From positions 1 to 61,638 of the forward strand of contig WRPE01000012.1 of assembly GCA_009773315.1 (NCBI GenBank): a DNA stretch of 61,638 bases, written 5' to 3'. The notes below the pieces were generated by a model, which saw only the letters and a list, made by a program, of their open reading frames with translations, made no database searches and was not told the DNA's origin. Position 1 is the stretch's first letter, and every line of letters begins with the position of its first letter. Below, in pieces: positions 1 to 61,638 of the stretch. The DNA is from Syntrophaceae bacterium (lineage in GTDB: Bacteria; Desulfobacterota; Syntrophia; Syntrophales; Smithellaceae). The translations under genes and the position numbers were made by a program.

Positions 1-99
1 GATGCGACGATTCCAGTGTGTTCAATGAACCGCCGGATGCGGAACCGCACGTCCGGTGGTGTGGGAGGACGGCGGGGGTAACCCCGCCTCCTACCTAAT
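1..99 (+). mobile_element. Group II intron, 3' end (domains V and VI), partial
   Basis: Positions 27-60 form a 34-nt hairpin with the size and layout of group II intron domain V: a GCCGGATGCGG-type 5' arm, a GAAC-like tetraloop region and a GCACGTCCGGTGG 3' arm. It is followed by a second hairpin at 61-96 that fits domain VI. In that hairpin AGGA 66-69 pairs with TCCT 89-92, GGCGGGG 71-77 pairs with CCCCGCC 82-88, and A93 is left bulged as the likely lariat branch point. The 3' splice site would then be at about 99. The intron-encoded reverse transcriptase and the rest of the ribozyme lie outside the window. The intron is on the plus strand and ends 14 nt from the stop of the convergent acyl-CoA ligase. 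The class (IIC or another bacterial class) cannot be settled from this fragment. Confidence 0.8.
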
Positions 100-113
100 G
101 GTGATCCATGCCG

Positions 114-1640
114 TTAGTTCAGCTTGCGCAATTCCCGCTTCAGGATCTTTCCGACGGGGTTTTTCGGAAGCTCCTTTAAAAACGCAATTGATTTAGGAGC
201 TTTGAACCGGGGCAGCGTTTTCAGACAGTGATTAATCAGTTCCTCCTCCGAGGCTGCCGCGCCGGCGTGCAGCACAACGAACGCCTTCACCTCCTCGCCG
301 TAAAGGGCATCGGGAATCCCGACAACCGCCGCCTCCTGGACCGCCGGATGGGCGAACAGGGCTTCTTCGACGGCGCCGGGCGAAATATTTTCTCCACCGC
401 GAATGATGAGATCCTTCTTTCTTCCTGTAATAAAAAGCTCGCCGTCTTCGTCCAGATGCCCCATATCCCCCGTATGCATCCAGCCATTTTTCAGGGTTTC
501 GGTCGTTTCCTCGGCCTTGTTCAGATATCCCTTCATGACATTTGGTCCCCGGACACAGATTTCTCCTTCCTGTCCAACAGAAAGCGGCTGATCCTGTTCG
601 TCGCGGATACTGATTTCCACGTTCTTGATGGCGGAGCCGACGGAACCTTGTTTTCTGGTCTTTCCCTCCCGCTGGCGGGTGATAGTCGGGGACGTTTCCG
701 TCATGCCGTAACCTTCATACAGGTCGCCACTGAAGGTCCGTTCCACGGCCTTCAATGTTTCCAGACTCAGCGGCGCGGCGGCGCTGATCCAGCGACGGAT
801 GGACTTGAGGTCATGCTTCTGAGGATTGTAGGTTTCGAGAAGTTTGATGAGCATGGTGGGAACGCCGACAAACTGGGTAACTTTGTTTTTTGTGATGCTT
901 TCCAGCACCAGATTGGGGTCGAACCATTTATGGATAACAAGTCGGGCGCCGACGACATTGCATTCGTTGACCATCAGCATGCCATAGATGTGATTCAGGG
1001 GCAGAGGCACCAGATAGACATCGTTTTGATCTGTCGGCCAGGACGGCATGCCGTCTATCAGATTGGAGCCGATATTCCGGTGGGAAAGCATAACCCCCTT
1101 GGGGAAACCTGTCGTGCCCGACGTATACATGAGAACAGCAAGATCATCGGCTTCCATAGCGGCCATGTCGAACGATGATGAATGGCCGGAGATGAGGGAC
1201 GTGAAAGAAACCGTACCCGCCGGTAGTGCTTCGTCATCGGTAATGATCACCTGTTTAATCGTTTTCAGACCTTTGGCCGCCTCCGAAACTTTCGGGTAAA
1301 GTTCCAAATTGGTGATGACGGCCGCAGCCCGTGAGTCCTCCAGGATATAACGAATCTCCGGCGCTGCCAGACCGAAGACAACGGGCAGAAAAACCGAGCC
1401 CGATTTGAAAATGGCCATGAAAGAAACGGGAACAGCCGGGCCATTCGGCAGGATAACGGCCACAATATCTCCGCGCTGGACGCCGAGTTCCAACAAACCG
1501 TTTGCCAGAGCATTCGACCACTCGAATAACGTCTTGTTGCTGAATTGCTTTACCAGACCTTTCTCTTCATAGGTTAGAAAGTTATATTCTCCGAATTTTT
1601 CGATGCTCTCTGCAGCATACCGCGCATAATTCCAGTTCAT
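114..1640 (-). CDS. AMP-forming acyl-CoA ligase (long-chain fatty-acid-CoA ligase-like)
   Basis: This 508-aa protein is a member of the ANL adenylate-forming superfamily. It would activate a carboxylic acid with ATP to an acyl-adenylate and then form the CoA thioester in the cytoplasm. Visible signatures in order are the P-loop YTSGTTGFPKG (about residue 170), the GYGMTET adenylate-binding motif, the HTGD motif, the hinge GRKKDLIIRGGENI and the C-terminal PVGKILKREL with the catalytic lysine. The length is typical for the family. The ATG at 1640 is preceded by GGAGG at good spacing. It is the last gene of the minus-strand block and is separated from the HD-GYP gene by 177 nt, so it may have its own promoter, although none is obvious. 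The substrate (medium- or long-chain fatty acid, or aromatic acid) cannot be read from the sequence. Confidence 0.88.
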   Translation of the reverse strand: MNWNYARYAAESIEKFGEYNFLTYEEKGLVKQFSNKTLFEWSNALANGLLELGVQRGDIVAVILPNGPAVPVSFMAIFKSGSVFLPVVFGLAAPEIRYILEDSRAAAVITNLELYPKVSEAAKGLKTIKQVIITDDEALPAGTVSFTSLISGHSSSFDMAAMEADDLAVLMYTSGTTGFPKGVMLSHRNIGSNLIDGMPSWPTDQNDVYLVPLPLNHIYGMLMVNECNVVGARLVIHKWFDPNLVLESITKNKVTQFVGVPTMLIKLLETYNPQKHDLKSIRRWISAAAPLSLETLKAVERTFSGDLYEGYGMTETSPTITRQREGKTRKQGSVGSAIKNVEISIRDEQDQPLSVGQEGEICVRGPNVMKGYLNKAEETTETLKNGWMHTGDMGHLDEDGELFITGRKKDLIIRGGENISPGAVEEALFAHPAVQEAAVVGIPDALYGEEVKAFVVLHAGAAASEEELINHCLKTLPRFKAPKSIAFLKELPKNPVGKILKRELRKLN

Positions 1641-1817
1641 ATTGCCTCCGACTGTATGGTAATTGTTCCCCTGTAAGCAGAAAAAGGCGGAGATATCGAA
1701 ACGTATAATTGATTTCCCATCTCTGTGGCCTTCGGTGTGATTCTATAACCCAACAGAACGGAATTCACCACTATTTTCTTCATGGATCTTCAAGGGTAGC
1801 GTAATCCAAGTTAAGAA

Positions 1818-3671
1818 TCATGTCCCATCGAGCGTAAACCCTTTTTCCCGAAATAATCTCCGACAGGCATCTACGACAGCTTCGTCGTAAAAGAGACCCC
1901 TGTTCTTTTCGATCTCACTCAGTGCTGCATCAATGCCCAGGCCGGGACGATAGGGACGGTGTGAGGCCATGGCTTCCACCACGTCGGCAACCATGAGAAT
2001 GCGGGCCTCCATGAGAATCTCATCCCCTTTCAGATTTCTTGGGTAGCCCGAGCCGTCCATCCGCTCATGGTGCTGATAAACAATTTCTGCCAGTGGCCAG
2101 GGGGATTCCACATCCTTCAGCATCTCGTACCCTGTTCGGGCATGTTCTTTAATCAGGGAAAACTCGATCTTCAAAAGTTTTGTCGGTTTGGACAATATCT
2201 CCGCAGGAATAGATAGTTTCCCGATATCATGAATCGAACCGGCCATACGGAGTCCCTCGATTGTATCCTGAGGTAATTCCATCTCGGTGGCGATGGCCCG
2301 GGCAAGGTCTGCTGAACGGATCTGATGACCGGCCGTATAGGGGTCTCTGGACTCAACGACGGATACCATGACCCGAATGGTCGCGTTAACGGCTTTTCTG
2401 AGACTGTCAAGGGTCTGTTGAAGTTTCGTTTCCGCTTGCTTGCGCTCGGTGATATCATGAACGATTGAGTGAAGAACGTCCTTTCCTTGTGCCTTAATAC
2501 TACTGCTGAATACCTCAACATCACGAACTGAACCGTCAGCTCTCCGGTGGCGGAATTCAAAACGAATTTTATTATTGACTCTTACTTTTTCCATTGCCTC
2601 TTTGACTTCTTCCTCACGAGATGTGTTGATATCTTTTATTTTCATCTGTGTGATTTGTTCACGAGGCCATCCGTAATAATTCACAGCCGCTTCATTGGCA
2701 TCTATTATATTGCCCGTATAAGGATCAATGATCAGCTTGACTGCAGCGTGGTGCTGGAACAAATTTCTAAATAGCTCTTCGCTATTCTGCAAATCTTTTT
2801 CCGTTTTCTTGCGCTCGGTAACGTCTCGTCCTATTCCCTTGAATCCTATGGGTTTACCCTGCTTGTCCCTGATCAAGGAGGCGACTAATTCAGAGAATCC
2901 CTGTTCCCCGTTCTTTTTTTCTAGATTCCATAAAAACGGTTTACCAGTTTTGCCTGTTAGGAAAATTTCGCCAAAATATTGCTTGACCATTTCAATACCA
3001 TCGGGTGCGCTGATTTTCTTAAAAGGCATCCCGAGCAGTTCGTCCTCAGAGTATCCGCTCATTTTACAGGAAGAATGGTTAACGAACGTGATATTTCCCT
3101 TGATATCTACTTCAAAGTAAATGTCATCCATATCTTCGAGGATGGTCCGGTATTTCTCCTCGCTCTCTCTCAGTTTCTGATTTGCAATTTCCAGATCTGA
3201 CATTTTCTTTTCAAGTTTTCCGAAAAGGATTTCATTGTGCTTCCTAAAAAACTCCATTTCTTCACAAAAAGGTTTTGTCACGGCTTGCCTTGCCGTATAT
3301 TTTTCTCCAAACACCTCTTTCAATATATTCATAAAAATATCCGGTTCCTGGGGTTTGAGAATGAAGCGGTCCGCCCCGAGGCTTAATGCAAACTTCTCGT
3401 CTTTAGGTTCCCTGTATGTGGCGGTGTAAAATACCAGGGGAATATGTTTGAGTTTATCATCTGATTTCCACTGACGGCATAAGGCATAGCCGTCCATCAC
3501 GGGCATCAGAATATCTGTGACAATCAAGTCCGGAGGGTTCAGACGGGCTTTATCCAGGGCCTCCTTGCCGTTTTCCGCCGAAGTTACTTCCAATCCGTAT
3601 CCCTTCAGCAGGGTTTCCAGCATATATAGATTGGTGCTGATATCGTCGACTATTAAAACTTTCCTTGTCAT
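1818..3671 (-). CDS. Response regulator with REC-PAS-PAS-HD-GYP domains (c-di-GMP phosphodiesterase)
   Basis: The protein has about 617 aa. An N-terminal receiver domain (phospho-acceptor Asp near residue 53, in TDILMPVMDG) is followed by two PAS domains (about 170-290 and 295-415) and a C-terminal HD-GYP domain. The HD-GYP domain contains HDIGK near residue 481 and an intact HHERMDGSGYP motif about 55 residues later, so c-di-GMP hydrolysis is expected. The receiver implies control by phosphorylation, most simply by the histidine kinase two genes upstream. The ATG at 3671 is preferred because GAGAGG lies about 9 nt upstream. A GTG at 3677 would overlap the stop of the previous gene. A 68-nt tract at 2101-2168 is almost identical to the HD-GYP gene at 19.4-20.8 kb. 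Confidence 0.9.
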   Translation of the reverse strand: MTRKVLIVDDISTNLYMLETLLKGYGLEVTSAENGKEALDKARLNPPDLIVTDILMPVMDGYALCRQWKSDDKLKHIPLVFYTATYREPKDEKFALSLGADRFILKPQEPDIFMNILKEVFGEKYTARQAVTKPFCEEMEFFRKHNEILFGKLEKKMSDLEIANQKLRESEEKYRTILEDMDDIYFEVDIKGNITFVNHSSCKMSGYSEDELLGMPFKKISAPDGIEMVKQYFGEIFLTGKTGKPFLWNLEKKNGEQGFSELVASLIRDKQGKPIGFKGIGRDVTERKKTEKDLQNSEELFRNLFQHHAAVKLIIDPYTGNIIDANEAAVNYYGWPREQITQMKIKDINTSREEEVKEAMEKVRVNNKIRFEFRHRRADGSVRDVEVFSSSIKAQGKDVLHSIVHDITERKQAETKLQQTLDSLRKAVNATIRVMVSVVESRDPYTAGHQIRSADLARAIATEMELPQDTIEGLRMAGSIHDIGKLSIPAEILSKPTKLLKIEFSLIKEHARTGYEMLKDVESPWPLAEIVYQHHERMDGSGYPRNLKGDEILMEARILMVADVVEAMASHRPYRPGLGIDAALSEIEKNRGLFYDEAVVDACRRLFREKGFTLDGT

Positions 3672-3673
3672 GA

Positions 3674-4057
3674 TCACTCACCTCTCAACTTTACGGATAA
3701 ATGTTGTTCAACTTTTGCCATAAAGGTATCTGGATCAATGGGTTTTTCGATATACCCATTGCACCCTGCCTCAATGGTCTTTTCCCGATCGCCGGGCATG
3801 GCATAGGACGTCACGGCAACAATGGATGTGCCGGCAAGGCCCGGATTCTGTCTTAGATTGCGTGCGACGGCGTAGCCGTCCATGACAGGCAACTGGATAT
3901 CCAGGAGGATTAAATCCGGTTTGAGCGAAACCGCCGTTTCAATGCCCGATTGACCATCAGGCGCGGCGAAGACTTCATAACCGCTCTGTTCAAGGATGAA
4001 CCGGACAAGATACAGATTTTGCTCATTATCTTCTATTACAAGGATTTTTCCTTTCAT
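3674..4057 (-). CDS. Single-domain response regulator (CheY/Spo0F-like)
   Basis: This 127-aa protein is a lone receiver domain. The acidic pair IED is near residue 9, the phospho-acceptor Asp53 sits in LLDIQLPVMDG, a Ser lies in VAVTSYA, and the conserved Lys105 is in EKPID. The ATG at 4057 is chosen because AGAGGAAA lies just upstream and the start forms an ATGA overlap with the stop of the kinase gene. Its own stop abuts the start of the REC-PAS-PAS-HD-GYP gene. The three genes therefore look translationally coupled, and the receiver probably relays or buffers phosphate between the kinase and the HD-GYP regulator. There is no output domain. Confidence 0.9.
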   Translation of the reverse strand: MKGKILVIEDNEQNLYLVRFILEQSGYEVFAAPDGQSGIETAVSLKPDLILLDIQLPVMDGYAVARNLRQNPGLAGTSIVAVTSYAMPGDREKTIEAGCNGYIEKPIDPDTFMAKVEQHLSVKLRGE

Positions 4058-5757
4058 ACATCTTTCCTCTCTTGAGGCAGGGAAATACTGAAGGTGCTTC
4101 CCGAACCCCATACGCTTGTCAAGCGGATTTGACCTCCCATCAGTTCTACAAGTCTCTTACTGATGGAAAGGCCCAGACCCGTCCCTTCATATTTCCGGGT
4201 CATTCCTGAATCGATCTGTTGAAAGTCCTGGAAAATTGTTTCCATGTCTTGCATCTTAATGCCTATGCCGGTATCAATGACTCTTATCGTTATGTTGTTC
4301 CCTTCCGGTTCGCATTCTACTCTTACCGAACCTCTTTCTGTAAACTTTATAGCATTGCTGATCAAATTCAGAAGAATCTGCTCAACACGCCGTTGGTCGC
4401 TTGTTATTGTCAAAATTTCAGGAGAAATTGCACATGTAAGCTCAAGCCTCTTATTATCGGCAAGCGGACGCGCACTCTCGACAGCCTTTTCTATCGTTTG
4501 TCGCAGGTCGAAATGTTCATATGTGAACTGCACCTGCCCCGCTTCAATCTTGGATATATCCAGAACATCATTGATCAGAGCAAGCAGGTGTTGTGCACTG
4601 CCGCGCACCATGTGCAGTTGTTTTTTCTGTTCTTCATTCAAAGGACCGACGATGCCCTGGAGAATGATGCCTGTGAAACCGATGATCGAGTTAAGAGGCG
4701 TGCGAAGCTCATGGGACATGGTGGCCAGAAAAGCGGATTTGATCCGGTCGGCTGCCTGGGCTTTTTCCATGGCCTCCGCCAGTTGAGCCGTGCGTTCGAT
4801 GACCCGCTGTTCCATTTCACGGTTACTCTGTTGCAGTTCACGAGTGCGCGCGTTCACCTGGTGCTTTAAAACAAGGCTTCCCCCGAGGCTCATGAGTAGG
4901 ACAATGCCGATAACAAGACCAAAGATTTTTATCCATAAGGGCTGTTTAAATCTAACGTCTTCGGAAGTCCACCGTTTCAAGGAGAGATAATAGATAGATT
5001 GAGGATCTTTTTTCATAACAGAAATATGGCTGTCAATGGAGTCCAGGAACTGTTTGGGGACATTCTCCGGCGCTGCAAAAAAGAGATCGGAAGGTTCGAA
5101 AACAACCTGCGTATCTTCAAGTCCGAATCTCTTGGCATGCATTATTCCGTAAAAACGGTTGGTTATGGCCGCATCGGCATCACCTCGGGCAACCTTCTCA
5201 AACATGGTTTTATAATCCGGCACAGGAATGATGGTGGCGTTCAAGCCAAAGCCTTTGCTGAGCCGAGCAAATGCTGCCTGTTGAACCGAACGATCGAGGA
5301 CGAGAAGTCGCTTTTCTTTCAGATCAAATATGGAATGGATATTGTGTCCCTTAGGAGCGTATATCAGATACCAAGAGGACAGTACCGGCACTTTATGAAA
5401 GGAATATATTTTCTCACGCTCTGCCGTATAGGCCACATCCGGCATCAAGTCTATCTCTCCTCTGGCCACGCGATCCAATCCCTCAACCCACGTGCCTGTC
5501 ACATATTCCAACTTCCAGCCTTCGTGCTTCGCAATATCCTCGATGATATCAATAAAGATTCCTGATGGCTGGCCTTTTTCGGAGGTAAAAACCTTCGGCG
5601 CATTTTCATAGACACCGACCCTCACAACCCGGCTTTCGGCCTGGGCCAATGGAACGCCAAGAGATAAAACAATCAACAGGATGAAAAACAGTCGTAACAA
5701 TTGCACAGAACGGGCGGCTCTGCGCTGTCTGTCAATGCTTTTTTGATAGGCCGGCAT
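4054..5757 (-). CDS. Sensor histidine kinase with periplasmic solute-binding (SBP_bac_3) sensor domain
   Basis: This 567-aa membrane kinase has a signal peptide or signal anchor (about 18-40, ending in AQA). An extracytoplasmic domain like family-3 amino-acid binding proteins (about 44-265) follows, then one transmembrane helix (about 275-298), a coiled coil, a HisKA domain with MSHELRTP (His349) and an HATPase domain with NLISNAIKF, DTGIGI and GTGLGLSI boxes. No receiver is attached. The likely partners are the single-domain receiver and the REC-HD-GYP protein encoded immediately downstream with overlapping codons. The ligand is unknown, but the binding domain suggests a small solute such as an amino acid. 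The upstream 260 nt contains the decayed fragment described separately. Confidence 0.9.
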   Translation of the reverse strand: MPAYQKSIDRQRRAARSVQLLRLFFILLIVLSLGVPLAQAESRVVRVGVYENAPKVFTSEKGQPSGIFIDIIEDIAKHEGWKLEYVTGTWVEGLDRVARGEIDLMPDVAYTAEREKIYSFHKVPVLSSWYLIYAPKGHNIHSIFDLKEKRLLVLDRSVQQAAFARLSKGFGLNATIIPVPDYKTMFEKVARGDADAAITNRFYGIMHAKRFGLEDTQVVFEPSDLFFAAPENVPKQFLDSIDSHISVMKKDPQSIYYLSLKRWTSEDVRFKQPLWIKIFGLVIGIVLLMSLGGSLVLKHQVNARTRELQQSNREMEQRVIERTAQLAEAMEKAQAADRIKSAFLATMSHELRTPLNSIIGFTGIILQGIVGPLNEEQKKQLHMVRGSAQHLLALINDVLDISKIEAGQVQFTYEHFDLRQTIEKAVESARPLADNKRLELTCAISPEILTITSDQRRVEQILLNLISNAIKFTERGSVRVECEPEGNNITIRVIDTGIGIKMQDMETIFQDFQQIDSGMTRKYEGTGLGLSISKRLVELMGGQIRLTSVWGSGSTFSISLPQERKDV

Positions 5758-5778
5758 AGGATCTCCATTCCTAATAGT

Positions 5779-6018
5779 TTAGGTTAATCTGAAATCATTC
5801 CAACCAGGTGAAAATCTGTGCTCATAGCGGATCTGATTGGATATTTTGAAATGGTAAAAGGTAGCCTGCGTGTTCATGCTTATGCTGGGTCTCTGTTCCA
5901 GCAACCAGTTATCAGGCTCAACCTTTGAGAATCCTTGCTGATAGTAAATGAGAAAAGACAGCCACGGAAGAGGCGTCTGATAATTCAGGCCGGTTGCCCA
6001 TTCAAATAAAACACAGTT
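5779..6018 (-). pseudogene. Remnant of an outer-membrane beta-barrel protein (DUF2490-like)
   Basis: On the minus strand the frame directly after the TGA of the GGDEF gene stays open for about 79 codons, to a TAA at 5779-5781. It encodes a protein-like sequence with alternating aromatic and polar residues, including GLNYQTPLPW, DNWLLEQRPS and FKISNQIRYEHRF. This pattern of tryptophan, E-x-RP and S-N-x-R-x-E-x-R resembles DUF2490-type outer-membrane barrels. There is no start codon with a ribosome binding site and no N-terminal half, so it looks like the 3' end of a deleted gene. The family assignment is from pattern memory and is tentative. The coding character of the stretch is clearer than its identity. 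Confidence 0.5.
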
Positions 6019-7290
6019 TCATGATTGCACCTGCTTTCCTATCCGTTGCTTTTTGACCGCGTACATGGCCTGGTCAGCTATTTTCATAAGAATTTTGGGA
6101 TCATTCCCGTCGTCGGGAAAGAGGCTGATCCCGATACTCACCCCCACGCGGCACTCCTGAGCGGAAACCATGAAGGGTTGGCGGATGGCGTCGACGATTT
6201 TCTGAGACACCCTCCGGGCGTCCTCCCGGCCCGCCACATCCTGCAGGATCACGACGAATTCGTCCCCGCCGATCCTGGCCGCCGTATCGGAGGTTCGGAT
6301 GCAACTCTGGATGCGCACCGCTACATCCCGGAGCACGATATCTCCCGCATCGTGTCCGTAAAGATCGTTGACGGGCTTGAAGCCGTCCAGATCGATGTAA
6401 AGCAGAGCCGCCTGTCCACCTAACCGTTGGGTCGTCTTGATGGTCTGATCCAGGCGGTCTTCAAAAAGACGGCGATTGGGAAGAGCGGTCAAAGAATCGT
6501 GCAGGGCGTTGTATTTCAACTGCTCTTCCACCTTTTTCCGTTCCGTGATGTCCGTGAAGGTGACGGCAAACTGCCTTTCCCGTATCTGGTAGGCCAGAAC
6601 CTCGAAGTGTTTATTGAAGCTATTGGAATAACTCTCGAAACGTTCATGTTCACCCGTCAGAACCACCCGGCCGTAGCGTTCGATCCAGAGCGACTCCGTC
6701 TCCGGCATGATCTCCAGCACCCTTTTTCCAATCGCCTGTTCCCGGGTCAGGCCGGTGATCCTTTCAAAGGCGGGATTGATCTCCAGAAACCGGTAATCGC
6801 AGGGTATCCCACTCGGGTCCAGAATCATTTCATGGAGCGCGCAGCCGCTGATCATCTCCTGAAACAGGAGGCGATACCGGGACTCGCTCTCATTAAGGGC
6901 GTTCTGGATCTGTTTGATCCGGAGCAGTGACGCCACCCGGGCCAGCAGTTCCCTCTTCTCGACGGGTCGGGCGATGTAACCATCCGCCCCGGATTCCAAC
7001 CCCTCCGCCTGCTGGCTGGACGCCGTCTGCATGGATGAGAGTAGCATTACGTATGTGCCGCAGAGCGTCGGATCTGCTTTGATCCGGCGGCAGACCGTCG
7101 GACCATCGATATCCGGCATGACGACATCGACGAGGACGAGATCGGGACGCATCTCCCGGATTTTTTCCAATCCCTCCGCGCCTCCCGCCGCCGTTGTGAC
7201 CTCGTATCCGGCCGATTTCAGGATTCGTGCGGTGGCAAACAGAAGACTCGCGTCATCATCTACAACGACGATTCTGGTGATATTATCCAT
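6019..7290 (-). CDS. Response regulator REC-PAS-GGDEF diguanylate cyclase
   Basis: The protein has about 423 aa. The receiver domain (Asp55 in LVDVVMPDIDG) is followed by a short helix, a PAS domain (about 140-250) and a GGDEF domain with an intact GGDEF motif (about 341-345). An RTSD inhibitory-site motif lies five residues before it, so it should make c-di-GMP from two GTP and show product inhibition. The start at 7290 (MDNITR) is preferred over an upstream in-frame ATG at 7365. It has GAGGAG upstream, and it avoids overlap with the preceding gene, leaving a 40-nt gap. It probably takes phosphate from the PAS histidine kinase encoded upstream in the same run of genes. Confidence 0.9.
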   Translation of the reverse strand: MDNITRIVVVDDDASLLFATARILKSAGYEVTTAAGGAEGLEKIREMRPDLVLVDVVMPDIDGPTVCRRIKADPTLCGTYVMLLSSMQTASSQQAEGLESGADGYIARPVEKRELLARVASLLRIKQIQNALNESESRYRLLFQEMISGCALHEMILDPSGIPCDYRFLEINPAFERITGLTREQAIGKRVLEIMPETESLWIERYGRVVLTGEHERFESYSNSFNKHFEVLAYQIRERQFAVTFTDITERKKVEEQLKYNALHDSLTALPNRRLFEDRLDQTIKTTQRLGGQAALLYIDLDGFKPVNDLYGHDAGDIVLRDVAVRIQSCIRTSDTAARIGGDEFVVILQDVAGREDARRVSQKIVDAIRQPFMVSAQECRVGVSIGISLFPDDGNDPKILMKIADQAMYAVKKQRIGKQVQS

Positions 7291-7330
7291 GACTGCATAT
7301 TCTCCTCGCCCGACAACAGGCCGTCTGATG

Positions 7331-7801
7331 TCAAGCCCCATGCCCCGGAGTTGCCTGCCCCCCAATCAGCGCATCGCTCAGGTCGACGAAGGCTGGCTGG
7401 TGGATGATCATCCAGTGGTAGAGCGGATAGATCTCTTCATACGCCGCAGGTGAGAGTTCCCGTTTGAGGACCTCGACCCAGGTGTCGAGTTGGGCCGGCC
7501 AGTAGGTCAGGCGAAAGCCGTGGCTGCGGTAGGCTCGAAAGACCCACAGAACCGTTTCCACCAGAACCTGCGGGGAAAAATTATGGATCAGGGAACCGAT
7601 GAAGCGGGCGTGATTCCGGTGGTTGTCCTCCATCATGGCATGGTTTCCCTCGCCGATGAGATCCGCCAGATCCGGCCTCTGACCCATGATCCGGTTCATC
7701 TCTAGAGCCAGTTGTTCCCGTTTCTCTGCAAATTCCCCGGCGGTCACCGTGCTGAAGCGGGGCAATTTTTCTGCCGTCGCCAGCAGTTCTTCTCTGGTCA
7801 T
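7331..7801 (-). CDS. Conserved-looking helical protein of unknown function (156 aa)
   Basis: I do not recognise this family. The 156-aa product has no signal peptide or membrane segment and is predicted to be mostly alpha-helical. It is rich in His, Trp and Tyr in its middle and C-terminal parts (for example NHRNHARFIG, LTYWPAQLDTW and LYHWMIIHQPAF). The ATG at 7801 follows a perfect AAGGAGG, so it is certainly meant to be translated. It sits between a PAS histidine kinase and a REC-PAS-GGDEF protein, downstream of a B12-binding sensor. It could therefore be a small sensor (helical, possibly ligand-binding) or an adaptor of this pathway. That role is inference from location only. Confidence 0.8.
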   Translation of the reverse strand: MTREELLATAEKLPRFSTVTAGEFAEKREQLALEMNRIMGQRPDLADLIGEGNHAMMEDNHRNHARFIGSLIHNFSPQVLVETVLWVFRAYRSHGFRLTYWPAQLDTWVEVLKRELSPAAYEEIYPLYHWMIIHQPAFVDLSDALIGGQATPGHGA

Positions 7802-7838
7802 GGTTTTACCTCCTTAAGATATTCCTATGGGCGCCGTC

Positions 7839-8948
7839 TCATGTCAAAGGCAATGTAACATAAAACGTCGATCCTCCTCCGATCTTGCTTTCGACCCATA
7901 TCTTCCCCCGGTGTCCCAGGATGATCTTTTTCGCAATGGCCAGCCCCAGGCCGGTGCTCTTCTCACCGCCGGTGCTTTGGACGCTCGTTCGGGAGAAGGG
8001 CTGAAACAGCTTCTGCCGCTCTGCATCAGGGATGCCCGGGCCTTCATCCTTCACGGACACGGTCGCTTCGTCGCCGCTTCGGAAGACGCGGACCGTCACG
8101 ATCGTTCCGGCTGGGGAAAATTTGACGGCGTTGGAGATCAGGTTGTTCAGAACCTGGTCGATCTTCCCCCGGTCCACCGGCGCCGGCGGCAGATCAGCAT
8201 CGTGGTGGAACGCGATGTGGATCGCCTTTTTTGCCGCCAGGACGCGATTCAGAACCACATTTTGTTCGATCAGGGCGGTTAGATCAGCGGATTCAAGTTC
8301 CAAATCCAGACGGCCCGATTCGATCTTGGCGATGTCGAGCAGGTCGTTGAGCATCTTGAGCATGAAATCGCTGGATTTGCAAATCGTCGCCAGAAATTGG
8401 CGATGCTCTTCCCCGAGGGCCTCTCCGGCCTCCTCCAGGATAAAATCGCTGTAAGAGAGGATGACGCCGATGGGGTTCCGCAGGTCATGGGCCGCCATGC
8501 CGAGGAACTGGTTCTTCAGATCGTTGAGCTTGACCAGTTCGGCGTTTTTCTTTTGTAACTCGCGCCCCAGGTTGCTCAATTCGTTGTTGGCCGATACGAG
8601 GTTCTTGCGCAGGGTTTCGATTTCCAGGCTATTGATTTCGCCGAAGGCGAGGATATGCGCTCCGAGGTCGATAAAATGGAAATAAAAGGTCTGGGGCAGG
8701 CCGGAGAGGGTCCGGATGTTCAGCAGGCGGACGTCTTGAGGATTCCGCCGGAGAGCGGAGAAAGAGAAGGAGCCCGTGAAATCGAGGATCAGATCGGCCA
8801 GCGGTTTTCCAACAACGTCACCGGCCATGCCCCGGCAGTAGCGGTTGGCGTCGATGATCCGCCCTTCTCGATCGAGAACCAGAAAAAGGAGAGACGCCTC
8901 CTCGAGAAGGTACCCGGCTGCCGCGCTCCGAATATCGTTTTCTTCCAT
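7839..8948 (-). CDS. Soluble PAS-domain sensor histidine kinase
   Basis: This 369-aa cytoplasmic kinase lacks transmembrane helices. A PAS-like domain (about 12-108) is followed by a coiled coil (about 110-145), a HisKA domain with MAAHDLRNP (His154) and an HATPase domain with NLISNAVKF, DEGPGI and GLGLAI boxes. The gene begins 30 nt after the stop of the B12-binding protein gene. The soluble kinase is therefore a natural signalling partner for that sensor, and the REC-PAS-GGDEF protein downstream is a natural target. The upstream Shine-Dalgarno (AAAGAG) is weak, which fits translation coupled to the preceding gene. Confidence 0.88.
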   Translation of the reverse strand: MEENDIRSAAAGYLLEEASLLFLVLDREGRIIDANRYCRGMAGDVVGKPLADLILDFTGSFSFSALRRNPQDVRLLNIRTLSGLPQTFYFHFIDLGAHILAFGEINSLEIETLRKNLVSANNELSNLGRELQKKNAELVKLNDLKNQFLGMAAHDLRNPIGVILSYSDFILEEAGEALGEEHRQFLATICKSSDFMLKMLNDLLDIAKIESGRLDLELESADLTALIEQNVVLNRVLAAKKAIHIAFHHDADLPPAPVDRGKIDQVLNNLISNAVKFSPAGTIVTVRVFRSGDEATVSVKDEGPGIPDAERQKLFQPFSRTSVQSTGGEKSTGLGLAIAKKIILGHRGKIWVESKIGGGSTFYVTLPLT

Positions 8949-8978
8949 AATGCTCTTTTCGTCTCAATCTGTGACAGG

Positions 8979-9629
8979 CTACGAGGCCTGCCGGATGAAG
9001 GATTCCAATTCCTTTAACGTTGGAATCAAGGTGACTCCCGGGTATTTTTCGACCCTGTCCCGCCCGCCCCAGTGGAAGGCCTGGCCGCCCACCAGTACGG
9101 GCAGATCCCGGAAGGAGCCTCGGACCATTTCCAGAACCCGTAAGAGGTATTCCAGGTTGAAATAGATACTCAGCGACAGGCCCAGGATGTCCGGTTTTTT
9201 CTCCTGAATAAGTTTGAGCAGATCCTCCGGCGGCGTGTTTGCCCCCAGGAAATAGCCGTCCCATCCATTGAGTTCAAAGATGTCCGCCGCCATTTTGCCG
9301 CCCAGTTGGTGGTATTCGCCGGCCACGCAGGCGACCACAGCCTTTCTGCCGACATGCTCGGCGGAAAAGATCAGCGGGTAAACGAGGGTGAGAAGGCTCT
9401 CCGTAATGGCCGTAGCCAGATGCTCGACGGCCACCGAAATCCGGTTTTGTTCCCAGAGTTCACCCACGCGATACATGGACCGCTCAAAAAGGTGGATGTA
9501 CAGATCGTAAAGCGTTATGCCTCTTTCCAGCAGGCCGTTGACGGTCTCGATGCACTTCCCCTTTTCTCCGGCCAGCAGGGCCTGGAAATAATCGGAATAG
9601 ATCTCGTCGGTAATCATCGTCTCCTTCAT
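8979..9629 (-). CDS. Free-standing cobalamin-binding protein with CarH/LitR-type photosensory signature
   Basis: The 216-aa protein consists of a four-helix cap domain (about 8-90) and a Rossmann B12-binding domain (about 95-215). The B12 domain has E105-x-His107-x2-Gly110, the lower axial ligand motif. The cap contains W59-x9-E69-H70, the signature that distinguishes adenosylcobalamin photoreceptors of the CarH/LitR type from methionine-synthase-like modules. The stretch GYFLGANTPPEDL also matches the family. There is no DNA-binding domain, unlike CarH, so output must be through another protein. The soluble histidine kinase 30 nt downstream is the obvious candidate. The residue after Trp59 is Glu60, whereas CarH has the histidine that ligates cobalt after photolysis. 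The start at 9629 is chosen for its AAGGTGA ribosome binding site; in-frame ATGs upstream (to 9707) lack one. Confidence 0.85.
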   Translation of the reverse strand: MKETMITDEIYSDYFQALLAGEKGKCIETVNGLLERGITLYDLYIHLFERSMYRVGELWEQNRISVAVEHLATAITESLLTLVYPLIFSAEHVGRKAVVACVAGEYHQLGGKMAADIFELNGWDGYFLGANTPPEDLLKLIQEKKPDILGLSLSIYFNLEYLLRVLEMVRGSFRDLPVLVGGQAFHWGGRDRVEKYPGVTLIPTLKELESFIRQAS

Positions 9630-9761
9630 TTTCACCTTCCCCGTTTTGATGAAATCCATCCCAGAGAGGCCAAGATGCCTAAACGCCAGATCAGAACAAG
9701 CCTCCATAAATATTTTTTAAGATTTGCCGACACGGGGTTTGTCATGTCTGAAGCCTTTCAT

Positions 9762-10724
9762 TTATACATTTGCAGGAGCGTATACCTCCACCCGGTTGCG
9801 GCCGTTATTTTTCGCCTGGTACAAGGCCTTGTCGGCGCATTCCACGAGCTGATCGGCTGTTTTTATTTCCGGCGCCGGAAACAGGGCCACGCCGAAACTG
9901 AGTGTGATCTGCAGTGCCCCATGGGATGGGTGTTCCCATACCCGCTCTTCCACCTGCATGCGCAACCTCTCCGCCAGCTCTGTCGCCCCCTTGAGGTCGG
10001 TCATGGGCAGCAGGACGACAAACTCTTCACCGCCATAACGGGCAATAATATCGCCTTCGCGCATCTGCGTCTTCATTAAACAGGAAACTTCCTGCAACAC
10101 CCAGTCCCCGGCCGGGTGACCGTAACGGGTGTTGAAGTCGCGGAAAAAGTCGATGTCGGCCATGATACAGCTCAGAGGCGTGATATAACGTTGCGTGAGG
10201 ACGAACTGTTTATTGAGCTCTTCTACAAAAAAGTGCCGGTTGTACAGCCCCGTCAAGCGGTCCGTCAGGGCCAGCTCCCGTAAAGTCTGGTAGGATTGCT
10301 CCCCGTCGGTCAGACGGCTGTACAGGTTTTCGATCACCCCCCTGATCCGCATCAGTGAAGCCACCCGCGCCAGCATTTCCCGATCATCAAAAGGTTTGTT
10401 CAGATACTCGTCGGCGCCCACAGCCAGGCCGTCAACCTTGTCTTCAATATCGGTTCTTTGTTCCGTAAACATCAGAATCGGGATATACAAAAGCGACCTC
10501 TGGCGAATACGACGGCAGACGCTGAACCCGTCAATATCCGGCAGCACGACATCAAGAATGATAATATCCGGTTGTTCTGATTCGGCGAGTTCAATCCCCT
10601 TTGTGCCCGTTTCGGCAAACATGACCTCATAGCCCGCTCCTTCCAGCAGCAATCCCGCATATCGGGCCTGGGTCGGGCTGTCTTCAATCAAAAGAACCAT
10701 CTTTTTGTCTCGTTTTATAAGCAT
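9762..10724 (-). CDS. WspR-like response regulator diguanylate cyclase (REC-GGEEF)
   Basis: This 320-aa protein has a receiver domain (Asp58 in ILDVVLPDIDG), a helical linker and a GGDEF domain with an intact GGEEF motif (231-235). An REGD inhibitory site lies five residues upstream. The architecture, size and GGEEF variant match WspR, the diguanylate cyclase output of the Wsp pathway. It lies 21 nt after cheB in the same operon as the CheA-REC hybrid that would phosphorylate it. Phosphorylation would raise c-di-GMP and favour a sessile, matrix-producing state. The ATG at 10724 has AAAGG at good spacing. Confidence 0.92.
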   Translation of the reverse strand: MLIKRDKKMVLLIEDSPTQARYAGLLLEGAGYEVMFAETGTKGIELAESEQPDIIILDVVLPDIDGFSVCRRIRQRSLLYIPILMFTEQRTDIEDKVDGLAVGADEYLNKPFDDREMLARVASLMRIRGVIENLYSRLTDGEQSYQTLRELALTDRLTGLYNRHFFVEELNKQFVLTQRYITPLSCIMADIDFFRDFNTRYGHPAGDWVLQEVSCLMKTQMREGDIIARYGGEEFVVLLPMTDLKGATELAERLRMQVEERVWEHPSHGALQITLSFGVALFPAPEIKTADQLVECADKALYQAKNNGRNRVEVYAPANV

Positions 10725-10745
10725 ATGACCTTTCCTCTTTTTTGT

Positions 10746-11810
10746 TTATTTATTCACGAGTCTTCTCAGCCAGGGAGCAATCACGTTAAGATCAAGAATC
10801 TCATCAACCGCCTCAAGTTCGATCGCAGCGGCGGGCATGCTGAAAACCACGCTGCTTTTTTCATCCTGGGCGATCGCATAAGCGCCTGCCTGACGCATGG
10901 CCTTCAATCCCTGGGCCCCGTCCTTGCCCATGCCCGTCAACAGGATGCCGACCGCCGCCGCCATGAAACTCCGGGCAACTGATTCAAAAAGAACGTTTAT
11001 GGCCGGTCGGTGGCCGCCGACGGGTCCGGAAGAATCAAGAACGACCACACCTTTATTGTTTACAGTTATGTGTTTGTTGTCCGGGGCAAAATAGACGCAT
11101 CCGGGCTGTATTGTTTCGCCATATTCTCCCAATTTGCAACGGAGCGAGGTAACACTGGAGAGCCAGTTTGCCAGACCGGCGCTGAAACCAGCGCTGATAT
11201 GCTGGACGACCAGGATAGGAAGAGGAAAATCCGGTGGTAAGCCGCTCAGGATTGTCTGCAGGGCAGGCGGGCCGCCGGTGGAGGCGCCGATAACCACCAG
11301 GCGGGCCTCTTTTTGCATCCGGGACAAGAAGGCATGACGCACCGGCGTCGCCCGGGCCATCAGGCCATTGACAGCTTGGTGATGGTCCTCCCCGGAGGTC
11401 AATCTGCGCCTGACCACTTTAATTCCTGCTATAAGCTTGATTTGACGGATCAGTTCTCTGCCCTCATCACTGTCAGGGTCCAACAGAGTTGCCTTGGGAA
11501 GAACGGACAGGGCGCCCAAGGCCAGTGCCTTGAATCCTACCGCCACCATGTCTTTGGACTCGATGCCCGTAAGCACCAGGATCGGACAGGGGGCTTCGCT
11601 CATAATCTCACAAATCGCCTCGTAACCGCCCATCCCCGGCATGATGATATCCATCGTGACGATATCGGGATGCAATTGCCGGCAGAGGGCAACCGACTCC
11701 TCACCGTTGCGCGCCTCCCCGATGACCGTCAATGCCGGGTCGCTTTCCAGAACAAGCCGGATGCCCAGTCTTACCGCCGGTGAATCATCCACAACAAGAA
11801 CTCGAATCAA
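10746..11810 (-). CDS. cheB: CheB-type chemoreceptor methylesterase/deamidase (WspF-like)
   Basis: This 354-aa protein has a receiver domain (Asp54 in TMDIIMPGMGG) and a C-terminal methylesterase domain. The catalytic triad is visible as Ser177 (GASTGG), His204 (QHISAGFS) and Asp297 (GMGKDG). It removes methyl groups from glutamates of the MCP encoded upstream and gives adaptation feedback. The start is a TTG at 11810, with GAGAGGG about 8 nt upstream and MIRVLVVDD as the N-terminus. It follows cheA by 20 nt. Confidence 0.94.
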   Translation of the reverse strand: MIRVLVVDDSPAVRLGIRLVLESDPALTVIGEARNGEESVALCRQLHPDIVTMDIIMPGMGGYEAICEIMSEAPCPILVLTGIESKDMVAVGFKALALGALSVLPKATLLDPDSDEGRELIRQIKLIAGIKVVRRRLTSGEDHHQAVNGLMARATPVRHAFLSRMQKEARLVVIGASTGGPPALQTILSGLPPDFPLPILVVQHISAGFSAGLANWLSSVTSLRCKLGEYGETIQPGCVYFAPDNKHITVNNKGVVVLDSSGPVGGHRPAINVLFESVARSFMAAAVGILLTGMGKDGAQGLKAMRQAGAYAIAQDEKSSVVFSMPAAAIELEAVDEILDLNVIAPWLRRLVNK

Positions 11811-11830
11811 AGCTAATCCCTCTCGATTTG

Positions 11831-14116
11831 CTATTTTATCAAGCGTTCGATGGCTTCGAGCAATTCCCGCTGATCAAACGTTGTCTTCACAATGTATGCC
11901 TCTGCCCCTGCTTCCATACCGTGGAACCGGTCTTGCGGGGAGTCCAGCGAGGTTACCAGCACCACAGGGATATTGGCATAACGGCTGTCTCCCTTGATGC
12001 TCTCGGTCAGCCCGAATCCATTCATTCTGGGCATATCAATATCGGAAACCACCAGATCGGGAAGCCGCTTGTCACTGTTACGGAGCCAGTCCCATGCTTC
12101 CTGACCATTCACCAGCGCCGTTACATCGTATCCGGCGTTCTCGAGGATGTGCTTTTCCAGGGTGCGGGTCGTTATGGAATCATCGACGACCAGCACATGT
12201 CGCCGCAGTGATTCCCGGGTGATGATCGGCAACGCCGCCGCGGCAGGCGCTCTCGTATGAATGGATTTCATGATATCGGCAATATTGAGGACCGTGACCA
12301 GTTGACCATTCCCCAGGATGGTGACGCCGGCAATATTCCGCAGTTTTCTCAATTGACTGCCCAGCGGTTTGACGACTATTTGCTGTGTGGAAAGAAACCC
12401 ATCAACCCGCAGGGCTACCCGCTTTTCCGCCAGAGATACGATTAGCACCGGTATTTTAGCGTCCGCAGTCAATGGTTGTTCCGTCTTCCCCAGTTCGAGA
12501 ATATGGGCCAGGCTGATGAGCGGCAGGGGACGCCCTTCCGCAAAAATTGCCGGATAGCCCTCAATATTCCGAACTTTTTCCACGCTGACGCGCAACATTC
12601 GCTCCACATTCATCATGGGCAGGGCCACCGTCTCTCCCGCCGTCCGGACAAGGAGAACATGGCTGGTCGCCATGGTGAGGGGCAAGGTAAGAATAAAAGT
12701 CGTCCCCAGGCCGGGGGCCGTTTCCACCTGGACCAGGCCGTGCATCTGTTCCAGGCTTCCCCTGACGACATCCATGCCGACGCCCCGGCCGGAAATGTCG
12801 GTAACTTCTTTTGCCGTAGATAATCCCGAGAAAAAGATCAATTCGATGGTTTCATGATCGCTCATGCCGGCGGCTTTTTCAGGGGACAGCAGGCCACGCT
12901 CGATCGCGGCGCGACGCACCGATTCCACATTAATGCCCCGCCCATCGTCGACGACCATGAGGCGTAGATTGCTGCCGCGATGTTCGGCGGAAATCCTGAT
13001 CGTGCCGTATCTAGTCTTGCCCGCGGACAGGCGCTCCTCCGGTGGTTCAATCCCGTGATCGATGGAATTGCGCACAATGTGCATGAGGGGGTCTTTCATG
13101 ATTTCCAGGGCCTGGCGATCCACTTCCGTTTCCTGACCGGTCATTTCCAGAACAATGTCTTTTTCAAAATCCCGGGCCAGATCGCGCACCATGCGGGGAA
13201 AAATGTCAAACAGGGTAGCGATGGGCAGCATGCGAGCATTACGGATGCTGTTTTGCAGATCGTCGGTCACCAGATGAAGGTAGTTGCGATCATTCTTCAG
13301 GCTCCCCATCAGGGTATTTATCTCGGCGCTTGCGGCTTTCAGTTCCTGTTCGTTACTCTCGATAAAATCAAGCAATCTTGCTTGATCGGGGTCACGAGAC
13401 CATGCTTTGTTTCGCTTCAGGCGGCTGTAGTGGGTGCGGGTTTTCCGCCAGCTTTTTTGCCACCGCAGGGCATGCTGCTGCATGGCTTTCATCTGATCGA
13501 GCAGCTGCTCCGTGCGCATCCGCACGACCATCAATTCGCCAAGATTCCCCATCAAGGCATCCAGCTTGGCTGTTGCCACCCGAATCGTGTCATCGCCGGC
13601 TGCTTGATAGGGCATGGGCGGTGGATTGCCTGCTTTTACGGCAGACGTTCCTGGCGGCGGTGCGGGATGAGGCGGCGAAACCGGTTCCTTTAAAACAGAA
13701 TGCTCCCCTTCAGTCTTTGTTATATTACTCAGACGGGCGATAATTGCCAAGAGATGATTCTCCGGCAATCGTTCTCCATGTTTATGGCGTTCCATGGAAG
13801 CTTCAATAGCGTCCAGGGCCTGTAAAAAGGCATCGACATGTTCCGCTGCGAGGGGCCTGGATTCGTTTCGGATGATCGCCAGAGCGTCTTCCATGCGATG
13901 AGCTATGGTTTCGATATCTTTGAGGTTAACGAAACGCGCTGCCCCCTTGAGACTATGGGCGGACCGAAAAATGTTCGTAAGCAATACTTCCCGCTCTTGC
14001 GATGCATGGGAATGTTCAAGAGCCAGCAACCCTTTATTCAAGATACTGAGATGTTCCTCCAGTTCTTTTTCAAAGGTTACCATCAGCTCTTTTTGCATCT
14101 TATCCGATAAAAGCAT
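11831..14116 (-). CDS. cheA: Hybrid chemotaxis-type histidine kinase CheA-REC (WspE-like)
   Basis: This 761-aa protein has an N-terminal Hpt domain (His54 in SAHSLKGAAR), a proline-rich linker (about 140-170) with no recognisable P2 domain, an extended dimerisation helix region (about 180-300), an HATPase domain (HIVRNSIDHGIE, DDGRGI and GRGVGMDVV), a CheW-like regulatory domain (about 485-615) and a C-terminal receiver (Asp in VSDIDMPRMNG, near 690). A CheA fused to a receiver and lacking P2 is the WspE/FrzE-type layout. The receiver acts as phosphate sink or relay. The ATG at 14116 has AAGGA upstream, and the MCP gene ends 15 nt before it. Confidence 0.94.
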   Translation of the reverse strand: MLLSDKMQKELMVTFEKELEEHLSILNKGLLALEHSHASQEREVLLTNIFRSAHSLKGAARFVNLKDIETIAHRMEDALAIIRNESRPLAAEHVDAFLQALDAIEASMERHKHGERLPENHLLAIIARLSNITKTEGEHSVLKEPVSPPHPAPPPGTSAVKAGNPPPMPYQAAGDDTIRVATAKLDALMGNLGELMVVRMRTEQLLDQMKAMQQHALRWQKSWRKTRTHYSRLKRNKAWSRDPDQARLLDFIESNEQELKAASAEINTLMGSLKNDRNYLHLVTDDLQNSIRNARMLPIATLFDIFPRMVRDLARDFEKDIVLEMTGQETEVDRQALEIMKDPLMHIVRNSIDHGIEPPEERLSAGKTRYGTIRISAEHRGSNLRLMVVDDGRGINVESVRRAAIERGLLSPEKAAGMSDHETIELIFFSGLSTAKEVTDISGRGVGMDVVRGSLEQMHGLVQVETAPGLGTTFILTLPLTMATSHVLLVRTAGETVALPMMNVERMLRVSVEKVRNIEGYPAIFAEGRPLPLISLAHILELGKTEQPLTADAKIPVLIVSLAEKRVALRVDGFLSTQQIVVKPLGSQLRKLRNIAGVTILGNGQLVTVLNIADIMKSIHTRAPAAAALPIITRESLRRHVLVVDDSITTRTLEKHILENAGYDVTALVNGQEAWDWLRNSDKRLPDLVVSDIDMPRMNGFGLTESIKGDSRYANIPVVLVTSLDSPQDRFHGMEAGAEAYIVKTTFDQRELLEAIERLIK

Positions 14117-14131
14117 TGCTTTTGTCCTTCA

Positions 14132-16543
14132 TCAAATCTTGTACTGCTGCACAATCCCGGCCAGTGACCTGGCAAGGTCATTAAGCTTCTGCGTTCCCAG
14201 TTCGGCCTGCTGCATGCCGCTTTGGCTCTGAATGGCCGCCTCGTTGATGCCCTCCATCGCCCGCGTGATCTGATCCATTCCGGTCAATTGCTGGCGGGAA
14301 CTGGCGGCAATCTGCTGGGCCGCCGCCACCACTTGCTGCGTGTGTTCCCGGATGGCGCTGATGGACTCTCCGGTCGCCTGTGCCAGCGCTACCCCGGCTT
14401 CGGCGCTTTTCGTCCCCTGTTCAGTCACCATGACCGCCGTGTTAGCAGATTTTTGAATTTCGCTCAGAATACTACTGATCTGTGTGGTGGCCTGACGTGA
14501 CTGCTCGGCCAGGTTGCGCACTTCGCCGGCAACCACCGCGAAGCCCCGGCCGGCTTCGCCGGCGCGCGCCGCTTCCATGGCGGCGTTAAGAGCCAATAAG
14601 TGCGATTGATCGGAAATATCGTTGACGCTCGCGATAATCTCTCCGATCTGCTGGGTCTGCTCACTCAGCGCAAGGATGGTTTCGGCAATGTTGCGTACCT
14701 GTTCTTTGAGACTGAACATCCCCTCCTCGCTCTTCTTCACAGCCTTCAGACCATTTTCTGCCACCCCCATGGTGCTGGCGGCCATCTCTGAAACAACCAT
14801 GGCGCGCTCGGCGGACTGTTCAGCCGTCTGGCGGACTTCTTCCACCGTGGCTGTCGTTTCGGCTACCGAAGCCGCCTGTTCGGTCACGGTCGCCGCCTGT
14901 TCGCTCGTCGCCGAGGAGATATTGAGGCTGGCATGATTGATGTTTTCCGTGGCCTGATGCATTTGATTGGTCAATTGGCGAAGATTAACGAGCATCTTCG
15001 CAAAGGCATTGCCCAGCACGTCCTTTTCGGAACGGGGCTTGACGGTTGCCGTCAGATCTCCCTGGGCCACTTTGTTGGCCGCTTCCGCCGTTTCATTCAG
15101 GTAATCCAGCATATGGTTCAGATTCAATTTAATCGTATTGAAGTCGCCGTTGTAACTGTCCGTGATTTTGTCGGGTATTTCGCCTTTGCTGATGCGGTCC
15201 ACGTATCCCGCCGCTACGCTGAGCGGCCCGATAACCGCATCCAGCGTGTCATTGACGCCAGCCACGATCTTCCGGAAATCCCCCTGGTGTTTCGCTGCAT
15301 CGGCGCGCGTGGCCAGTTTCCCCTCCACCGCCGCCTGCGAGAGCATGTTGGCATCGGCCACCAAGGCATGGACGGCATCGATACACTGATTCAGATTGTT
15401 TTTGATCGTATTGAAGTCGCCATTGTACGAATCTGTAATCTTTGCCGGAATAGCCCCCTTGCTGATGTCGTCAACATACCTTGCCGCCACATTCAGCGGC
15501 CCGATTACCGCGTCGAGGGTATCATTGACGCCCTGGACGATTTCTCTATACCCACCTTGAAATTTCCCGGCATTGCCTCGGGTCGCCAGGCGGCCTTCCA
15601 CGGCTGCCTTCGAAAGCATGGTCGCTTCGGCAGTGAGATCGCGGAGCGTCTCCACGACATTTTTCATGCTCTGGGAAAGAATATCATTCTCCGATCTTTC
15701 CTTAACTTCTACCGCAAGATTACCCGCGGCGATTTTCTCCGCTGTCGATGCTGAATCCTTGATGTTATCAACCATTTTTCCAAAGGACTGGGCCAATTCG
15801 CCTAATTCATCCTTACCGGTCAGTTCCACTTTGACATTTACATCACCCGTCGCGAGTTTTTCTGTGGCGGCTAAAAGCATTTTCAGAGGTTTTTTTATTT
15901 CACCGGCCAGGACAAAACCAAGGATAAGGGCCAACAGGACCCCGCCGGCCACGGCCACAATGGCGATGTTGGTAATGAATCTCGACTGTTCAGAGGCTTT
16001 ATTATAATCCTGTTTCGCAAATTTCTCGTTCAGATCTGTAAGTTCGATAAGGTATTTTTCAGATTCATTAAATAACTCCCTTGTCGCGCCAGTTGATAAT
16101 GCCAGCGCTTCATCCCTATTTCCGGCTTTTGTGTAAGCCATGACCTGTTCATGACTTTTTTTCCACTCCTCCCAGGAAGTCCTGAGCTTCCTCCAGATAA
16201 TCTCTTCTTCCTTTTCCATGGACAGGGCCTCGAAACCCTTCAGCCCTTCCATGGACTTCTTCCACGACTCACCGAGTCGTTTAAGTTGATTCTCCCTTTC
16301 TTTCTCACTCTTAAAAAATTCCGGAATCAACAGGGTTCTTTCCGCCCGCTGGATAGCGGTCTGCGCCTCGTTGGTCATCTCCAGGGCAACGAGGCTTGGC
16401 AACCTTTTCCCCGCTAACAGTTCGATATTTTGGGATAATATATTGATGCCGAAGACACCGGCGATCCCCGTAAAGAGCATGATAGCGGCAACCAGCGAAA
16501 AAGCGGCCATCAACTTTGCACCAATCTTCATATTTCTAAACAT
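14132..16543 (-). CDS. Methyl-accepting chemotaxis protein with poly-HAMP repeats (WspA-like)
   Basis: This protein has about 803 aa. The first transmembrane helix (about 8-30) is followed by a periplasmic four-helix-bundle sensor (about 32-190), a second transmembrane helix (about 191-215), a HAMP domain (about 216-270) and two near-identical 91-residue HAMP-like modules (about 313-402 and 403-492, each containing [10 protein letters not shown] and [14 protein letters not shown]). The methyl-accepting signalling hairpin at the C-terminus has the tip [23 protein letters not shown]. There is no C-terminal CheR/CheB-tethering pentapeptide. The start at 16543 is preferred over 16567 because AAGGAGG lies 7 nt upstream of it. 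It should signal through the neighbouring CheW and CheA proteins. Confidence 0.93.
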
Positions 16544-16601
16544 ACCTTTCCCTCCTTTAGGGTTCAATATTTCTTAATCCGGTGTTCAGTATAGTATTGT
16601 T

Positions 16602-17192
16602 TCATTCTCCCTCCGAGACAACGATATCCGGATCGGCAAGAAGTGACTCGAGATCGATCATCAGCATCATATCCTGCGTCACGCCGCGCAGATAACCCTG
16701 CACTTTTGCCGAAATCGTCGATGGCGGCGGACGGAGCTCATCAACCGTGATAAGCTGTACCTCGGAGCAGTCATCCGTGATCAGCGTCAATTCTATTTCT
16801 TTATTATTGCTGCGGTTGACGCCTTTTACGAGTAGGATGTGAGAATTTTCAGAAACCGGCCGAGCGGGCAACCCCCAGTAAGCCGCCAGATCCATAATGG
16901 AGTAAATCCGGCCCCGCAGGTTGACCACCCCGACAATAAACGGAGGGGCGCAGGGTACGCGGGACCAGCGATGGACCCGGAGGATTTGTATCTCCTGTAC
17001 CATGGCAGTGGGTACTCCCAGGTACTCCGTCCCCAAATGGAACGCCTGCACTTCCAGCGTTTCTTTACGGTCTTCTTTTTTCTCCGTCGTCCTCGCCAGA
17101 AGCCTTGCCCGTTCCTCGAGGATCTGCCGGACAGCGTCCGGGGCTTCGGGATCTTTGGCCGTTATCTGCGCCGTTTTATCCGGTTGGGTCAT
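16602..17192 (-). CDS. cheW: CheW-type coupling protein (WspD-like)
   Basis: The 196-aa protein has a charged N-terminal extension of about 45 residues before a CheW beta-barrel domain. The core includes VNLRGRIYSIMDLAAYWGL, the region that binds CheA and receptors. Its ATG overlaps the TGA of cheR (ATGA at 17189-17192), so the two are translationally coupled. In a Wsp-type arrangement one CheW lies on each side of the CheR-TPR gene, and this is the second, longer one. Confidence 0.92.
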   Translation of the reverse strand: MTQPDKTAQITAKDPEAPDAVRQILEERARLLARTTEKKEDRKETLEVQAFHLGTEYLGVPTAMVQEIQILRVHRWSRVPCAPPFIVGVVNLRGRIYSIMDLAAYWGLPARPVSENSHILLVKGVNRSNNKEIELTLITDDCSEVQLITVDELRPPPSTISAKVQGYLRGVTQDMMLMIDLESLLADPDIVVSEGE

Positions 17193-18781
17193 GCCTTTCT
17201 CCCTGCTTTCGTGTTGGAGGTTGCCTTGTTGGTCTGCACCATCCCTAATAGTTGATCTGCCGTCAGGTCATCCGAACCCGGCAATAATATGTCCGGGGAA
17301 AGCTGGCATGCCAGACGTGCAGCAAGCGCGCGATGGCGTTTCGCCTCCTCATCCTTACCGGTCCGCTCATAAATGTGGGAGATGCTGAAGTGGGCCAGAA
17401 TAAAATCCGGGTCCAGATAAATCGTTTTTTTGAACCACACCAACGCTTCTTCCAATTTTTCCTGGGTTTGTTGAATAATACCCATGGCATAATGCAGTTT
17501 ACTGTCCATCGGGTCATTTTGAAGGGCTTGCTCAGCCCATTTCCGGGCTTCATCGAGGTGTCCTGCGTTTGCCTCCAGGCAGGCCAGGCGGTATCGGGTC
17601 AAGGTGGAATCCGGTTTTTTTGCCAGGTATGCGAGAAAGCATTTGCGCGCGTCGTCATAGCGTCGCTCCTTCACATTCGCGTCCCCTTGCTCGTACAGAT
17701 TCGGTTCCTGTTTCTGGACAAGGGTTTCATGTTTCGGCCAGACGACTGCGGGCGCGTCAGGAACAGAAACGGCGGTCGGAACTGCTGAAACGGTGGCAGC
17801 TGTGACGTGTTCTTGCGGCGGCGCAGGATAATGTTTTTTCCGGGAAGGTTGCGGCAGAGCAAAAACAGACGGCGTCTCTTTCTGCTCCATCTGACCATGA
17901 CCATTGGCATAAAGGCCGGTTGCGGCAGGCAATCTTTCCATCCTTTGATAGACGACGGTCCCGTAGAAGACAAGCATCTGGAACTTGCTGTAGATTTCCA
18001 GATTCGTCTCGCTCGGCGCAACCATGAGCCAGCCGCCGGGGGACAGGCACTTGTGAAATCGATCCGCAATATCTTGAATAACAGGCGGGGGTAGATAGAT
18101 GGTAACGTTGCGGCACAGGATCAGATCGAGGTGGCTCGTATGGTTGAGGGTGGAGGGATATTTGTCTTCGGACAGATTGAGATAGGCAAAGGTGACCATT
18201 TCGCGAACGGCCGGGTCGAGAGTAAAGGAATCTCCTTTTCTGGAAAAGTACTTCTCCCGCGTCTGTGGGTCCGTATCGCGGAGAGACCATTCACGGTAAT
18301 GGCCGGCGGCGGCCCGTGTTAGAGCCTGACGATTGATATCCGTGGCCAGGATCATGATCTTCCAGCGTTCGACATCGGGCAGGAGCTCGCGCAGCAGAAT
18401 GGCAATAGTATAGGGTTCCTCTCCCGTGGCGCAGCCGGCGCTCCACAGATACAGGGTGCGATCCGTCCAGTGACGGGCGATCAAATCGGGAAGAATATTC
18501 CGGCGCAGGGCATTAATCTGCTCCAAATGCCGGAAAAAATAGCTTTCCCCAATAGTCAGTTTCTTGACGAGATAATCCCACAGCTCGCTGTCGGTGTCGG
18601 TAGCCATGAGCTGCGCAAGATATGAATAAATATCCGTGCATTTCGCCTGGGTGACCCCTTCTTTCAGAGCCCGGGCCAGAACGGTCCGCCGGGTTTCCCC
18701 GATGAGCATGCCCGTGCGGTTCTGGATCAGGTCCCGGAAGAAGGCGTAGTCCTTATCCTCAAGATGGAAAGATGTCGTCAT
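17189..18781 (-). CDS. cheR: CheR-type MCP methyltransferase with C-terminal TPR repeats (WspC-like)
   Basis: This 530-aa protein has a CheR N-terminal helical domain (about 1-80) and a SAM-dependent methyltransferase domain (about 85-285, with SAGCATGEEPYTIA as the SAM-binding loop and LILCRNVTIYL). A low-complexity linker (about 285-365) and tetratricopeptide repeats (about 370-500) follow. The TPR tail is typical of CheR proteins from Wsp/Frz-like systems, where it mediates protein contacts and specificity. It would methylate the poly-HAMP MCP. Both ends overlap adjacent cheW genes by ATGA junctions. Confidence 0.94.
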   Translation of the reverse strand: MTTSFHLEDKDYAFFRDLIQNRTGMLIGETRRTVLARALKEGVTQAKCTDIYSYLAQLMATDTDSELWDYLVKKLTIGESYFFRHLEQINALRRNILPDLIARHWTDRTLYLWSAGCATGEEPYTIAILLRELLPDVERWKIMILATDINRQALTRAAAGHYREWSLRDTDPQTREKYFSRKGDSFTLDPAVREMVTFAYLNLSEDKYPSTLNHTSHLDLILCRNVTIYLPPPVIQDIADRFHKCLSPGGWLMVAPSETNLEIYSKFQMLVFYGTVVYQRMERLPAATGLYANGHGQMEQKETPSVFALPQPSRKKHYPAPPQEHVTAATVSAVPTAVSVPDAPAVVWPKHETLVQKQEPNLYEQGDANVKERRYDDARKCFLAYLAKKPDSTLTRYRLACLEANAGHLDEARKWAEQALQNDPMDSKLHYAMGIIQQTQEKLEEALVWFKKTIYLDPDFILAHFSISHIYERTGKDEEAKRHRALAARLACQLSPDILLPGSDDLTADQLLGMVQTNKATSNTKAGRKA

Positions 18782-19278
18782 ATTGGCCCGTCGCTTACTT
18801 TTTTCAGCCGCTCAAAAAAGAGCCGTTCCGCGTCGAGAACCATGATCATGGCGTCATCCTGACGAATGATTGCCGCCAGAACGCGGGATTGGGAAAGCGC
18901 AGGACTGGGAGGTTCAACTTGCGCCTCGGTAAATTCCTGGATGCTCAGGACTTCATCAACGGCAACGGCAACCGTCTGTTGCTGCGATGCGATAATGAGG
19001 AGTCGATCCTGCAATTCCGGCTCTCGACTTTTTTGACCGAGGAGACACCGCAGATCAATGACGGTGATGGTCTGCCCGGCCATGTTGATGATACCGGACA
19101 GCCAGTCCGGCATTTCAGGAACGGGTGTAATCGCTACCATGCGTAAAACCCTTGTTACCTGAATCAACGGCAAGGCGTAATTTTGCCGGGCAATTCTGAA
19201 AAGCACATAATGGTGGGACTTGCCCTGGGCGTGCGGCGGTTGTGCTTTTTCTTGCCATGATAAAAGTGCCGAATGCAT
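18778..19278 (-). CDS. cheW: CheW-type coupling protein (WspB-like), first gene of the chemosensory operon
   Basis: This 166-aa protein is a CheW domain with a short N-terminal tail. Visible core segments include HHYVLFRIARQNYALPLIQV and SGIINMAGQTITVIDLR. The ATG at 19278 has AAAGGGA about 7 nt upstream and its stop overlaps the cheR start (ATGA). It is the first gene after the promoter at 19338-19366 and so begins the Wsp-like operon. Confidence 0.92.
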   Translation of the reverse strand: MHSALLSWQEKAQPPHAQGKSHHYVLFRIARQNYALPLIQVTRVLRMVAITPVPEMPDWLSGIINMAGQTITVIDLRCLLGQKSREPELQDRLLIIASQQQTVAVAVDEVLSIQEFTEAQVEPPSPALSQSRVLAAIIRQDDAMIMVLDAERLFFERLKKVSDGPI

Positions 19279-19318
19279 TGCCTGTCCCTTTCCGTTTGGA
19301 GATACAAAACAATATCGG

Positions 19319-19336
19319 ATCCATTTAAAGATGGAT
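19319..19336. promoter_or_regulatory. Inverted repeat at the predicted transcription start of the chemosensory operon
   Basis: ATCCAT (19319-19324) and ATGGAT (19331-19336) form a perfect 6-bp inverted repeat with a 6-nt spacer. It lies directly downstream of the -10 element of the promoter at 19338-19366 (read on the minus strand), so it overlaps the likely transcription start. This is where an operator for a repressor would sit. It could equally form a short 5' RNA hairpin. Confidence 0.4.
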
Positions 19337-19337
19337 A

Positions 19338-19366
19338 ACCATAGAGATTCACCGCTTACATGTCAA
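19338..19366 (-). promoter_or_regulatory. Sigma-70-type promoter of the Wsp-like chemosensory operon
   Basis: On the minus strand a perfect TTGACA -35 (19361-19366) is followed after 17 nt by TATGGT (19338-19343) as the -10. Transcription would start near 19330 and give a leader of about 50 nt before cheW. No comparable promoter was noticed between the following genes down to the diguanylate cyclase, in line with one transcript. Confidence 0.65.
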
Positions 19367-19414
19367 GCCAATAGTGGCATCAGCTGTTGTTTCCCATTCA
19401 AAATCGATAAAATA

Positions 19415-20788
19415 TCAATCGAATTGATACCCCTTCTCATGGAACAGCCGCAAACAAGTATCCACCACGTCGGGGTCATAGAGGATGCCGCTGTTCTTTT
19501 CGATCTCCTTCATAGCCGCATCAATGCCCAGGCTGGGACGATAGGGGCGGTGTGAAGCCATGGCTTCCACGACATCCGCCACAGCCATGATACGGGCCTC
19601 CATGCAAATTTCTTCCCCCTTCAGGTGCCGTGGATAGCCGGAACCGTCCAGCCGCTCGTGGTGCTGGTAAACAATCTCTGCCAGCGGCCACGGGGATTCC
19701 ACATCCTTCAGCATCTCGTACCCTATTCGGGCATGTTCTTTAATCAGGGAAAACTCGATTTCATGCAGTTTTGTCGGTTTGGCCAAAATCTCAGCAGGAA
19801 TCGATAGTTTTCCAATGTCATGGATGGAACCGGCCATGCGGATGCCGTCGATTTTCTCCTGCGGCAATCCCATCTCCGTAGCAATGGCACGAGCAAGGTC
19901 CGCCGAGCGGATCTGGTGGCCGGCCGTATAGGGATCTCTGGACTCTACGGCGGACCCCATGACCTGGATGGTCGTCTTCACCGCCCGTCTTAATTGTTCA
20001 AGCGATGCGAGAAGTTGTTCCTCCGTCTGCTTGCGGTTGGTGATGTCGCCCATAAAGTTCAACGTAGCAGGTTTCCCTTTCCAGTTTATCCTGACGGTTT
20101 CCAACTCTACCCAACGGACATCGCCGTTTTTATGAATAACCCGAAAAGAATACTGCCGAGGAATATTCTCACCATTGAGGCGTCTGAGATATCTGTCCAT
20201 GACCATGTCGCGGTCATCCGTATAAATGAACTCGACAAATGGCATTGACGCGAATTCCTCGCGGGAATAACCAGTTAGCATGGCAGTCTTGGGATTAAGG
20301 AACACCAGCTTACCACCCTGAGCAACAAAAATAGCCTCGCCGGCATTCTCAAAGAGGGTTCGATATTTCTCTTCGCTCTCCCGCAGCTCGTCCTCCATCC
20401 GCCTGCGGTCGGTGATGTCACGGGTTACGCCAAGAATACCAACCGGTTGCTGATCTTCGTTTCGGATAAACGAAAACTTCATCTCCGTCCACACGGTGGT
20501 CCCGTCTTTTCGATTCACTTCCAGTTGAAGCGTCCGGGATATGGGAATATCCGGATGTTCGGATTTTTCCAGTTCCATGACCTCCGACAGGGTCTTCCTG
20601 GCCAGATCCCAGGAGGTGGGCGTCAACGTCTTAATAGCCGGTTGTTTCAATGCCTCTTCCGGTTCATATCCTCTGAGGAATTTTACGGAAGGGCTGATAT
20701 AGGTATAATTCAGATTCATATCTAAAATGAAAATGACATCACTGACATTATCAGCGAGCAGGCGATATTTGTTTTCACTTTCCTTCAA
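19415..20788 (-). CDS. PAS-PAS-HD-GYP c-di-GMP phosphodiesterase (probably the 3' part of a frameshifted MEDS-PAS-HD-GYP gene)
   Basis: Clear coding sequence begins near 20788 with KESENKYRLLADNV, the start of a PAS domain. A second PAS domain with a PAC-like tail follows, then an HD-GYP domain with HDIGK and an intact HHERLDGSGYP motif. No start codon with a Shine-Dalgarno is found. A TTG at 20788 is possible, and the open frame upstream to 20884 only shadows the MEDS gene. The MEDS frame runs into this one around 20790 with a one-base offset, so the two are most likely one broken or misread gene. The HD-GYP domain is a close paralog of the one at 1.8-2.3 kb. Confidence 0.8.
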   Translation of the reverse strand: MKESENKYRLLADNVSDVIFILDMNLNYTYISPSVKFLRGYEPEEALKQPAIKTLTPTSWDLARKTLSEVMELEKSEHPDIPISRTLQLEVNRKDGTTVWTEMKFSFIRNEDQQPVGILGVTRDITDRRRMEDELRESEEKYRTLFENAGEAIFVAQGGKLVFLNPKTAMLTGYSREEFASMPFVEFIYTDDRDMVMDRYLRRLNGENIPRQYSFRVIHKNGDVRWVELETVRINWKGKPATLNFMGDITNRKQTEEQLLASLEQLRRAVKTTIQVMGSAVESRDPYTAGHQIRSADLARAIATEMGLPQEKIDGIRMAGSIHDIGKLSIPAEILAKPTKLHEIEFSLIKEHARIGYEMLKDVESPWPLAEIVYQHHERLDGSGYPRHLKGEEICMEARIMAVADVVEAMASHRPYRPSLGIDAAMKEIEKNSGILYDPDVVDTCLRLFHEKGYQFD

Positions 20789-21224
20789 CCGCGATACGTT
20801 CGTTGATCCCCGGAATCTTTGCCAGGGCCCAGAGCATCTCCGCCGTTCCCCGCACGTTTCTCTGGCCGTTTTGCAGGTTCTCATTCCAGATATCGTTATG
20901 GGCCTTCAGCATGTCCTGTGGGGAAAAGTGGCCCTCGGGATAGTACAACTCGTGGGGATGAAACAGTTTGAAGGAATCCGGGTCGGGACGTTCGACATCC
21001 GGACACAGCGCATGGACACTGTCGAGCGCGTGATCGTAATGCTTCTCGTCGGGGCAACAGACGAGAAGCTCTCGTTCCCGAAGGCCCTGGGCGAGGTAAC
21101 CGAACATGATCAAGTCTCTTTCAGCCTCTGATTCGTACAGCCCGCAGAAATGCGTGCCCCAATTGCAGGTGTATCCGCCGAATCCAAGACTCATGACTGC
21201 AAGATCCGAAGTTCTCAGATGCAT
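20775..21224 (-). CDS. MEDS-domain sensory protein (probably the 5' part of a frameshifted gene)
   Basis: This 149-aa product resembles the MEDS domain (DcmR-type sensory domain of methanogens and methylotrophs). It contains GTHFCGLYESEAERDLIMFGYLAQGL-type sequence near its start, followed by the LLVCCPDE and HPHELYYPEG segments. The ATG at 21224 has an excellent AAGGAGG. The frame stops at 20775-20777, just inside the beginning of the PAS-HD-GYP coding sequence in another frame. MEDS domains are often N-terminal to PAS or kinase modules, which supports a single ancestral protein. The ligand is unknown; redox or small-molecule sensing has been suggested for the family. Confidence 0.75.
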   Translation of the reverse strand: MHLRTSDLAVMSLGFGGYTCNWGTHFCGLYESEAERDLIMFGYLAQGLRERELLVCCPDEKHYDHALDSVHALCPDVERPDPDSFKLFHPHELYYPEGHFSPQDMLKAHNDIWNENLQNGQRNVRGTAEMLWALAKIPGINERIAVEGK

Positions 21225-21260
21225 GACACCCTCCTTGATGTTGGCCTAATTTGTGTTGAT

Positions 21261-21288
21261 ATTATAACCCACAAGATTAAAAAGTCCA
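21261..21288 (-). promoter_or_regulatory. Promoter candidate for the MEDS/HD-GYP gene
   Basis: On the minus strand TGGACT (21283-21288) is followed after 16 nt by a perfect TATAAT (21261-21266). It lies 37 nt upstream of the MEDS gene start, in the AT-rich divergent region. Confidence 0.55.
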
Positions 21289-21302
21289 CCAAATTAAAAT
21301 AA

Positions 21303-21331
21303 TTGACAAATCCGGTCCTTAGTAATAACAT
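21303..21331 (+). promoter_or_regulatory. Promoter candidate for the rfaE1 operon
   Basis: A perfect TTGACA (21303-21308) is followed after 17 nt by TAACAT (21326-21331). It faces away from the minus-strand promoter about 20 nt distant and drives the plus-strand housekeeping operon, leaving a leader of about 75 nt. Confidence 0.55.
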
Positions 21332-21415
21332 CCCCCAACTTTTTAAATCAAAAACCTAGCGCATACGGCGCTTTTTTCTTTTTAGGATCTTAATTTTTCA
21401 GGAGTTTTTTGACAC

Positions 21416-22405
21416 GTGGATAAGCGGATCGCGAAAAAAAAAGCTTTGGAAATCATTGCGAATTTCCCGAGTTCCGGTGTGCTGGTCGTCGGAGATGTCA
21501 TGGTCGATCATTTCATCTGGGGTAAGGTAGCGCGAATTTCCCCGGAGGCGCCGGTGCCGGTGGTCGATGTTCAGAAAGACTCTGTGATGCTGGGCGGCTG
21601 TGCCAATGTGCTCAATACGATCTATGCCATGGGCGGCCGGGTTTTTGTGGCCGGTGTGATCGGCGCTGATGAAATCGGCAAGGGTTTAATCAAACAGTTG
21701 AGAGAACGGGACATCGATACGGGCGGTATTATTGTTGAGAAGGGAAGGCCGACAACGCTCAAGACGAGAATTGTCGCACATGGACAGCAAATCGTTCGAT
21801 TTGACCAGGAAAGCAGAAGGCCTATCCCCGGGGCCAGTTGCAACAAAATTCTTGCCTATGTGAAATCCCTGCGCGGCAAGATCGGCGCCATCGTGATATC
21901 CGATTACAGCAAAGGTGTCGTATCGAGGGAGCTGATTGAAGGTATAAAAAGTATTGCCGGGGATTCAAAGATATTTTTGTGTGTTGATCCGAAGCAAAAT
22001 GATTTTTCGATTTACGCGGGCGCCCATGTCATTACGCCCAATCATCATGAAGCCCAGCGCGCCGCCGGTATGGAGATTATCAGCGGGGATGATCTTTTAA
22101 CGCTGGGGGAAATGCTGCTTGCAAAATTTGATTTCCAGGCCCTGCTGGTGACGCGGGGTGAAGAAGGCATGAGCCTTTTCGAAAAGGGGCGTAAGATCGA
22201 CCACACGCACTTTCCGGCGCAAGCGAAGGAAGTTTACGATGTGACGGGCGCGGGGGATACCGTCATCGGTGTGCTGGCGCTGGCGCTGGCTGCGCAGGCG
22301 AATCTGAAGGAGGCAACATCTCTGGCCAATCACGCCGCGGGTATTGTTGTAGGTAAGGTGGGAACGTCCACGGTCTCCAGGGAAGAATTGATCAGCGTAT
22401 TATGA
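21416..22405 (+). CDS. rfaE1: D-glycero-beta-D-manno-heptose-7-phosphate kinase (RfaE1/HldE kinase domain)
   Basis: This 329-aa PfkB-family sugar kinase phosphorylates heptose 7-phosphate at C1, a step in ADP-heptose synthesis for the LPS inner core. Signatures are GGCANVLNTIYAMGG (substrate side) and the C-terminal PfkB motif DVTGAGDTVIG with the catalytic Asp. The length equals the kinase half of bifunctional HldE, so the adenylyltransferase must be encoded elsewhere. The start is GTG at 21416, with AGGAG about 11 nt upstream, a long spacing. The stop overlaps the next gene's ATG. Confidence 0.92.
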   Translation: MDKRIAKKKALEIIANFPSSGVLVVGDVMVDHFIWGKVARISPEAPVPVVDVQKDSVMLGGCANVLNTIYAMGGRVFVAGVIGADEIGKGLIKQLRERDIDTGGIIVEKGRPTTLKTRIVAHGQQIVRFDQESRRPIPGASCNKILAYVKSLRGKIGAIVISDYSKGVVSRELIEGIKSIAGDSKIFLCVDPKQNDFSIYAGAHVITPNHHEAQRAAGMEIISGDDLLTLGEMLLAKFDFQALLVTRGEEGMSLFEKGRKIDHTHFPAQAKEVYDVTGAGDTVIGVLALALAAQANLKEATSLANHAAGIVVGKVGTSTVSREELISVL

Positions 22406-22938
22406 GCAAACCGACGCAAGCCCTGCCGGTCAAACTGGTCTTCAGCGTTTTTGCCCCGGCGGCCGGGACATTAAACGATACCATCAACAGGTTGTCGGCT
22501 CTTTATGGTCAGCCTGATTTTGTTAGCGAACAGATACGCTTTGATTATACGGATTATTATAACCCGGAAATGGGGCAGGGGCTTGTCCGGCGCTTTTTGT
22601 CGATGGAAAAATTAATCCGGCCGGAAGCATTACCGGATATCAAGCTTACGACGAATGATATTGAAAAAGAATCGGCCGTTGATGATCGCAGGCACGTGAA
22701 CATTGATCCCGGTTATCTGTCTCAGGCGCATCTGATTCTGGCCACCGGTAAGGGTTATTCGCACAGGCCTTATTTGCGCGACGGAATTTACGCGGATCTG
22801 ACATTGATTTATCAGGGAAAGAAGTTTTGTGCTCTGCCCTGGACGTATCCGGATTACGCAGACGAGAAGCAGTTATCCATGTTAAGCGCTATCCGGTCGC
22901 GGTATTTATTGCAATTGAAAATGGCTGAGCCGATATAG
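22402..22938 (+). CDS. DUF4416 family protein
   Basis: The 178-aa protein has no membrane segment or signal peptide. Sequence features such as IRFDYTDYYNPEMG, a conserved HVNIDPGYL and the C-terminal ALPWTYPDY identify the DUF4416 family, which has no established function. It starts with an ATGA overlap with the heptose kinase and precedes yicC and gmk, an order I associate with deltaproteobacterial genomes. Confidence 0.88.
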   Translation: MSKPTQALPVKLVFSVFAPAAGTLNDTINRLSALYGQPDFVSEQIRFDYTDYYNPEMGQGLVRRFLSMEKLIRPEALPDIKLTTNDIEKESAVDDRRHVNIDPGYLSQAHLILATGKGYSHRPYLRDGIYADLTLIYQGKKFCALPWTYPDYADEKQLSMLSAIRSRYLLQLKMAEPI

Positions 22939-22968
22939 AACAAAATAATTTCGCAAGAAGGTTTGAAC

Positions 22969-23847
22969 ATGATTAAAAGTATGACCGGTTACGGCCGGGT
23001 GGAAGCGCTTTGTGACGGCCGGAATATTGTGGTGGAAGCCAAATCCGTCAACCATCGCTTTCTGGAAATTGCTCTCAGGATGCCCGCCGCGATTTACCCG
23101 CTGGAGATGGAATATAAAAAGAAAATAGGGGAAAGATTCAAACGCGGCCGCATTGATATTTCGATCCGGTTGGAGGGAGAAGGCGCCGAACCATCCAGGG
23201 TGAATTTGAATATGGAGGTTGCGCGCAACTACTTTGATGTTTTGATCCGGCTGAAAAATGAATTCAATATACAAGAGCCGATCAGTCTTAAGAACCTCAG
23301 CAGCTTTCGGGATATTTTCACGCCGCCTGCGGAAACGCAGTTGGATGCCGCTTTTTTAAATCAGGTGGAGATGACGCTGCAAGAAGCGTTGTCGATGCTG
23401 GTCAACATGAGACAGGATGAGGGGATTTCGTTGTTCTCGGATATGCAAATGAGACTTCGGGCCATTGGCGAGACGATGGAAACCATTCGGTCGCGCGCGC
23501 CGCAGGTTGTGCTGGATTATCAGAAGCGTCTTGCAGACAGGATTAAAGAACTGACGGCGGGATTCGATCTTGACGCTGCCCGTCTGGCTCAGGAAGTGGC
23601 GCTTATGGCGGATCGATGCGATATCACTGAAGAGATTGTCCGGATGCAGAGCCATATAAGTCAATTTGAAACTCTACTGCAAAGCGACGAGGCGGAAGGC
23701 AGGAAGATCGACTTCCTTCTGCAGGAAATGAACCGTGAAATTAATACGATCGGGTCCAAAGGCAATGATGTGGAAATTGCCCGTCTGGTCATCGACGCCA
23801 AAAGTGAGCTGGGCAAGTTGCGCGAGCAGGCGCAGAATATCGAGTAG
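22969..23847 (+). CDS. YicC family endoribonuclease
   Basis: This 292-aa protein is a full-length YicC-family member. The N-terminal IKSMTGYGR and the C-terminal block FLLQEMNREINTIGSKGND with LVIDAKSELGKLREQ-type ending are diagnostic. YicC proteins have been described as endoribonucleases acting on small RNAs and mRNAs. The ATG at 22969 follows AAGAAGG; a TTG two codons upstream is less likely. It is followed by gmk, as in many bacteria. Confidence 0.92.
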   Translation: MIKSMTGYGRVEALCDGRNIVVEAKSVNHRFLEIALRMPAAIYPLEMEYKKKIGERFKRGRIDISIRLEGEGAEPSRVNLNMEVARNYFDVLIRLKNEFNIQEPISLKNLSSFRDIFTPPAETQLDAAFLNQVEMTLQEALSMLVNMRQDEGISLFSDMQMRLRAIGETMETIRSRAPQVVLDYQKRLADRIKELTAGFDLDAARLAQEVALMADRCDITEEIVRMQSHISQFETLLQSDEAEGRKIDFLLQEMNREINTIGSKGNDVEIARLVIDAKSELGKLREQAQNIE

Positions 23848-23851
23848 GACT

Positions 23852-24463
23852 ATGTGGGATCAGGGATTGTTCATCGTGCTGTCCGCGCCTTCAGGGGCGG
23901 GAAAAAGCAGTATTTGCCGAAGGTTGCTTGCGGCATGTCCTGAAATTGAATTTTCCGTTTCCTATACCTCAAGGACGCCGCGCCCCAATGAGGTGAACGG
24001 AAAGGACTATCATTTTATTTCCCGTGAAGATTTTCAGCGACGGATTGATCAGGGTGAGTTTGTCGAATGGATAGAGAATTACGGACACTTTTATGGTACG
24101 TCCGGCAAGGCGATGCATGACATTTTAGGCAAAGGAAAAGATTTATTGCTTGATATCGAGCCGCGTGGGGCAAAAGAAATTAAGAAAAAATTTAAAGACG
24201 GCATTTTTGTTTTTGTGCTCCCTCCTTCTTTAGACGAGCTTCTGAATCGGCTGAAAAAGCGGGGACATGAAAGCCCGGAAGCGATAAAAACACGGTTTAC
24301 GCAAGCCGAGAGTGAATTAAAAGAAGTTTTGTGGTATGACTACACCGTTTTTAACGAAGATCTGGAAACGGCTGCCCGAGAGCTGATTGCGATTTACCGC
24401 GCAGAGAAATGTAAAACAAACCGTTTACACGGTAAAATCGATCGTTTTTTAAAATCATGTTAG
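23852..24463 (+). CDS. gmk: Guanylate kinase
   Basis: This 203-aa enzyme converts GMP and ATP to GDP and ADP. The P-loop SAPSGAGKSS lies near residue 10, SYTSRTPRPNEVNGKDYHF binds GMP, and the lid region follows. The start at 23852 (MWDQGLF) is chosen because it places the P-loop at the usual distance and begins 4 nt after the yicC stop. The longer open frame upstream only shadows yicC. Confidence 0.96.
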   Translation: MWDQGLFIVLSAPSGAGKSSICRRLLAACPEIEFSVSYTSRTPRPNEVNGKDYHFISREDFQRRIDQGEFVEWIENYGHFYGTSGKAMHDILGKGKDLLLDIEPRGAKEIKKKFKDGIFVFVLPPSLDELLNRLKKRGHESPEAIKTRFTQAESELKEVLWYDYTVFNEDLETAARELIAIYRAEKCKTNRLHGKIDRFLKSC

Positions 24464-24491
24464 ATAGAGATGTTCAGGAGGTATCAGATTC

Positions 24492-24761
24492 ATGGCAAGA
24501 ATTACAGTAGAAGATTCCTTATTGGTGGCCGAAACCCGATTTGGTCTGGTGTCGCTGGCTTCCAAGCGGGCGCGCCAGTTGCTCAAAGGTTCCAAACCGC
24601 TCATGGAAAGTAAAAATCGGGAAATTGTTCTGGCGCTAAGAGAAATTGCGGCAGGGAGGGTTGTTTACGCCCATCCTGAATTTTTAAAAGGATCCCAGGA
24701 AGATTTTAAACCGATTCCGGACAACACAGAGTTCATTGGCGATGAAGAATATCTCGAGTAG
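24492..24761 (+). CDS. rpoZ: DNA-directed RNA polymerase subunit omega
   Basis: This 89-aa protein matches the omega subunit, which chaperones beta-prime during core assembly and takes part in ppGpp binding in some bacteria. MARITVEDSL at the N-terminus and the helix LVSLASKRARQLLKGS with NREIVLALREIAAG are characteristic. A perfect AGGAGG precedes the ATG. Its 3' end overlaps the start of pyrF by 20 nt. gmk-rpoZ adjacency is widespread. Confidence 0.95.
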   Translation: MARITVEDSLLVAETRFGLVSLASKRARQLLKGSKPLMESKNREIVLALREIAAGRVVYAHPEFLKGSQEDFKPIPDNTEFIGDEEYLE

Positions 24762-25500
24762 AGAACCCGCAGATAAGCTGATTTTTGCTTTGGATGCCGC
24801 CGGATACGAGGAGGCCTTGTCCTGGATAGAGCTTCTTTCCGGTCATGTGGGCATGTTTAAAGTCGGCAAGGAATTGTTTACATCTGTCGGGCCGAAGATT
24901 GTTGAAAGCATCAAGCAAAAAGGCAGCCGGGTATTTCTGGATTTGAAATTTCACGATATTCCCAATACGGTGGCCCGCGCCGCTGAAGCTGCCGTTGGAT
25001 TGAATGTGGATATGTTCAACATCCATGCGTCGGGCGGCGCGAGGATGATTCGGGAAACCGTCGACGCTGTGGCCGCCTGCGCCGAAAAGCGCGGCATCGA
25101 AAGCCCCGTTGTTCTGGCGGTGACGGTGTTGACCAGTTTGAATAACAGCGATCTTGCGGAAATTGGATTTGAAACCACCACGAATGATTTAGTGCTTCGC
25201 CTGGCGAAAATGGCGCAAAAGTCGGGGGCGTCAGGCGTTGTGGCCTCGCCCCAGGATATTGTTGCGCTTCGACGTGATTTGGGAGAAGATTTTGTTATTG
25301 TGACGCCGGGCATCCGTAGCGCCGACGAGCCGGTAAAAGATGATCAAAAAAGGACGCTCAGTGCCTTTGAGGCGATTCAGGCAGGCGCCGATTACATTGT
25401 TGTCGGCAGACCCATCCGACAGGCCAAAGATCCGCTCACCGCATGCCGCCGGATCAGCCAGGAGATTGCCGACGGTCTGGCTTGCCAAAACAGCATATGA
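24742..25500 (+). CDS. pyrF: Orotidine 5'-phosphate decarboxylase
   Basis: This TIM-barrel enzyme of about 252 aa decarboxylates OMP to UMP, the last step of de novo UMP synthesis. The catalytic Lys-Asp-Lys-Asp network is visible in FLDLKFHDIPNT, and the phosphate-binding end is TPGIRSADEP with IVVGRPIRQAKDP. The ATG at 24742 lies inside rpoZ in another frame and a TTG at 24736 is an alternative. Neither has a strong ribosome binding site, so translational coupling to rpoZ is likely. Confidence 0.95.
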   Translation: MKNISSREPADKLIFALDAAGYEEALSWIELLSGHVGMFKVGKELFTSVGPKIVESIKQKGSRVFLDLKFHDIPNTVARAAEAAVGLNVDMFNIHASGGARMIRETVDAVAACAEKRGIESPVVLAVTVLTSLNNSDLAEIGFETTTNDLVLRLAKMAQKSGASGVVASPQDIVALRRDLGEDFVIVTPGIRSADEPVKDDQKRTLSAFEAIQAGADYIVVGRPIRQAKDPLTACRRISQEIADGLACQNSI

Positions 25501-25530
25501 TTATTTCGTTTTGTGAATAGAAGGCAAAGT

Positions 25531-26286
25531 ATGGAGGTCGTTTACGGCATCAATCCCATTAAGATTCTTCTTGCCCAAGAGGCGTCTCCCCTGAAAAAAA
25601 TTATGATTGCTGACGGTCGCGGCGGTTCGTCCGCCAAAGAAATTATGGATGCCGCCCGTCAACATAAAATACCGGTGGAACGGAGAGAACGTCAATATCT
25701 TGATGAATTGACGGGCAGAACGGATCATCAGGGGGTGGTCGGTTTTCGCGATTCATTTGTGTATGCCGAGTTGGACGACTTGTTGAAAAACCGCAATCCT
25801 CATTTATCGCATGATCTTATTTTGATGCTCGACAGCATTCTCGATCCGCAAAATCTGGGATCGATTATCCGCAGCGCTCATTGCCTGGGCGCCAATGGCG
25901 TGGTCATCCCGACCGATCGCGCAGCCTCGGTCACACCGGCGGTGATTAAAGTGTCTGCCGGCAGCGCCGAACAGCTGCCCATTGCCCGTGTGACAAATTT
26001 ATCCCAGACGATTGATTATTTAAAAGATAAAGGTTTCTGGATTTATGGCGCTGATGCGCAAGAGGGAAAGAACATCAGAGAACAGAATTTTAACGCTCCC
26101 GTGGTCCTGGTTCTGGGGAGTGAAGCCAAGGGAATACGACCGCTGGTGAAGAGAAAATGCGATTTTTTAGTCACGATTCCGATGGCGGGAAACTTTGACT
26201 CCTTCAATGTCGCTGTTGCGGCGGGAATTATCCAGTATGAAATATTTCTGCGGCGCAGACAGGAAAAAACACCAAATAGTAAGTAA
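25531..26286 (+). CDS. rlmB: 23S rRNA (guanosine-2'-O-)-methyltransferase RlmB-type (SpoU family)
   Basis: This SPOUT-fold methyltransferase has about 251 aa. A substrate-binding N-terminal domain (MEVVYGINPIKILL) precedes the trefoil-knot domain with its three SpoU motifs: DSILDPQNLGSIIRSA, VLGSEAKGIRPLV and IPMAGNFDSFNVAVAAGI. RlmB modifies G2251 of 23S rRNA, while TrmH-like relatives act on tRNA. The N-terminal domain favours RlmB. The ATG at 25531 has AAGG 6 nt upstream, and a GTG at 25513 is a weaker alternative. Confidence 0.9.
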   Translation: MEVVYGINPIKILLAQEASPLKKIMIADGRGGSSAKEIMDAARQHKIPVERRERQYLDELTGRTDHQGVVGFRDSFVYAELDDLLKNRNPHLSHDLILMLDSILDPQNLGSIIRSAHCLGANGVVIPTDRAASVTPAVIKVSAGSAEQLPIARVTNLSQTIDYLKDKGFWIYGADAQEGKNIREQNFNAPVVLVLGSEAKGIRPLVKRKCDFLVTIPMAGNFDSFNVAVAAGIIQYEIFLRRRQEKTPNSK

Positions 26287-26327
26287 AGGCCGCTCGGGGA
26301 TAAAGTATTTATTTTTAATTTAACTTG

Positions 26328-26356
26328 TTGAAACGACATGGAAGATAGTTTATGAT
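26328..26356 (+). promoter_or_regulatory. Promoter upstream of the pilC-like gene
   Basis: TTGAAA (26328-26333), a 17-nt spacer and TATGAT (26351-26356) form a near-consensus sigma-70 promoter. It lies 45 nt before the ATG of the PilC/GspF gene and suggests that gene is transcribed separately from the pyrF-rlmB operon. Confidence 0.65.
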
Positions 26357-26400
26357 GCATCCGTCAATAAGCTACTCCTTAAAAAGAAGGGTTATCAACT

Positions 26401-27609
26401 ATGCCGGTCTTCCTTTGGGCGGGAACAACGAAAAAGGACGAAATGAAAAAAGGCGAGATAGAAGCCGCCGATGAGTTGGCTGCCCGTTCGCTTTTGAGAC
26501 GGCAGGGATTTAAGTCCATCGATGTTCGAAAAAAGCCGAAAGATCTGTTGGAGTATGTTCCTTTTCTGGCAGGGGGTGTGAAAGAAAAAGACGTTGTGGT
26601 TTTCTGCCGGATTTTTTCTACGATGATTAATGCCGGCTTGCCGCTCATTCAATGCCTGGATCTGCTGGCCCAGCAGGAGAAAAATAAGGCTTTTGCCAAA
26701 ATTATCCGGGCCGTTAAGGAAAATATTGAGGGCGGCACCAGCCTGACGGATGCACTGAAAAAATATCCGAAAGTATTTGATGAACTGTTTGTCAACTTAA
26801 TTGCTGCCGGGGAAGCGGGCGGTATTTTGGATGTCGTTTTGGAACGTCTTTCCAATTATCTGGAAAAAGCGATGAAGTTGAAAAGAAAAGTCAAAAGCGC
26901 CATGACATACCCGATAGCGGTTCTTGTCATATCTGTTGGCGTCGTTGCTTTGCTTCTGATCAAAGTTATTCCCGTCTTTCAGAAGATGTTTGAAGGGATG
27001 GGGGGTGAGCTTCCCGGTCCGACGGCGATGATCGTGGCGATGAGCGAGTTTGCCCAGACTTATTGGTGGGCGATCTTTGGTGTGATCGTTGTGCTGGTGA
27101 TTGCCTTTAATCGATTTTATAAAACAGAGAAAGGCCGCTGGATGATGGATTCGGCCATGCTCAAAGCGCCGATTTTCGGACCGGTGTTTAAAAAAGTGGC
27201 CGTAGCCAAGTTCTCACGGACGATGGCGACGATGATGAGCTCCGGGGTGCCGATTTTGGAAGGATTGAATATCGTCAGTAAAACATCGGGCAATGTGGTG
27301 GTTGAAAGTGCTTTAATGAAAACGCGTCAAAGTATCAGCGAAGGCCAGTCTATTGCTGAGCCGCTGTCTGAAACAGGTATTTTCCCGTCGATGGTTGTCC
27401 AGATGATTGCGGTGGGTGAAGCCACCGGTGCTCTGGACTCCATGCTCAATAAAATTGCTGATTTCTATGATGATGAAGTGGATACGGCGGTGGATGCCAT
27501 GACATCCCTGTTGGAGCCGGCGATGATGGTTTTCCTCGGAGGGATTGTCGGTGGGATGATTATCGCCATGTATCTGCCGATCTTCAAGATGGCGTCGGTT
27601 GTGGGCTGA
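26401..27609 (+). CDS. pilC: Type IV pilus/type II secretion inner-membrane platform protein (PilC/GspF)
   Basis: This 402-aa polytopic protein has the two GspF domains, each with FxR...ML.AGVPL-like motifs (FCRIFSTMINAGLPL near 70 and FSRTMATMMSSGVPI near 275). Transmembrane segments are near 170-190, 220-240 and 375-395. It organises pilus or pseudopilus assembly with the PilB/T-type ATPases. No pilB, pilT, pilM or pilin gene is beside it, so it is an orphan in this window. It starts with ATG at 26401 and has its own promoter. Whether it serves type IV pili or a type II secretion system cannot be decided here. Confidence 0.92.
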   Translation: MPVFLWAGTTKKDEMKKGEIEAADELAARSLLRRQGFKSIDVRKKPKDLLEYVPFLAGGVKEKDVVVFCRIFSTMINAGLPLIQCLDLLAQQEKNKAFAKIIRAVKENIEGGTSLTDALKKYPKVFDELFVNLIAAGEAGGILDVVLERLSNYLEKAMKLKRKVKSAMTYPIAVLVISVGVVALLLIKVIPVFQKMFEGMGGELPGPTAMIVAMSEFAQTYWWAIFGVIVVLVIAFNRFYKTEKGRWMMDSAMLKAPIFGPVFKKVAVAKFSRTMATMMSSGVPILEGLNIVSKTSGNVVVESALMKTRQSISEGQSIAEPLSETGIFPSMVVQMIAVGEATGALDSMLNKIADFYDDEVDTAVDAMTSLLEPAMMVFLGGIVGGMIIAMYLPIFKMASVVG

Positions 27610-27628
27610 AGATGTAAAAGAAAAAAAA

Positions 27629-27705
27629 TGGTCGGGATGGCGCGATTTGAACGCGCGACTCCTGCGTCCCGAACGCAGTGCCCTACCAAGCTGGGCCACA
27701 TCCCG
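27629..27705 (-). tRNA. tRNA-Pro (CGG)
   Basis: The minus-strand sequence folds as a 77-nt cloverleaf. The acceptor stem CGGGATG/CATCCCG is followed by a D arm, the anticodon stem CTGCG/CGCAG with loop TTCGGGA (anticodon CGG, 27669-27671), the T arm GCGCG-TTCAAAT-CGCGC and an encoded CCA. It is convergent with pilC, whose stop is 20 nt away. Confidence 0.95.
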
Positions 27706-27719
27706 ACACGGGCAGGGAC

Positions 27720-27746
27720 ATTATAAAATTTATCGCGAAATGTCCA
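27720..27746 (-). promoter_or_regulatory. Promoter candidate for tRNA-Pro
   Basis: On the minus strand TGGACA (27741-27746) is followed after 15 nt by a perfect TATAAT (27720-27725), ending 15 nt before the tRNA-Pro 5' end. The spacer is short, but the -10 and position are right. Confidence 0.5.
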
Positions 27747-27860
27747 CATGTTTTTATTGAAGATGATATTTTATCCCGCTGTTGCGGGACGAGCGTCAAT
27801 TCTCCGCGAGCGGGTTCGCGAAGTGGTTGATTCATTTTTAGCAAAGAGAGTATCCGACAC

Positions 27861-28277
27861 GTGATTATTTACGATGTGAAATGTGAGAACGGTCATAAGT
27901 TTGAAGGCTGGTTTAAAGACCGCCAGGCTTGGATTGAGCAAAACGCTCAGCGGCTGATTTGCTGTCCCGTTTGTAATAGTTCCAATGTGGAAATAGCGCC
28001 TTCTTCCATTACCATCATGGGGAAGGATGCAAAAGCGGCGGACAAGAATAATGAGAAAGATATTTCCCCGGGCAAGTCTCTTCAATGGTTGCAGCAGTTT
28101 ATTGAAAACAACTTTGAAGATGTTGGAAACAAATTTGCCGAAGTTGCGCTGAAAATACACTATGGCGATGAAGAAAAACGAAATATTAAAGGGACGACGA
28201 CGTCGCAGGAAGAAGCGAACTTAAAAGAAGAAGGTATTTCGTTTATAAAAATTCCTTTGCCCAAAATGGACAGCTGA
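27861..28277 (+). CDS. DUF1178 family zinc-ribbon protein
   Basis: This 138-aa soluble protein begins MIIYDVKCENGHKFEGWF and has a putative zinc-binding set of cysteines (Cys8 and the CCPVCNSS knuckle near 35). That is the typical DUF1178 pattern. The second half is charged and contains NKFAEVALKIHYGDEEKRNI, also conserved in the family. The function is unknown. The start is GTG with a weak GAGAG upstream. The intergenic space before it holds two small inverted repeats and the divergent tRNA-Pro promoter. Confidence 0.82.
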   Translation: MIIYDVKCENGHKFEGWFKDRQAWIEQNAQRLICCPVCNSSNVEIAPSSITIMGKDAKAADKNNEKDISPGKSLQWLQQFIENNFEDVGNKFAEVALKIHYGDEEKRNIKGTTTSQEEANLKEEGISFIKIPLPKMDS

Positions 28278-28334
28278 TCCGCCATTTATCCAGAATGATT
28301 TTTTGACCCCTCAGGAACCTTTTGTCGAAAAAGG

Positions 28335-30683
28335 ATGGATTTATTATTGATAAACGGGCCGTATTTTATGATGAACGCTTATAAAAGTATTATTGATCGT
28401 ATCGGCAACACGCCTCTTGTTGAAATAACGAGACTCAATCCGAATAAAAAGGTGAAAATTTTTGCCAAGCTAGAGTCCGCCAATCCGGGTGGTTCCATTA
28501 AAGACCGCACGGCGCTGGTTATGGTTGAAAATGCCGAAAAAAGGGGAGATTTAAATCACAATAAGATTATTCTGGAGGCAACCAGCGGGAACACCGGCAT
28601 AGGACTGGCCATGATTGCGGCGGCCAAAGGATATAAGCTGTGTCTCACGATGTCCGAATCGGCAAGCGAAGAGCGCAAAAAAATTCTGCGGGCGATGGGC
28701 GCAGAACTGCATTTTACCCCGGCGGCGCTGGGAACCGACGGCGCCATTGAAGTTGCTTATCGGATGCTCAGAGAAAATCCCGACAAGTATTTCGGTACCG
28801 ATCAATTTAACAACGAAGACAATATTGCCGCCCACTATCTGGGAACGGCCCAGGAAATCTGGGAGCAAACCGCAGGTCAAGTAACCATGGTCGTTACCAC
28901 GCTCGGTACGACCGGCACCGCGATGGGTCTTTCCAAGAAGCTCAAGGAGTTGAGCGACCGGATTCGGATTATCGGTGTCGAACCTTATTTGCAGCATAAG
29001 ATTCAGGGGCTCAAAAATATGCGCGAATCCTACCGCCCGGGGATCTTTGATAAGAAGCGTCTCGATGAAAAAGTGAACATTCTGGATGAAGACGCTTTTG
29101 AGATGTCCCGCAGGCTTGCCCGTGAAGAAGGCATCCTGGCGGGAATGAGTTCCGGCGCGGCCATGTTTGTGGCCGCCGAGAAGGCCTGCAAAATGGACGA
29201 AGGTCTGATCGTGGTCATTTTTCCGGACAGTGGCGAGCGTTATTTAAGCACGGAGTTGTTTGCGGTCAAAGAAGAACTGGCCACGGTGAACCTTTACAAT
29301 ATTTTGAAACGTCAGAAAACACTTTTCCGGCCGCTGAAATCTGAAGAAGTGTTAATGCATACCTGCGGCCCGACGGTCCATGACGCGCCCCACCTGGGAA
29401 ATTACCGGCGTCTGGTGGTGTCTGACTTGCTGTGTCGCTATCTGACGTTCAAAGGATATCAAGTCAAACATGTTCTCGACATCGTTGATTTTACGGATAA
29501 GTCTATTCGCGGCTCGGAGAAGGCAGCGATGGATCTGTCGGATTATTCCAATAAATATTTGCAGATTTTTCTGGACGATGCGCGATATTTAAATATTCGT
29601 CCGGGCAATGTTTACGTGAAAGCTTCCGAAAATGTTGATGCCATGCTCAAGATTGTCGAGAAATTAGTCGATAAAGGCTATGCCTACGAGAAATTGCATT
29701 CTGTTTATTTCGATATTTCCAAACTGGCTGATTATGGTCTTCTCTCCAATGTCGATCTGGCAAAAACCCGATTAGGTAAATCCATTGACCTCGACGACTA
29801 TGAAAAAGACAGCCCGGCGGATTTTGCGCTCTTGAAACGGGCCGGCTTGGGGGAGTTGAAAAGAGGAATTTATCATAAGACGAAGTGGGGCAATATTCGG
29901 CCGGGCTGGCATCTGGAATGTGCGGCCATTTCCCAAAAATATCTGGGAACGGCTTACGACATTCATATCAGCGGGGCTGATGAAACTTTTCCCCATTGCG
30001 AAAATATCGTCGCGATTAACAAGGCGTTTTCCGGCCATAGCGGTGCAAATTACTGGATCGGCGCTGAACTGATCCTGGTTGATGGGCGGAAGATGTCACG
30101 CTCGCTGAATAATGCGGTAACGATCGCCCATCTGAAGCAAAATGGTTACAGCGGCAGGGATATCCGGTTTTTTCTACTGGGGATGAATTACCGCAAACCG
30201 ATCAGTTATTCCGAGAAGGCCTTGCAGATGGCGAGAAACACCATTAAAAAAATTGATACTTTCATTTACCGGCTTTATGCAATGGAGGATGATGCTCAAA
30301 ATTTTTCTGATGTCGATCAACTGATTTACGATCTTCATCATGGTTTTGAGAAGGCCTTAGACGACGATATAAATATATCCGGTGCTCTGGCGGCGCTTTT
30401 TGATTTTATTGGTAAAGTAAACGAGCCTTTGACTGAGGGAGTCATCAGCAAGTCGGATGCCCGGAAAATTGTCAAGGCCCTTGAAAAAATAAATGAAATA
30501 CTTGGCATAATGGATTTTGGACAACAAACGCTCCATCACGATATTACAGAACTTATTCAAAAAAGAGAAGCGGCCAGAAAAGCAGGGCTTTGGCAGGAAG
30601 CGGATGTTTTGAGAAATCAGTTGGCCGGGGCAGGCGTTGAGGTTTTGGATAGTCAACAGGGGACAATCTGGCGTTTTAAATAG
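28335..30683 (+). CDS. Fusion of a PLP-dependent cysteine synthase and a cysteinyl-tRNA synthetase-like domain
   Basis: This 782-aa protein joins two full enzymes. Residues about 14-315 are a fold-type II cysteine synthase: the PLP lysine Lys56 is in NPGGSIKDR, EATSGNTG binds the amino-acid substrate, TTLGTTGT binds PLP phosphate, and MSSGAA is near 271. Residues about 320-782 are a class I CysRS: Cys344 lies in HTCGPTVHD, HLGN (353-356) stands in place of HIGH, Cys529 is in GWHLECA, PHCEN is at 553-557, KMSRS at 586-590, and the C-terminal helical and end domain GTIWRF is typical. One zinc ligand position differs from canonical CysRS (PHHENE becomes PHCENI). The fusion could make cysteine and load it directly on tRNA. 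The true start may be ATG 28371 (MNAYKS), which gives the usual N-terminus; no candidate start has a good ribosome binding site. Confidence 0.9.
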   Translation: MDLLLINGPYFMMNAYKSIIDRIGNTPLVEITRLNPNKKVKIFAKLESANPGGSIKDRTALVMVENAEKRGDLNHNKIILEATSGNTGIGLAMIAAAKGYKLCLTMSESASEERKKILRAMGAELHFTPAALGTDGAIEVAYRMLRENPDKYFGTDQFNNEDNIAAHYLGTAQEIWEQTAGQVTMVVTTLGTTGTAMGLSKKLKELSDRIRIIGVEPYLQHKIQGLKNMRESYRPGIFDKKRLDEKVNILDEDAFEMSRRLAREEGILAGMSSGAAMFVAAEKACKMDEGLIVVIFPDSGERYLSTELFAVKEELATVNLYNILKRQKTLFRPLKSEEVLMHTCGPTVHDAPHLGNYRRLVVSDLLCRYLTFKGYQVKHVLDIVDFTDKSIRGSEKAAMDLSDYSNKYLQIFLDDARYLNIRPGNVYVKASENVDAMLKIVEKLVDKGYAYEKLHSVYFDISKLADYGLLSNVDLAKTRLGKSIDLDDYEKDSPADFALLKRAGLGELKRGIYHKTKWGNIRPGWHLECAAISQKYLGTAYDIHISGADETFPHCENIVAINKAFSGHSGANYWIGAELILVDGRKMSRSLNNAVTIAHLKQNGYSGRDIRFFLLGMNYRKPISYSEKALQMARNTIKKIDTFIYRLYAMEDDAQNFSDVDQLIYDLHHGFEKALDDDINISGALAALFDFIGKVNEPLTEGVISKSDARKIVKALEKINEILGIMDFGQQTLHHDITELIQKREAARKAGLWQEADVLRNQLAGAGVEVLDSQQGTIWRFK

Positions 30684-30693
30684 AAATAAATTC

Positions 30694-31515
30694 ATGGGAA
30701 AATTAAGAAAGTCTATCATAGCCGGTTCCTGGTATCCCGAAGATCCTTCCATGTTGAGGGGTGATATAACCAAATACATAAAAAATGTGCCTGATAGGGA
30801 GCTTACAGGCGATGTTGTCGGCTTAATTGTGCCTCACGCCGGTTATATGTATTCCGGCCAGGTGGCGGCACATGCCTATAAGCTGATCCAAGGTAAAAAA
30901 TATGATGCGGTTATTCTCATCGGGCCAAGTCACAGGGTTGCTTTTGGAGGTGTATCCATATACAGTCAAGGGGCTTATGAAACACCCCTGGGCGTGATCC
31001 CTGTCGATGAAAATATCGCCTGTGAAATGAAACGGCTCAGCAGCATCATGATCGAGCTCCCTGCCGCTCACGCGCAGGAACATTCCCTGGAGATTCAACT
31101 TCCCTTCTTGCAGGTTGCTCTGGGGGCTTTTCCCTTTATTCCTTTAATGATGGGGGATCAGAATGTTGCGACCTGTCGGGAACTTGCTGATGTTATTTAT
31201 CAGGTGGCTAAAGATCGCCATGTATTAATTGTCGCAAGCACTGACCTGTCTCATTTTCATGATTATAAAAAGGCAAAAGAGCTGGATGGGATTGTGCTCA
31301 GGCATATTCAAGATATCGATGCTGAAGGACTTTTAGACAGTTTGGCTCATGATAAAACCGAGGCCTGCGGCGGTGGACCAATGGCGGTGACCATGCTGGC
31401 CGCACACAAACTGGGCGCCCGTCATTCGCTGCTTCTGAAATATGCAAATTCCGGGGATGTAACGGGCGATAAAAGTTCAGTGGTGGGGTACACATCAGCC
31501 GTTTATTATCAATAA
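30694..31515 (+). CDS. amrB: AmmeMemoRadiSam system protein B (Memo family)
   Basis: This 273-aa protein belongs to the Memo family, metal-dependent dioxygenase-like folds. IIAGSWYP at the N-terminus, the metal-ligand-containing VPHAGYMYSG, IGPSHR, AQEHSLEIQLPFLQ, STDLSHFHDY and EACGGGPM are all present. In bacteria it occurs with an AMMECR1 protein and a radical SAM enzyme, and the biochemical role remains poorly defined. The ATG at 30694 is used because it precedes the family's N-terminal motif. The frame upstream is the tail of the CysRS gene. amrA follows after 15 nt. Confidence 0.92.
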   Translation: MGKLRKSIIAGSWYPEDPSMLRGDITKYIKNVPDRELTGDVVGLIVPHAGYMYSGQVAAHAYKLIQGKKYDAVILIGPSHRVAFGGVSIYSQGAYETPLGVIPVDENIACEMKRLSSIMIELPAAHAQEHSLEIQLPFLQVALGAFPFIPLMMGDQNVATCRELADVIYQVAKDRHVLIVASTDLSHFHDYKKAKELDGIVLRHIQDIDAEGLLDSLAHDKTEACGGGPMAVTMLAAHKLGARHSLLLKYANSGDVTGDKSSVVGYTSAVYYQ

Positions 31516-31530
31516 AAAACAGAGGATAAA

Positions 31531-32079
31531 ATGGAATTAACTGATCAGGAAAAAAAGACGCTTCTGGACATAGCCAAAAGGGCGATTATTGCGAAGGCCG
31601 GCAATAGAGAATTACCTAAATTAACAATTGATTTGCCGATACTTAATGAAAAAAGAGGCGCTTTTGTCACCTTAAAGAAACGGGGACACCTGCGTGGTTG
31701 CATCGGTTATATCAAGGCGGTTAAACCGCTGGGAGACACTGTGCAGGAAATGGCTGTTGCTGCGGCCTTTCATGATCCGCGTTTTCCGTCCGTCAAAGGC
31801 GAAGAAATCCGGGATTTGAGCTTTGAAATATCTGTTTTAAGCCCACTGCAAAAAATTAAAAATATTGATGAAATAGAAGTGGGCAAACATGGCTTGTATA
31901 TTGTTCGAGGTTATAATTCCGGCTTGCTCTTGCCGCAGGTGGCCACTGAATATGGCTGGGACAGGGAAAGTTTTCTAAAAGAAACCTGCTATAAAGCCGG
32001 TTTGCCGCCCAAGGCGTGGAAAGATAAAGAAACTGAAATATATATTTTCTCGGCAGACTATTTTAGCGATAAGGATTAG
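31531..32079 (+). CDS. amrA: AmmeMemoRadiSam system protein A (AMMECR1 family)
   Basis: This 182-aa protein is an AMMECR1-domain protein with the family hallmark LRGCIGYI (about residue 52), followed by AVAAAFHDPRFP and FEISVLSPL. The C-terminal LLLPQVATEYGWD is also typical. AGAGGA precedes the ATG at good spacing. It forms a pair with amrB, while the radical SAM partner usually completing the set is not in the window. Confidence 0.93.
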   Translation: MELTDQEKKTLLDIAKRAIIAKAGNRELPKLTIDLPILNEKRGAFVTLKKRGHLRGCIGYIKAVKPLGDTVQEMAVAAAFHDPRFPSVKGEEIRDLSFEISVLSPLQKIKNIDEIEVGKHGLYIVRGYNSGLLLPQVATEYGWDRESFLKETCYKAGLPPKAWKDKETEIYIFSADYFSDKD

Positions 32080-32132
32080 ATTCTCTCTTAGTTCTTCTCC
32101 CGAATCTTTTTGTGAATAATTTAAAAATTTGC

Positions 32133-32161
32133 TTGACAAAAACAAGCATAAAAATTAGAGT
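32133..32161 (+). promoter_or_regulatory. Strong promoter of the tRNA-rpmG-secE-nusG operon
   Basis: A perfect TTGACA (32133-32138), a 17-nt spacer and TAGAGT (32156-32161) are preceded by an A/T-rich stretch that could act as an UP element. The first tRNA begins about 80 nt downstream. This suits a highly expressed stable-RNA/translation operon. Confidence 0.7.
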
Positions 32162-32247
32162 CCGCAATTCGCACGAAGCGGTGTAGTTGTTTTTTTGCGT
32201 TTAAAGCAAAGAGGGGCTCATGCGAAATGGTTAAAATTAAAGGGTTT

Positions 32248-32323
32248 GCTGGCGTAGCTCAATCGGTAGAGCAGCTGATTTGTAATCAGCAGGTTGCGGG
32301 TTCAAGTCCCATCGCCAGCTCCA
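32248..32323 (+). tRNA. tRNA-Thr (TGT)
   Basis: The 76-nt cloverleaf has acceptor stem GCTGGCG/CGCCAGC, anticodon stem GCTGA/TCAGC with loop TTTGTAA (anticodon TGT, 32281-32283), T loop TTCAAGT and encoded CCA. Confidence 0.97.
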
Positions 32324-32339
32324 GATGAGTAATATCACT

Positions 32340-32424
32340 GGAGGGGTTCCCGAGCGGCCAAAGGGAGCAGACTGTAAATCTGCCGGCGGAGCCTACGGAG
32401 GTTCGAACCCTCCCCCCTCCACCA
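32340..32424 (+). tRNA. tRNA-Tyr (GTA)
   Basis: This 85-nt class II tRNA has a long variable arm. The acceptor stem is GGAGGGG/CCCCTCC, the anticodon loop contains CTGTAAA (anticodon GTA), the T loop is TTCGAAC, and CCA is encoded. Confidence 0.97.
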
Positions 32425-32442
32425 GTTTTTATGAATGGGTAA

Positions 32443-32518
32443 GCGGGAGTAGCTCAGGGGCTAGAGCGTCAGCCTTCCAAGCTGAGGGTCGCGGGTTCGA
32501 ATCCCGTTTCCCGCTCCA
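32443..32518 (+). tRNA. tRNA-Gly (TCC)
   Basis: The 76-nt cloverleaf has acceptor stem GCGGGAG/TTCCCGC with a terminal G-U, anticodon stem TCAGC/GCTGA with loop CTTCCAA (anticodon TCC), T loop TTCGAAT and encoded CCA. Confidence 0.97.
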
Positions 32519-32558
32519 GGAATTTTTTTGATTGCCGGTTAAAAAGATTAAGAGTCGT

Positions 32559-32634
32559 GCCCACGTAGCTCAGTTGGTAGAGCACATCCTTGGTAAGGAT
32601 GAGGTCACCAGTTCAATCCTGGTCGTGGGCTCCA
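32559..32634 (+). tRNA. tRNA-Thr (GGT)
   Basis: The 76-nt cloverleaf has acceptor stem GCCCACG/CGTGGGC, anticodon stem ATCCT/AGGAT with loop TGGTA flanked by T and A (anticodon GGT), and encoded CCA. It is the second threonine tRNA of the cluster and precedes rpmG rather than a tuf gene. Confidence 0.97.
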
Positions 32635-32647
32635 GTGAAGGAGAATT

Positions 32648-32797
32648 ATGAGAAATAATATTATTTTAGCTTGTACGGACTGTAAGCAGAGAAATTATAC
32701 AACGACAAAAAATAAGCGTACCATGCAAAACCGCCTGGAAATGAAAAAATATTGCAAGTTTTGCCGTGGACACAAACTGCACAGGGAAACGAAATAG
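32648..32797 (+). CDS. rpmG: 50S ribosomal protein L33
   Basis: This 49-aa protein is encoded between tRNA-Thr and tRNA-Trp. It begins [17 protein letters not shown] and ends [17 protein letters not shown]. It keeps both CxxC pairs, so it is the zinc-binding form of L33. AAGGAG precedes the ATG. The rpmG-tRNA-Trp-secE-nusG order is common in bacteria. Confidence 0.95.
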
Positions 32798-32810
32798 TTA
32801 AAATTCGGAT

Positions 32811-32887
32811 AGGCCAGTAGCTCTAATGGATAGAGCGCCGGACTCCAAATCCGGATGCTGGGGGTTCAAGTCCCTCCTGGCCTGCCA
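32811..32887 (+). tRNA. tRNA-Trp (CCA)
   Basis: The cloverleaf is 77 nt. Acceptor stem AGGCCAG/CTGGCCT is followed by anticodon stem CCGGA/TCCGG with loop CTCCAAA (anticodon CCA), T loop TTCAAGT and an encoded terminal GCCA. It lies 25 nt before secE. Confidence 0.96.
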
Positions 32888-32912
32888 GTTTTCCCGAAAA
32901 AGGGCTGATGAT

Positions 32913-33116
32913 ATGGAAAAAATAAAGTTGATCATGAATAAGGCAGTACAGTTTCTTTCCCAGGCGAAGTCTGAGTTAAAAAAAGTCACCTGGCCGACCC
33001 GGAAACAAACATTAGCATCCACCGGGGTTGTTATTGTTATTGTTGCGATCATCGCTATTTATCTGGGAATTATTGATTTAATTCTCTCAAAATTAGTCAA
33101 GTATATTTTAGGTTAA
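32913..33116 (+). CDS. secE: Preprotein translocase subunit SecE
   Basis: This 67-aa protein is the short single-membrane-span form of SecE, the clamp of the SecYEG channel. The amphipathic segment SELKKVTWPTRKQTLAST is the family signature and is followed by a transmembrane helix (about 36-60). The start at 32913 is chosen because the frame upstream reads through the tRNA-Trp gene. Confidence 0.95.
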   Translation: MEKIKLIMNKAVQFLSQAKSELKKVTWPTRKQTLASTGVVIVIVAIIAIYLGIIDLILSKLVKYILG

Positions 33117-33120
33117 CTTC

Positions 33121-33651
33121 ATGGCTTTTAAATGGTACGTCGTACATACTTATTCGGGATTTGAGAATAAGGTAAAGATGAGCCTTCAGGAAAGAATTGA
33201 ACTGGCCGGTGCACAGGATTGTTTTTCCGATATTCTTATTCCGGAAGAAGATGTTGTGGAGTTGATTTCGGGAGAGAAGAAAACATCCAAACGCAAGTTT
33301 TTCCCAGGGTATATTCTGGTGCGTATGGAAATGAGCGATGAAAACTGGCATATCGTCAAAAACACGCCGAAAGTAACTGGTTTTATCGGCAGCAAGGATA
33401 AGCCGTCACCGATTCCGGACAAAGACGTTGAGAATCTGAAGATAAGAATTGATGAAGGGACTCTTAAGCCGAAACCCAAATTTAAGTTTGATGTCGGCGA
33501 TCATGTCAAAATTATTGATGGCCCTTTCACCAATTTTGATGGGGTCATTGATGAAGTCCGACCCGAAAAAAGCAAGCTCAGGGTGATCGTCAGTATCTTC
33601 GGCCGTCCGACACCGGTGGAATTGGACTTCATCCAAGTCATGCAAGGATAA
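33121..33651 (+). CDS. nusG: Transcription termination/antitermination protein NusG
   Basis: This 176-aa protein has an NGN domain ([34 protein letters not shown]) and a C-terminal KOW domain ([20 protein letters not shown]). It travels with RNA polymerase and links it to the ribosome or Rho. It begins 4 nt after secE and is followed by rplK. Confidence 0.97.
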
Positions 33652-33706
33652 GTGATTTCAAGGCGCAAGGTTAAAGCCTAAAAAATTTTTAGATCAGGTG
33701 ATTGTT

Positions 33707-34132
33707 ATGGCAAAAAAAGTTATTGCGAATATTAAATTGCAGATTAAAGCGGGAAAGGCGACACCATCACCCCCGATCGGACCTGCGTTAGGACAGCACG
33801 GCGTTAACATTATGGAGTTTTGCAAGGCATACAATGCTCTGACGCAAAATCAGGAAGGGATGATTGTTCCCGTCGTGATTACGGTTTATGCAGACAGGTC
33901 ATTTACCTTTATTACAAAGACACCACCGGCTTCCGTATTACTCAAACAGGCGGCCAAAGTTGCCAAAGGTGCGGCTGATCCTAAGAGGGAAAAAGTGGGA
34001 ACCGTCACGGCCAAGCAGGTTCAAGACATCGCGCAGTTGAAATTCAATGATTTGAACGCCGTGGATATCGAAGGTGCGGTCAAGATTATTGCCGGTACGG
34101 CAAGGTCAATGGGAATTGAAATAGCAGGTTAA
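33707..34132 (+). CDS. rplK: 50S ribosomal protein L11
   Basis: This protein has about 141 aa and contains the conserved [21 protein letters not shown] and the C-terminal rRNA-binding domain with GTARSMGIE. It forms the GTPase-associated stalk base. The ATG at 33707 follows AGGTGA; a GTG three codons upstream is in frame but less likely. Confidence 0.97.
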
Positions 34133-34150
34133 TAAAGACGAGGTTTTATC

Positions 34151-34852
34151 ATGTTAAGACGAGGCAAACGCATCATAGCTGCGAAAGCTAAGGTTGAGCC
34201 GACCAAGCGCTATACGCTGAAAGAGGCTACGGAAATGATTGTATCAATGGTTGGGGCCAAATTTGATGAGACGGTGGATGCCGCGGTCCGTTTAGGCGTT
34301 AACCCGGCACATGCCGATCAGATGGTTCGGGGCAGTGTTGTTCTTCCCAATGGTCTGGGCAAAACGGTGCGCGTTTTAGTTTTTGCCAAGGGCGATAAAG
34401 AAAAAGAAGCGCTGGAAGCCGGGGCGGATTTAGTCGGCAATGATGAAATCATTGAGAAAATTAAAGGCGGATGGCTGGATTTTGATCGCGTGATCGCTAC
34501 GCCGGATATGATGGGCTCCGTGGGCAAGATTGCTAAAATTTTAGGCCCGCGTGGTTTGATGCCTAATCCCAAAGTTGGAACGGTAACGTTTGATCTTGCC
34601 AATGCCGTGAAAGAGCTTAAGGCCGGCAAAGTGGAATTCCGCGTGGAAAAAGCGGGCATCGTTCATTCGCCGGTCGGTAAAGTTTCTTTTGGCGCTGAAA
34701 AATTAAGCGAAAACGTCAATGCGCTTTTGGAAACCATCATCAAGTTGAAACCGGCATCCAGCAAGGGAACTTATATTAAGAGTATTGCCATATCCAGCAC
34801 CATGGGTGCGGGCGTGCGAATTGACCCTCTGGATATTAAGAGCGCAAGTTAA
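34151..34852 (+). CDS. rplA: 50S ribosomal protein L1
   Basis: This 233-aa protein has the L1 signature region ([21 protein letters not shown]) and normal length. It binds 23S rRNA at the mobile L1 stalk. In many bacteria it also represses the rplKA mRNA. It directly follows rplK. Confidence 0.97.
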
Positions 34853-34885
34853 AATAACAAATACGAATTCGCGCCGCGAATGAGT

Positions 34886-34955
34886 AGCAGTCGTATAGGT
34901 CGAAGACAGCAGGTACGGAAGTTTAAACGGAAATGGCCTGCCGAGACTCGTGGAA
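34886..34955 (+). ncRNA. Ribosomal protein L10 leader
   Basis: The rplA-rplJ gap (247 nt) contains GACAGCAGGT (34905-34914) and CCTGCCGAGA (34937-34946), which can pair through AGCAGG/CCTGCC. The surrounding bases match the conserved core of L10 leaders. In known cases the L10-L12 complex binds this element and represses translation of rplJL. The remainder of the gap, to 35099, holds a G/C-rich hairpin region and the rplJ ribosome binding site. Confidence 0.75.
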
Positions 34956-35099
34956 TAGAAAATAGTTACTGAATTTTTCGAGGTAATCATTTTTCGGGAA
35001 ACGGGGATCGGCTCTGGGCGGATAAACCGTTTTCCATTCTGTATGTGGCTAGATTCTCCGGCCTCAAGTAAAAAATAATTTTGAAAGGAGGCTGATATA

Positions 35100-35624
35100 T
35101 TGGATAGGAGAACGAAAGAACAAATTGTATCCGAGCTTCAGGAGAAACTCAAGCAGGCCAATCTGGGCGTTTTGACCAGCTTCAACGCGATGACCGTTTT
35201 AAAAATGGAAACCCTGAGAAACGTATTGCGTAAGAACAATGCTGAATTGAAAGTTGTTAAAAATACCCTTTTGGGCATTGCCTCGAAAGAGACTGACTTC
35301 CAAATTCTTTCGGATCATTTCAAATGGCCTGTTGCCGTTGTCTTAAGCTATAAGGACCCGGTAGCACCGACGAAAGCTTTGATTGAATTCGCCAAGAAAA
35401 ATCCTGAACTGGAAATTAAAGTCGGGGTGCTCGACGGCAAGCTATTGACGAAAGCGGATATTAGCGCTTTGGCCGAATTACCCAGCCGGGAAGTTCTCTT
35501 GGGCAAACTGGTTTCAGTCATGGCGGCTGTGCCGACCTCGTTTGTCACTGTTTTGAGCGGTGTTCCGAGAAGCTTTGTGCAAGTGCTCAATGCCTATTGT
35601 GATAAGAAAAAAACTTTAAACTAA
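35100..35624 (+). CDS. rplJ: 50S ribosomal protein L10
   Basis: This 174-aa protein is the base of the L12 stalk. It begins MDRRTKEQIVSELQEKL and contains LRNVLRKNNAELKVVKNTL, typical for L10. The start codon is TTG at 35100, after a strong AAAGGAGG, which fits regulation at initiation through the leader. Confidence 0.95.
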   Translation: MDRRTKEQIVSELQEKLKQANLGVLTSFNAMTVLKMETLRNVLRKNNAELKVVKNTLLGIASKETDFQILSDHFKWPVAVVLSYKDPVAPTKALIEFAKKNPELEIKVGVLDGKLLTKADISALAELPSREVLLGKLVSVMAAVPTSFVTVLSGVPRSFVQVLNAYCDKKKTLN

Positions 35625-35654
35625 TAAAATACATACTTAAAGAGGAATAGAAAA

Positions 35655-36041
35655 ATGGCTGATCAAATAACGAAAGAAGATGTCGTCACCTTTATTGCAA
35701 ACATGACCGTGCTGGAGCTTTCCGCTCTGGTGAAAGAACTGGAAGAAAAGTTCGGTGTATCCGCTGCTGCCCCCATGATGGCCGCTATGCCGGGTGTTGG
35801 CGCAGCGCCTGCCGCCGTGGTTGAAGAGCAGACAGAGTTCAATGCTGTTCTCACCAGTTTTGGTGCTGAAAAGATTCAGGTTATTAAAGTAGTCCGAGCG
35901 ATTACCGGACTGGGCCTGAAGGAAGCCAAGGATTTAGTGGAAGGCGTGCCCAAGGCGATTAAAGAAGCCGTCACGAAAGACGAAGCAGCTGAGATCAAGA
36001 AGAAAATTGAAGAAGTGGGTGGTACTGTCGAGATTAAGTAA
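35655..36041 (+). CDS. rplL: 50S ribosomal protein L7/L12
   Basis: This 128-aa stalk protein has an N-terminal dimerisation domain, an Ala-rich hinge (about 38-60) and the C-terminal factor-binding domain ([20 protein letters not shown]). It follows rplJ by 30 nt after an AGAGGAA ribosome binding site. Confidence 0.97.
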
Positions 36042-36070
36042 TATAATCTCTTATTTTATTTAAGGATACT

Positions 36071-39000
36071 ATGGGCGACTTTAGAAAAAATTTTGGCCGT
36101 GTAAAGCAAATACAGGATATTCCCAATCTAATTGAAATCCAGACACGATCTTATGAAAAGTTCCTGCAAGCCGACGTGCCGCTAGCCAAGCGGCGCAACA
36201 TCGGCTTGCAGGGCGCTTTCAAGAGCGTTTTCCCCATTTCGGATTTCAGTGGAAAATGTTCGCTGGAGTTTGCCAGCTACAAGATTGGTCATGTCCGGTA
36301 TGATATGAAGGAGTGTATTCAGAAGAGCATGACCTATGCCGCTCCTTTAAAAATTGTGGTCAGACTGGTGGTGTTTGACACCGACCGGCTCGCCGACGGC
36401 AAGATCAATCGTGAAGCGACTGAGACGAAGCCGATCCGCGATATTAAAGAGCAGGAAATTTACTTCGGTGAAATTCCGCTCATGACGGAAAACGGCACGT
36501 TTATTGTCAACGGATCGGAGCGGGTGATTGTCAGTCAGCTGCACCGGTCACCCGGTATCTTTTTTGATCATGATAAAGGGAAGACCGTTGCTTCCGGTAA
36601 ACTGATTTATTCGGCAAGAGTGATTCCAATCCGGGGTTCCTGGCTGGATCTGGAGTTTGATTCCAAGGATCTGCTCTATGTGAGGATTGACCGCCGTCGG
36701 AAAATGCCTGTCACCATTCTGCTGAAGGCCATGGGTAATTCAACGGAATTTATCTTAAACTATTTTTACAATATTGAAAAAATAACCATCGAAGGCGAAA
36801 AGATTTATTTTGCGGTTGACGATTCTCTATCCGGGCAAAAGGCGCCGGAAGATATTAAATATCCGAAAAGCGATGAAGTCATCGTTAAAAAAGGCCGCAA
36901 ACTCACCAAACCTCTGCTCAAAAAAGTCTTGGATGCCGGAATTAAGCGCGTGGCTATTCAAGGAGCTGATTTGACAGGGAAAGTCCTTTCATCGGATGTT
37001 CATGATCCCCGGACCGGAGAGATTCTTTTCCGCTGCAACGAAGTGTTGCCGTTAAATGGGCTCGAGATCGCTGAAGAGAAGGGCGTCAAAGAATTAAAGT
37101 TTATTCATATTGATGAAGACCTTGATAACGCCTCCATTCGTGACACATTGCTGATGGATCGCATCGATACCGCAGAAGATGCAATTATGGAGATATACCG
37201 CAGGCTTCGCCCCAGTAATCCTCCCACACCGGAGACCGCAGCGAAGTTTTTCAACAGCCTCTTTTTTGAGCCGGAAACCTACGATTTGTCGGATGTCGGC
37301 CGCGCGAAGATGAACTATAAGCTGCGCTTGAATGTTTCGACCGATTTAACGGTGTTGCGTAACGATGATATTCTGGCATCCGTTAAATATCTCATTGATT
37401 TGAAAAACGGCACCGGCGAGTGCAGTGTTGATGATATCGACCACCTGGGGAACCGCCGCGTGCGTTCCGTAGGCGAACTTATTGAAAATCAGTACCGCAT
37501 CGGTCTGGTGCGCATGGAACGGGCCATTAAAGAAAAAATGAGCCTGCAGGATATCGAAACCATGATGCCGCATGATCTCATCAACGCCAAACCGGTGTCG
37601 GCGGTGGTTAATGAATTTTTCGGTTCCAGCCAATTGTCCCAGTTTATGGATCAGACCAATCCGCTGTCGGAAATCACGCATAAGCGCCGTCTATCCGCTC
37701 TGGGACCGGGCGGTTTGACGCGGGAGCGCGCCGGATTTGAAGTCCGCGACGTTCATCCGACGCATTACGGCCGCATCTGTCCCGTCGAAACACCGGAAGG
37801 TCCGAATATCGGCTTGATTGTGTCACTCAGCACTTACGCGCGGGTTAATGAATTTGGCTTCATAGAAACGCCCTATCGCTTGGTCGAAAATGGCAAGGTG
37901 CTGCAAGATGTGAAATTTATGACAGCCATCGAGGAAGAAAATCAGGTCATTGCGCCGGCAGACCGGCCGCTCGATAAAAAAGGTAAATTTGAAGAAGAAC
38001 TTATTTCGGCCAGAAAAGGCGACGACTTTCTTTCGGTGATGCCGGAAGATATCAATATGATGGATGTCGCCCCCAATCAGCTTGTTTCCGTGGCCGCGGC
38101 TCTCATTCCGTTTCTGGAGCATGACGACGCCAACCGCGCGCTCATGGGGTCCAACATGCAGCGTCAGGCCGTGCCGCTCATGTGTCCCGAAGTGCCGGTG
38201 GTCGGCACGGGGATGGAAGCCATTGTTGCCCGTGATTCCGGCGCCGTTGTGGTGGCTAAGAGAGCGGGTGTTGTCGAAAGCGTGGATGCTTCGCGCATCG
38301 TGATTCGCGCCGATAAGCCGGAAGAAGATGGCCTGGATACCGGTGTGGACATTTATACCTTATCCAAGTACCAGCGCTCCAATCAGGACACCTGCTTTAA
38401 CCAGAAACCGATTATTGCCGTCGGCGATCGTGTCCGGAAGAGGGATATTCTGGCTGATGGTCCTGCGACGGATAACGGCGAACTGGCCCTGGGGCGCAAC
38501 GTCATGGTTGCCTTCATGTCCTGGGGTGGATACAACTACGAAGACTCCATTCTGGTCAGTGAAAGAATCGTCAAGGAAGATGTTTACACATCCATTCATA
38601 TTGAAGAGTTTGAAACCATGGCCCGTGACACCAAACTGGGCAAGGAAGAAATAACAAGGGATATTCCCAATGTTGGTGAGGAAGCGCTTCGTAACCTCGA
38701 TGAAAGCGGTATCATCCGCATCGGCGTCTCCGTAAAGCCGGGAGATATCCTGGTCGGCAAGATCACGCCCAAAGGTGAAACACAGTTATCCGCCGAGGAA
38801 AAACTCCTTCGGGCGATTTTTGGCGAGAAAGCCAGCGATGTGCGCGACACATCTTTGCGTGTGCCGCCCGGTGTGGAAGGAACCGTTATTGACGCCAAGA
38901 TTTTCACGCGTAAAGGCGCCGACAAAGATTTGCGTTCACAGGCGATTGAAGAAGACGCGATTGAGCAGTTGACGAAGGATCGTGATGATGAAATCCGTAT

Positions 39001-40186
39001 TCTGGCGGAATCCATCAAGAAGGATATCGCGAAACTGGTGATCGGTAAAATAGCAGCAGGCAAAATTGTCGACGGGAAAAAGAAGACGCTTCTGAAAAAA
39101 GGCGATAAAATAACCAAAGAAATCTGGTTGGATATTCCTTTTACGTATTGGAAGGACATTACCCTTGCTGAAAATGACGGGTCGGAAGAAAAACTGACGA
39201 ATCTGCTTTCCATGATGGAAAGAAAAATAGATTTTGTAAAAGCGCATTTTGAAGAAAAGCTCGATAAAATTAAAGCCAGCGATGAGCTGCCGCCCGGTGT
39301 CATCAAGATGGTGAAAGTCTATATTGCTATTAAAAGGAAGCTGTCTGTGGGCGATAAAATGGCGGGCCGTCACGGCAACAAAGGTGTTTTATCCAGGATT
39401 CTTCCGGAAGAAGACATGCCTTATTTTGCCGATGGTTCAACGGTCGATATCATTCTCAATCCGCTGGGCGTTCCGTCCCGTATGAACATCGGCCAGATTC
39501 TCGAAACACATTTAGGCTGGGCGGCAAAATCAATCGGTGAAGGTTTAAATGAATTACTGGAAAAGAACAATAACCTGAATTCAATCAAAAGCGAATTGAA
39601 AAAAACGTATTCTTCCCCCGATTTTGATGAATTTCTGGAAAAAGCATCTGCGGAAGATGTCAAACGATTTGTCAGCCGCCTGAAAAAGGGCATGCTGGTG
39701 GCCAGTCCCGTTTTTGACGGCTGTCCCGAATCCCAGATCCGCAAATTGCTGGATACGGCGGGTTTGCCTGAAACCGGCCAATCTTTATTATTTGACGGCC
39801 GCACCGGTGAACCATTTGATCAGGAAGTGACCGTCGGCATCATTTACATGCTGAAACTGCATCATCTGGTGGATAATAAAATTCACGCCCGTTCCATCGG
39901 ACCCTATTCACTGGTCACACAGCAACCTTTGGGCGGCAAGGCCCAATTCGGCGGTCAGAGACTGGGAGAAATGGAAGTCTGGGCCATGGAAGCCTACGGC
40001 GCTTCCTATGCCCTGCAGGAATTTTTAACAGTTAAGTCTGACGACGTTGCCGGGCGGACGAGGATTTATGAATCTATCGTCAAAGGCGAACATACATTCG
40101 AGCCGGGTCTTCCGGAATCCTTCAATGTATTGGTGAAGGAACTTCAGAGTCTCGGATTAGACGTGGAATTGATTGAGGAAGAATAA
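36071..40186 (+). CDS. rpoB: DNA-directed RNA polymerase subunit beta
   Basis: This 1371-aa protein is the beta subunit, slightly longer than the E. coli protein. The rifampicin-binding segment [20 protein letters not shown] carries the sensitive-type residues. The C-terminal region ([19 protein letters not shown]) is canonical. It lies 29 nt after rplL, preceded by AAGGA, and is followed after 46 nt by rpoC. Proteobacterial-type insertions fit the length. Confidence 0.98.
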
Positions 40187-40232
40187 ACTTCCAAATTTCA
40201 CGAAAGCTTTTTTAATAGTAGGAGAATAATCT

Positions 40233-43200
40233 GTGGAAGACGTTTTCAGTTATTTTGAAAAACCAAGAAATCCGATCAGATTCAATGCAATGAAGATTTC
40301 GATCGCCTCGCCGGAAAAAATTATTTCCTGGTCCAACGGCGAAGTTAAAAAGCCGGAGACGATCAATTACCGGACATTTAAGCCGGAGCGCGACGGTCTT
40401 TTCTGCGCGAAGATATTCGGGCCGGTGAAAGATTATGAATGTCTTTGCGGTCGCTATAAGCGCATGAAGCACCGTGGTGTTGTGTGTGAAAAGTGTGGTG
40501 TCGAAGTCATTCAATCCAAAGTTCGCCGCGAGCGAATGGGGCATATTACGCTGGCCACGCCGGTTGCCCATATCTGGTTTTTGAAGAGTCTGCCCAGTCG
40601 TATCGGCAATGTGATGGATCTGACGCTCAAAGAACTGGAAAAAGTTCTCTACTTTGAGTCCTGGATCGTACTGGATCCAAAAGACACACCGCTCAAAAAG
40701 CAAGAGCTCCTCACGGATGAAGAATATCTTGAGGCCAAAGAACAATACGGAGAAACCGGATTTGTCGCGGGAATCGGCGCTGAAGCCGTTCGGCAGCTGC
40801 TCGAAGAAATTAATCTGGAAAAGCTCTACGAAGAACTCCGTGCGGAAGTGGTCACATCGATCTCCGATACCAAAAAGAAAAAAATTGTCAAACGACTCAA
40901 AGTGGTCGAAGCGTTGCGCAAGTCCGGCAATAAGCCTGAATGGATGGTTTTAACGGTCCTGCCGGTTATTCCACCGGATCTGAGACCGCTGGTTCCGCTC
41001 GACGGCGGACGGTTTGCCACGTCTGATCTCAACGATTTGTATCGACGTGTTATTAATAGAAATAACCGTTTGAAGCGTCTCCAGGAACTCAACGCGCCGG
41101 AGATTATTATCCGCAACGAAAAGCGCATGTTGCAGGAAGCAGTCGATGTCCTTTTTGACAACGGTCGCCGCGGTCGGGCGATTACCGGAACCAATAAGAG
41201 ACCGCTGCGTTCCCTGTCGGATATGCTCAAAGGCAAGCAGGGGCGTTTTCGTCAGAACCTGCTGGGAAAGCGCGTAGACTATTCCGGCCGTTCGGTTATT
41301 ACCGTTGGTCCCGATTTAAGATTGCATCAGTGTGGTCTGCCCAAAAAAATGGCGCTCGAACTTTTCAAACCCTTTGTCTATAACCGCCTGCTGGAAAAAG
41401 GGTATGTCACGACGGTGAAGAGCGCCAAGAAAATGGTTGAAAGAGAAACGGCCGAAGTATGGGATGCCGTGGATGAAGTTGTTCGTGAATACCCGGTCAT
41501 TCTGAACCGCGCGCCCACGCTGCACCGTCTGGGTATGCAGGCTTTTGAGCCGGTCCTGATTGAAGGAAAGGCGATTCGTCTGCATCCGCTGGTGTGTACC
41601 GCTTTTAACGCTGACTTCGACGGTGACCAGATGGCCGTTCACGTGCCTCTGTCTGTTGAAGCGCAGACGGAAGCGCGCGTGCTGATGATGTCTACGAACA
41701 ATATTTTGTCTCCGGCCAACGGCAAACCGATCATTATTCCCAGTCAGGATATCGTTTTAGGAATTTATTATATGACGCGGGTGAAGAAGGACGTAAAGGG
41801 CGAAGGAATGATTTTTTCCGGGCCCGAAGAAGTTCGCTCAGCCATTGATGCCGGCGCCATTGATTTACACGCGCGGATTAAAGTGCGCATTGATTCCGAA
41901 TTGAAAGAAACGACAGCCGGACGCATTATTCTTTATGAAATCATTCCGGAGGAAATCAGTTTTGATGTAATCAATAAGCTGATGAACAAAAAGGAACTAG
42001 CCAATCTGATTGACTATTGTTACCGCCTCTGTGGTGATAAGACAACGGTTCTTCTGGCCGACCGCCTGAAAGACCTGGGTTTCAAATATGCCACGATCTC
42101 CGGCTTGTCGTTTGCCGTGGGTAATATGATTATTCCCGAAAATAAGAAGACCATCGTTTTGCAGGCCGATAAGGATGTCCTGAAGATTCAAAAACAATAT
42201 ATGGATGGTCTGATTACCGATGGTGAACGTTACAATAAAGTTATCGACATCTGGGCGCAAGCCACTGAAAAAATTGCCTCGGAAATGTTGACCGGCATCA
42301 GTACGGAAGAAGTTGCAGGTCATGACGGCAAGAAACGCAGAATTGAAAGTTTCAACCCGATATACATGATGGCCGATTCCGGCGCCCGTGGCTCGGGGCA
42401 GCAAATCAGGCAATTGGCCGGTATGCGCGGTTTGATGGCCAAGCCTTCCGGGGAAATTATCGAGACGCCGATCACGGCGAATTTCCGTGAAGGCTTGACG
42501 GTGCTCCAATACTTCATTTCAACGCACGGCGCCCGTAAGGGTCTGGCGGATACGGCTTTGAAGACAGCTAATTCCGGTTATCTGACCAGACGCCTGGTGG
42601 ATGTGGCGCAGGACTGCATCATTACCGAGCAGGATTGCGAAACTGTTGACGGACTCTATGTATCGGCGTTGATGGAAGGCGGTGAAATGATTGAAACCGC
42701 CGGAGAGCGTGTGTTGGGTCGCGTAGCTTTACGGGAAATAAAAGATCCTTTTACTGATGAAGTGATTGTAAAAACCAATGAAGCCATTGATGAAGCCCTG
42801 GCCGAGAAAATCGATCGAGCCGGTGTTGAGCGGGTTAATATCCGTTCCGTTTTGACATGCCGCGCCAAGCATGGGGTCTGCGCCATGTGTTATGGTCGCG
42901 ATCTGGCTCATGGCCACATTGTGAACATCGGTGAAGCCGTCGGCATTGTTGCCGCGCAATCCATCGGCGAGCCCGGTACGCAGCTGACCATGCGAACGTT
43001 CCATATCGGTGGTACGGCAAAGTTTGACGAGCATTCCACACTCGAGGCGCGTCATGACGGTTTGATAAAGTTTGTTAACTTGAATACGGTGAAAACCAGA
43101 GAAAACGATTACGTGGTTATGAATCGTCATGGTGAAGTTCATGTTCTCGATGAGCAAAATCGCAGCCGCGGTAAATACACCGTGCCTTATGGTGCTCACC

Positions 43201-44327
43201 TCAAGGTAAGTGATAACAGTTCGGTAAAACGCGGGCAGTTGATTGCCGAATGGGATCCTTTCTCCATACCGATTCTGTCGGAAGTGGATGGTACCATCAA
43301 ATACGGTGATATCATTGAAGGAAAAACAATGCAGGAACAGGTTGATGAAGTCACGGGGTTGTCCCGTAAAGTCATTGTCGAATTCAAAGGCGGCGATTTA
43401 AGACCACGCGTTTCTCTTAAAGACAGTAAGGGAAAAACAGCTAAACTGGTCAGCACAAATTCGACAGCCCGCTATTTCCTGTCGGTTGGCGTCAATATTG
43501 TTGTTTCCGAAGGAGACGAGGTACGCGCAGGCGATATTCTGGCAAAGATTCCTCGTGAAACAACAAAAACGAAAGATATTACAGGTGGTTTGCCGAGAGT
43601 TGCTGAATTATTTGAGGCGCGCAAACCCAAAGATTTTGCCGTGATCAGCGAAATTGACGGTATTGTCGCTTTTGGAAAAGATGCCAAGGGCAAACGAAAA
43701 ATCATTGTTACGCCGGAAGTTGGTGAAGAAAAAGAATATCTGATTCCTAAAGGCAAGCATATCAGCGTTCAGGAGGGCGATCGGGTGACGCCCGGCGACG
43801 CTTTGATGGATGGTGTGAATAACCCCCATGACCTTTTGGCGATTAAAGGCGAAAAAGAGTTGGCCAGATACCTGGTCGATGAAGTTCAGGAAGTTTATCG
43901 TTTGCAAGGTGTTAAAATTAATGATAAGCACATGGAAGTTATTGTCCGCCAGATGCTCCGTCGAGTCCGGATCACCGATCCAGGTGATGCCGTTTTTATC
44001 GCCGATGAGCAGGTTGAACGTTACCGATTCCAGGAAGAAAACGATAAGGTGATCGCTCAGGGTGGGCGGCCTGCTATTGGGGATCCATTACTGCTGGGGA
44101 TTACCAAAGCATCGCTCAGTACCCAGAGTTTCATATCGGCTGCTTCATTCCAGGAAACGACACGAGTGCTGACTGAAGCATCGCTTTCCGGTAAAACAGA
44201 CTACTTGCGGGGCCTCAAAGAAAACGTCATCATGGGTCGTTTAATACCCGCAGGTACCGGCTTGGTAATGTACCGTAAGCTGGGCATTAAGGTGGAAGCT
44301 GACGACGTGGAAGCGGTTGCAGAATAA
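40233..44327 (+). CDS. rpoC: DNA-directed RNA polymerase subunit beta-prime
   Basis: This 1364-aa protein has the N-terminal zinc site [20 protein letters not shown], the catalytic NADFDGDQM that holds the active-site magnesium, and the second zinc cluster [13 protein letters not shown]. The start is GTG at 40233 with AGGAG upstream. It is co-transcribed with rpoB. Confidence 0.98.
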
Positions 44328-44349
44328 ATGAAAAAAAAGAAGAAATTGC

Positions 44350-44376
44350 TTGACAGAAGGGGCTTGAATTGATAGT
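44350..44376 (+). promoter_or_regulatory. Promoter candidate for the rpsL operon
   Basis: A perfect TTGACA (44350-44355) lies in the 102-nt rpoC-rpsL gap with GATAGT (44371-44376) after 15 nt, or TAGTTA after 17 nt, as a modest -10. Downstream, GCTGC (44391-44395) and GCAGC (44406-44410) could form a small leader hairpin just before the rpsL ribosome binding site. Confidence 0.4.
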
Positions 44377-44429
44377 TACCGCAGATTTGCTGCTGCTTGC
44401 AAAATGCAGCGAAACGTTCGGGAGGAGAA

Positions 44430-44801
44430 ATGCCGACAATTAATCAACTGGTTCGCAAAGGCAGAACCCAAATTAAAAGAAAAACAAACGCTCCGGCTTT
44501 GGCCGGTTCACCCCAACGCCGCGGGGTGTGTGTGAGAGTTTATACGACAACACCCAAAAAGCCGAATTCGGCTTTGCGTAAAGTGGCCAGAGTGAGACTG
44601 ACCAGCGGCTATGAAGTATCATCCTATATTCCTGGTATCGGTCACAACCTGCAGGAACATTCGGTTGTGCTGGTTCGCGGCGGCAGAGTGAAGGATTTGC
44701 CCGGTGTAAGATATCATATCGTCAGAGGCACTTTGGATGCTGTTGGTGTTGCTGACCGCAAAAAGAGTCGATCAAAATACGGTGCTAAAAAGCCCAGCTA
44801 A
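44430..44801 (+). CDS. rpsL: 30S ribosomal protein S12
   Basis: This 123-aa protein ([12 protein letters not shown]) has [10 protein letters not shown] and [13 protein letters not shown], so the lysines whose mutation gives streptomycin resistance are in the sensitive state. GGAGGAGAA precedes the ATG at 44430; the frame upstream is non-coding leader. Confidence 0.97.
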
Positions 44802-44816
44802 ACGAAGGACAGGAAA

Positions 44817-45287
44817 ATGCCTAGAAGACGCGAAGTTGAAAAAAGGGAAGTTTTACCGGATCCCAAATATAACAATAAACTGGTTGCTAAGTTCGTGAAC
44901 TCTCTGCTGAAAAGAGGAAAAAAGAGTGTTGCGGAAAGTATTTTATATGGCGCTTTTGACATCATTGAAAAGAGAGTAAAGGAGCAGCCGGTTGAATTCT
45001 TTGAAAAGGCCGTTAATAACGTGAAACCGGTGATCGAAGTAAAATCACGACGTGTGGGTGGTTCAACCTACCAAGTGCCCACGGAAGTTGTCCCCGCCAG
45101 GCGTACTGCTCTGGCTATCCGCTGGTTGATTTCCAATGCGCAGGAGCGCACCGAAAAAACCATGCGTGAAAAACTGGCGGCTGAATTGATTGACGCGGCA
45201 AATAATCGAGGCGGCGCCGTCAAAAAAAGAGAAGCTGTGCATAAAATGGCGGAGGCGAACAAGGCCTTTGCGCATTATAAATTTTAA
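44817..45287 (+). CDS. rpsG: 30S ribosomal protein S7
   Basis: This 156-aa protein begins [20 protein letters not shown] and contains [16 protein letters not shown]-like sequence, diagnostic of S7. It nucleates folding of the 16S rRNA 3' major domain. It is followed directly by tuf; the fusA gene normally found here is absent. Confidence 0.97.
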
Positions 45288-45347
45288 AAGAATTGACTAT
45301 TAAACAACAAGGAAACCAACCATACAAAGTTAAGGAGGAAAGGTGAG

Positions 45348-46541
45348 ATGGCAAAGAAAAAATTTGAAAGGACTAAGCCGCATTTAAATATAGGAACAAT
45401 CGGTCACGTGGATCACGGCAAGACCACGTTAACGGCCGCAATTACCAAGCATCTGGCAAAAAAAGGTTTTGCGGAATTCCGACCTTTCGATTCTATTGAT
45501 AATGCACCGGAAGAAAAGGAACGTGGTGTTACCATCAATATTTCTCACGTGGAATATGAGACGGAAAAAAGACATTACGCTCACGTGGATTGCCCCGGTC
45601 ACGCCGACTATATCAAAAACATGATTTCCGGCGCCGCTCACATGGACGGAACGATTCTGGTTGTGGCCGCCTCCGATGGTCCGATGCCTCAGACACGTGA
45701 ACATATCCTCCTTGCCCGTCAGGTACAGGTTCCTTACGTTATCGTTTATCTCAATAAAGTTGATCTGGTTGATGACCCCGAACTTTTAGACCTTGTCGAA
45801 CTCGAATTAAGAGAACTATTAACTCAATATGAATTCCCCGGCGATGATATCCCCATCATTCGCGGTTCAGCGCTCAAAGCTCTGGAAGCAGAGGATGGCA
45901 ATTCCCCCGATGTAAAATCCATCTGGGAACTTTTGGATGCAGTTGATAACTATATTCCTCAACCCAAGCGCGATACAGATAAGCCCTTCCTGATGCCTGT
46001 TGGCGATGTTTTCACCATTTCCGGTCGTGGCACTGTTGTGACGGGAAGAGTTGATCGTGGTATTGTTAAGGTCGGCGAAGAAGTGGAAATTATCGGCATA
46101 CGCCCCACCATTAAAACCGTTGTGACTGGCGTTGAAATGTTCCGCAAAACCCTCGATGAAGGTCGTGCGGGCGACGATGTCGGTTTGTTGATTCGCGGCA
46201 TCAAACGTGAAGAAGTGGAGAGAGGCCAGGTTGTGGCTAAGCCCGGTTCGATTACACCCCATACAAAATTTGAAGCGGCTGTTTACGTTCTGACCAAGGA
46301 AGAAGGCGGCCGACATACGCCATTCTTCTCCGGTTATCGTCCGCAGTTTTATTTCCGGACAACGGACGTGACGGGCGTTGCGACGCTTCCCGAGGGTATA
46401 GAGATGGTTATGCCCGGTGATAACGTCAAAATGAATATTGAATTAATTATGCCCATCGCCATGGAAGAGCAATTAAGATTCGCTATCCGCGAAGGCGGCA
46501 GAACAGTTGGCGCAGGTGTCGTAAGCAAAGTTGTTGAATAG
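45348..46541 (+). CDS. tuf: Elongation factor Tu
   Basis: This 397-aa GTPase delivers aminoacyl-tRNA to the ribosome. G1 is [10 protein letters not shown]3 is DCPGH, G4 is NKVD, and the C-terminal barrels are complete ([10 protein letters not shown]-like and [18 protein letters not shown]). A strong TTAAGGAGG precedes the ATG. It sits between rpsG and rpsJ. This is the only tuf copy in the window. Confidence 0.98.
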
Positions 46542-46566
46542 AAACTGGAAATAGGTTATCCGATCA

Positions 46567-46875
46567 ATGAAAGAACAAAAGATAAGAATTCGTCTCAAAG
46601 CTTACGATTATAAACTGCTGGATCGTTCTGTTGAAGAAATAGTGGACACTGCAAAAAGGACCGGTGCGCGTGTCGCCGGTCCCATACCTCTTCCTACGGA
46701 AATCAATAAATACTGTGTCAATCGTTCACCCCACGTGGACAAGAAGTCCCGGGAGCAGTTCGAAATTCGCACACATAAAAGATTGATTGATATTGTTGAG
46801 CCGACGCAAGCCACCGTGGATGCATTGATGAAACTGGATCTATCGGCGGGAGTGGATGTTGAAATAAAGGCGTAG
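46567..46875 (+). CDS. rpsJ: 30S ribosomal protein S10
   Basis: This 102-aa protein contains [17 protein letters not shown] and GPIPLPT with [17 protein letters not shown], the standard S10 motifs. S10 is also NusE of antitermination complexes. It lies 25 nt after tuf and heads the S10 cluster. Confidence 0.97.
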
Positions 46876-46893
46876 GCGTTGAATAACGGCGGT

Positions 46894-46923
46894 GGAAAGT
46901 GGCCACAAGTGTTGCCATTTTCC
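46894..46923 (+). promoter_or_regulatory. Stable stem-loop between rpsJ and rplC
   Basis: GGAAAGTGGC (46894-46903) pairs with GCCATTTTCC (46914-46923), a 10-bp stem with one G-U and a 10-nt loop. It lies in the 95-nt rpsJ-rplC gap, the longest gap within the S10-spc-alpha cluster. There is no U-tract after it, so it is more likely an RNA-processing or regulatory hairpin than an intrinsic terminator. Confidence 0.5.
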
Positions 46924-46970
46924 AGAATTATTGAATATCGTGGCTCTTTTTATATAAAAGTTGGATGATA

Positions 46971-47603
46971 ATGAACAAGGGAATCATTGGAAAAAAATTG
47001 GGGATGACGCAGGTGTTTGCTGATGATGGCGCTGCTGTCGGTGTTACGGCCATTGAAGTTGAACCGTCAGTTGTTGTTCAGGTGAAGACAAAGGAGAAGG
47101 ATGGCTATGATGCCATTCAAATTGGATACGGTCGCGTGAAACAAAAGAATGTCACGAAACCGCTTCAGGGCCATTTTAATAAAGCAAATAAAGGGTTTTT
47201 CCGTATTGTTAAAGAACTTCCTGGTGAAGCCGGGAAATACGAAGCCGGGCAGGAAATATCCTCTGATATTTTTCAAGGGGGTGACTATGTCGATGTGGTT
47301 GGAACATCGAAAGGCAAAGGCTTCCAAGGTGTTATAAAAAGACATGGTTTTCACGGCGGCCGCGCGACTCACGGGTCCATGTTTCACAGGGCTCCCGGTT
47401 CCATTGGCGCCAGCGCTGATCCGGCGCGTGTCTTTAAAGGAACAAAAATGGGCGGTCATATGGGTGCTGTTCGTAAAACCGTTCAGAATATTCAGATCTG
47501 GCAAGTGCGTCCTGATAGAAATTTATTGTTATTGAAGGGTTCCATCCCCGGCAGTAAAAACGGTTATGTGATCATTAAGCAAGCCCGGAAAAAAAGAGTG
47601 TAA
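46971..47603 (+). CDS. rplC: 50S ribosomal protein L3
   Basis: This protein has about 210 aa (MNKGIIGKKLGMTQVF) with the L3 loop region FHGGRATHGSMFHRAPGSIG. The ATG at 46971 gives the usual N-terminus; an ATG two codons upstream is possible. Confidence 0.96.
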   Translation: MNKGIIGKKLGMTQVFADDGAAVGVTAIEVEPSVVVQVKTKEKDGYDAIQIGYGRVKQKNVTKPLQGHFNKANKGFFRIVKELPGEAGKYEAGQEISSDIFQGGDYVDVVGTSKGKGFQGVIKRHGFHGGRATHGSMFHRAPGSIGASADPARVFKGTKMGGHMGAVRKTVQNIQIWQVRPDRNLLLLKGSIPGSKNGYVIIKQARKKRV

Positions 47604-47621
47604 ATCAGTGGAGTTATAAAC

Positions 47622-48245
47622 ATGGCAGTCGCAGATGTTTTTGATATTGAAAAGAAGAAGGTTGCAGAGGTGGAGTTGAACGACTCTGTATTTGGCGCTG
47701 AAGTCAACGAAGCAACGATCCATGATGTTGTCAAGATGCAACTGGCATCGCGCCGGTCGGGTACATCTTCCACCAAGGGGAGAAGTGATGTCCGCGGCGG
47801 CGGGAAAAAGCCCTGGCGTCAAAAAGGAACCGGCCGTGCCCGTTCAGGAACGTCACGATCGCCAATCTGGAGAGGGGGCGGTATCGTTTTCGGGCCTCAA
47901 CCTCGCGATTATTCATACAGTGTTCCTAAAAAAGTGCGGAAGAGAGCTCTTATCTCCGTACTCAGCATGAAAGTAAAGGAAGAAAAAATGACGGTTCTGC
48001 GGAATTTCCCGATGGAAACGATCAGCACGAAAGCCTTTAAGAAAGTGGTCGATCTCTTCGGTCTGAAAAAAACACTTTTTGTTATCGATCAGGATAATGC
48101 TGTTCTGATGAAATCATCGCGTAATTTAAAAAATGTAAAAATGATTCGGTCGGAAGGAATCAATGTTTATGATGTATTGAAATATGAACATCTGGTCCTT
48201 CTTGAACCCTCTATAAAAAAAATTGAGGGGGCATTGCTGGCATAA
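47622..48245 (+). CDS. rplD: 50S ribosomal protein L4
   Basis: This 207-aa protein contains the long exit-tunnel loop segment RSGTSRSPIWRGGGIVFGP and typical ends. In gammaproteobacteria L4 represses its own operon; whether it does so here is unknown. It overlaps rplW by one base (TAATG). Confidence 0.97.
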   Translation: MAVADVFDIEKKKVAEVELNDSVFGAEVNEATIHDVVKMQLASRRSGTSSTKGRSDVRGGGKKPWRQKGTGRARSGTSRSPIWRGGGIVFGPQPRDYSYSVPKKVRKRALISVLSMKVKEEKMTVLRNFPMETISTKAFKKVVDLFGLKKTLFVIDQDNAVLMKSSRNLKNVKMIRSEGINVYDVLKYEHLVLLEPSIKKIEGALLA

Positions 48246-48532
48246 TGGAACTGCATCAGATTATTAAAAAGATACTCATTACGGAAAAGAGTAACATGGA
48301 CCGTGAAGCAGCCAATAAGTATCACTTTGAAGTCAATCGCAAGGCCAATAAAGTTGAGATTGGCAATGCCGTGGAAAAGTTATTTAAAGTAAAAGTTGCC
48401 GATGTCCGTGTCTTACATGTTTTAGGCAAAAAGAAACGAACGGGCAAGGTTACCGGACAGAAGAGTTCCTGGAAAAAAGCAATTGTGACTTTAGCTGCCG
48501 GCAGCCGTATTGAAATCGCCGAAGGCGTATAG
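48245..48532 (+). CDS. rplW: 50S ribosomal protein L23
   Basis: This 95-aa protein (MELHQIIKKILITEKS) contains NRKANKVEIGNAVEKLFKVKV, the L23 core. It lies at the tunnel exit and is a docking site for trigger factor and SRP. Its start overlaps the rplD stop. Confidence 0.97.
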   Translation: MELHQIIKKILITEKSNMDREAANKYHFEVNRKANKVEIGNAVEKLFKVKVADVRVLHVLGKKKRTGKVTGQKSSWKKAIVTLAAGSRIEIAEGV

Positions 48533-48553
48533 AACGATTTAAGGATTAAGCAA

Positions 48554-49375
48554 ATGGGAATTATCAAGTATAAACCGACATCACCCGGCAGGAGATTTCA
48601 GAGTGTCTCGGATTTTGCAGAGATTACGTCAACGGAGCCGGTTAAAAGCCTTTTAAAGCCGATCAAGAGAACAGGCGGTCGAAACAATTATGGCCGGATT
48701 ACGGCGCGTTACATTGGTGGCGGCCACAAACGTAGATATCGGATGATTGATTTCTGTCGTAATAAGACGGACATTCCGGCAAAAGTAGCGGCCATTGAAT
48801 ATGATCCAAACCGGTCGGCCAGAATTGCACTGCTCAACTATCGTGACGGTGAAAAGAGATACATTGTGGCGCCGGCGCAGATTAATGTTGGTGATGTTCT
48901 GATCAGCGGTCCAAAAGCGGATATCAAGCCGGGCAACGCCATTCCCTTGAAGCATATACCGCTGGGTTCCTTAATCCATAATGTGGAATTAAAAGTAGGT
49001 CGTGGAGGGCAACTGATTCGTTCGGCAGGCGCCTATGGCCAGTTGATGGCTAAAGAAGGCACATACGCCCAGGTGAGACTCCCGTCCGGTGAAGTCCGCA
49101 AGGTGTTTATTGAGTGTATGGCAACGATCGGTCAGGTCGGCAACAACGATCATGAAAATATCAGCATCGGCAAAGCCGGAAGGACTCGATGGCTGGGCAA
49201 GACGCCCCATGTGCGGGGTGTTGTCATGAACCCGGTGGATCATCCAATGGGCGGTGGCGAAGGTAAGTCATCCGGGGGCCGTCATCCCTGTACGCCTTGG
49301 GGGGTTCCGACAAAGGGACACAAAACAAGGAAGAACAAGAGAACTGATAAATATATCGTCAAGAGAAGAGGTTAA
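48554..49375 (+). CDS. rplB: 50S ribosomal protein L2
   Basis: This 273-aa protein has [20 protein letters not shown] and the C-terminal [14 protein letters not shown] peptide with the conserved His close to the peptidyl transferase centre. Length and position are canonical. Confidence 0.98.
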
Positions 49376-49381
49376 TAAACC

Positions 49382-49663
49382 GTGGCACGTTCGATCAAAA
49401 AAGGACCTTATATTGAAGAAAGTTTGCTCGCCAAGGTCAGGAAAATGGAAGCCGAAAGCAGCAAGAATGTGATTAAGACTTGGTCGCGGCGTTCAACCGT
49501 AACACCAGAATTAATAGGGTTCACGTTTGCTGTGCATAACGGGAAAAAGTTCATTCCGGTTTATGTGACAGAAAATATGGTGGGTCATAAATTAGGTGAG
49601 TTCGCACCGACGAGGACTTTTTATTCACATTCCGGTGATCGGAAAACGAAGGTTCGCAAGTAA
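49382..49663 (+). CDS. rpsS: 30S ribosomal protein S19
   Basis: This 93-aa protein begins [16 protein letters not shown] and has [23 protein letters not shown], the S19 signature. It starts with GTG at 49382, 6 nt after the rplB stop. Confidence 0.97.
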
Positions 49664-49702
49664 TATTTTCGCGCAAGCGGACAGGTTTGGAGTTGATAAG
49701 AT

Positions 49703-50035
49703 ATGGAAGCAAAGGCAGTTGCAAAATATATTCGGATGTCGCCGCAGAAAGTCAGATTGGTTGTTGATCTGATTCGAGGAAAGAAGGTGCAGGACGCGCG
49801 TAATATCCTGCTTTATACCAGGAAATACTCGGCGGGTATTATCGCCAAGGTGCTGAAGTCAGCTGTTGCTAACGCGGCACAGAATCCCAATATTGACGAA
49901 AATACGCTTTATATTAAAGAGATATTTGTGGACCAGGGACCGTCGCTGAAAAGATGGCGGGCTAGGGCCCAGGGAAGAGCGGCGGGAATTAAGAAGAGAA
50001 CGTCACATATAACCGTTGTCGTGGATGAAAAGTAG
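49703..50035 (+). CDS. rplV: 50S ribosomal protein L22
   Basis: This 110-aa protein ([22 protein letters not shown]) has the beta-hairpin [13 protein letters not shown] that lines the exit tunnel near the macrolide site. Position between rpsS and rpsC is canonical. Confidence 0.97.
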
Positions 50036-50047
50036 GGAGGAACGATA

Positions 50048-50695
50048 TTGGGTCAGAAGGTTAACCCGGTAGGATTACGATTAGGTTACATTAAAAAGTG
50101 GCAGTCTGTATGGTTTGCCGAAAAGAATTATAGTCGAATGCTGCTTGAAGACTTAAAGGTCAGAAAGTACCTTAAGAAAAAGCTATATCATGCCGGTATT
50201 TCGCATATCGAAATTGAGCGGGCGGCGAATAAAGCCAAAGTGAATATTTATGCGGCCCGGCCCGGAGTCATCATCGGGAAAAAGGGATCGGAAATAGAAA
50301 AGCTTAAAGTGGAAATTGAAAAATTTTCGCAGGCGGAAATTATTATCAATATTCTAGAGGTCCGAAAACCGGAAACGGATGCCCAACTGGTGGCCGAGAA
50401 TGTCGCCATGCAGCTGGAAAGACGAGTTGCTTTCCGCCGAGCGATGAAAAAGTGCGTTGGTTATGCCCTGAAGTTCGGAGCCAAAGGCATCAAAATAACC
50501 TGTTCCGGAAGGCTTGGCGGCGCAGAGATTGCCCGGTCGGAATGGTACCGTGAAGGTCGTGTGCCACTACATACGCTCCGGGCCGATATCGATTACGGTT
50601 TCATTGAAGCCCATACAGCTTATGGTTTGGTCGGCATTAAAGTGTTGATTTTTCACGGAGAGGTATTGCCAACAAAGAATGAAAAACAGTCATGA
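50048..50695 (+). CDS. rpsC: 30S ribosomal protein S3
   Basis: This 215-aa protein ([15 protein letters not shown]) has a KH domain ([16 protein letters not shown]) and the C-terminal domain with [31 protein letters not shown]-type sequence. The start is TTG at 50048 after GGAGG. It takes part in the mRNA entry helicase. Confidence 0.97.
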
Positions 50696-50760
50696 TTCCA
50701 ACAAGGGGATTTTTCCAGGCCATGGAAGATCACTGTGAAGGTAAACGGGAGTTATAAATT

Positions 50761-51183
50761 ATGTTAATGCCAAAACGGGTAAAATATAGAAAATTGCAGA
50801 AAGGCCGCATGGGAGGAAAAGCGACCAGAGGTGGTACCATCGCCTTTGGCGACTATGGACTACAAGCGGCTGAATGCGGATGGGTCTCCGCGAGGCAGAT
50901 CGAGGCAGCGCGTGTTGCGATGACTCGATATGTGAAGCGCGGCGGTAAAATCTGGATTCGGGTCTTTCCGCACAAATCCATCACGAAGAAGCCTGCTGAA
51001 ACTCGAATGGGTAAAGGCAAGGGAGCGCCGGAAGGATGGGTGGCGGTAGTCAAACCCGGTTCGGTTCTCTACGAGATGGAAGGTGTAACCAGAGAAGTAG
51101 CCAAAGAAGCATTTCGCTTGGCATCGCATAAACTGGCCATTTCGACAAAGTTTTTATCAAGGGAGATATCTGATGAAAATTAG
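50761..51183 (+). CDS. rplP: 50S ribosomal protein L16
   Basis: This 140-aa protein begins [17 protein letters not shown] and contains [29 protein letters not shown]-type sequence, characteristic of L16. The stop overlaps the start of rpmC by 11 nt. Confidence 0.97.
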
Positions 51184-51367
51184 TGAAGTCAGAGGTCTCG
51201 GTATTAACGAGCTTCAAATAAAAAATAGTGAATTAGTGGAAGAACTGTTTCGGTTGAAGATTCGGCATTCATCGGGTCAACTCGAATCAACCGCGACGCT
51301 GGGCCGCCTCCGTAAGGATATTGCCCGTATCGCAACGGTGCTGAAGGAAAAGGAGGCCGCAGGTTAA
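51173..51367 (+). CDS. rpmC: 50S ribosomal protein L29
   Basis: This 64-aa helical protein ([16 protein letters not shown]) has [19 protein letters not shown], typical for L29. It overlaps rplP and is followed by rpsQ after 1 nt. Confidence 0.96.
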
Positions 51368-51368
51368 T

Positions 51369-51626
51369 ATGGCTGAAAAAAGCAATAAGCGCACGATTAA
51401 GGGCGTAGTGATCAGTGATAAGATGGATAAAACCATTGTGGTGAAAGCCGAAAGATTAGTCAAACACTCTGTGTTTCACAAATATGTGCGCAGACATGAC
51501 AAATACAAAGCCCATGATGAACAGAATCAATGCAAGACGGGGGATACCGTGTTAATCATTGAGGCGCGACCGATGAGTAAAGACAAACGCTGGCGGATGC
51601 TGGAAATCTTGGAGAGAGCAAAATAG
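51369..51626 (+). CDS. rpsQ: 30S ribosomal protein S17
   Basis: This 85-aa protein contains [22 protein letters not shown] and [20 protein letters not shown], the S17 OB-fold motifs. AGGAGG within the rpmC 3' end serves as ribosome binding site. Confidence 0.97.
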
Positions 51627-51673
51627 AAACTTGGCTTCATAAGCCAGTAGCTTGTTATAATGGAGTTTACTTT

Positions 51674-52042
51674 ATGATTCAGATGCAGACAATTCTAAAT
51701 GTTGCCGACAATTCCGGCGCCAAGAGAGTCGCTTGTATTAAAGTGCTTGGCGGATCGAAGCGGCGTTACGCCTCCTTAGGCGATGTCATAGTCGTGGCAG
51801 TGAAAGAGGCGATTCCGAATTCCAAAGTGAAAAAAGGTGATGTGATGAAAGCGGTCATCGTCCGCACCGTGAAAGAAGTGAAACGGCAGGATGGTTCTTA
51901 TCTCAAGTTTGATGACAACTCCGCTGTTCTCATTAGCAATCAGATGGAACCGATCGGGACAAGAATTTTTGGACCTGTTGCCCGTGAACTGAGAGCAAAG
52001 CAGTTTATGAAGATTATATCTCTGGCTCCAGAGGTTTTATAA
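51674..52042 (+). CDS. rplN: 50S ribosomal protein L14
   Basis: This 122-aa protein ([19 protein letters not shown]) contains [22 protein letters not shown] and ends with [12 protein letters not shown]. All are standard L14 features. It marks the start of the spc cluster. Confidence 0.98.
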
Positions 52043-52064
52043 GCCTGTTTTGAAGAGGGGAAAA

Positions 52065-52388
52065 ATGAGTTTAGGCAGATTGAAAAAAGGAGATATGGTT
52101 AAAGTTCTTGCCGGTAAGGACAAAGGGAAGACCGGAAAGATTCTGAAAGCTATACCCGAGAAAAACAAAGTGGTCGTCGAAAAGATCAACGTGATCAAGA
52201 AGCATAAAAGGCCTGATCAAAAAAGCAAAGGTGGTGTCGTGGAAAAAGAGGCGGCGATGTGTGTCTCCAAGGTCAGCATCATTTGTGGCAAGTGCAAAGA
52301 AGCGACCAGAATTAGAAGTCGCATCCTCGATGACGGCAAGAAGATTCGTATCTGTAGCAAGTGCAACGACGTAATCGATGTGGGTTAA
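52065..52388 (+). CDS. rplX: 50S ribosomal protein L24 with a C-terminal four-cysteine motif
   Basis: This protein has about 107 aa, with a KOW domain (KKGDMVKVLAGKDKGKTGKI) and a C-terminal half with Cys74, Cys77, Cys97 and Cys100 arranged as CGKC and CSKC, a likely zinc ribbon. The ATG at 52065 has GAGGGG 5 nt upstream; a TTG at 52050 is in frame but less likely. Confidence 0.95.
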   Translation: MSLGRLKKGDMVKVLAGKDKGKTGKILKAIPEKNKVVVEKINVIKKHKRPDQKSKGGVVEKEAAMCVSKVSIICGKCKEATRIRSRILDDGKKIRICSKCNDVIDVG

Positions 52389-52394
52389 GAAAAA

Positions 52395-52934
52395 ATGGCA
52401 AGATTAAAGGAATATTATTTAAAAACAGTAGTGCCGGCTCTGGTCAAGGAATTTGACTACAAAAATCCCATGCAAGTGCCCAAAATGGATAAGATTGTTG
52501 TCAATATGGGTTTGGGAGAGGCCGTTTCCAATGTAAAAATTATTGACGGCGCCGTGCAGGAAATGGCGATGATCACAGGACAAAAGCCGGTGATCACGAA
52601 AGCGAAAAAATCCATAGCGACATTTAAACTTCGCCAGGGCATGCCGATCGGCTGCTCGGTGACCTTACGAAAAGAAGTCATGTACGAGTTTTTTGATCGT
52701 CTGGTGAACGTAGCGTTGCCGAAAGTTAGAGACTTTCGGGGAATATCGCAAAGCGCGTTTGACGGCAGGGGAAATTATTCCATTGGCCTTCATGAGCAAA
52801 TCATTTTTCCTGAAATTGAATATGATAAAATCGAAAAGGTCAAGGGAATGAATATTACTATCGTAACGACGGCTCGGACGAACGAAGAAGCCCGTGTGTT
52901 GCTGAAGTTGATGGGTGTCCCCTTCAAGAATTAA
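52395..52934 (+). CDS. rplE: 50S ribosomal protein L5
   Basis: This 179-aa protein ([20 protein letters not shown]) contains [12 protein letters not shown] and [20 protein letters not shown]5 motifs. It binds 5S rRNA. Confidence 0.98.
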
Positions 52935-52960
52935 ACGAGGAAGCTCCGGAGGAATTTCGT

Positions 52961-53146
52961 GTGGCAAAAAAGTCATTAATAGCAAAAGCAAATAGGAAAC
53001 CGAAATTTTCGGTCAGGGAATATAACCGCTGTCAGATTTGCGGTCGGCCCCGAGCGTATTATAGAAAATTTGAAATGTGTAGAATATGTTTGAGGAAACT
53101 TTCCTTACAAGGTGAGCTTCCGGGTATGATAAAATCAAGTTGGTAA
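52961..53146 (+). CDS. rpsN: 30S ribosomal protein S14 type Z
   Basis: This 61-aa short S14 keeps the four zinc cysteines (CQICGRPR and CRICLRK), the type Z form. It ends PGMIKSSW as expected. The start is GTG at 52961 after CGGAGGA. Confidence 0.97.
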
Positions 53147-53168
53147 TTTTAGTTTAAGGAGAAAAAGC

Positions 53169-53570
53169 ATGGGGATGACTGATCCTATTGCCGATATGCT
53201 GACAAGGATTCGAAACGGAAATAAAGCTCGTTTCAAAAATGTCAATGTTTACATGTCGCAAATGAATATGAATATTGCCAAAGTCTTGAAAGCGGCTGGA
53301 TATATAAATAACTTTGACGTGATGAAGGATGAAAAGGGCCATCCGATGCTGAAGATCACCCTCAAATATCCGGATGCAAAACGGACGGTGATAACCGACA
53401 TCAAAAGAGTCAGCAAGCCTGGGCGGAGAGTATATGTTGCCGCTGATAGCATCCCGAAGGTGCTCAACGGTTTTGGTATTTCCATTCTTTCAACTTCACG
53501 AGGTGTCATCACCGATCAGGAAGCCAGAGAATCCAATGTTGGCGGCGAAGTTCTTTGTAATGTTTGGTAA
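53169..53570 (+). CDS. rpsH: 30S ribosomal protein S8
   Basis: This 133-aa protein (MTDPIADMLTRIRNG near its start) ends with STSRGVITDQEARESNVGGE, the S8 signature. AAGGAG precedes the ATG at 53169. S8 is the translational repressor of the spc operon in gammaproteobacteria. Confidence 0.97.
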   Translation: MGMTDPIADMLTRIRNGNKARFKNVNVYMSQMNMNIAKVLKAAGYINNFDVMKDEKGHPMLKITLKYPDAKRTVITDIKRVSKPGRRVYVAADSIPKVLNGFGISILSTSRGVITDQEARESNVGGEVLCNVW

Positions 53571-53603
53571 TTAAACTTATATTTTAAACGGGAGTTCTTG
53601 TTC

Positions 53604-54143
53604 ATGTCGAGAATAGGTAAAAAACCGATCGCTTTTCCCAAGAATGTAAAAATCACCCAGAGTGACGGTATTGTTAAAGTCGAAGGGCCCAAGGGCACGT
53701 TGTCTTCGAAATTGCCCGATGGCATTTTGATGGTTGTTTCCGAAAATAATTTGGACATCGAGCGAAAAGCAGAGGATCGTATAGTCCGGTCATGTCATGG
53801 TTTAGCCAGAACGTTGATCAACAACATGGTGATCGGCGTCAGTACCGGGTTTGAAAAGGGGCTGGAAATATCCGGCGTTGGTTATCGTGCGGAAGTTACC
53901 GGCTCGACCTTAAAAATGGTTTTAGGTTTTTCCAGTCCTGTGGAATACAGCATTCCCAAAGGGATCGATGTGAAGGTCGATAAACAGATTAATCTGGTTG
54001 TTTCCGGAATTAATAAGGAACTTGTTGGCCGGGTGGCCTCGGAAATTCGGTCGCTGAAAAAGCCTGAGCCATACAAAGGCAAGGGTATTAAATATGTGGG
54101 TGAGTATATTCGGCGTAAGGCCGGTAAGTCGGCGGCTAAATAA
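53604..54143 (+). CDS. rplF: 50S ribosomal protein L6
   Basis: This protein has about 179 aa (MSRIGKKPIAFPKNVK) and contains the C-terminal PEPYKGKGIKYVGEYIRRK, diagnostic of L6. The ATG at 53604 gives the standard start; TTG 53598 is an in-frame alternative. Confidence 0.97.
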   Translation: MSRIGKKPIAFPKNVKITQSDGIVKVEGPKGTLSSKLPDGILMVVSENNLDIERKAEDRIVRSCHGLARTLINNMVIGVSTGFEKGLEISGVGYRAEVTGSTLKMVLGFSSPVEYSIPKGIDVKVDKQINLVVSGINKELVGRVASEIRSLKKPEPYKGKGIKYVGEYIRRKAGKSAAK

Positions 54144-54181
54144 AAGTTTTAAAAATTATATTGCCTTAAAGAGGTAGAACA

Positions 54182-54547
54182 TTGGCTTCCAAAAAGACAC
54201 TTAAAATCAGAGATAAAAGAGAGAAGAGAGTAAGGGGCAAGCTTACGGGAACATCGGAGCGGCCTCGTCTTTCTGTTTTTCGTTCGGATAAACACATCTA
54301 CGCTCAGGTCATCAACGACGCTCAGGCAACAACCGTTGCAACAGCTTCTACTTTGAGCAAAGAACTGGCTGGTAAACTCAAGGGGATCAAGAAAGTTGAT
54401 GTGGCCAAGGAAGTGGGTAAGTTGATTGCAACACGGTTGCAGGCCTTGGGCGTGGAAAAAGTCGTTTTTGATAGAGGAAGATTTCTCTATCACGGTCGCG
54501 TGAAAGCTTTAGCTGATGCTGCGCGGGAAAATGGTCTTAAATTTTAA
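54182..54547 (+). CDS. rplR: 50S ribosomal protein L18
   Basis: This 121-aa protein has [20 protein letters not shown] and [20 protein letters not shown], standard L18. It binds 5S rRNA with L5. The start is TTG at 54182 after AGAGG. Confidence 0.97.
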
Positions 54548-54588
54548 ACCAAGCTTAGTGTATAGAATTCATGATAAGGGAAGAATCG

Positions 54589-55068
54589 TTGGATAAGAAA
54601 GAAATGAAAGATGTGGAGCTCCTCGACCGAGTGATTGCCATTAATCGTACGGCAAAAGTCGTTAAGGGAGGAAGGCGGTTTCGTTTCAGTGCGATCGTAG
54701 TTGTCGGTGACGGCAAGGGTTCGATCGGAGCTGGGTTGGGCAAAGCACATGAAGTTCCCGAAGCGATCCGCAAGGGGATGGAAATGGCCAAGAAGAACAT
54801 GGTTAAAGTTGCGGTAGCCAATAAAACAATCCCTTATGAAGTTCTTGGAAAATTCGGGGCGGGTAAAGTATTGTTGAAACCAGCATCGGAAGGAACGGGT
54901 TTAATCGCCGGCGGTGCCGTAAGAGCTTGTTTGGAGGTTGCCGGCGTTCATAATATTTTGACAAAATGTTTAGGTTCACACAATCCGCACAATCTGGTCA
55001 AGGCTACTGTACAAGGGCTTTGTCAGTTAAAAGATCCGGCGGAAATTGCCGCTCAGAGAGGCAAGTAA
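54589..55068 (+). CDS. rpsE: 30S ribosomal protein S5
   Basis: This protein has about 159 aa. It contains [20 protein letters not shown] and [17 protein letters not shown], characteristic of S5. The start is uncertain. TTG at 54589 has AAGGG about 8 nt upstream, while the ATG at 54571 has no recognisable Shine-Dalgarno. The chosen TTG fits the frequent TTG starts of neighbouring genes. Confidence 0.95.
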
Positions 55069-55093
55069 AAAAATTGACGAGGGTGTTTATACA

Positions 55094-55282
55094 GTGGGCA
55101 AAATGTTAAAAATTAAAATGGTGAAAAGTGTAATTACCCGGCCGGAAAAGCAAAGAAAAATTATACGCGGCTTGGGATTGAAAAAATTAAACAGCACAGT
55201 GACTCTGGTGGATACCCCGGAGATTCGCGGCATGATTAATAAAGTGATCCACCTCGTTTCTGTGGAAGAGTCAAAGGAGTAG
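55094..55282 (+). CDS. rpmD: 50S ribosomal protein L30
   Basis: This protein has about 62 aa. [18 protein letters not shown] and [25 protein letters not shown] match L30. The GTG at 55094 gives the usual MxKxLKI N-terminus and has GAGGG upstream; ATG 55103 is an alternative. The longer frame upstream overlaps rpsE and is not needed. Confidence 0.93.
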
Positions 55283-55285
55283 GTT

Positions 55286-55732
55286 ATGGATTTAAGTTCT
55301 CTGAAAGCGCCTGCCGGAGCGACAAAGAAAAGAAAAAGAGTCGGCCGTGGTGACGCGTCCGGCCATGGCGGAACATCCGGCAAAGGCCATAAGGGCCAGA
55401 ATGCCCGTTCAGGTGGTTATACACGAGATGGTTTTGAAGGCGGTCAAATGCCCATGTCCCGGAGACTGCCGAAAAGAGGTTTTAGAAATCCCTTTAGAGA
55501 AAGTTATGTTGCTGTGAATCTGATGGATTTATGTCGCAAATTTGAAAAGGGATCCGTCATTGATGAAGCGGCAATTTTAGCAAGCGGACTTGTCAAAAAG
55601 AAGGGTGACAGTATTAAGATCCTGGCAAAAGGTAATATTGATTTTCCGGTGACTGTCAAAGTAGCTAAAATCAGTGCAGCCGCGAAAACAAAAATAACCG
55701 CCGCAGGCGGATCTGTTGAAGAGGTAATGTGA
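55286..55732 (+). CDS. rplO: 50S ribosomal protein L15
   Basis: This 148-aa protein has the glycine-rich basic N-terminal half ([20 protein letters not shown], then [17 protein letters not shown]) and the globular C-terminus of L15. It begins 3 nt after rpmD. Confidence 0.97.
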
Positions 55733-55733
55733 C

Positions 55734-57041
55734 TTGCTAGAGGGATTAGGCGGCGTTTCTAAAATACCTGAATTACAGAGAAGAATCTTGTTCACCATGC
55801 TTCTTCTGGCGGTTTACCGTGTCGGTGTGTTCATTCCAACTCCCGGAATTGACAATATGGCATTGCTGGCGTTTTTTGACCAGGCCAGAGGGTCTATGCT
55901 GGGATTGATGGATTTATTTGCCGGCGGCGCGCTGAGCACATTTTCGATTTTCGCTTTGGGCATCATGCCCTACATTACATCGTCGATTATCATCAACCTG
56001 CTGACCGTCGCCATTCCCCACTTGGAAAAGCTTTCCAAAGAGGGTGAAAATGGACGTAGAAAAATTACGCAATACACTCGCTACGGCACCGTCGGACTGA
56101 GTATCGTTCAGGGATTCGGTATTGCTTGGGGATTGCAGCAAATGGCCAGTCCTTCCGGGGCCCCGATTGTTTTAAATGCCGGCTGGCCTTTTATATTAAT
56201 GACAATTATTACGCTCACATCCGGCACAGCATTTTTAATGTGGCTCGGTGAGACCATTACGGAAAAGGGTATTGGTAATGGGATATCGCTGATAATCTTT
56301 GCAGGAATTGTATGTAATTTGCCTGGGGCAATCGGGAGCACCTGGAGTTTGTATTCGTCGGGCGAATTACATTTCATAGTTATAGTTTTATTAGCGGTAT
56401 TCATGATCGCCGTGATCGGAGCGATCGTTTATGTGGAAGCGGCGCAAAGAAGAATTCCGGTTCAGTACGCCAAGCGTATTGTGGGCCGGAAGATGTATGG
56501 CGGACAGACAACGCATTTGCCGCTCAAGATTAATTCTGCGGGTGTTATTCCGCCAATTTTTGCGTCATCCGTGATAATGTTTCCAGCAACCATCGCAAAT
56601 TTTGCACCACAGGGTTGGATGAAAGCAATTGCCGAATATTTAATGCCCGGGCAGATTGGGTATGAAGTCCTTTTTGTGGCGCTGATCTTCTTCTTCTGCT
56701 TCTTCTATACGGCCGTCACAATTAAGCCGGATGATATGGCGGAAAATATGAAAAAATATGGCGGTTATGTTCCGGGAATTAGACCCGGTAAGAAGACTGC
56801 AGAGTATATCGAAGAAATTCTGGAAAGGTTGACTTTTAGCGGGGCTGTCTATGTTTCCATTATTTGTGTATTGCCAAGTGTATTGATTTCTCAATTAAAT
56901 ACGCCTTTTTATTTCGGCGGCACATCGCTTCTCATTGTTGTGGGGGTAGCGATGGATACAGCAAGCCAGATTGAATCACATTTACTAACCCGCCAATATG
57001 AAGGGTTTATGAAAAAAGGACACATTGCTCGCAGGCGATAA
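55734..57041 (+). CDS. secY: Protein translocase subunit SecY
   Basis: This 435-aa protein has ten membrane segments and forms the protein-conducting channel with SecE. Visible signatures are YRVGVFIPTPGID, GIMPYITSSIIINLL (first SecY motif) and GNGISLIIFAGIV. The start is TTG at 55734, one base after rplO. The next gene is map; adk, commonly between them, is absent. Confidence 0.97.
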   Translation: MLEGLGGVSKIPELQRRILFTMLLLAVYRVGVFIPTPGIDNMALLAFFDQARGSMLGLMDLFAGGALSTFSIFALGIMPYITSSIIINLLTVAIPHLEKLSKEGENGRRKITQYTRYGTVGLSIVQGFGIAWGLQQMASPSGAPIVLNAGWPFILMTIITLTSGTAFLMWLGETITEKGIGNGISLIIFAGIVCNLPGAIGSTWSLYSSGELHFIVIVLLAVFMIAVIGAIVYVEAAQRRIPVQYAKRIVGRKMYGGQTTHLPLKINSAGVIPPIFASSVIMFPATIANFAPQGWMKAIAEYLMPGQIGYEVLFVALIFFFCFFYTAVTIKPDDMAENMKKYGGYVPGIRPGKKTAEYIEEILERLTFSGAVYVSIICVLPSVLISQLNTPFYFGGTSLLIVVGVAMDTASQIESHLLTRQYEGFMKKGHIARRR

Positions 57042-57067
57042 AAAATGCTATTTTAAGGTTGAGGCTC

Positions 57068-57817
57068 ATGGTCATTCTGAAGCAGCCGGATGAAATCGAT
57101 AAAGCCAGAGCAAGTAACCGTATTGTTGCAGAAGTATTGAATGTTCTTCGCGAAAAAGTAAAACCGGGTGTGACGACCAGAGAGCTGGATAAAATAGCTG
57201 AAGGTGTCGCCGAAAAAAGAAGAGCAAAACCGGCGTTTAAAGGTTATCGAGGTTACCCCTTTTCGCTTTGTACATCAGTTAATGATGAAGTGGTTCATGG
57301 GATGCCTTCGAATCGGATTTTAGTGGAAGGCGATATTATCGGACTTGATTTTGGCATTTATCATCAAGGCCTTTATGGCGATGCAGCAATAACGCTTCCT
57401 GTCGGCAAGATTGGAGAGCAGGCGGCCAATCTGATGAAGGTAACTGAGCAGAGTTTATATTCGGCAATAAACCAGGTCTGTGCTGGAAACCGGCTTGGAG
57501 ATATATCGGCGGTGGTTCAGGAAACAGTAGAAGCAGCAGGTTATTCCATTGTCAGGGATTTTGTCGGTCACGGTGTTGGTAAAAGTTTACACGAAGACCC
57601 GCAAATTCCTAATTTTGGGAAAAAAGGACGAGGAATCGAACTGAAAAAAGGGATGATTTTGGCCATCGAACCGATGGTAAATGCAGGGCAATATAAAGTA
57701 AAGATTTTATCAGATGGCTGGACGGTGATTACAGCGGATGGGAGTTTATCGGCGCATTTTGAGCATTCGGTGGCAATCACTGATAACGGGCCGGAGATAT
57801 TAAGTAAATTAAATTGA
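57068..57817 (+). CDS. map: Methionine aminopeptidase type I
   Basis: This protein has about 249 aa. It removes initiator Met from nascent proteins. Metal ligands and the His appear in NDEVVHGMP, GLDFGIYHQGLYGDAA, FVGHGVGKSLHEDPQIPN and IEPMVNAG. The ATG at 57068 (MVILKQPDEI) gives the standard N-terminus. An upstream TTG at 57059 is unlikely. Confidence 0.96.
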   Translation: MVILKQPDEIDKARASNRIVAEVLNVLREKVKPGVTTRELDKIAEGVAEKRRAKPAFKGYRGYPFSLCTSVNDEVVHGMPSNRILVEGDIIGLDFGIYHQGLYGDAAITLPVGKIGEQAANLMKVTEQSLYSAINQVCAGNRLGDISAVVQETVEAAGYSIVRDFVGHGVGKSLHEDPQIPNFGKKGRGIELKKGMILAIEPMVNAGQYKVKILSDGWTVITADGSLSAHFEHSVAITDNGPEILSKLN

Positions 57818-57861
57818 TTGATTTCTTAATTTAAACGGCAGGAATGAAATAGTATAAATGT

Positions 57862-58080
57862 ATGGCCAAAGAGGAAGCAATAGAAGTTGAAGGTCGGGTT
57901 CTCGAGCCCCTGCCGAATGCCATGTTTCGGGTAGAACTGGAAAACGGGCATAAGGTTTTGGCGCACATATCCGGCAAAATGCGAATGCATTTTATTAAAA
58001 TATTGCCGGGGGACAAAGTGACGGTAGAACTATCCCCATATGATTTGACCCGGGGTCGGATCACTTACAGGACGAAATAA
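57862..58080 (+). CDS. infA: Translation initiation factor IF-1
   Basis: This 72-aa OB-fold protein ([20 protein letters not shown]) contains [20 protein letters not shown] and [15 protein letters not shown]-1 signatures. No strong ribosome binding site is visible. Confidence 0.97.
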
Positions 58081-58115
58081 AAATATTTTTTTACCGAGGA
58101 TAAGGAGTTGGAAGC

Positions 58116-58229
58116 GTGAAAGTTAGATCGTCAGTGAAAAAAATATGCGAGAAGTGCAAAATTGTTAAACGCAAGGGTGTTTTGCGTGTTATTTGTGAAA
58201 ACCCAAAACATAAGCAGCGTCAGGGCTAG
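58116..58229 (+). CDS. rpmJ: 50S ribosomal protein L36
   Basis: This 37-aa protein starts with GTG at 58116 after AAGGAG. It reads [20 protein letters not shown] and ends NPKHKQRQG, with CxxC, Cys and His zinc ligands kept. It is too short for many gene finders. The order infA-rpmJ-rpsM is canonical. Confidence 0.96.
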
Positions 58230-58254
58230 TTTTAAACATTTCAGGAGGTTATAG

Positions 58255-58623
58255 GTGGCACGAATTTCAGGTGTTGATTTACCGAAAAATAAGAGAATGG
58301 AAGTTGCCTTAACTTACATTTATGGTATCGGCAAGACAAGGGCAAAGCAGATCCTGAAAGATTCGGGTGTTAGCCCGGATACAAAAACTGACCAGCTTGC
58401 CGACTCCGAAATATCGGCGATCAGGGGAATTATCGATAAAGAGGGTAAAGTGGAGGGTGATCTCCGCCGTGAAATATCCATGTCGATTAAACGCCTGATG
58501 GATATTGGTGCTTATCGTGGCTTACGCCATCGCAAAGGACTTCCGGTCAGAGGGCAGAGGACGCACACGAATGGAAGAACCAGAAAAGGACCGAGAAGAG
58601 CAATCGCAGGCAAGAAAAAGTAG
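58255..58623 (+). CDS. rpsM: 30S ribosomal protein S13
   Basis: This 122-aa protein ([20 protein letters not shown]) contains [13 protein letters not shown] and ends [16 protein letters not shown], typical of S13. The start is GTG at 58255 after CAGGAGG. Confidence 0.97.
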
Positions 58624-58651
58624 CTGGAATTAATTTTCGACCGGAGGAGAA

Positions 58652-59044
58652 ATGGCGAAAGCAGTCAGAAAGACAGGTAAGAAAAAAGAAAAGAAAAATA
58701 TTACGGAAGGGGTTGCCCACATTCAATCCACTTTCAATAATACCATCATTACGATTACGGACATGACCGGTAACGTCATTTCCTGGTCATCATCGGGGTT
58801 ACAGGGTTTCAAGGGTTCACGCAAGAGTACGCCTTTTGCCGCACAGATGGCCGCGGAAGACGCGGTGCGCAAAGCCAAAGACCAGGGTATGCGACGGGTT
58901 CAAGTTTACATCAAAGGTCCGGGCGCCGGACGGGAGTCGGCATTGCGTTCTTTGCAGCTGGCCGGATTGACCATTACCATGATACGCGACGTCACGCCTG
59001 TTCCGCATAACGGTTGCAGACCGCCGAAGCGGCGCAGGGTATAA
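58652..59044 (+). CDS. rpsK: 30S ribosomal protein S11
   Basis: This 130-aa protein contains [19 protein letters not shown] and the C-terminal [18 protein letters not shown] of S11. GGAGGAG precedes the ATG. Confidence 0.98.
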
Positions 59045-59089
59045 GATAAATATTTTTAGAATGATTTAAGACTAAAGGGAGGCGTTTTT

Positions 59090-59719
59090 TTGGCAAGATA
59101 TACGGATTCCTCATGCAGGTTGTGTCGCCGGGAAGGCTTGAAGCTTTTTTTGAAGGGCGATCGTTGTTATTCGGAAAAATGTTCCTTTGAAAGAAGGGGC
59201 TTCGCTCCGGGAGATCATGGTCAGTCCCATAAGAAACAGCAGTCGGACTATGGAACGCAGTTGCGCGAAAAGCAAAAGCTCAAAAGAATGTATGGGCTTT
59301 TAGAAAAACAGTTTCACGGCTACTTTGAAAAAGCCGATCGGCAAAAGGGTATCACGGGTACGAATTTGCTGGTGCTTCTGGAACGCAGACTGGACAACAT
59401 GGTTTTTCGCCTTGGTTTTGCCAATTCGAGAGTTGAGGCAAGACAGTTGATCAGCCACAGCCATTTTCTGATTAACGGCAAAGCGGTCAATATCCCTTCG
59501 TACCTGCTGAAAGCTGGTGATGAAGTCACCATTAAAGAAGGCTCTCGTAAGATTAATCGGATACTCGAAGCAATGGAAACCGTCGCGAGACGTGGTGTGC
59601 CACATTGGCTGGGATTGGATAAAGATAACTTTAAAGCGACCATTAAAATGCTGCCGGTTCGCGAAGATTTAACGATGCCGGTACAGGAACAGCTTGTTGT
59701 AGAACTTTATTCGAAGTAA
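59090..59719 (+). CDS. rpsD: 30S ribosomal protein S4 (zinc-binding form)
   Basis: This 209-aa protein keeps an N-terminal zinc knuckle (Cys9, Cys12, Cys26 and Cys31) and an S4 RNA-binding domain ([34 protein letters not shown]). The start is TTG at 59090 after AAAGGGAGG. In gammaproteobacteria S4 represses the alpha operon. Confidence 0.97.
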
Positions 59720-59763
59720 GCAAATAAAATATTTAGTAAACCAGCTAGAGGGTGGGTTTGATT

Positions 59764-60735
59764 ATGCAGAGAAACTGGTCGAGTTTGATTCGTCCCAAAC
59801 GTGTTGACGTTGATGAAGCAACGCATACGCGGTTCTATGGAGAATTTACAATTCAGCCTTTGGAAAGAGGATTTGGCGTAACGCTGGGCAATGCGTTAAG
59901 AAGGGTGCTTTTATCTTCCATTCAGGGCGCGGCGATTACTTCCATAAAAATTGACGGTGTCTTACATGAATTTTCTACGATTCCTGGAATTAAGGAAGAC
60001 GTCACAGATGTTATTTTGAATCTGAAGGGTGTTCGCTTTAAACTGGGGGTGGCGGATACAAAAGTCGTGAGATTTAATGTGATCAGCGCCGGTATCGTTA
60101 CGGCAGGTGACATCATTACGGATGGGACCATTGAGGTTTTAAATGCCGATCATTATATCGCCACCATGTCCGGCGGCGGTGCCTTTAACGCGGAAATGGT
60201 CGTGAAGATGGGTAAAGGATATACGGCCGCCAAGAAGGAATTGGAACCCGATCAACCGGAGGGGACTATTAATATAGACGCAATTTTTTCACCGATCAAA
60301 AAAGTCAACTATGTGGTGTCTCACGCCCGCGTCGGCCAAATCACGGATTATGATAAATTGGTGATGGAAGTCTGGACGGACGGTAGTTTGAATCCGGGCG
60401 ATGCCATCGCTTATGCAGCCAAAATATTAAAACAGCAACTGGATGTCTTCATTAATTTCGAAGAAGTTGACGAAGAGATTTTGCCGGAAAAGGAAGATGA
60501 AAAAGGAAATGTTAACGAAATTCTGACGAGGTCCGTTGAAGATCTGGAACTTTCCGTTCGTTCAGCCAATTGCCTGAAAAATGCGGGGATAAATACGATT
60601 GGAGAATTGGTGCAGAAGACAGAAGCGGATATGCTCAAAACAAAGAATTTCGGCCGCAAGTCACTCTCCGAAATAAAAGATATCCTCAACGAATATGGTC
60701 TTATTTTTGGTATGAAGCTGGATATCAATCCGTAA
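59764..60735 (+). CDS. rpoA: DNA-directed RNA polymerase subunit alpha
   Basis: This protein has about 323 aa. The N-terminal dimerisation domain contains [22 protein letters not shown], and the C-terminal domain has [19 protein letters not shown] with [15 protein letters not shown], which contacts UP elements and activators. The ATG at 59764 is used; GTG 59752 is in frame upstream. Confidence 0.98.
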
Positions 60736-60823
60736 AAAACAGCGACATGAATCAAGTGACATGGCGTAAAACAGAATTTGATCAATCATCAGGATTTGAC
60801 AGTCAGGAAAGGAAAATTTAGCA

Positions 60824-61237
60824 ATGTATCATGGTAAGGCGGGCAGAAAATTGGGACGAACGTCCAGCCATCGGGAAGCCATGTTTCGCAATATGGTGAC
60901 ATCGATTATAAAACATGAAAGTATTCGGACGACGGATACAATGGCCAAGGAAGTACGTAAACTGGCGGATAGGATGATCACACTGGGTAAAAAAGGCGAC
61001 CTCCACGCGCGGCGTCAGGCATTATCAATTGTCCGCGATAAAGATATGGTCGGTAAACTATTCGGTGAATTGACCGATCGATTCCGCAAGCGCGCCGGTG
61101 GTTATACCCGAATTATCAAAGTCGGATACCGCTTCGGCGACAACGCGCCTGTTTCTATCCTGGAATACATTCCGGATGAGAAAAAGAAAGAAAAGGTGAA
61201 GCCGAAGGCAAAAGCAAAAGCCAATATGGCGGAATAG
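60824..61237 (+). CDS. rplQ: 50S ribosomal protein L17
   Basis: This 137-aa protein ([20 protein letters not shown]) has a Lys/Ala-rich C-terminal tail of about 20 residues. It is the last gene of the ribosomal supercluster and is followed 14 nt later by a terminator hairpin. Confidence 0.97.
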
Positions 61238-61251
61238 CAAGTCATATTGAA

Positions 61252-61291
61252 CCATTAAAAAGGCAGGGTGAAACCCCTACCTTTTTAATGG
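61252..61291 (+). terminator. Intrinsic terminator after rplQ
   Basis: CCATTAAAAAGG and CCTTTTTAATGG form a long inverted repeat with an inner AGGG/CCCT stem and a short TGAAA-type loop. The inner G/C stem is followed by TTTTT, as in a Rho-independent terminator. Its symmetry could let it work in both directions. Confidence 0.85.
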
Positions 61292-61555
61292 CACCCCGCA
61301 GGACCAGCTTATCCGTTTCATCATCAATTAGTTTTGTTCCACCATTCATCAGTTGCCCAACTCATTTCAGTGTTCTGATTTCTGCGTTTATACGAGACCC
61401 GCACGAGTACGATTAATTTAAAACATAACGATTTTGTCATCATGTTGTAATCATCTGCGATTATAGTCTCCGGCAATTAGAGCATAAAGATGAGCTGCCA
61501 ATGAAGTGATGGCGTGCTGATTTTTGTGAAAAATAAACAGTTTTAGGAGGATAAG
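61292..61555. other. Intergenic region before the exported-protein gene
   Basis: These 264 nt contain no open frame with coding character. A/T-rich segments around 61418-61470 may hold the promoter of the downstream gene, but no convincing -35/-10 pair was identified. Confidence 0.5.
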
Positions 61556-61638
61556 ATGAAGAGATTTTTGGTTATTTGGTTAGCGCTGGGGTTACTCGTA
61601 GCTTTCAGCACATCGGTTTTTGCGCTGGACGTCAAGTT
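61556..61638 (+). CDS. Exported protein, N-terminal fragment (runs off the window)
   Basis: A strong TTAGGAGG precedes the ATG at 61556. The visible 27 codons encode a signal peptide: MKRF, a hydrophobic core (LVIWLALGLLVAF), then STSVFA and LDVK, with a probable signal peptidase I cleavage after VFA. The mature protein lies outside the window and cannot be identified; an outer-membrane or periplasmic protein is likely. Confidence 0.75.
   Translation, partial: MKRFLVIWLALGLLVAFSTSVFALDVK

Follow-up and report, generated by a model that had tools for sequence, protein, structure and literature searches.

A cysteine synthase fused to a cysteinyl-tRNA synthetase paralogue, a candidate tRNA-Cys-binding enzyme

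Cells usually couple the making of an amino acid to the charging of its tRNA through transcription control or through the free amino acid. In Gcn2, the HisRS-like domain is a degraded aminoacyl-tRNA synthetase (aaRS) that detects uncharged tRNA and thereby switches a catalytic domain. HisZ is a class II protein. Described as a HisRS paralogue without adenylation activity, it serves as the regulatory subunit of the ATP-phosphoribosyltransferase HisG, and a table of duplicated synthetases in the same review gives CysRS* and MshC for CysRS (PMC9437257). Here we analyze a protein in which a cysteine synthase is followed by a CysRS-like module. It is encoded in the window, i.e. the whole stretch of 61,638 nucleotides analyzed, which is contig WRPE01000012.1 of a Syntrophaceae bacterium (assembly GCA_009773315.1). 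The excerpts of the open-licence literature covered, including PMC2922099, PMC8762117, PMC5424206, PMC12684709, PMC9437257, PMC10655014, and PMC9855970, describe this fusion nowhere. Its sequence features suggest, at a probability of roughly 45%, a cysteine synthase that binds tRNA-Cys and uses its CysRS part mainly as a tRNA sensor or guide.

Architecture and distribution of the fusion

The first-pass annotation had placed a full PLP cysteine synthase and a full CysRS-type domain in one unbroken frame of 782 codons, and Pfam, NCBIfam, and the predicted folds all bear this out (Table 1). Pfam assigns, in each case above the cut-off, PALP to residues 21–298, tRNA-synt_1e to 331–634, DALR_2 to 671–725, and CysS_C to 733–780. 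The protein scores 364.8 bits against NCBIfam cysS (TIGR00435, cut-off 340) and 356.8 bits against cysKM (cut-off 344.15), while its 347.8 bits against cysM fall under the cut-off of 394.2. Solved cysteine synthases match one half of the sequence and solved CysRS the other, and the first half carries the PALP fold, PLP lysine, SGNTG loop, and GT.GT loop of the cysteine synthase family. The AlphaFold2 model (input of 96 fusions; sequence sets A1 and A2 contain 96 and 70 sequences, respectively) has a mean pLDDT of 90.6 and a pTM of 0.77. Its first half superposes on CysM from E. coli (2bht; Z 43.5, rmsd 1.6, 292 aligned) and from M. tuberculosis (3dki; Z 43.0, rmsd 1.5, 297 aligned), and its second half (317–782) on E. 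coli CysRS in complex with tRNA-Cys (1u0b_B; Z 49.5, rmsd 3.3, 446 aligned). The start codon is uncertain: residues 1–12 of the model have a pLDDT <50, and alignments of full-length relatives begin at residue 4–19 of the fusion, mostly 11–18, with one relative cut by a contig end beginning at 43.

Table 1. Positions of the fusion gene and its features in the window
Feature	Position	Strand	Basis or remark
Whole fusion ORF	28335..30683	+	782 codons and stop; start perhaps 28347 (TTG) or 28368/28371 (ATG)
PLP cysteine synthase domain, CysM-like fold, residues 18–310	28386..29264	+	Pfam, NCBIfam, structure fit
Lys56 in PGGSIKDR	28500..28502	+	Invariant in 99/99 fusions
Lys227 in GLKNM	29013..29015	+	99/99; aligned to M. 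tuberculosis CysM position 220, numbering derived by hand
CysRS-like class I catalytic domain, residues 319–634	29289..30236	+	Pfam, structure fit
HLGN at HIGH position, residues 353–356, followed by R358-R359	29391..29402	+	Alignment
Zinc-site stretch H554-C555-E-N-I558	29994..30008	+	Alignment to E. coli CysRS
KMSRS, residues 586–590, KMSKS-type motif	30090..30104	+	Alignment
DALR_2 helical domain	30345..30509	+	Pfam
CysS_C anticodon-binding domain	30531..30674	+	Pfam, alignment

A full-length fusion is present in 114 of the 297 sampled genomes of the window's phylum, with partial matches in three more (hand count from the match table), at identities to the window copy from 83% down to about 42%. 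Because the same single-frame architecture recurs in these genomes and in named MAGs, a chance frame or an assembly artefact is ruled out. Interrupted frames are few: in four genomes (G030, G004, G214, and G113) a single stop falls within the matched region, and in another (G014) the fusion is divided between two frames. An exact-match scan of the GTDB species genomes with short patterns, able to detect only close relatives, returned 77 loci, by title nearly all deltaproteobacterial and many from Smithella or Syntrophaceae. Two gammaproteobacterial loci match only the PLP part, and an 81% identical fragment on a Gracilibacteria-labelled contig is probably a binning error.

The window fusion is flanked by DUF1178, Memo, and AMMECR1 genes. 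Clustering of gene neighbors around 99 loci, some on short contigs, revealed none common to more than 40/99 and gave no regulatory hint. At gathering scores, Rfam reports six tRNAs and the end of a group II intron in the window, with no T-box and no riboswitch. Two patterns were used to look for a second tRNA-Cys; the first matched nothing, and the second matched one tRNA-Cys (GCA; U73 by eye) and one non-tRNA; further tRNA-Cys may exist.

Retained and eroded residues in the two halves

The loci held 139 full fusion frames (some genes were fetched twice), of which 99 were kept after removing those at least 90% identical to a kept one; another three (L101, L102, and L103), which run off the ends of their contigs, were excluded from this set. 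For comparison, 44 unfused frames minus the E. coli reference (L201) and a fusion fragment (L104) gave 42 unfused CysRS rows, all taken from genomes with a fusion and representing 37 genes, five of them present twice. Two unfused CysRS with a long N-terminus (L126 and L187) were removed by script and are absent from the alignment. Six odd unfused rows were omitted from the column comparison, leaving 36, and L192, L199, and duplicate rows were omitted from the tree of the RS domain.

The PLP site is intact throughout the non-redundant fusions: K56, which we take to be the Schiff-base lysine by analogy with the PLP fold-type II family, the SGNTG loop (S84–G88), G191, T192, and G194 are each found in 99/99, and the phosphate loop is invariant or close to it. 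Column entropy over the 99 fusions is 0.97 in the PLP domain versus 2.14 in the anticodon domain. The first half is predicted to make cysteine with a sulfur donor and either O-acetylserine or O-phosphoserine as substrates; the CysE pattern described below argues for O-phosphoserine. In the alignment with M. tuberculosis CysM, Lys227 falls at position 220, where Arg220 has a functional role. As proof of O-phosphoserine use it is not decisive, because E. coli CysM, with Arg at the aligned position, is an O-acetylserine enzyme.

The charging site of the CysRS half is eroded in many members. HIGH (H37 and G39) is present in 74/99 fusions, or in 33/99 when only H or N is accepted as its final residue, and a KMSKS-type motif in 69/99; both occur together in 62/99, neither in 18/99, and one or the other is lost in 37/99. 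C28, C209, H234, and E238, which bind zinc in E. coli CysRS, are all present in 33/99. The corresponding figures for the unfused rows are 42/42 for HIGH, 38/42 for KMSKS, and 41/42 for the zinc set, the four rows without a KMSKS-type match being three KMAKS enzymes and an interrupted gene (G040). The degraded member L159 has ELQE at the HIGH position, no KMSKS, and T, A, H, and V in place of the zinc set; its model retains the same fold (pLDDT 91.7; Z 46.0, rmsd 4.2, and 439 aligned against 1u0b_B). Both L159 (202.6) and L171 (132.1) fall under the TIGR00435 cut-off. Some members, L149 among them, have all four zinc ligands, HLGN, and KMSRS. For annotation this carries a warning: in G036, G072, G088, and G145 the fusion scores above the cysteine–tRNA ligase cut-off with neither HIGH nor KMSKS left. 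Other residues are fixed specifically in the fusions: P346, R359, S456, and R502 (99/99 each) and K453 (96/99). R358-R359 follows the HIGH position in 99/99, the R359 position being S, A, or G in most unfused CysRS and T in E. coli.

The anticodon residues are retained. R423, R427, and D436 occur together in 97/99 fusions, including that of the window, the other two having R427K, and position 432 is aromatic in 99/99. Within E. coli positions 405–461, the five best-conserved fusion columns are R423, R427, D436, R439, and D451 (97–99/99), each of which is also found in 18/18 fusions lacking both HIGH and KMSKS. In the window copy, R744, R748, W753, D757, R760, and D772 correspond to E. coli R423, R427, W432, D436, R439, and D451. 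In the E. coli complex as described in PMC12684709, R427 and D436 hydrogen-bond G34 of tRNA-Cys, W432 stacks on G34, and R423 takes part in a water network. The same residues are equally kept in unfused CysRS and in CysRS paralogues, e.g. one with a glycosyltransferase domain, and could therefore be structural.

On a quick tree with long branches, built without the motif columns, the parsimony minimum is 9 changes for HIGH, 13 for KMSKS, and 1 for the anticodon trio; by the tree, one of the 13 falls in the unfused KMAKS enzymes. In five pairs from two HIGH-less clades, the RS catalytic domain has a dN/dS of 0.05–0.27 and is therefore under constraint. The anticodon domain has a dN/dS of 0.04–0.20 in one HIGH-less clade, 0.58–0.66 in the other, and 0.43 in the pair L155/L174. 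Judging from these patterns, the function common to all members would seem to be a working synthase with apparent anticodon reading, for which cysteine activation is dispensable.

Cysteine enzymes of the carrier genomes

The first-pass annotation had proposed looking for a second, stand-alone cysS and cysK in the genome, and both are there: a canonical unfused CysRS of 490 aa (on C46; 559 bits against cysS), together with a separate CysK of 320 aa (on C37; 467 bits against cysK). An unfused CysRS match was found in 60/60 fusion genomes tested, two of them partial (the interrupted G040 gene, and G106, matching profile positions 1–332 only), which rules out the fusion as the sole CysRS of the cell. 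In the quick RS-domain tree without motif columns, a single branch with an SH-aLRT of 100 divides the fusions from all the unfused CysRS rows used together with E. coli CysS (36 rows), as would be expected from a single fusion event. No unfused two-gene precursor was seen among 12 loci fetched: nine carry an unfused CysM relative with no CysRS-like frame beside it, and the remaining three (L214, L219, and L220) are cut or shifted fusions.

We examined CysE and stand-alone cysteine synthases in 30 + 69 of the 114 full-length carriers, with absence meaning no match at E 1e-60 (cysKM) or 1e-25 (cysE). These 99 genomes and the 99 fusion sequences above are different sets, though equal in size; the 15 carriers omitted are mostly of lower completeness, and three (G120, G180, and G083) were simply unlisted. 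A stand-alone synthase was found in 17 of the first 30 genomes and the fusion only in 13. A CysE match of E 1e-25 or better occurred in exactly those 17, two of the other 13 having weak partial matches only. The 69 further genomes have both in 30, neither in 34, the stand-alone synthase only in 3, and CysE only in 2. Pooled, the counts are 47, 47, 3, and 2 (Fisher p 5e-22, relatedness ignored). The fusion is hence the only cysteine synthase found in 49/99 genomes, 47 of which have no CysE match. The CysE matches lie mostly under the family cut-off (above it in 0/30 and 4/69 genomes), so that presence and absence both rest on a divergent type; many of them adjoin the stand-alone synthase gene, which supports reading them as CysE. 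Motif loss showed no tie to sole-synthase status (12 intact and 11 degraded versus 8 and 14 in 45 genomes, p 0.37).

Since the fusion, where it is the sole synthase found, mostly occurs without a serine acetyltransferase match, O-phosphoserine is its likely substrate. The simplest reading is that the fusion would not need O-acetylserine, with O-phosphoserine as the obvious candidate. O-phosphoserine is used by M. tuberculosis CysM, according to a reference title cited in PMC9855970.

SepRS did not exceed the family cut-off in any of 16 genomes searched and gave weak matches in 4/16. The same search gives matches in 10/14 control genomes, E. coli among them, so the weak ones are read as other synthetases and offer no sign of a SepRS route. 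The first-pass annotation had likened the fusion to the tRNA-dependent cysteine route of archaea. With many carriers showing no serine acetyltransferase, this likeness is stronger than first supposed, whereas the SepRS result does not extend it to the archaeal enzymes.

Candidate functions and comparison with known systems

In the mechanism that we propose, the N-terminal PLP domain would combine sulfide with an activated serine, probably O-phosphoserine, to give cysteine, and the C-terminal CysRS paralogue would still read the GCA anticodon of tRNA-Cys. The common job of the CysRS module across the fusions would be sensing or holding tRNA, not charging it, and the state of tRNA-Cys, uncharged versus charged, would tune the synthase. 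The fusion would then be a protein counterpart of the T-box, comparable to the action of HisZ on HisG or to the HisRS-like domain of Gcn2. Within this scheme, tRNA binding, O-phosphoserine as the substrate, and regulation by uncharged tRNA are inferred. Their full combination is put forward more tentatively: a tRNA-gated, CysE-independent synthase, the sole cysteine-forming enzyme found in about half of the carriers, that would use O-phosphoserine and be switched by uncharged tRNA-Cys on a retired CysRS. Several observations weigh against a sensor. The kept C-terminal residues are shared with CysRS at large and may be structural, most of the anticodon domain evolves fast outside them, motif loss is not linked to sole-synthase status, and the gene neighbors point to no regulation. 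In addition, 62/99 fusions, the window's included, keep both charging motifs, so that charging may persist in many.

Those motifs also favor a bifunctional enzyme, in which the CysRS domain would receive the cysteine made by the PLP domain and attach it to tRNA-Cys, with loss confined to side lineages. Members such as L149 have all four zinc ligands along with HLGN and KMSRS, and the window copy, among the better-preserved members, keeps HLGN, KMSRS, and the equivalents of C28, C209, and H234 (C344, C529, and H554) as well as T31, W205, H224, and D229 in E. coli numbering; it may still activate cysteine. However, its zinc set reads C, C, H, I, one ligand short of four, as E238 is replaced by I558 and the neighboring H235 by C555, and T68 and D71 have become V and T. 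An unfused CysRS accompanies the fusion in every genome tested, and the 37 fusions without HIGH or KMSKS reflect at least 9 and about 12 changes, respectively, inside fusions that were nevertheless retained. A bifunctional enzyme is unlikely as the explanation of the family, yet may exist in the window's clade. Because the charging site was repeatedly lost while the fusion was retained, cysteine charging is not a family-wide function. Of the coupling between making and charging cysteine proposed at first pass, the link of cysteine making to tRNA-Cys stays the best reading, but charging drops out as a shared function.

The remaining readings are less likely. Loss of the catalytic motifs with retention of the fold, together with rapid change in most of the anticodon domain, would suit a merely structural or oligomerization scaffold for the synthase, but a scaffold need not retain R423, R427, an aromatic 432, and D436 (97–99/99), and the unfused CysM relatives at nine loci in the phylum do without the module; we regard this role as improbable. 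The same anticodon residues, and the missing CysE match in 47/49 genomes with the fusion as sole synthase found, would fit chemistry on the tRNA itself: the module would hold tRNA-Cys mischarged with Ser or Sep while the PLP domain converts the amino acid on it, a bacterial analogue of SepCysS. SepCysS has a different PLP fold, the synthase site of the fusion resembles one for free amino acids, and SepRS was above cut-off in 0/16 genomes, which makes this a remote prospect. Hardly better placed is a ligase like MshC, an enzyme without an anticodon domain, in which the CysRS part would activate cysteine and join it to a small amine to yield a thiol cofactor. The window model does superpose on MshC (3c8z; Z 43.9, rmsd 2.0, 373 aligned), described as a CysRS paralogue (PMC9437257), but the alignment ends at model residue 727 and the anticodon residues kept in the fusions lie beyond it, the adenylation motifs are gone in many fusions, and the score for TIGR03447 is 179.1 bits against a cut-off of 485.1. 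The persulfide-producing enzyme suggested at first pass found no support and is very improbable. CysRS enzymes are reported to make cysteine persulfide through four lysines, in KIIK and KMSK (PMC10655014); in the fusions these are not kept as a set (K, R, K, and R in the window), with K73 and K76 together in 19/99 and K269 replaced by R in 70/99. For KIIK the test is weak, because both of its lysines occur in only 8/42 unfused CysRS rows of the phylum.

The fusion, present in more than a third of the sampled phylum genomes (114/297), looks like a biosynthetic enzyme with a tRNA reader of its own in the same chain. If true, a direct test becomes possible of whether a tRNA can set the pace of amino acid synthesis, and it could explain cysteine making in many Thermodesulfobacteriota without detectable serine acetyltransferase. 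Should the tRNA-gated version hold, the fusion would act as a T-box at the protein level, and bacteria would have a parallel to the Sep-tRNA route of archaea. Paralogues of aaRS that regulate biosynthesis (HisZ) or sense tRNA (Gcn2) are already known; the open-licence literature covered showed none that has kept its anticodon residues and is joined to the enzyme producing its cognate amino acid.

Each half has clear relatives. The PLP domain shares fold and active site with the O-phosphoserine sulfhydrylase CysM of M. tuberculosis (3dki), which is unfused, whereas the fusions have an invariant Lys at CysM position 220. The module shares the full-length fold and anticodon residues of E. coli CysRS (1u0b), but is fused and, in many members, eroded in its zinc and ATP motifs. 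CysRS* of Desulfobacterales is likewise a CysRS paralogue from the same phylum; it is described as lacking the anticodon domain and charging a SelC-like tRNA (PMC9437257). The SepRS/SepCysS pair also ties cysteine making to tRNA-Cys, and many fusion carriers show no serine acetyltransferase, but the enzymes are unrelated and SepRS was above cut-off in none of 16 genomes. Gcn2 resembles the fusion in having a degraded aaRS beside a catalytic domain; it is a eukaryotic kinase responding to many tRNAs, whereas the fusion is a biosynthetic enzyme for which sensing is proposed from the sequence pattern. HisZ–HisG is alike in that an aaRS paralogue is attached to the enzyme making the same amino acid. 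There the two are separate subunits and HisZ mediates histidine inhibition, whereas the fusion is covalent, of class I, and keeps its anticodon residues.

Gene neighbourhood and unfused CysM relatives

In the window, the fusion lies between a DUF1178 gene and the Memo and AMMECR1 genes (table below). Neighbour clustering placed the DUF1178 cluster upstream of the fusion in 40 of 99 loci. Separately, positions 28-99, close to the window's left end, match a group II intron (Rfam RF00029, 44.9 bits). Unfused CysM proteins that are 50-59% identical to the PLP domain of the fusion were found at nine loci from genomes of the phylum that lack the fusion, and no CysRS-like frame lies beside these nine genes in the fetched flanks.

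Features of the window and of the fetched loci (L numbers, own coordinates)
Feature	Location	Basis or remark
DUF1178 gene, upstream of fusion	window 27861-28274	
Memo and AMMECR1 genes, downstream of fusion	window 30637-32076	
Fusion of G014, split across two frames	L219:6452-9159	split near query residue 604
Fusion fragment	L104:2-922	81% identical to window; contig labelled Candidatus Gracilibacteria
CysRS with C-terminal glycosyltransferase family 2 domain	L186:5963-8188	domain by Pfam
CysRS frame, nearest tree relative of L186	L198:7345-9531	tree position and similar frame length
Sole unfused CysRS match of G040	L192:8282-9235	frame broken around KMSKS region
CysRS-like frame of G134, 423 aa	L199:6327-7595	no anticodon domain
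Unfused CysM, example	L209:5453-6475	genome without fusion

Interrupted copies and a probably mis-binned fragment

The genome with the split fusion, G014, consists of one contig. The contig carrying the Candidatus Gracilibacteria label is probably mis-binned. In genome G040, both HIGH and KMSKS are lost from the fusion copy, and the break in its unfused CysRS is probably an assembly or sequencing fault.

Other CysRS forms

L186 and probably L198 represent a second kind of CysRS fusion, its glycosyltransferase domain being detected by Pfam in L186. In the alignment, their charging motifs read HxGN and KMAKS, and the anticodon residues are retained. Genome G134 carries a normal CysRS and the fusion in addition to the 423-aa frame. 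No tRNA was detected around this frame with ARAGORN, but the frame resembles CysRS* of Desulfobacterales, a CysRS paralogue likewise without the anticodon domain, which, according to an excerpt of PMC9437257, charges a SelC-like tRNA.
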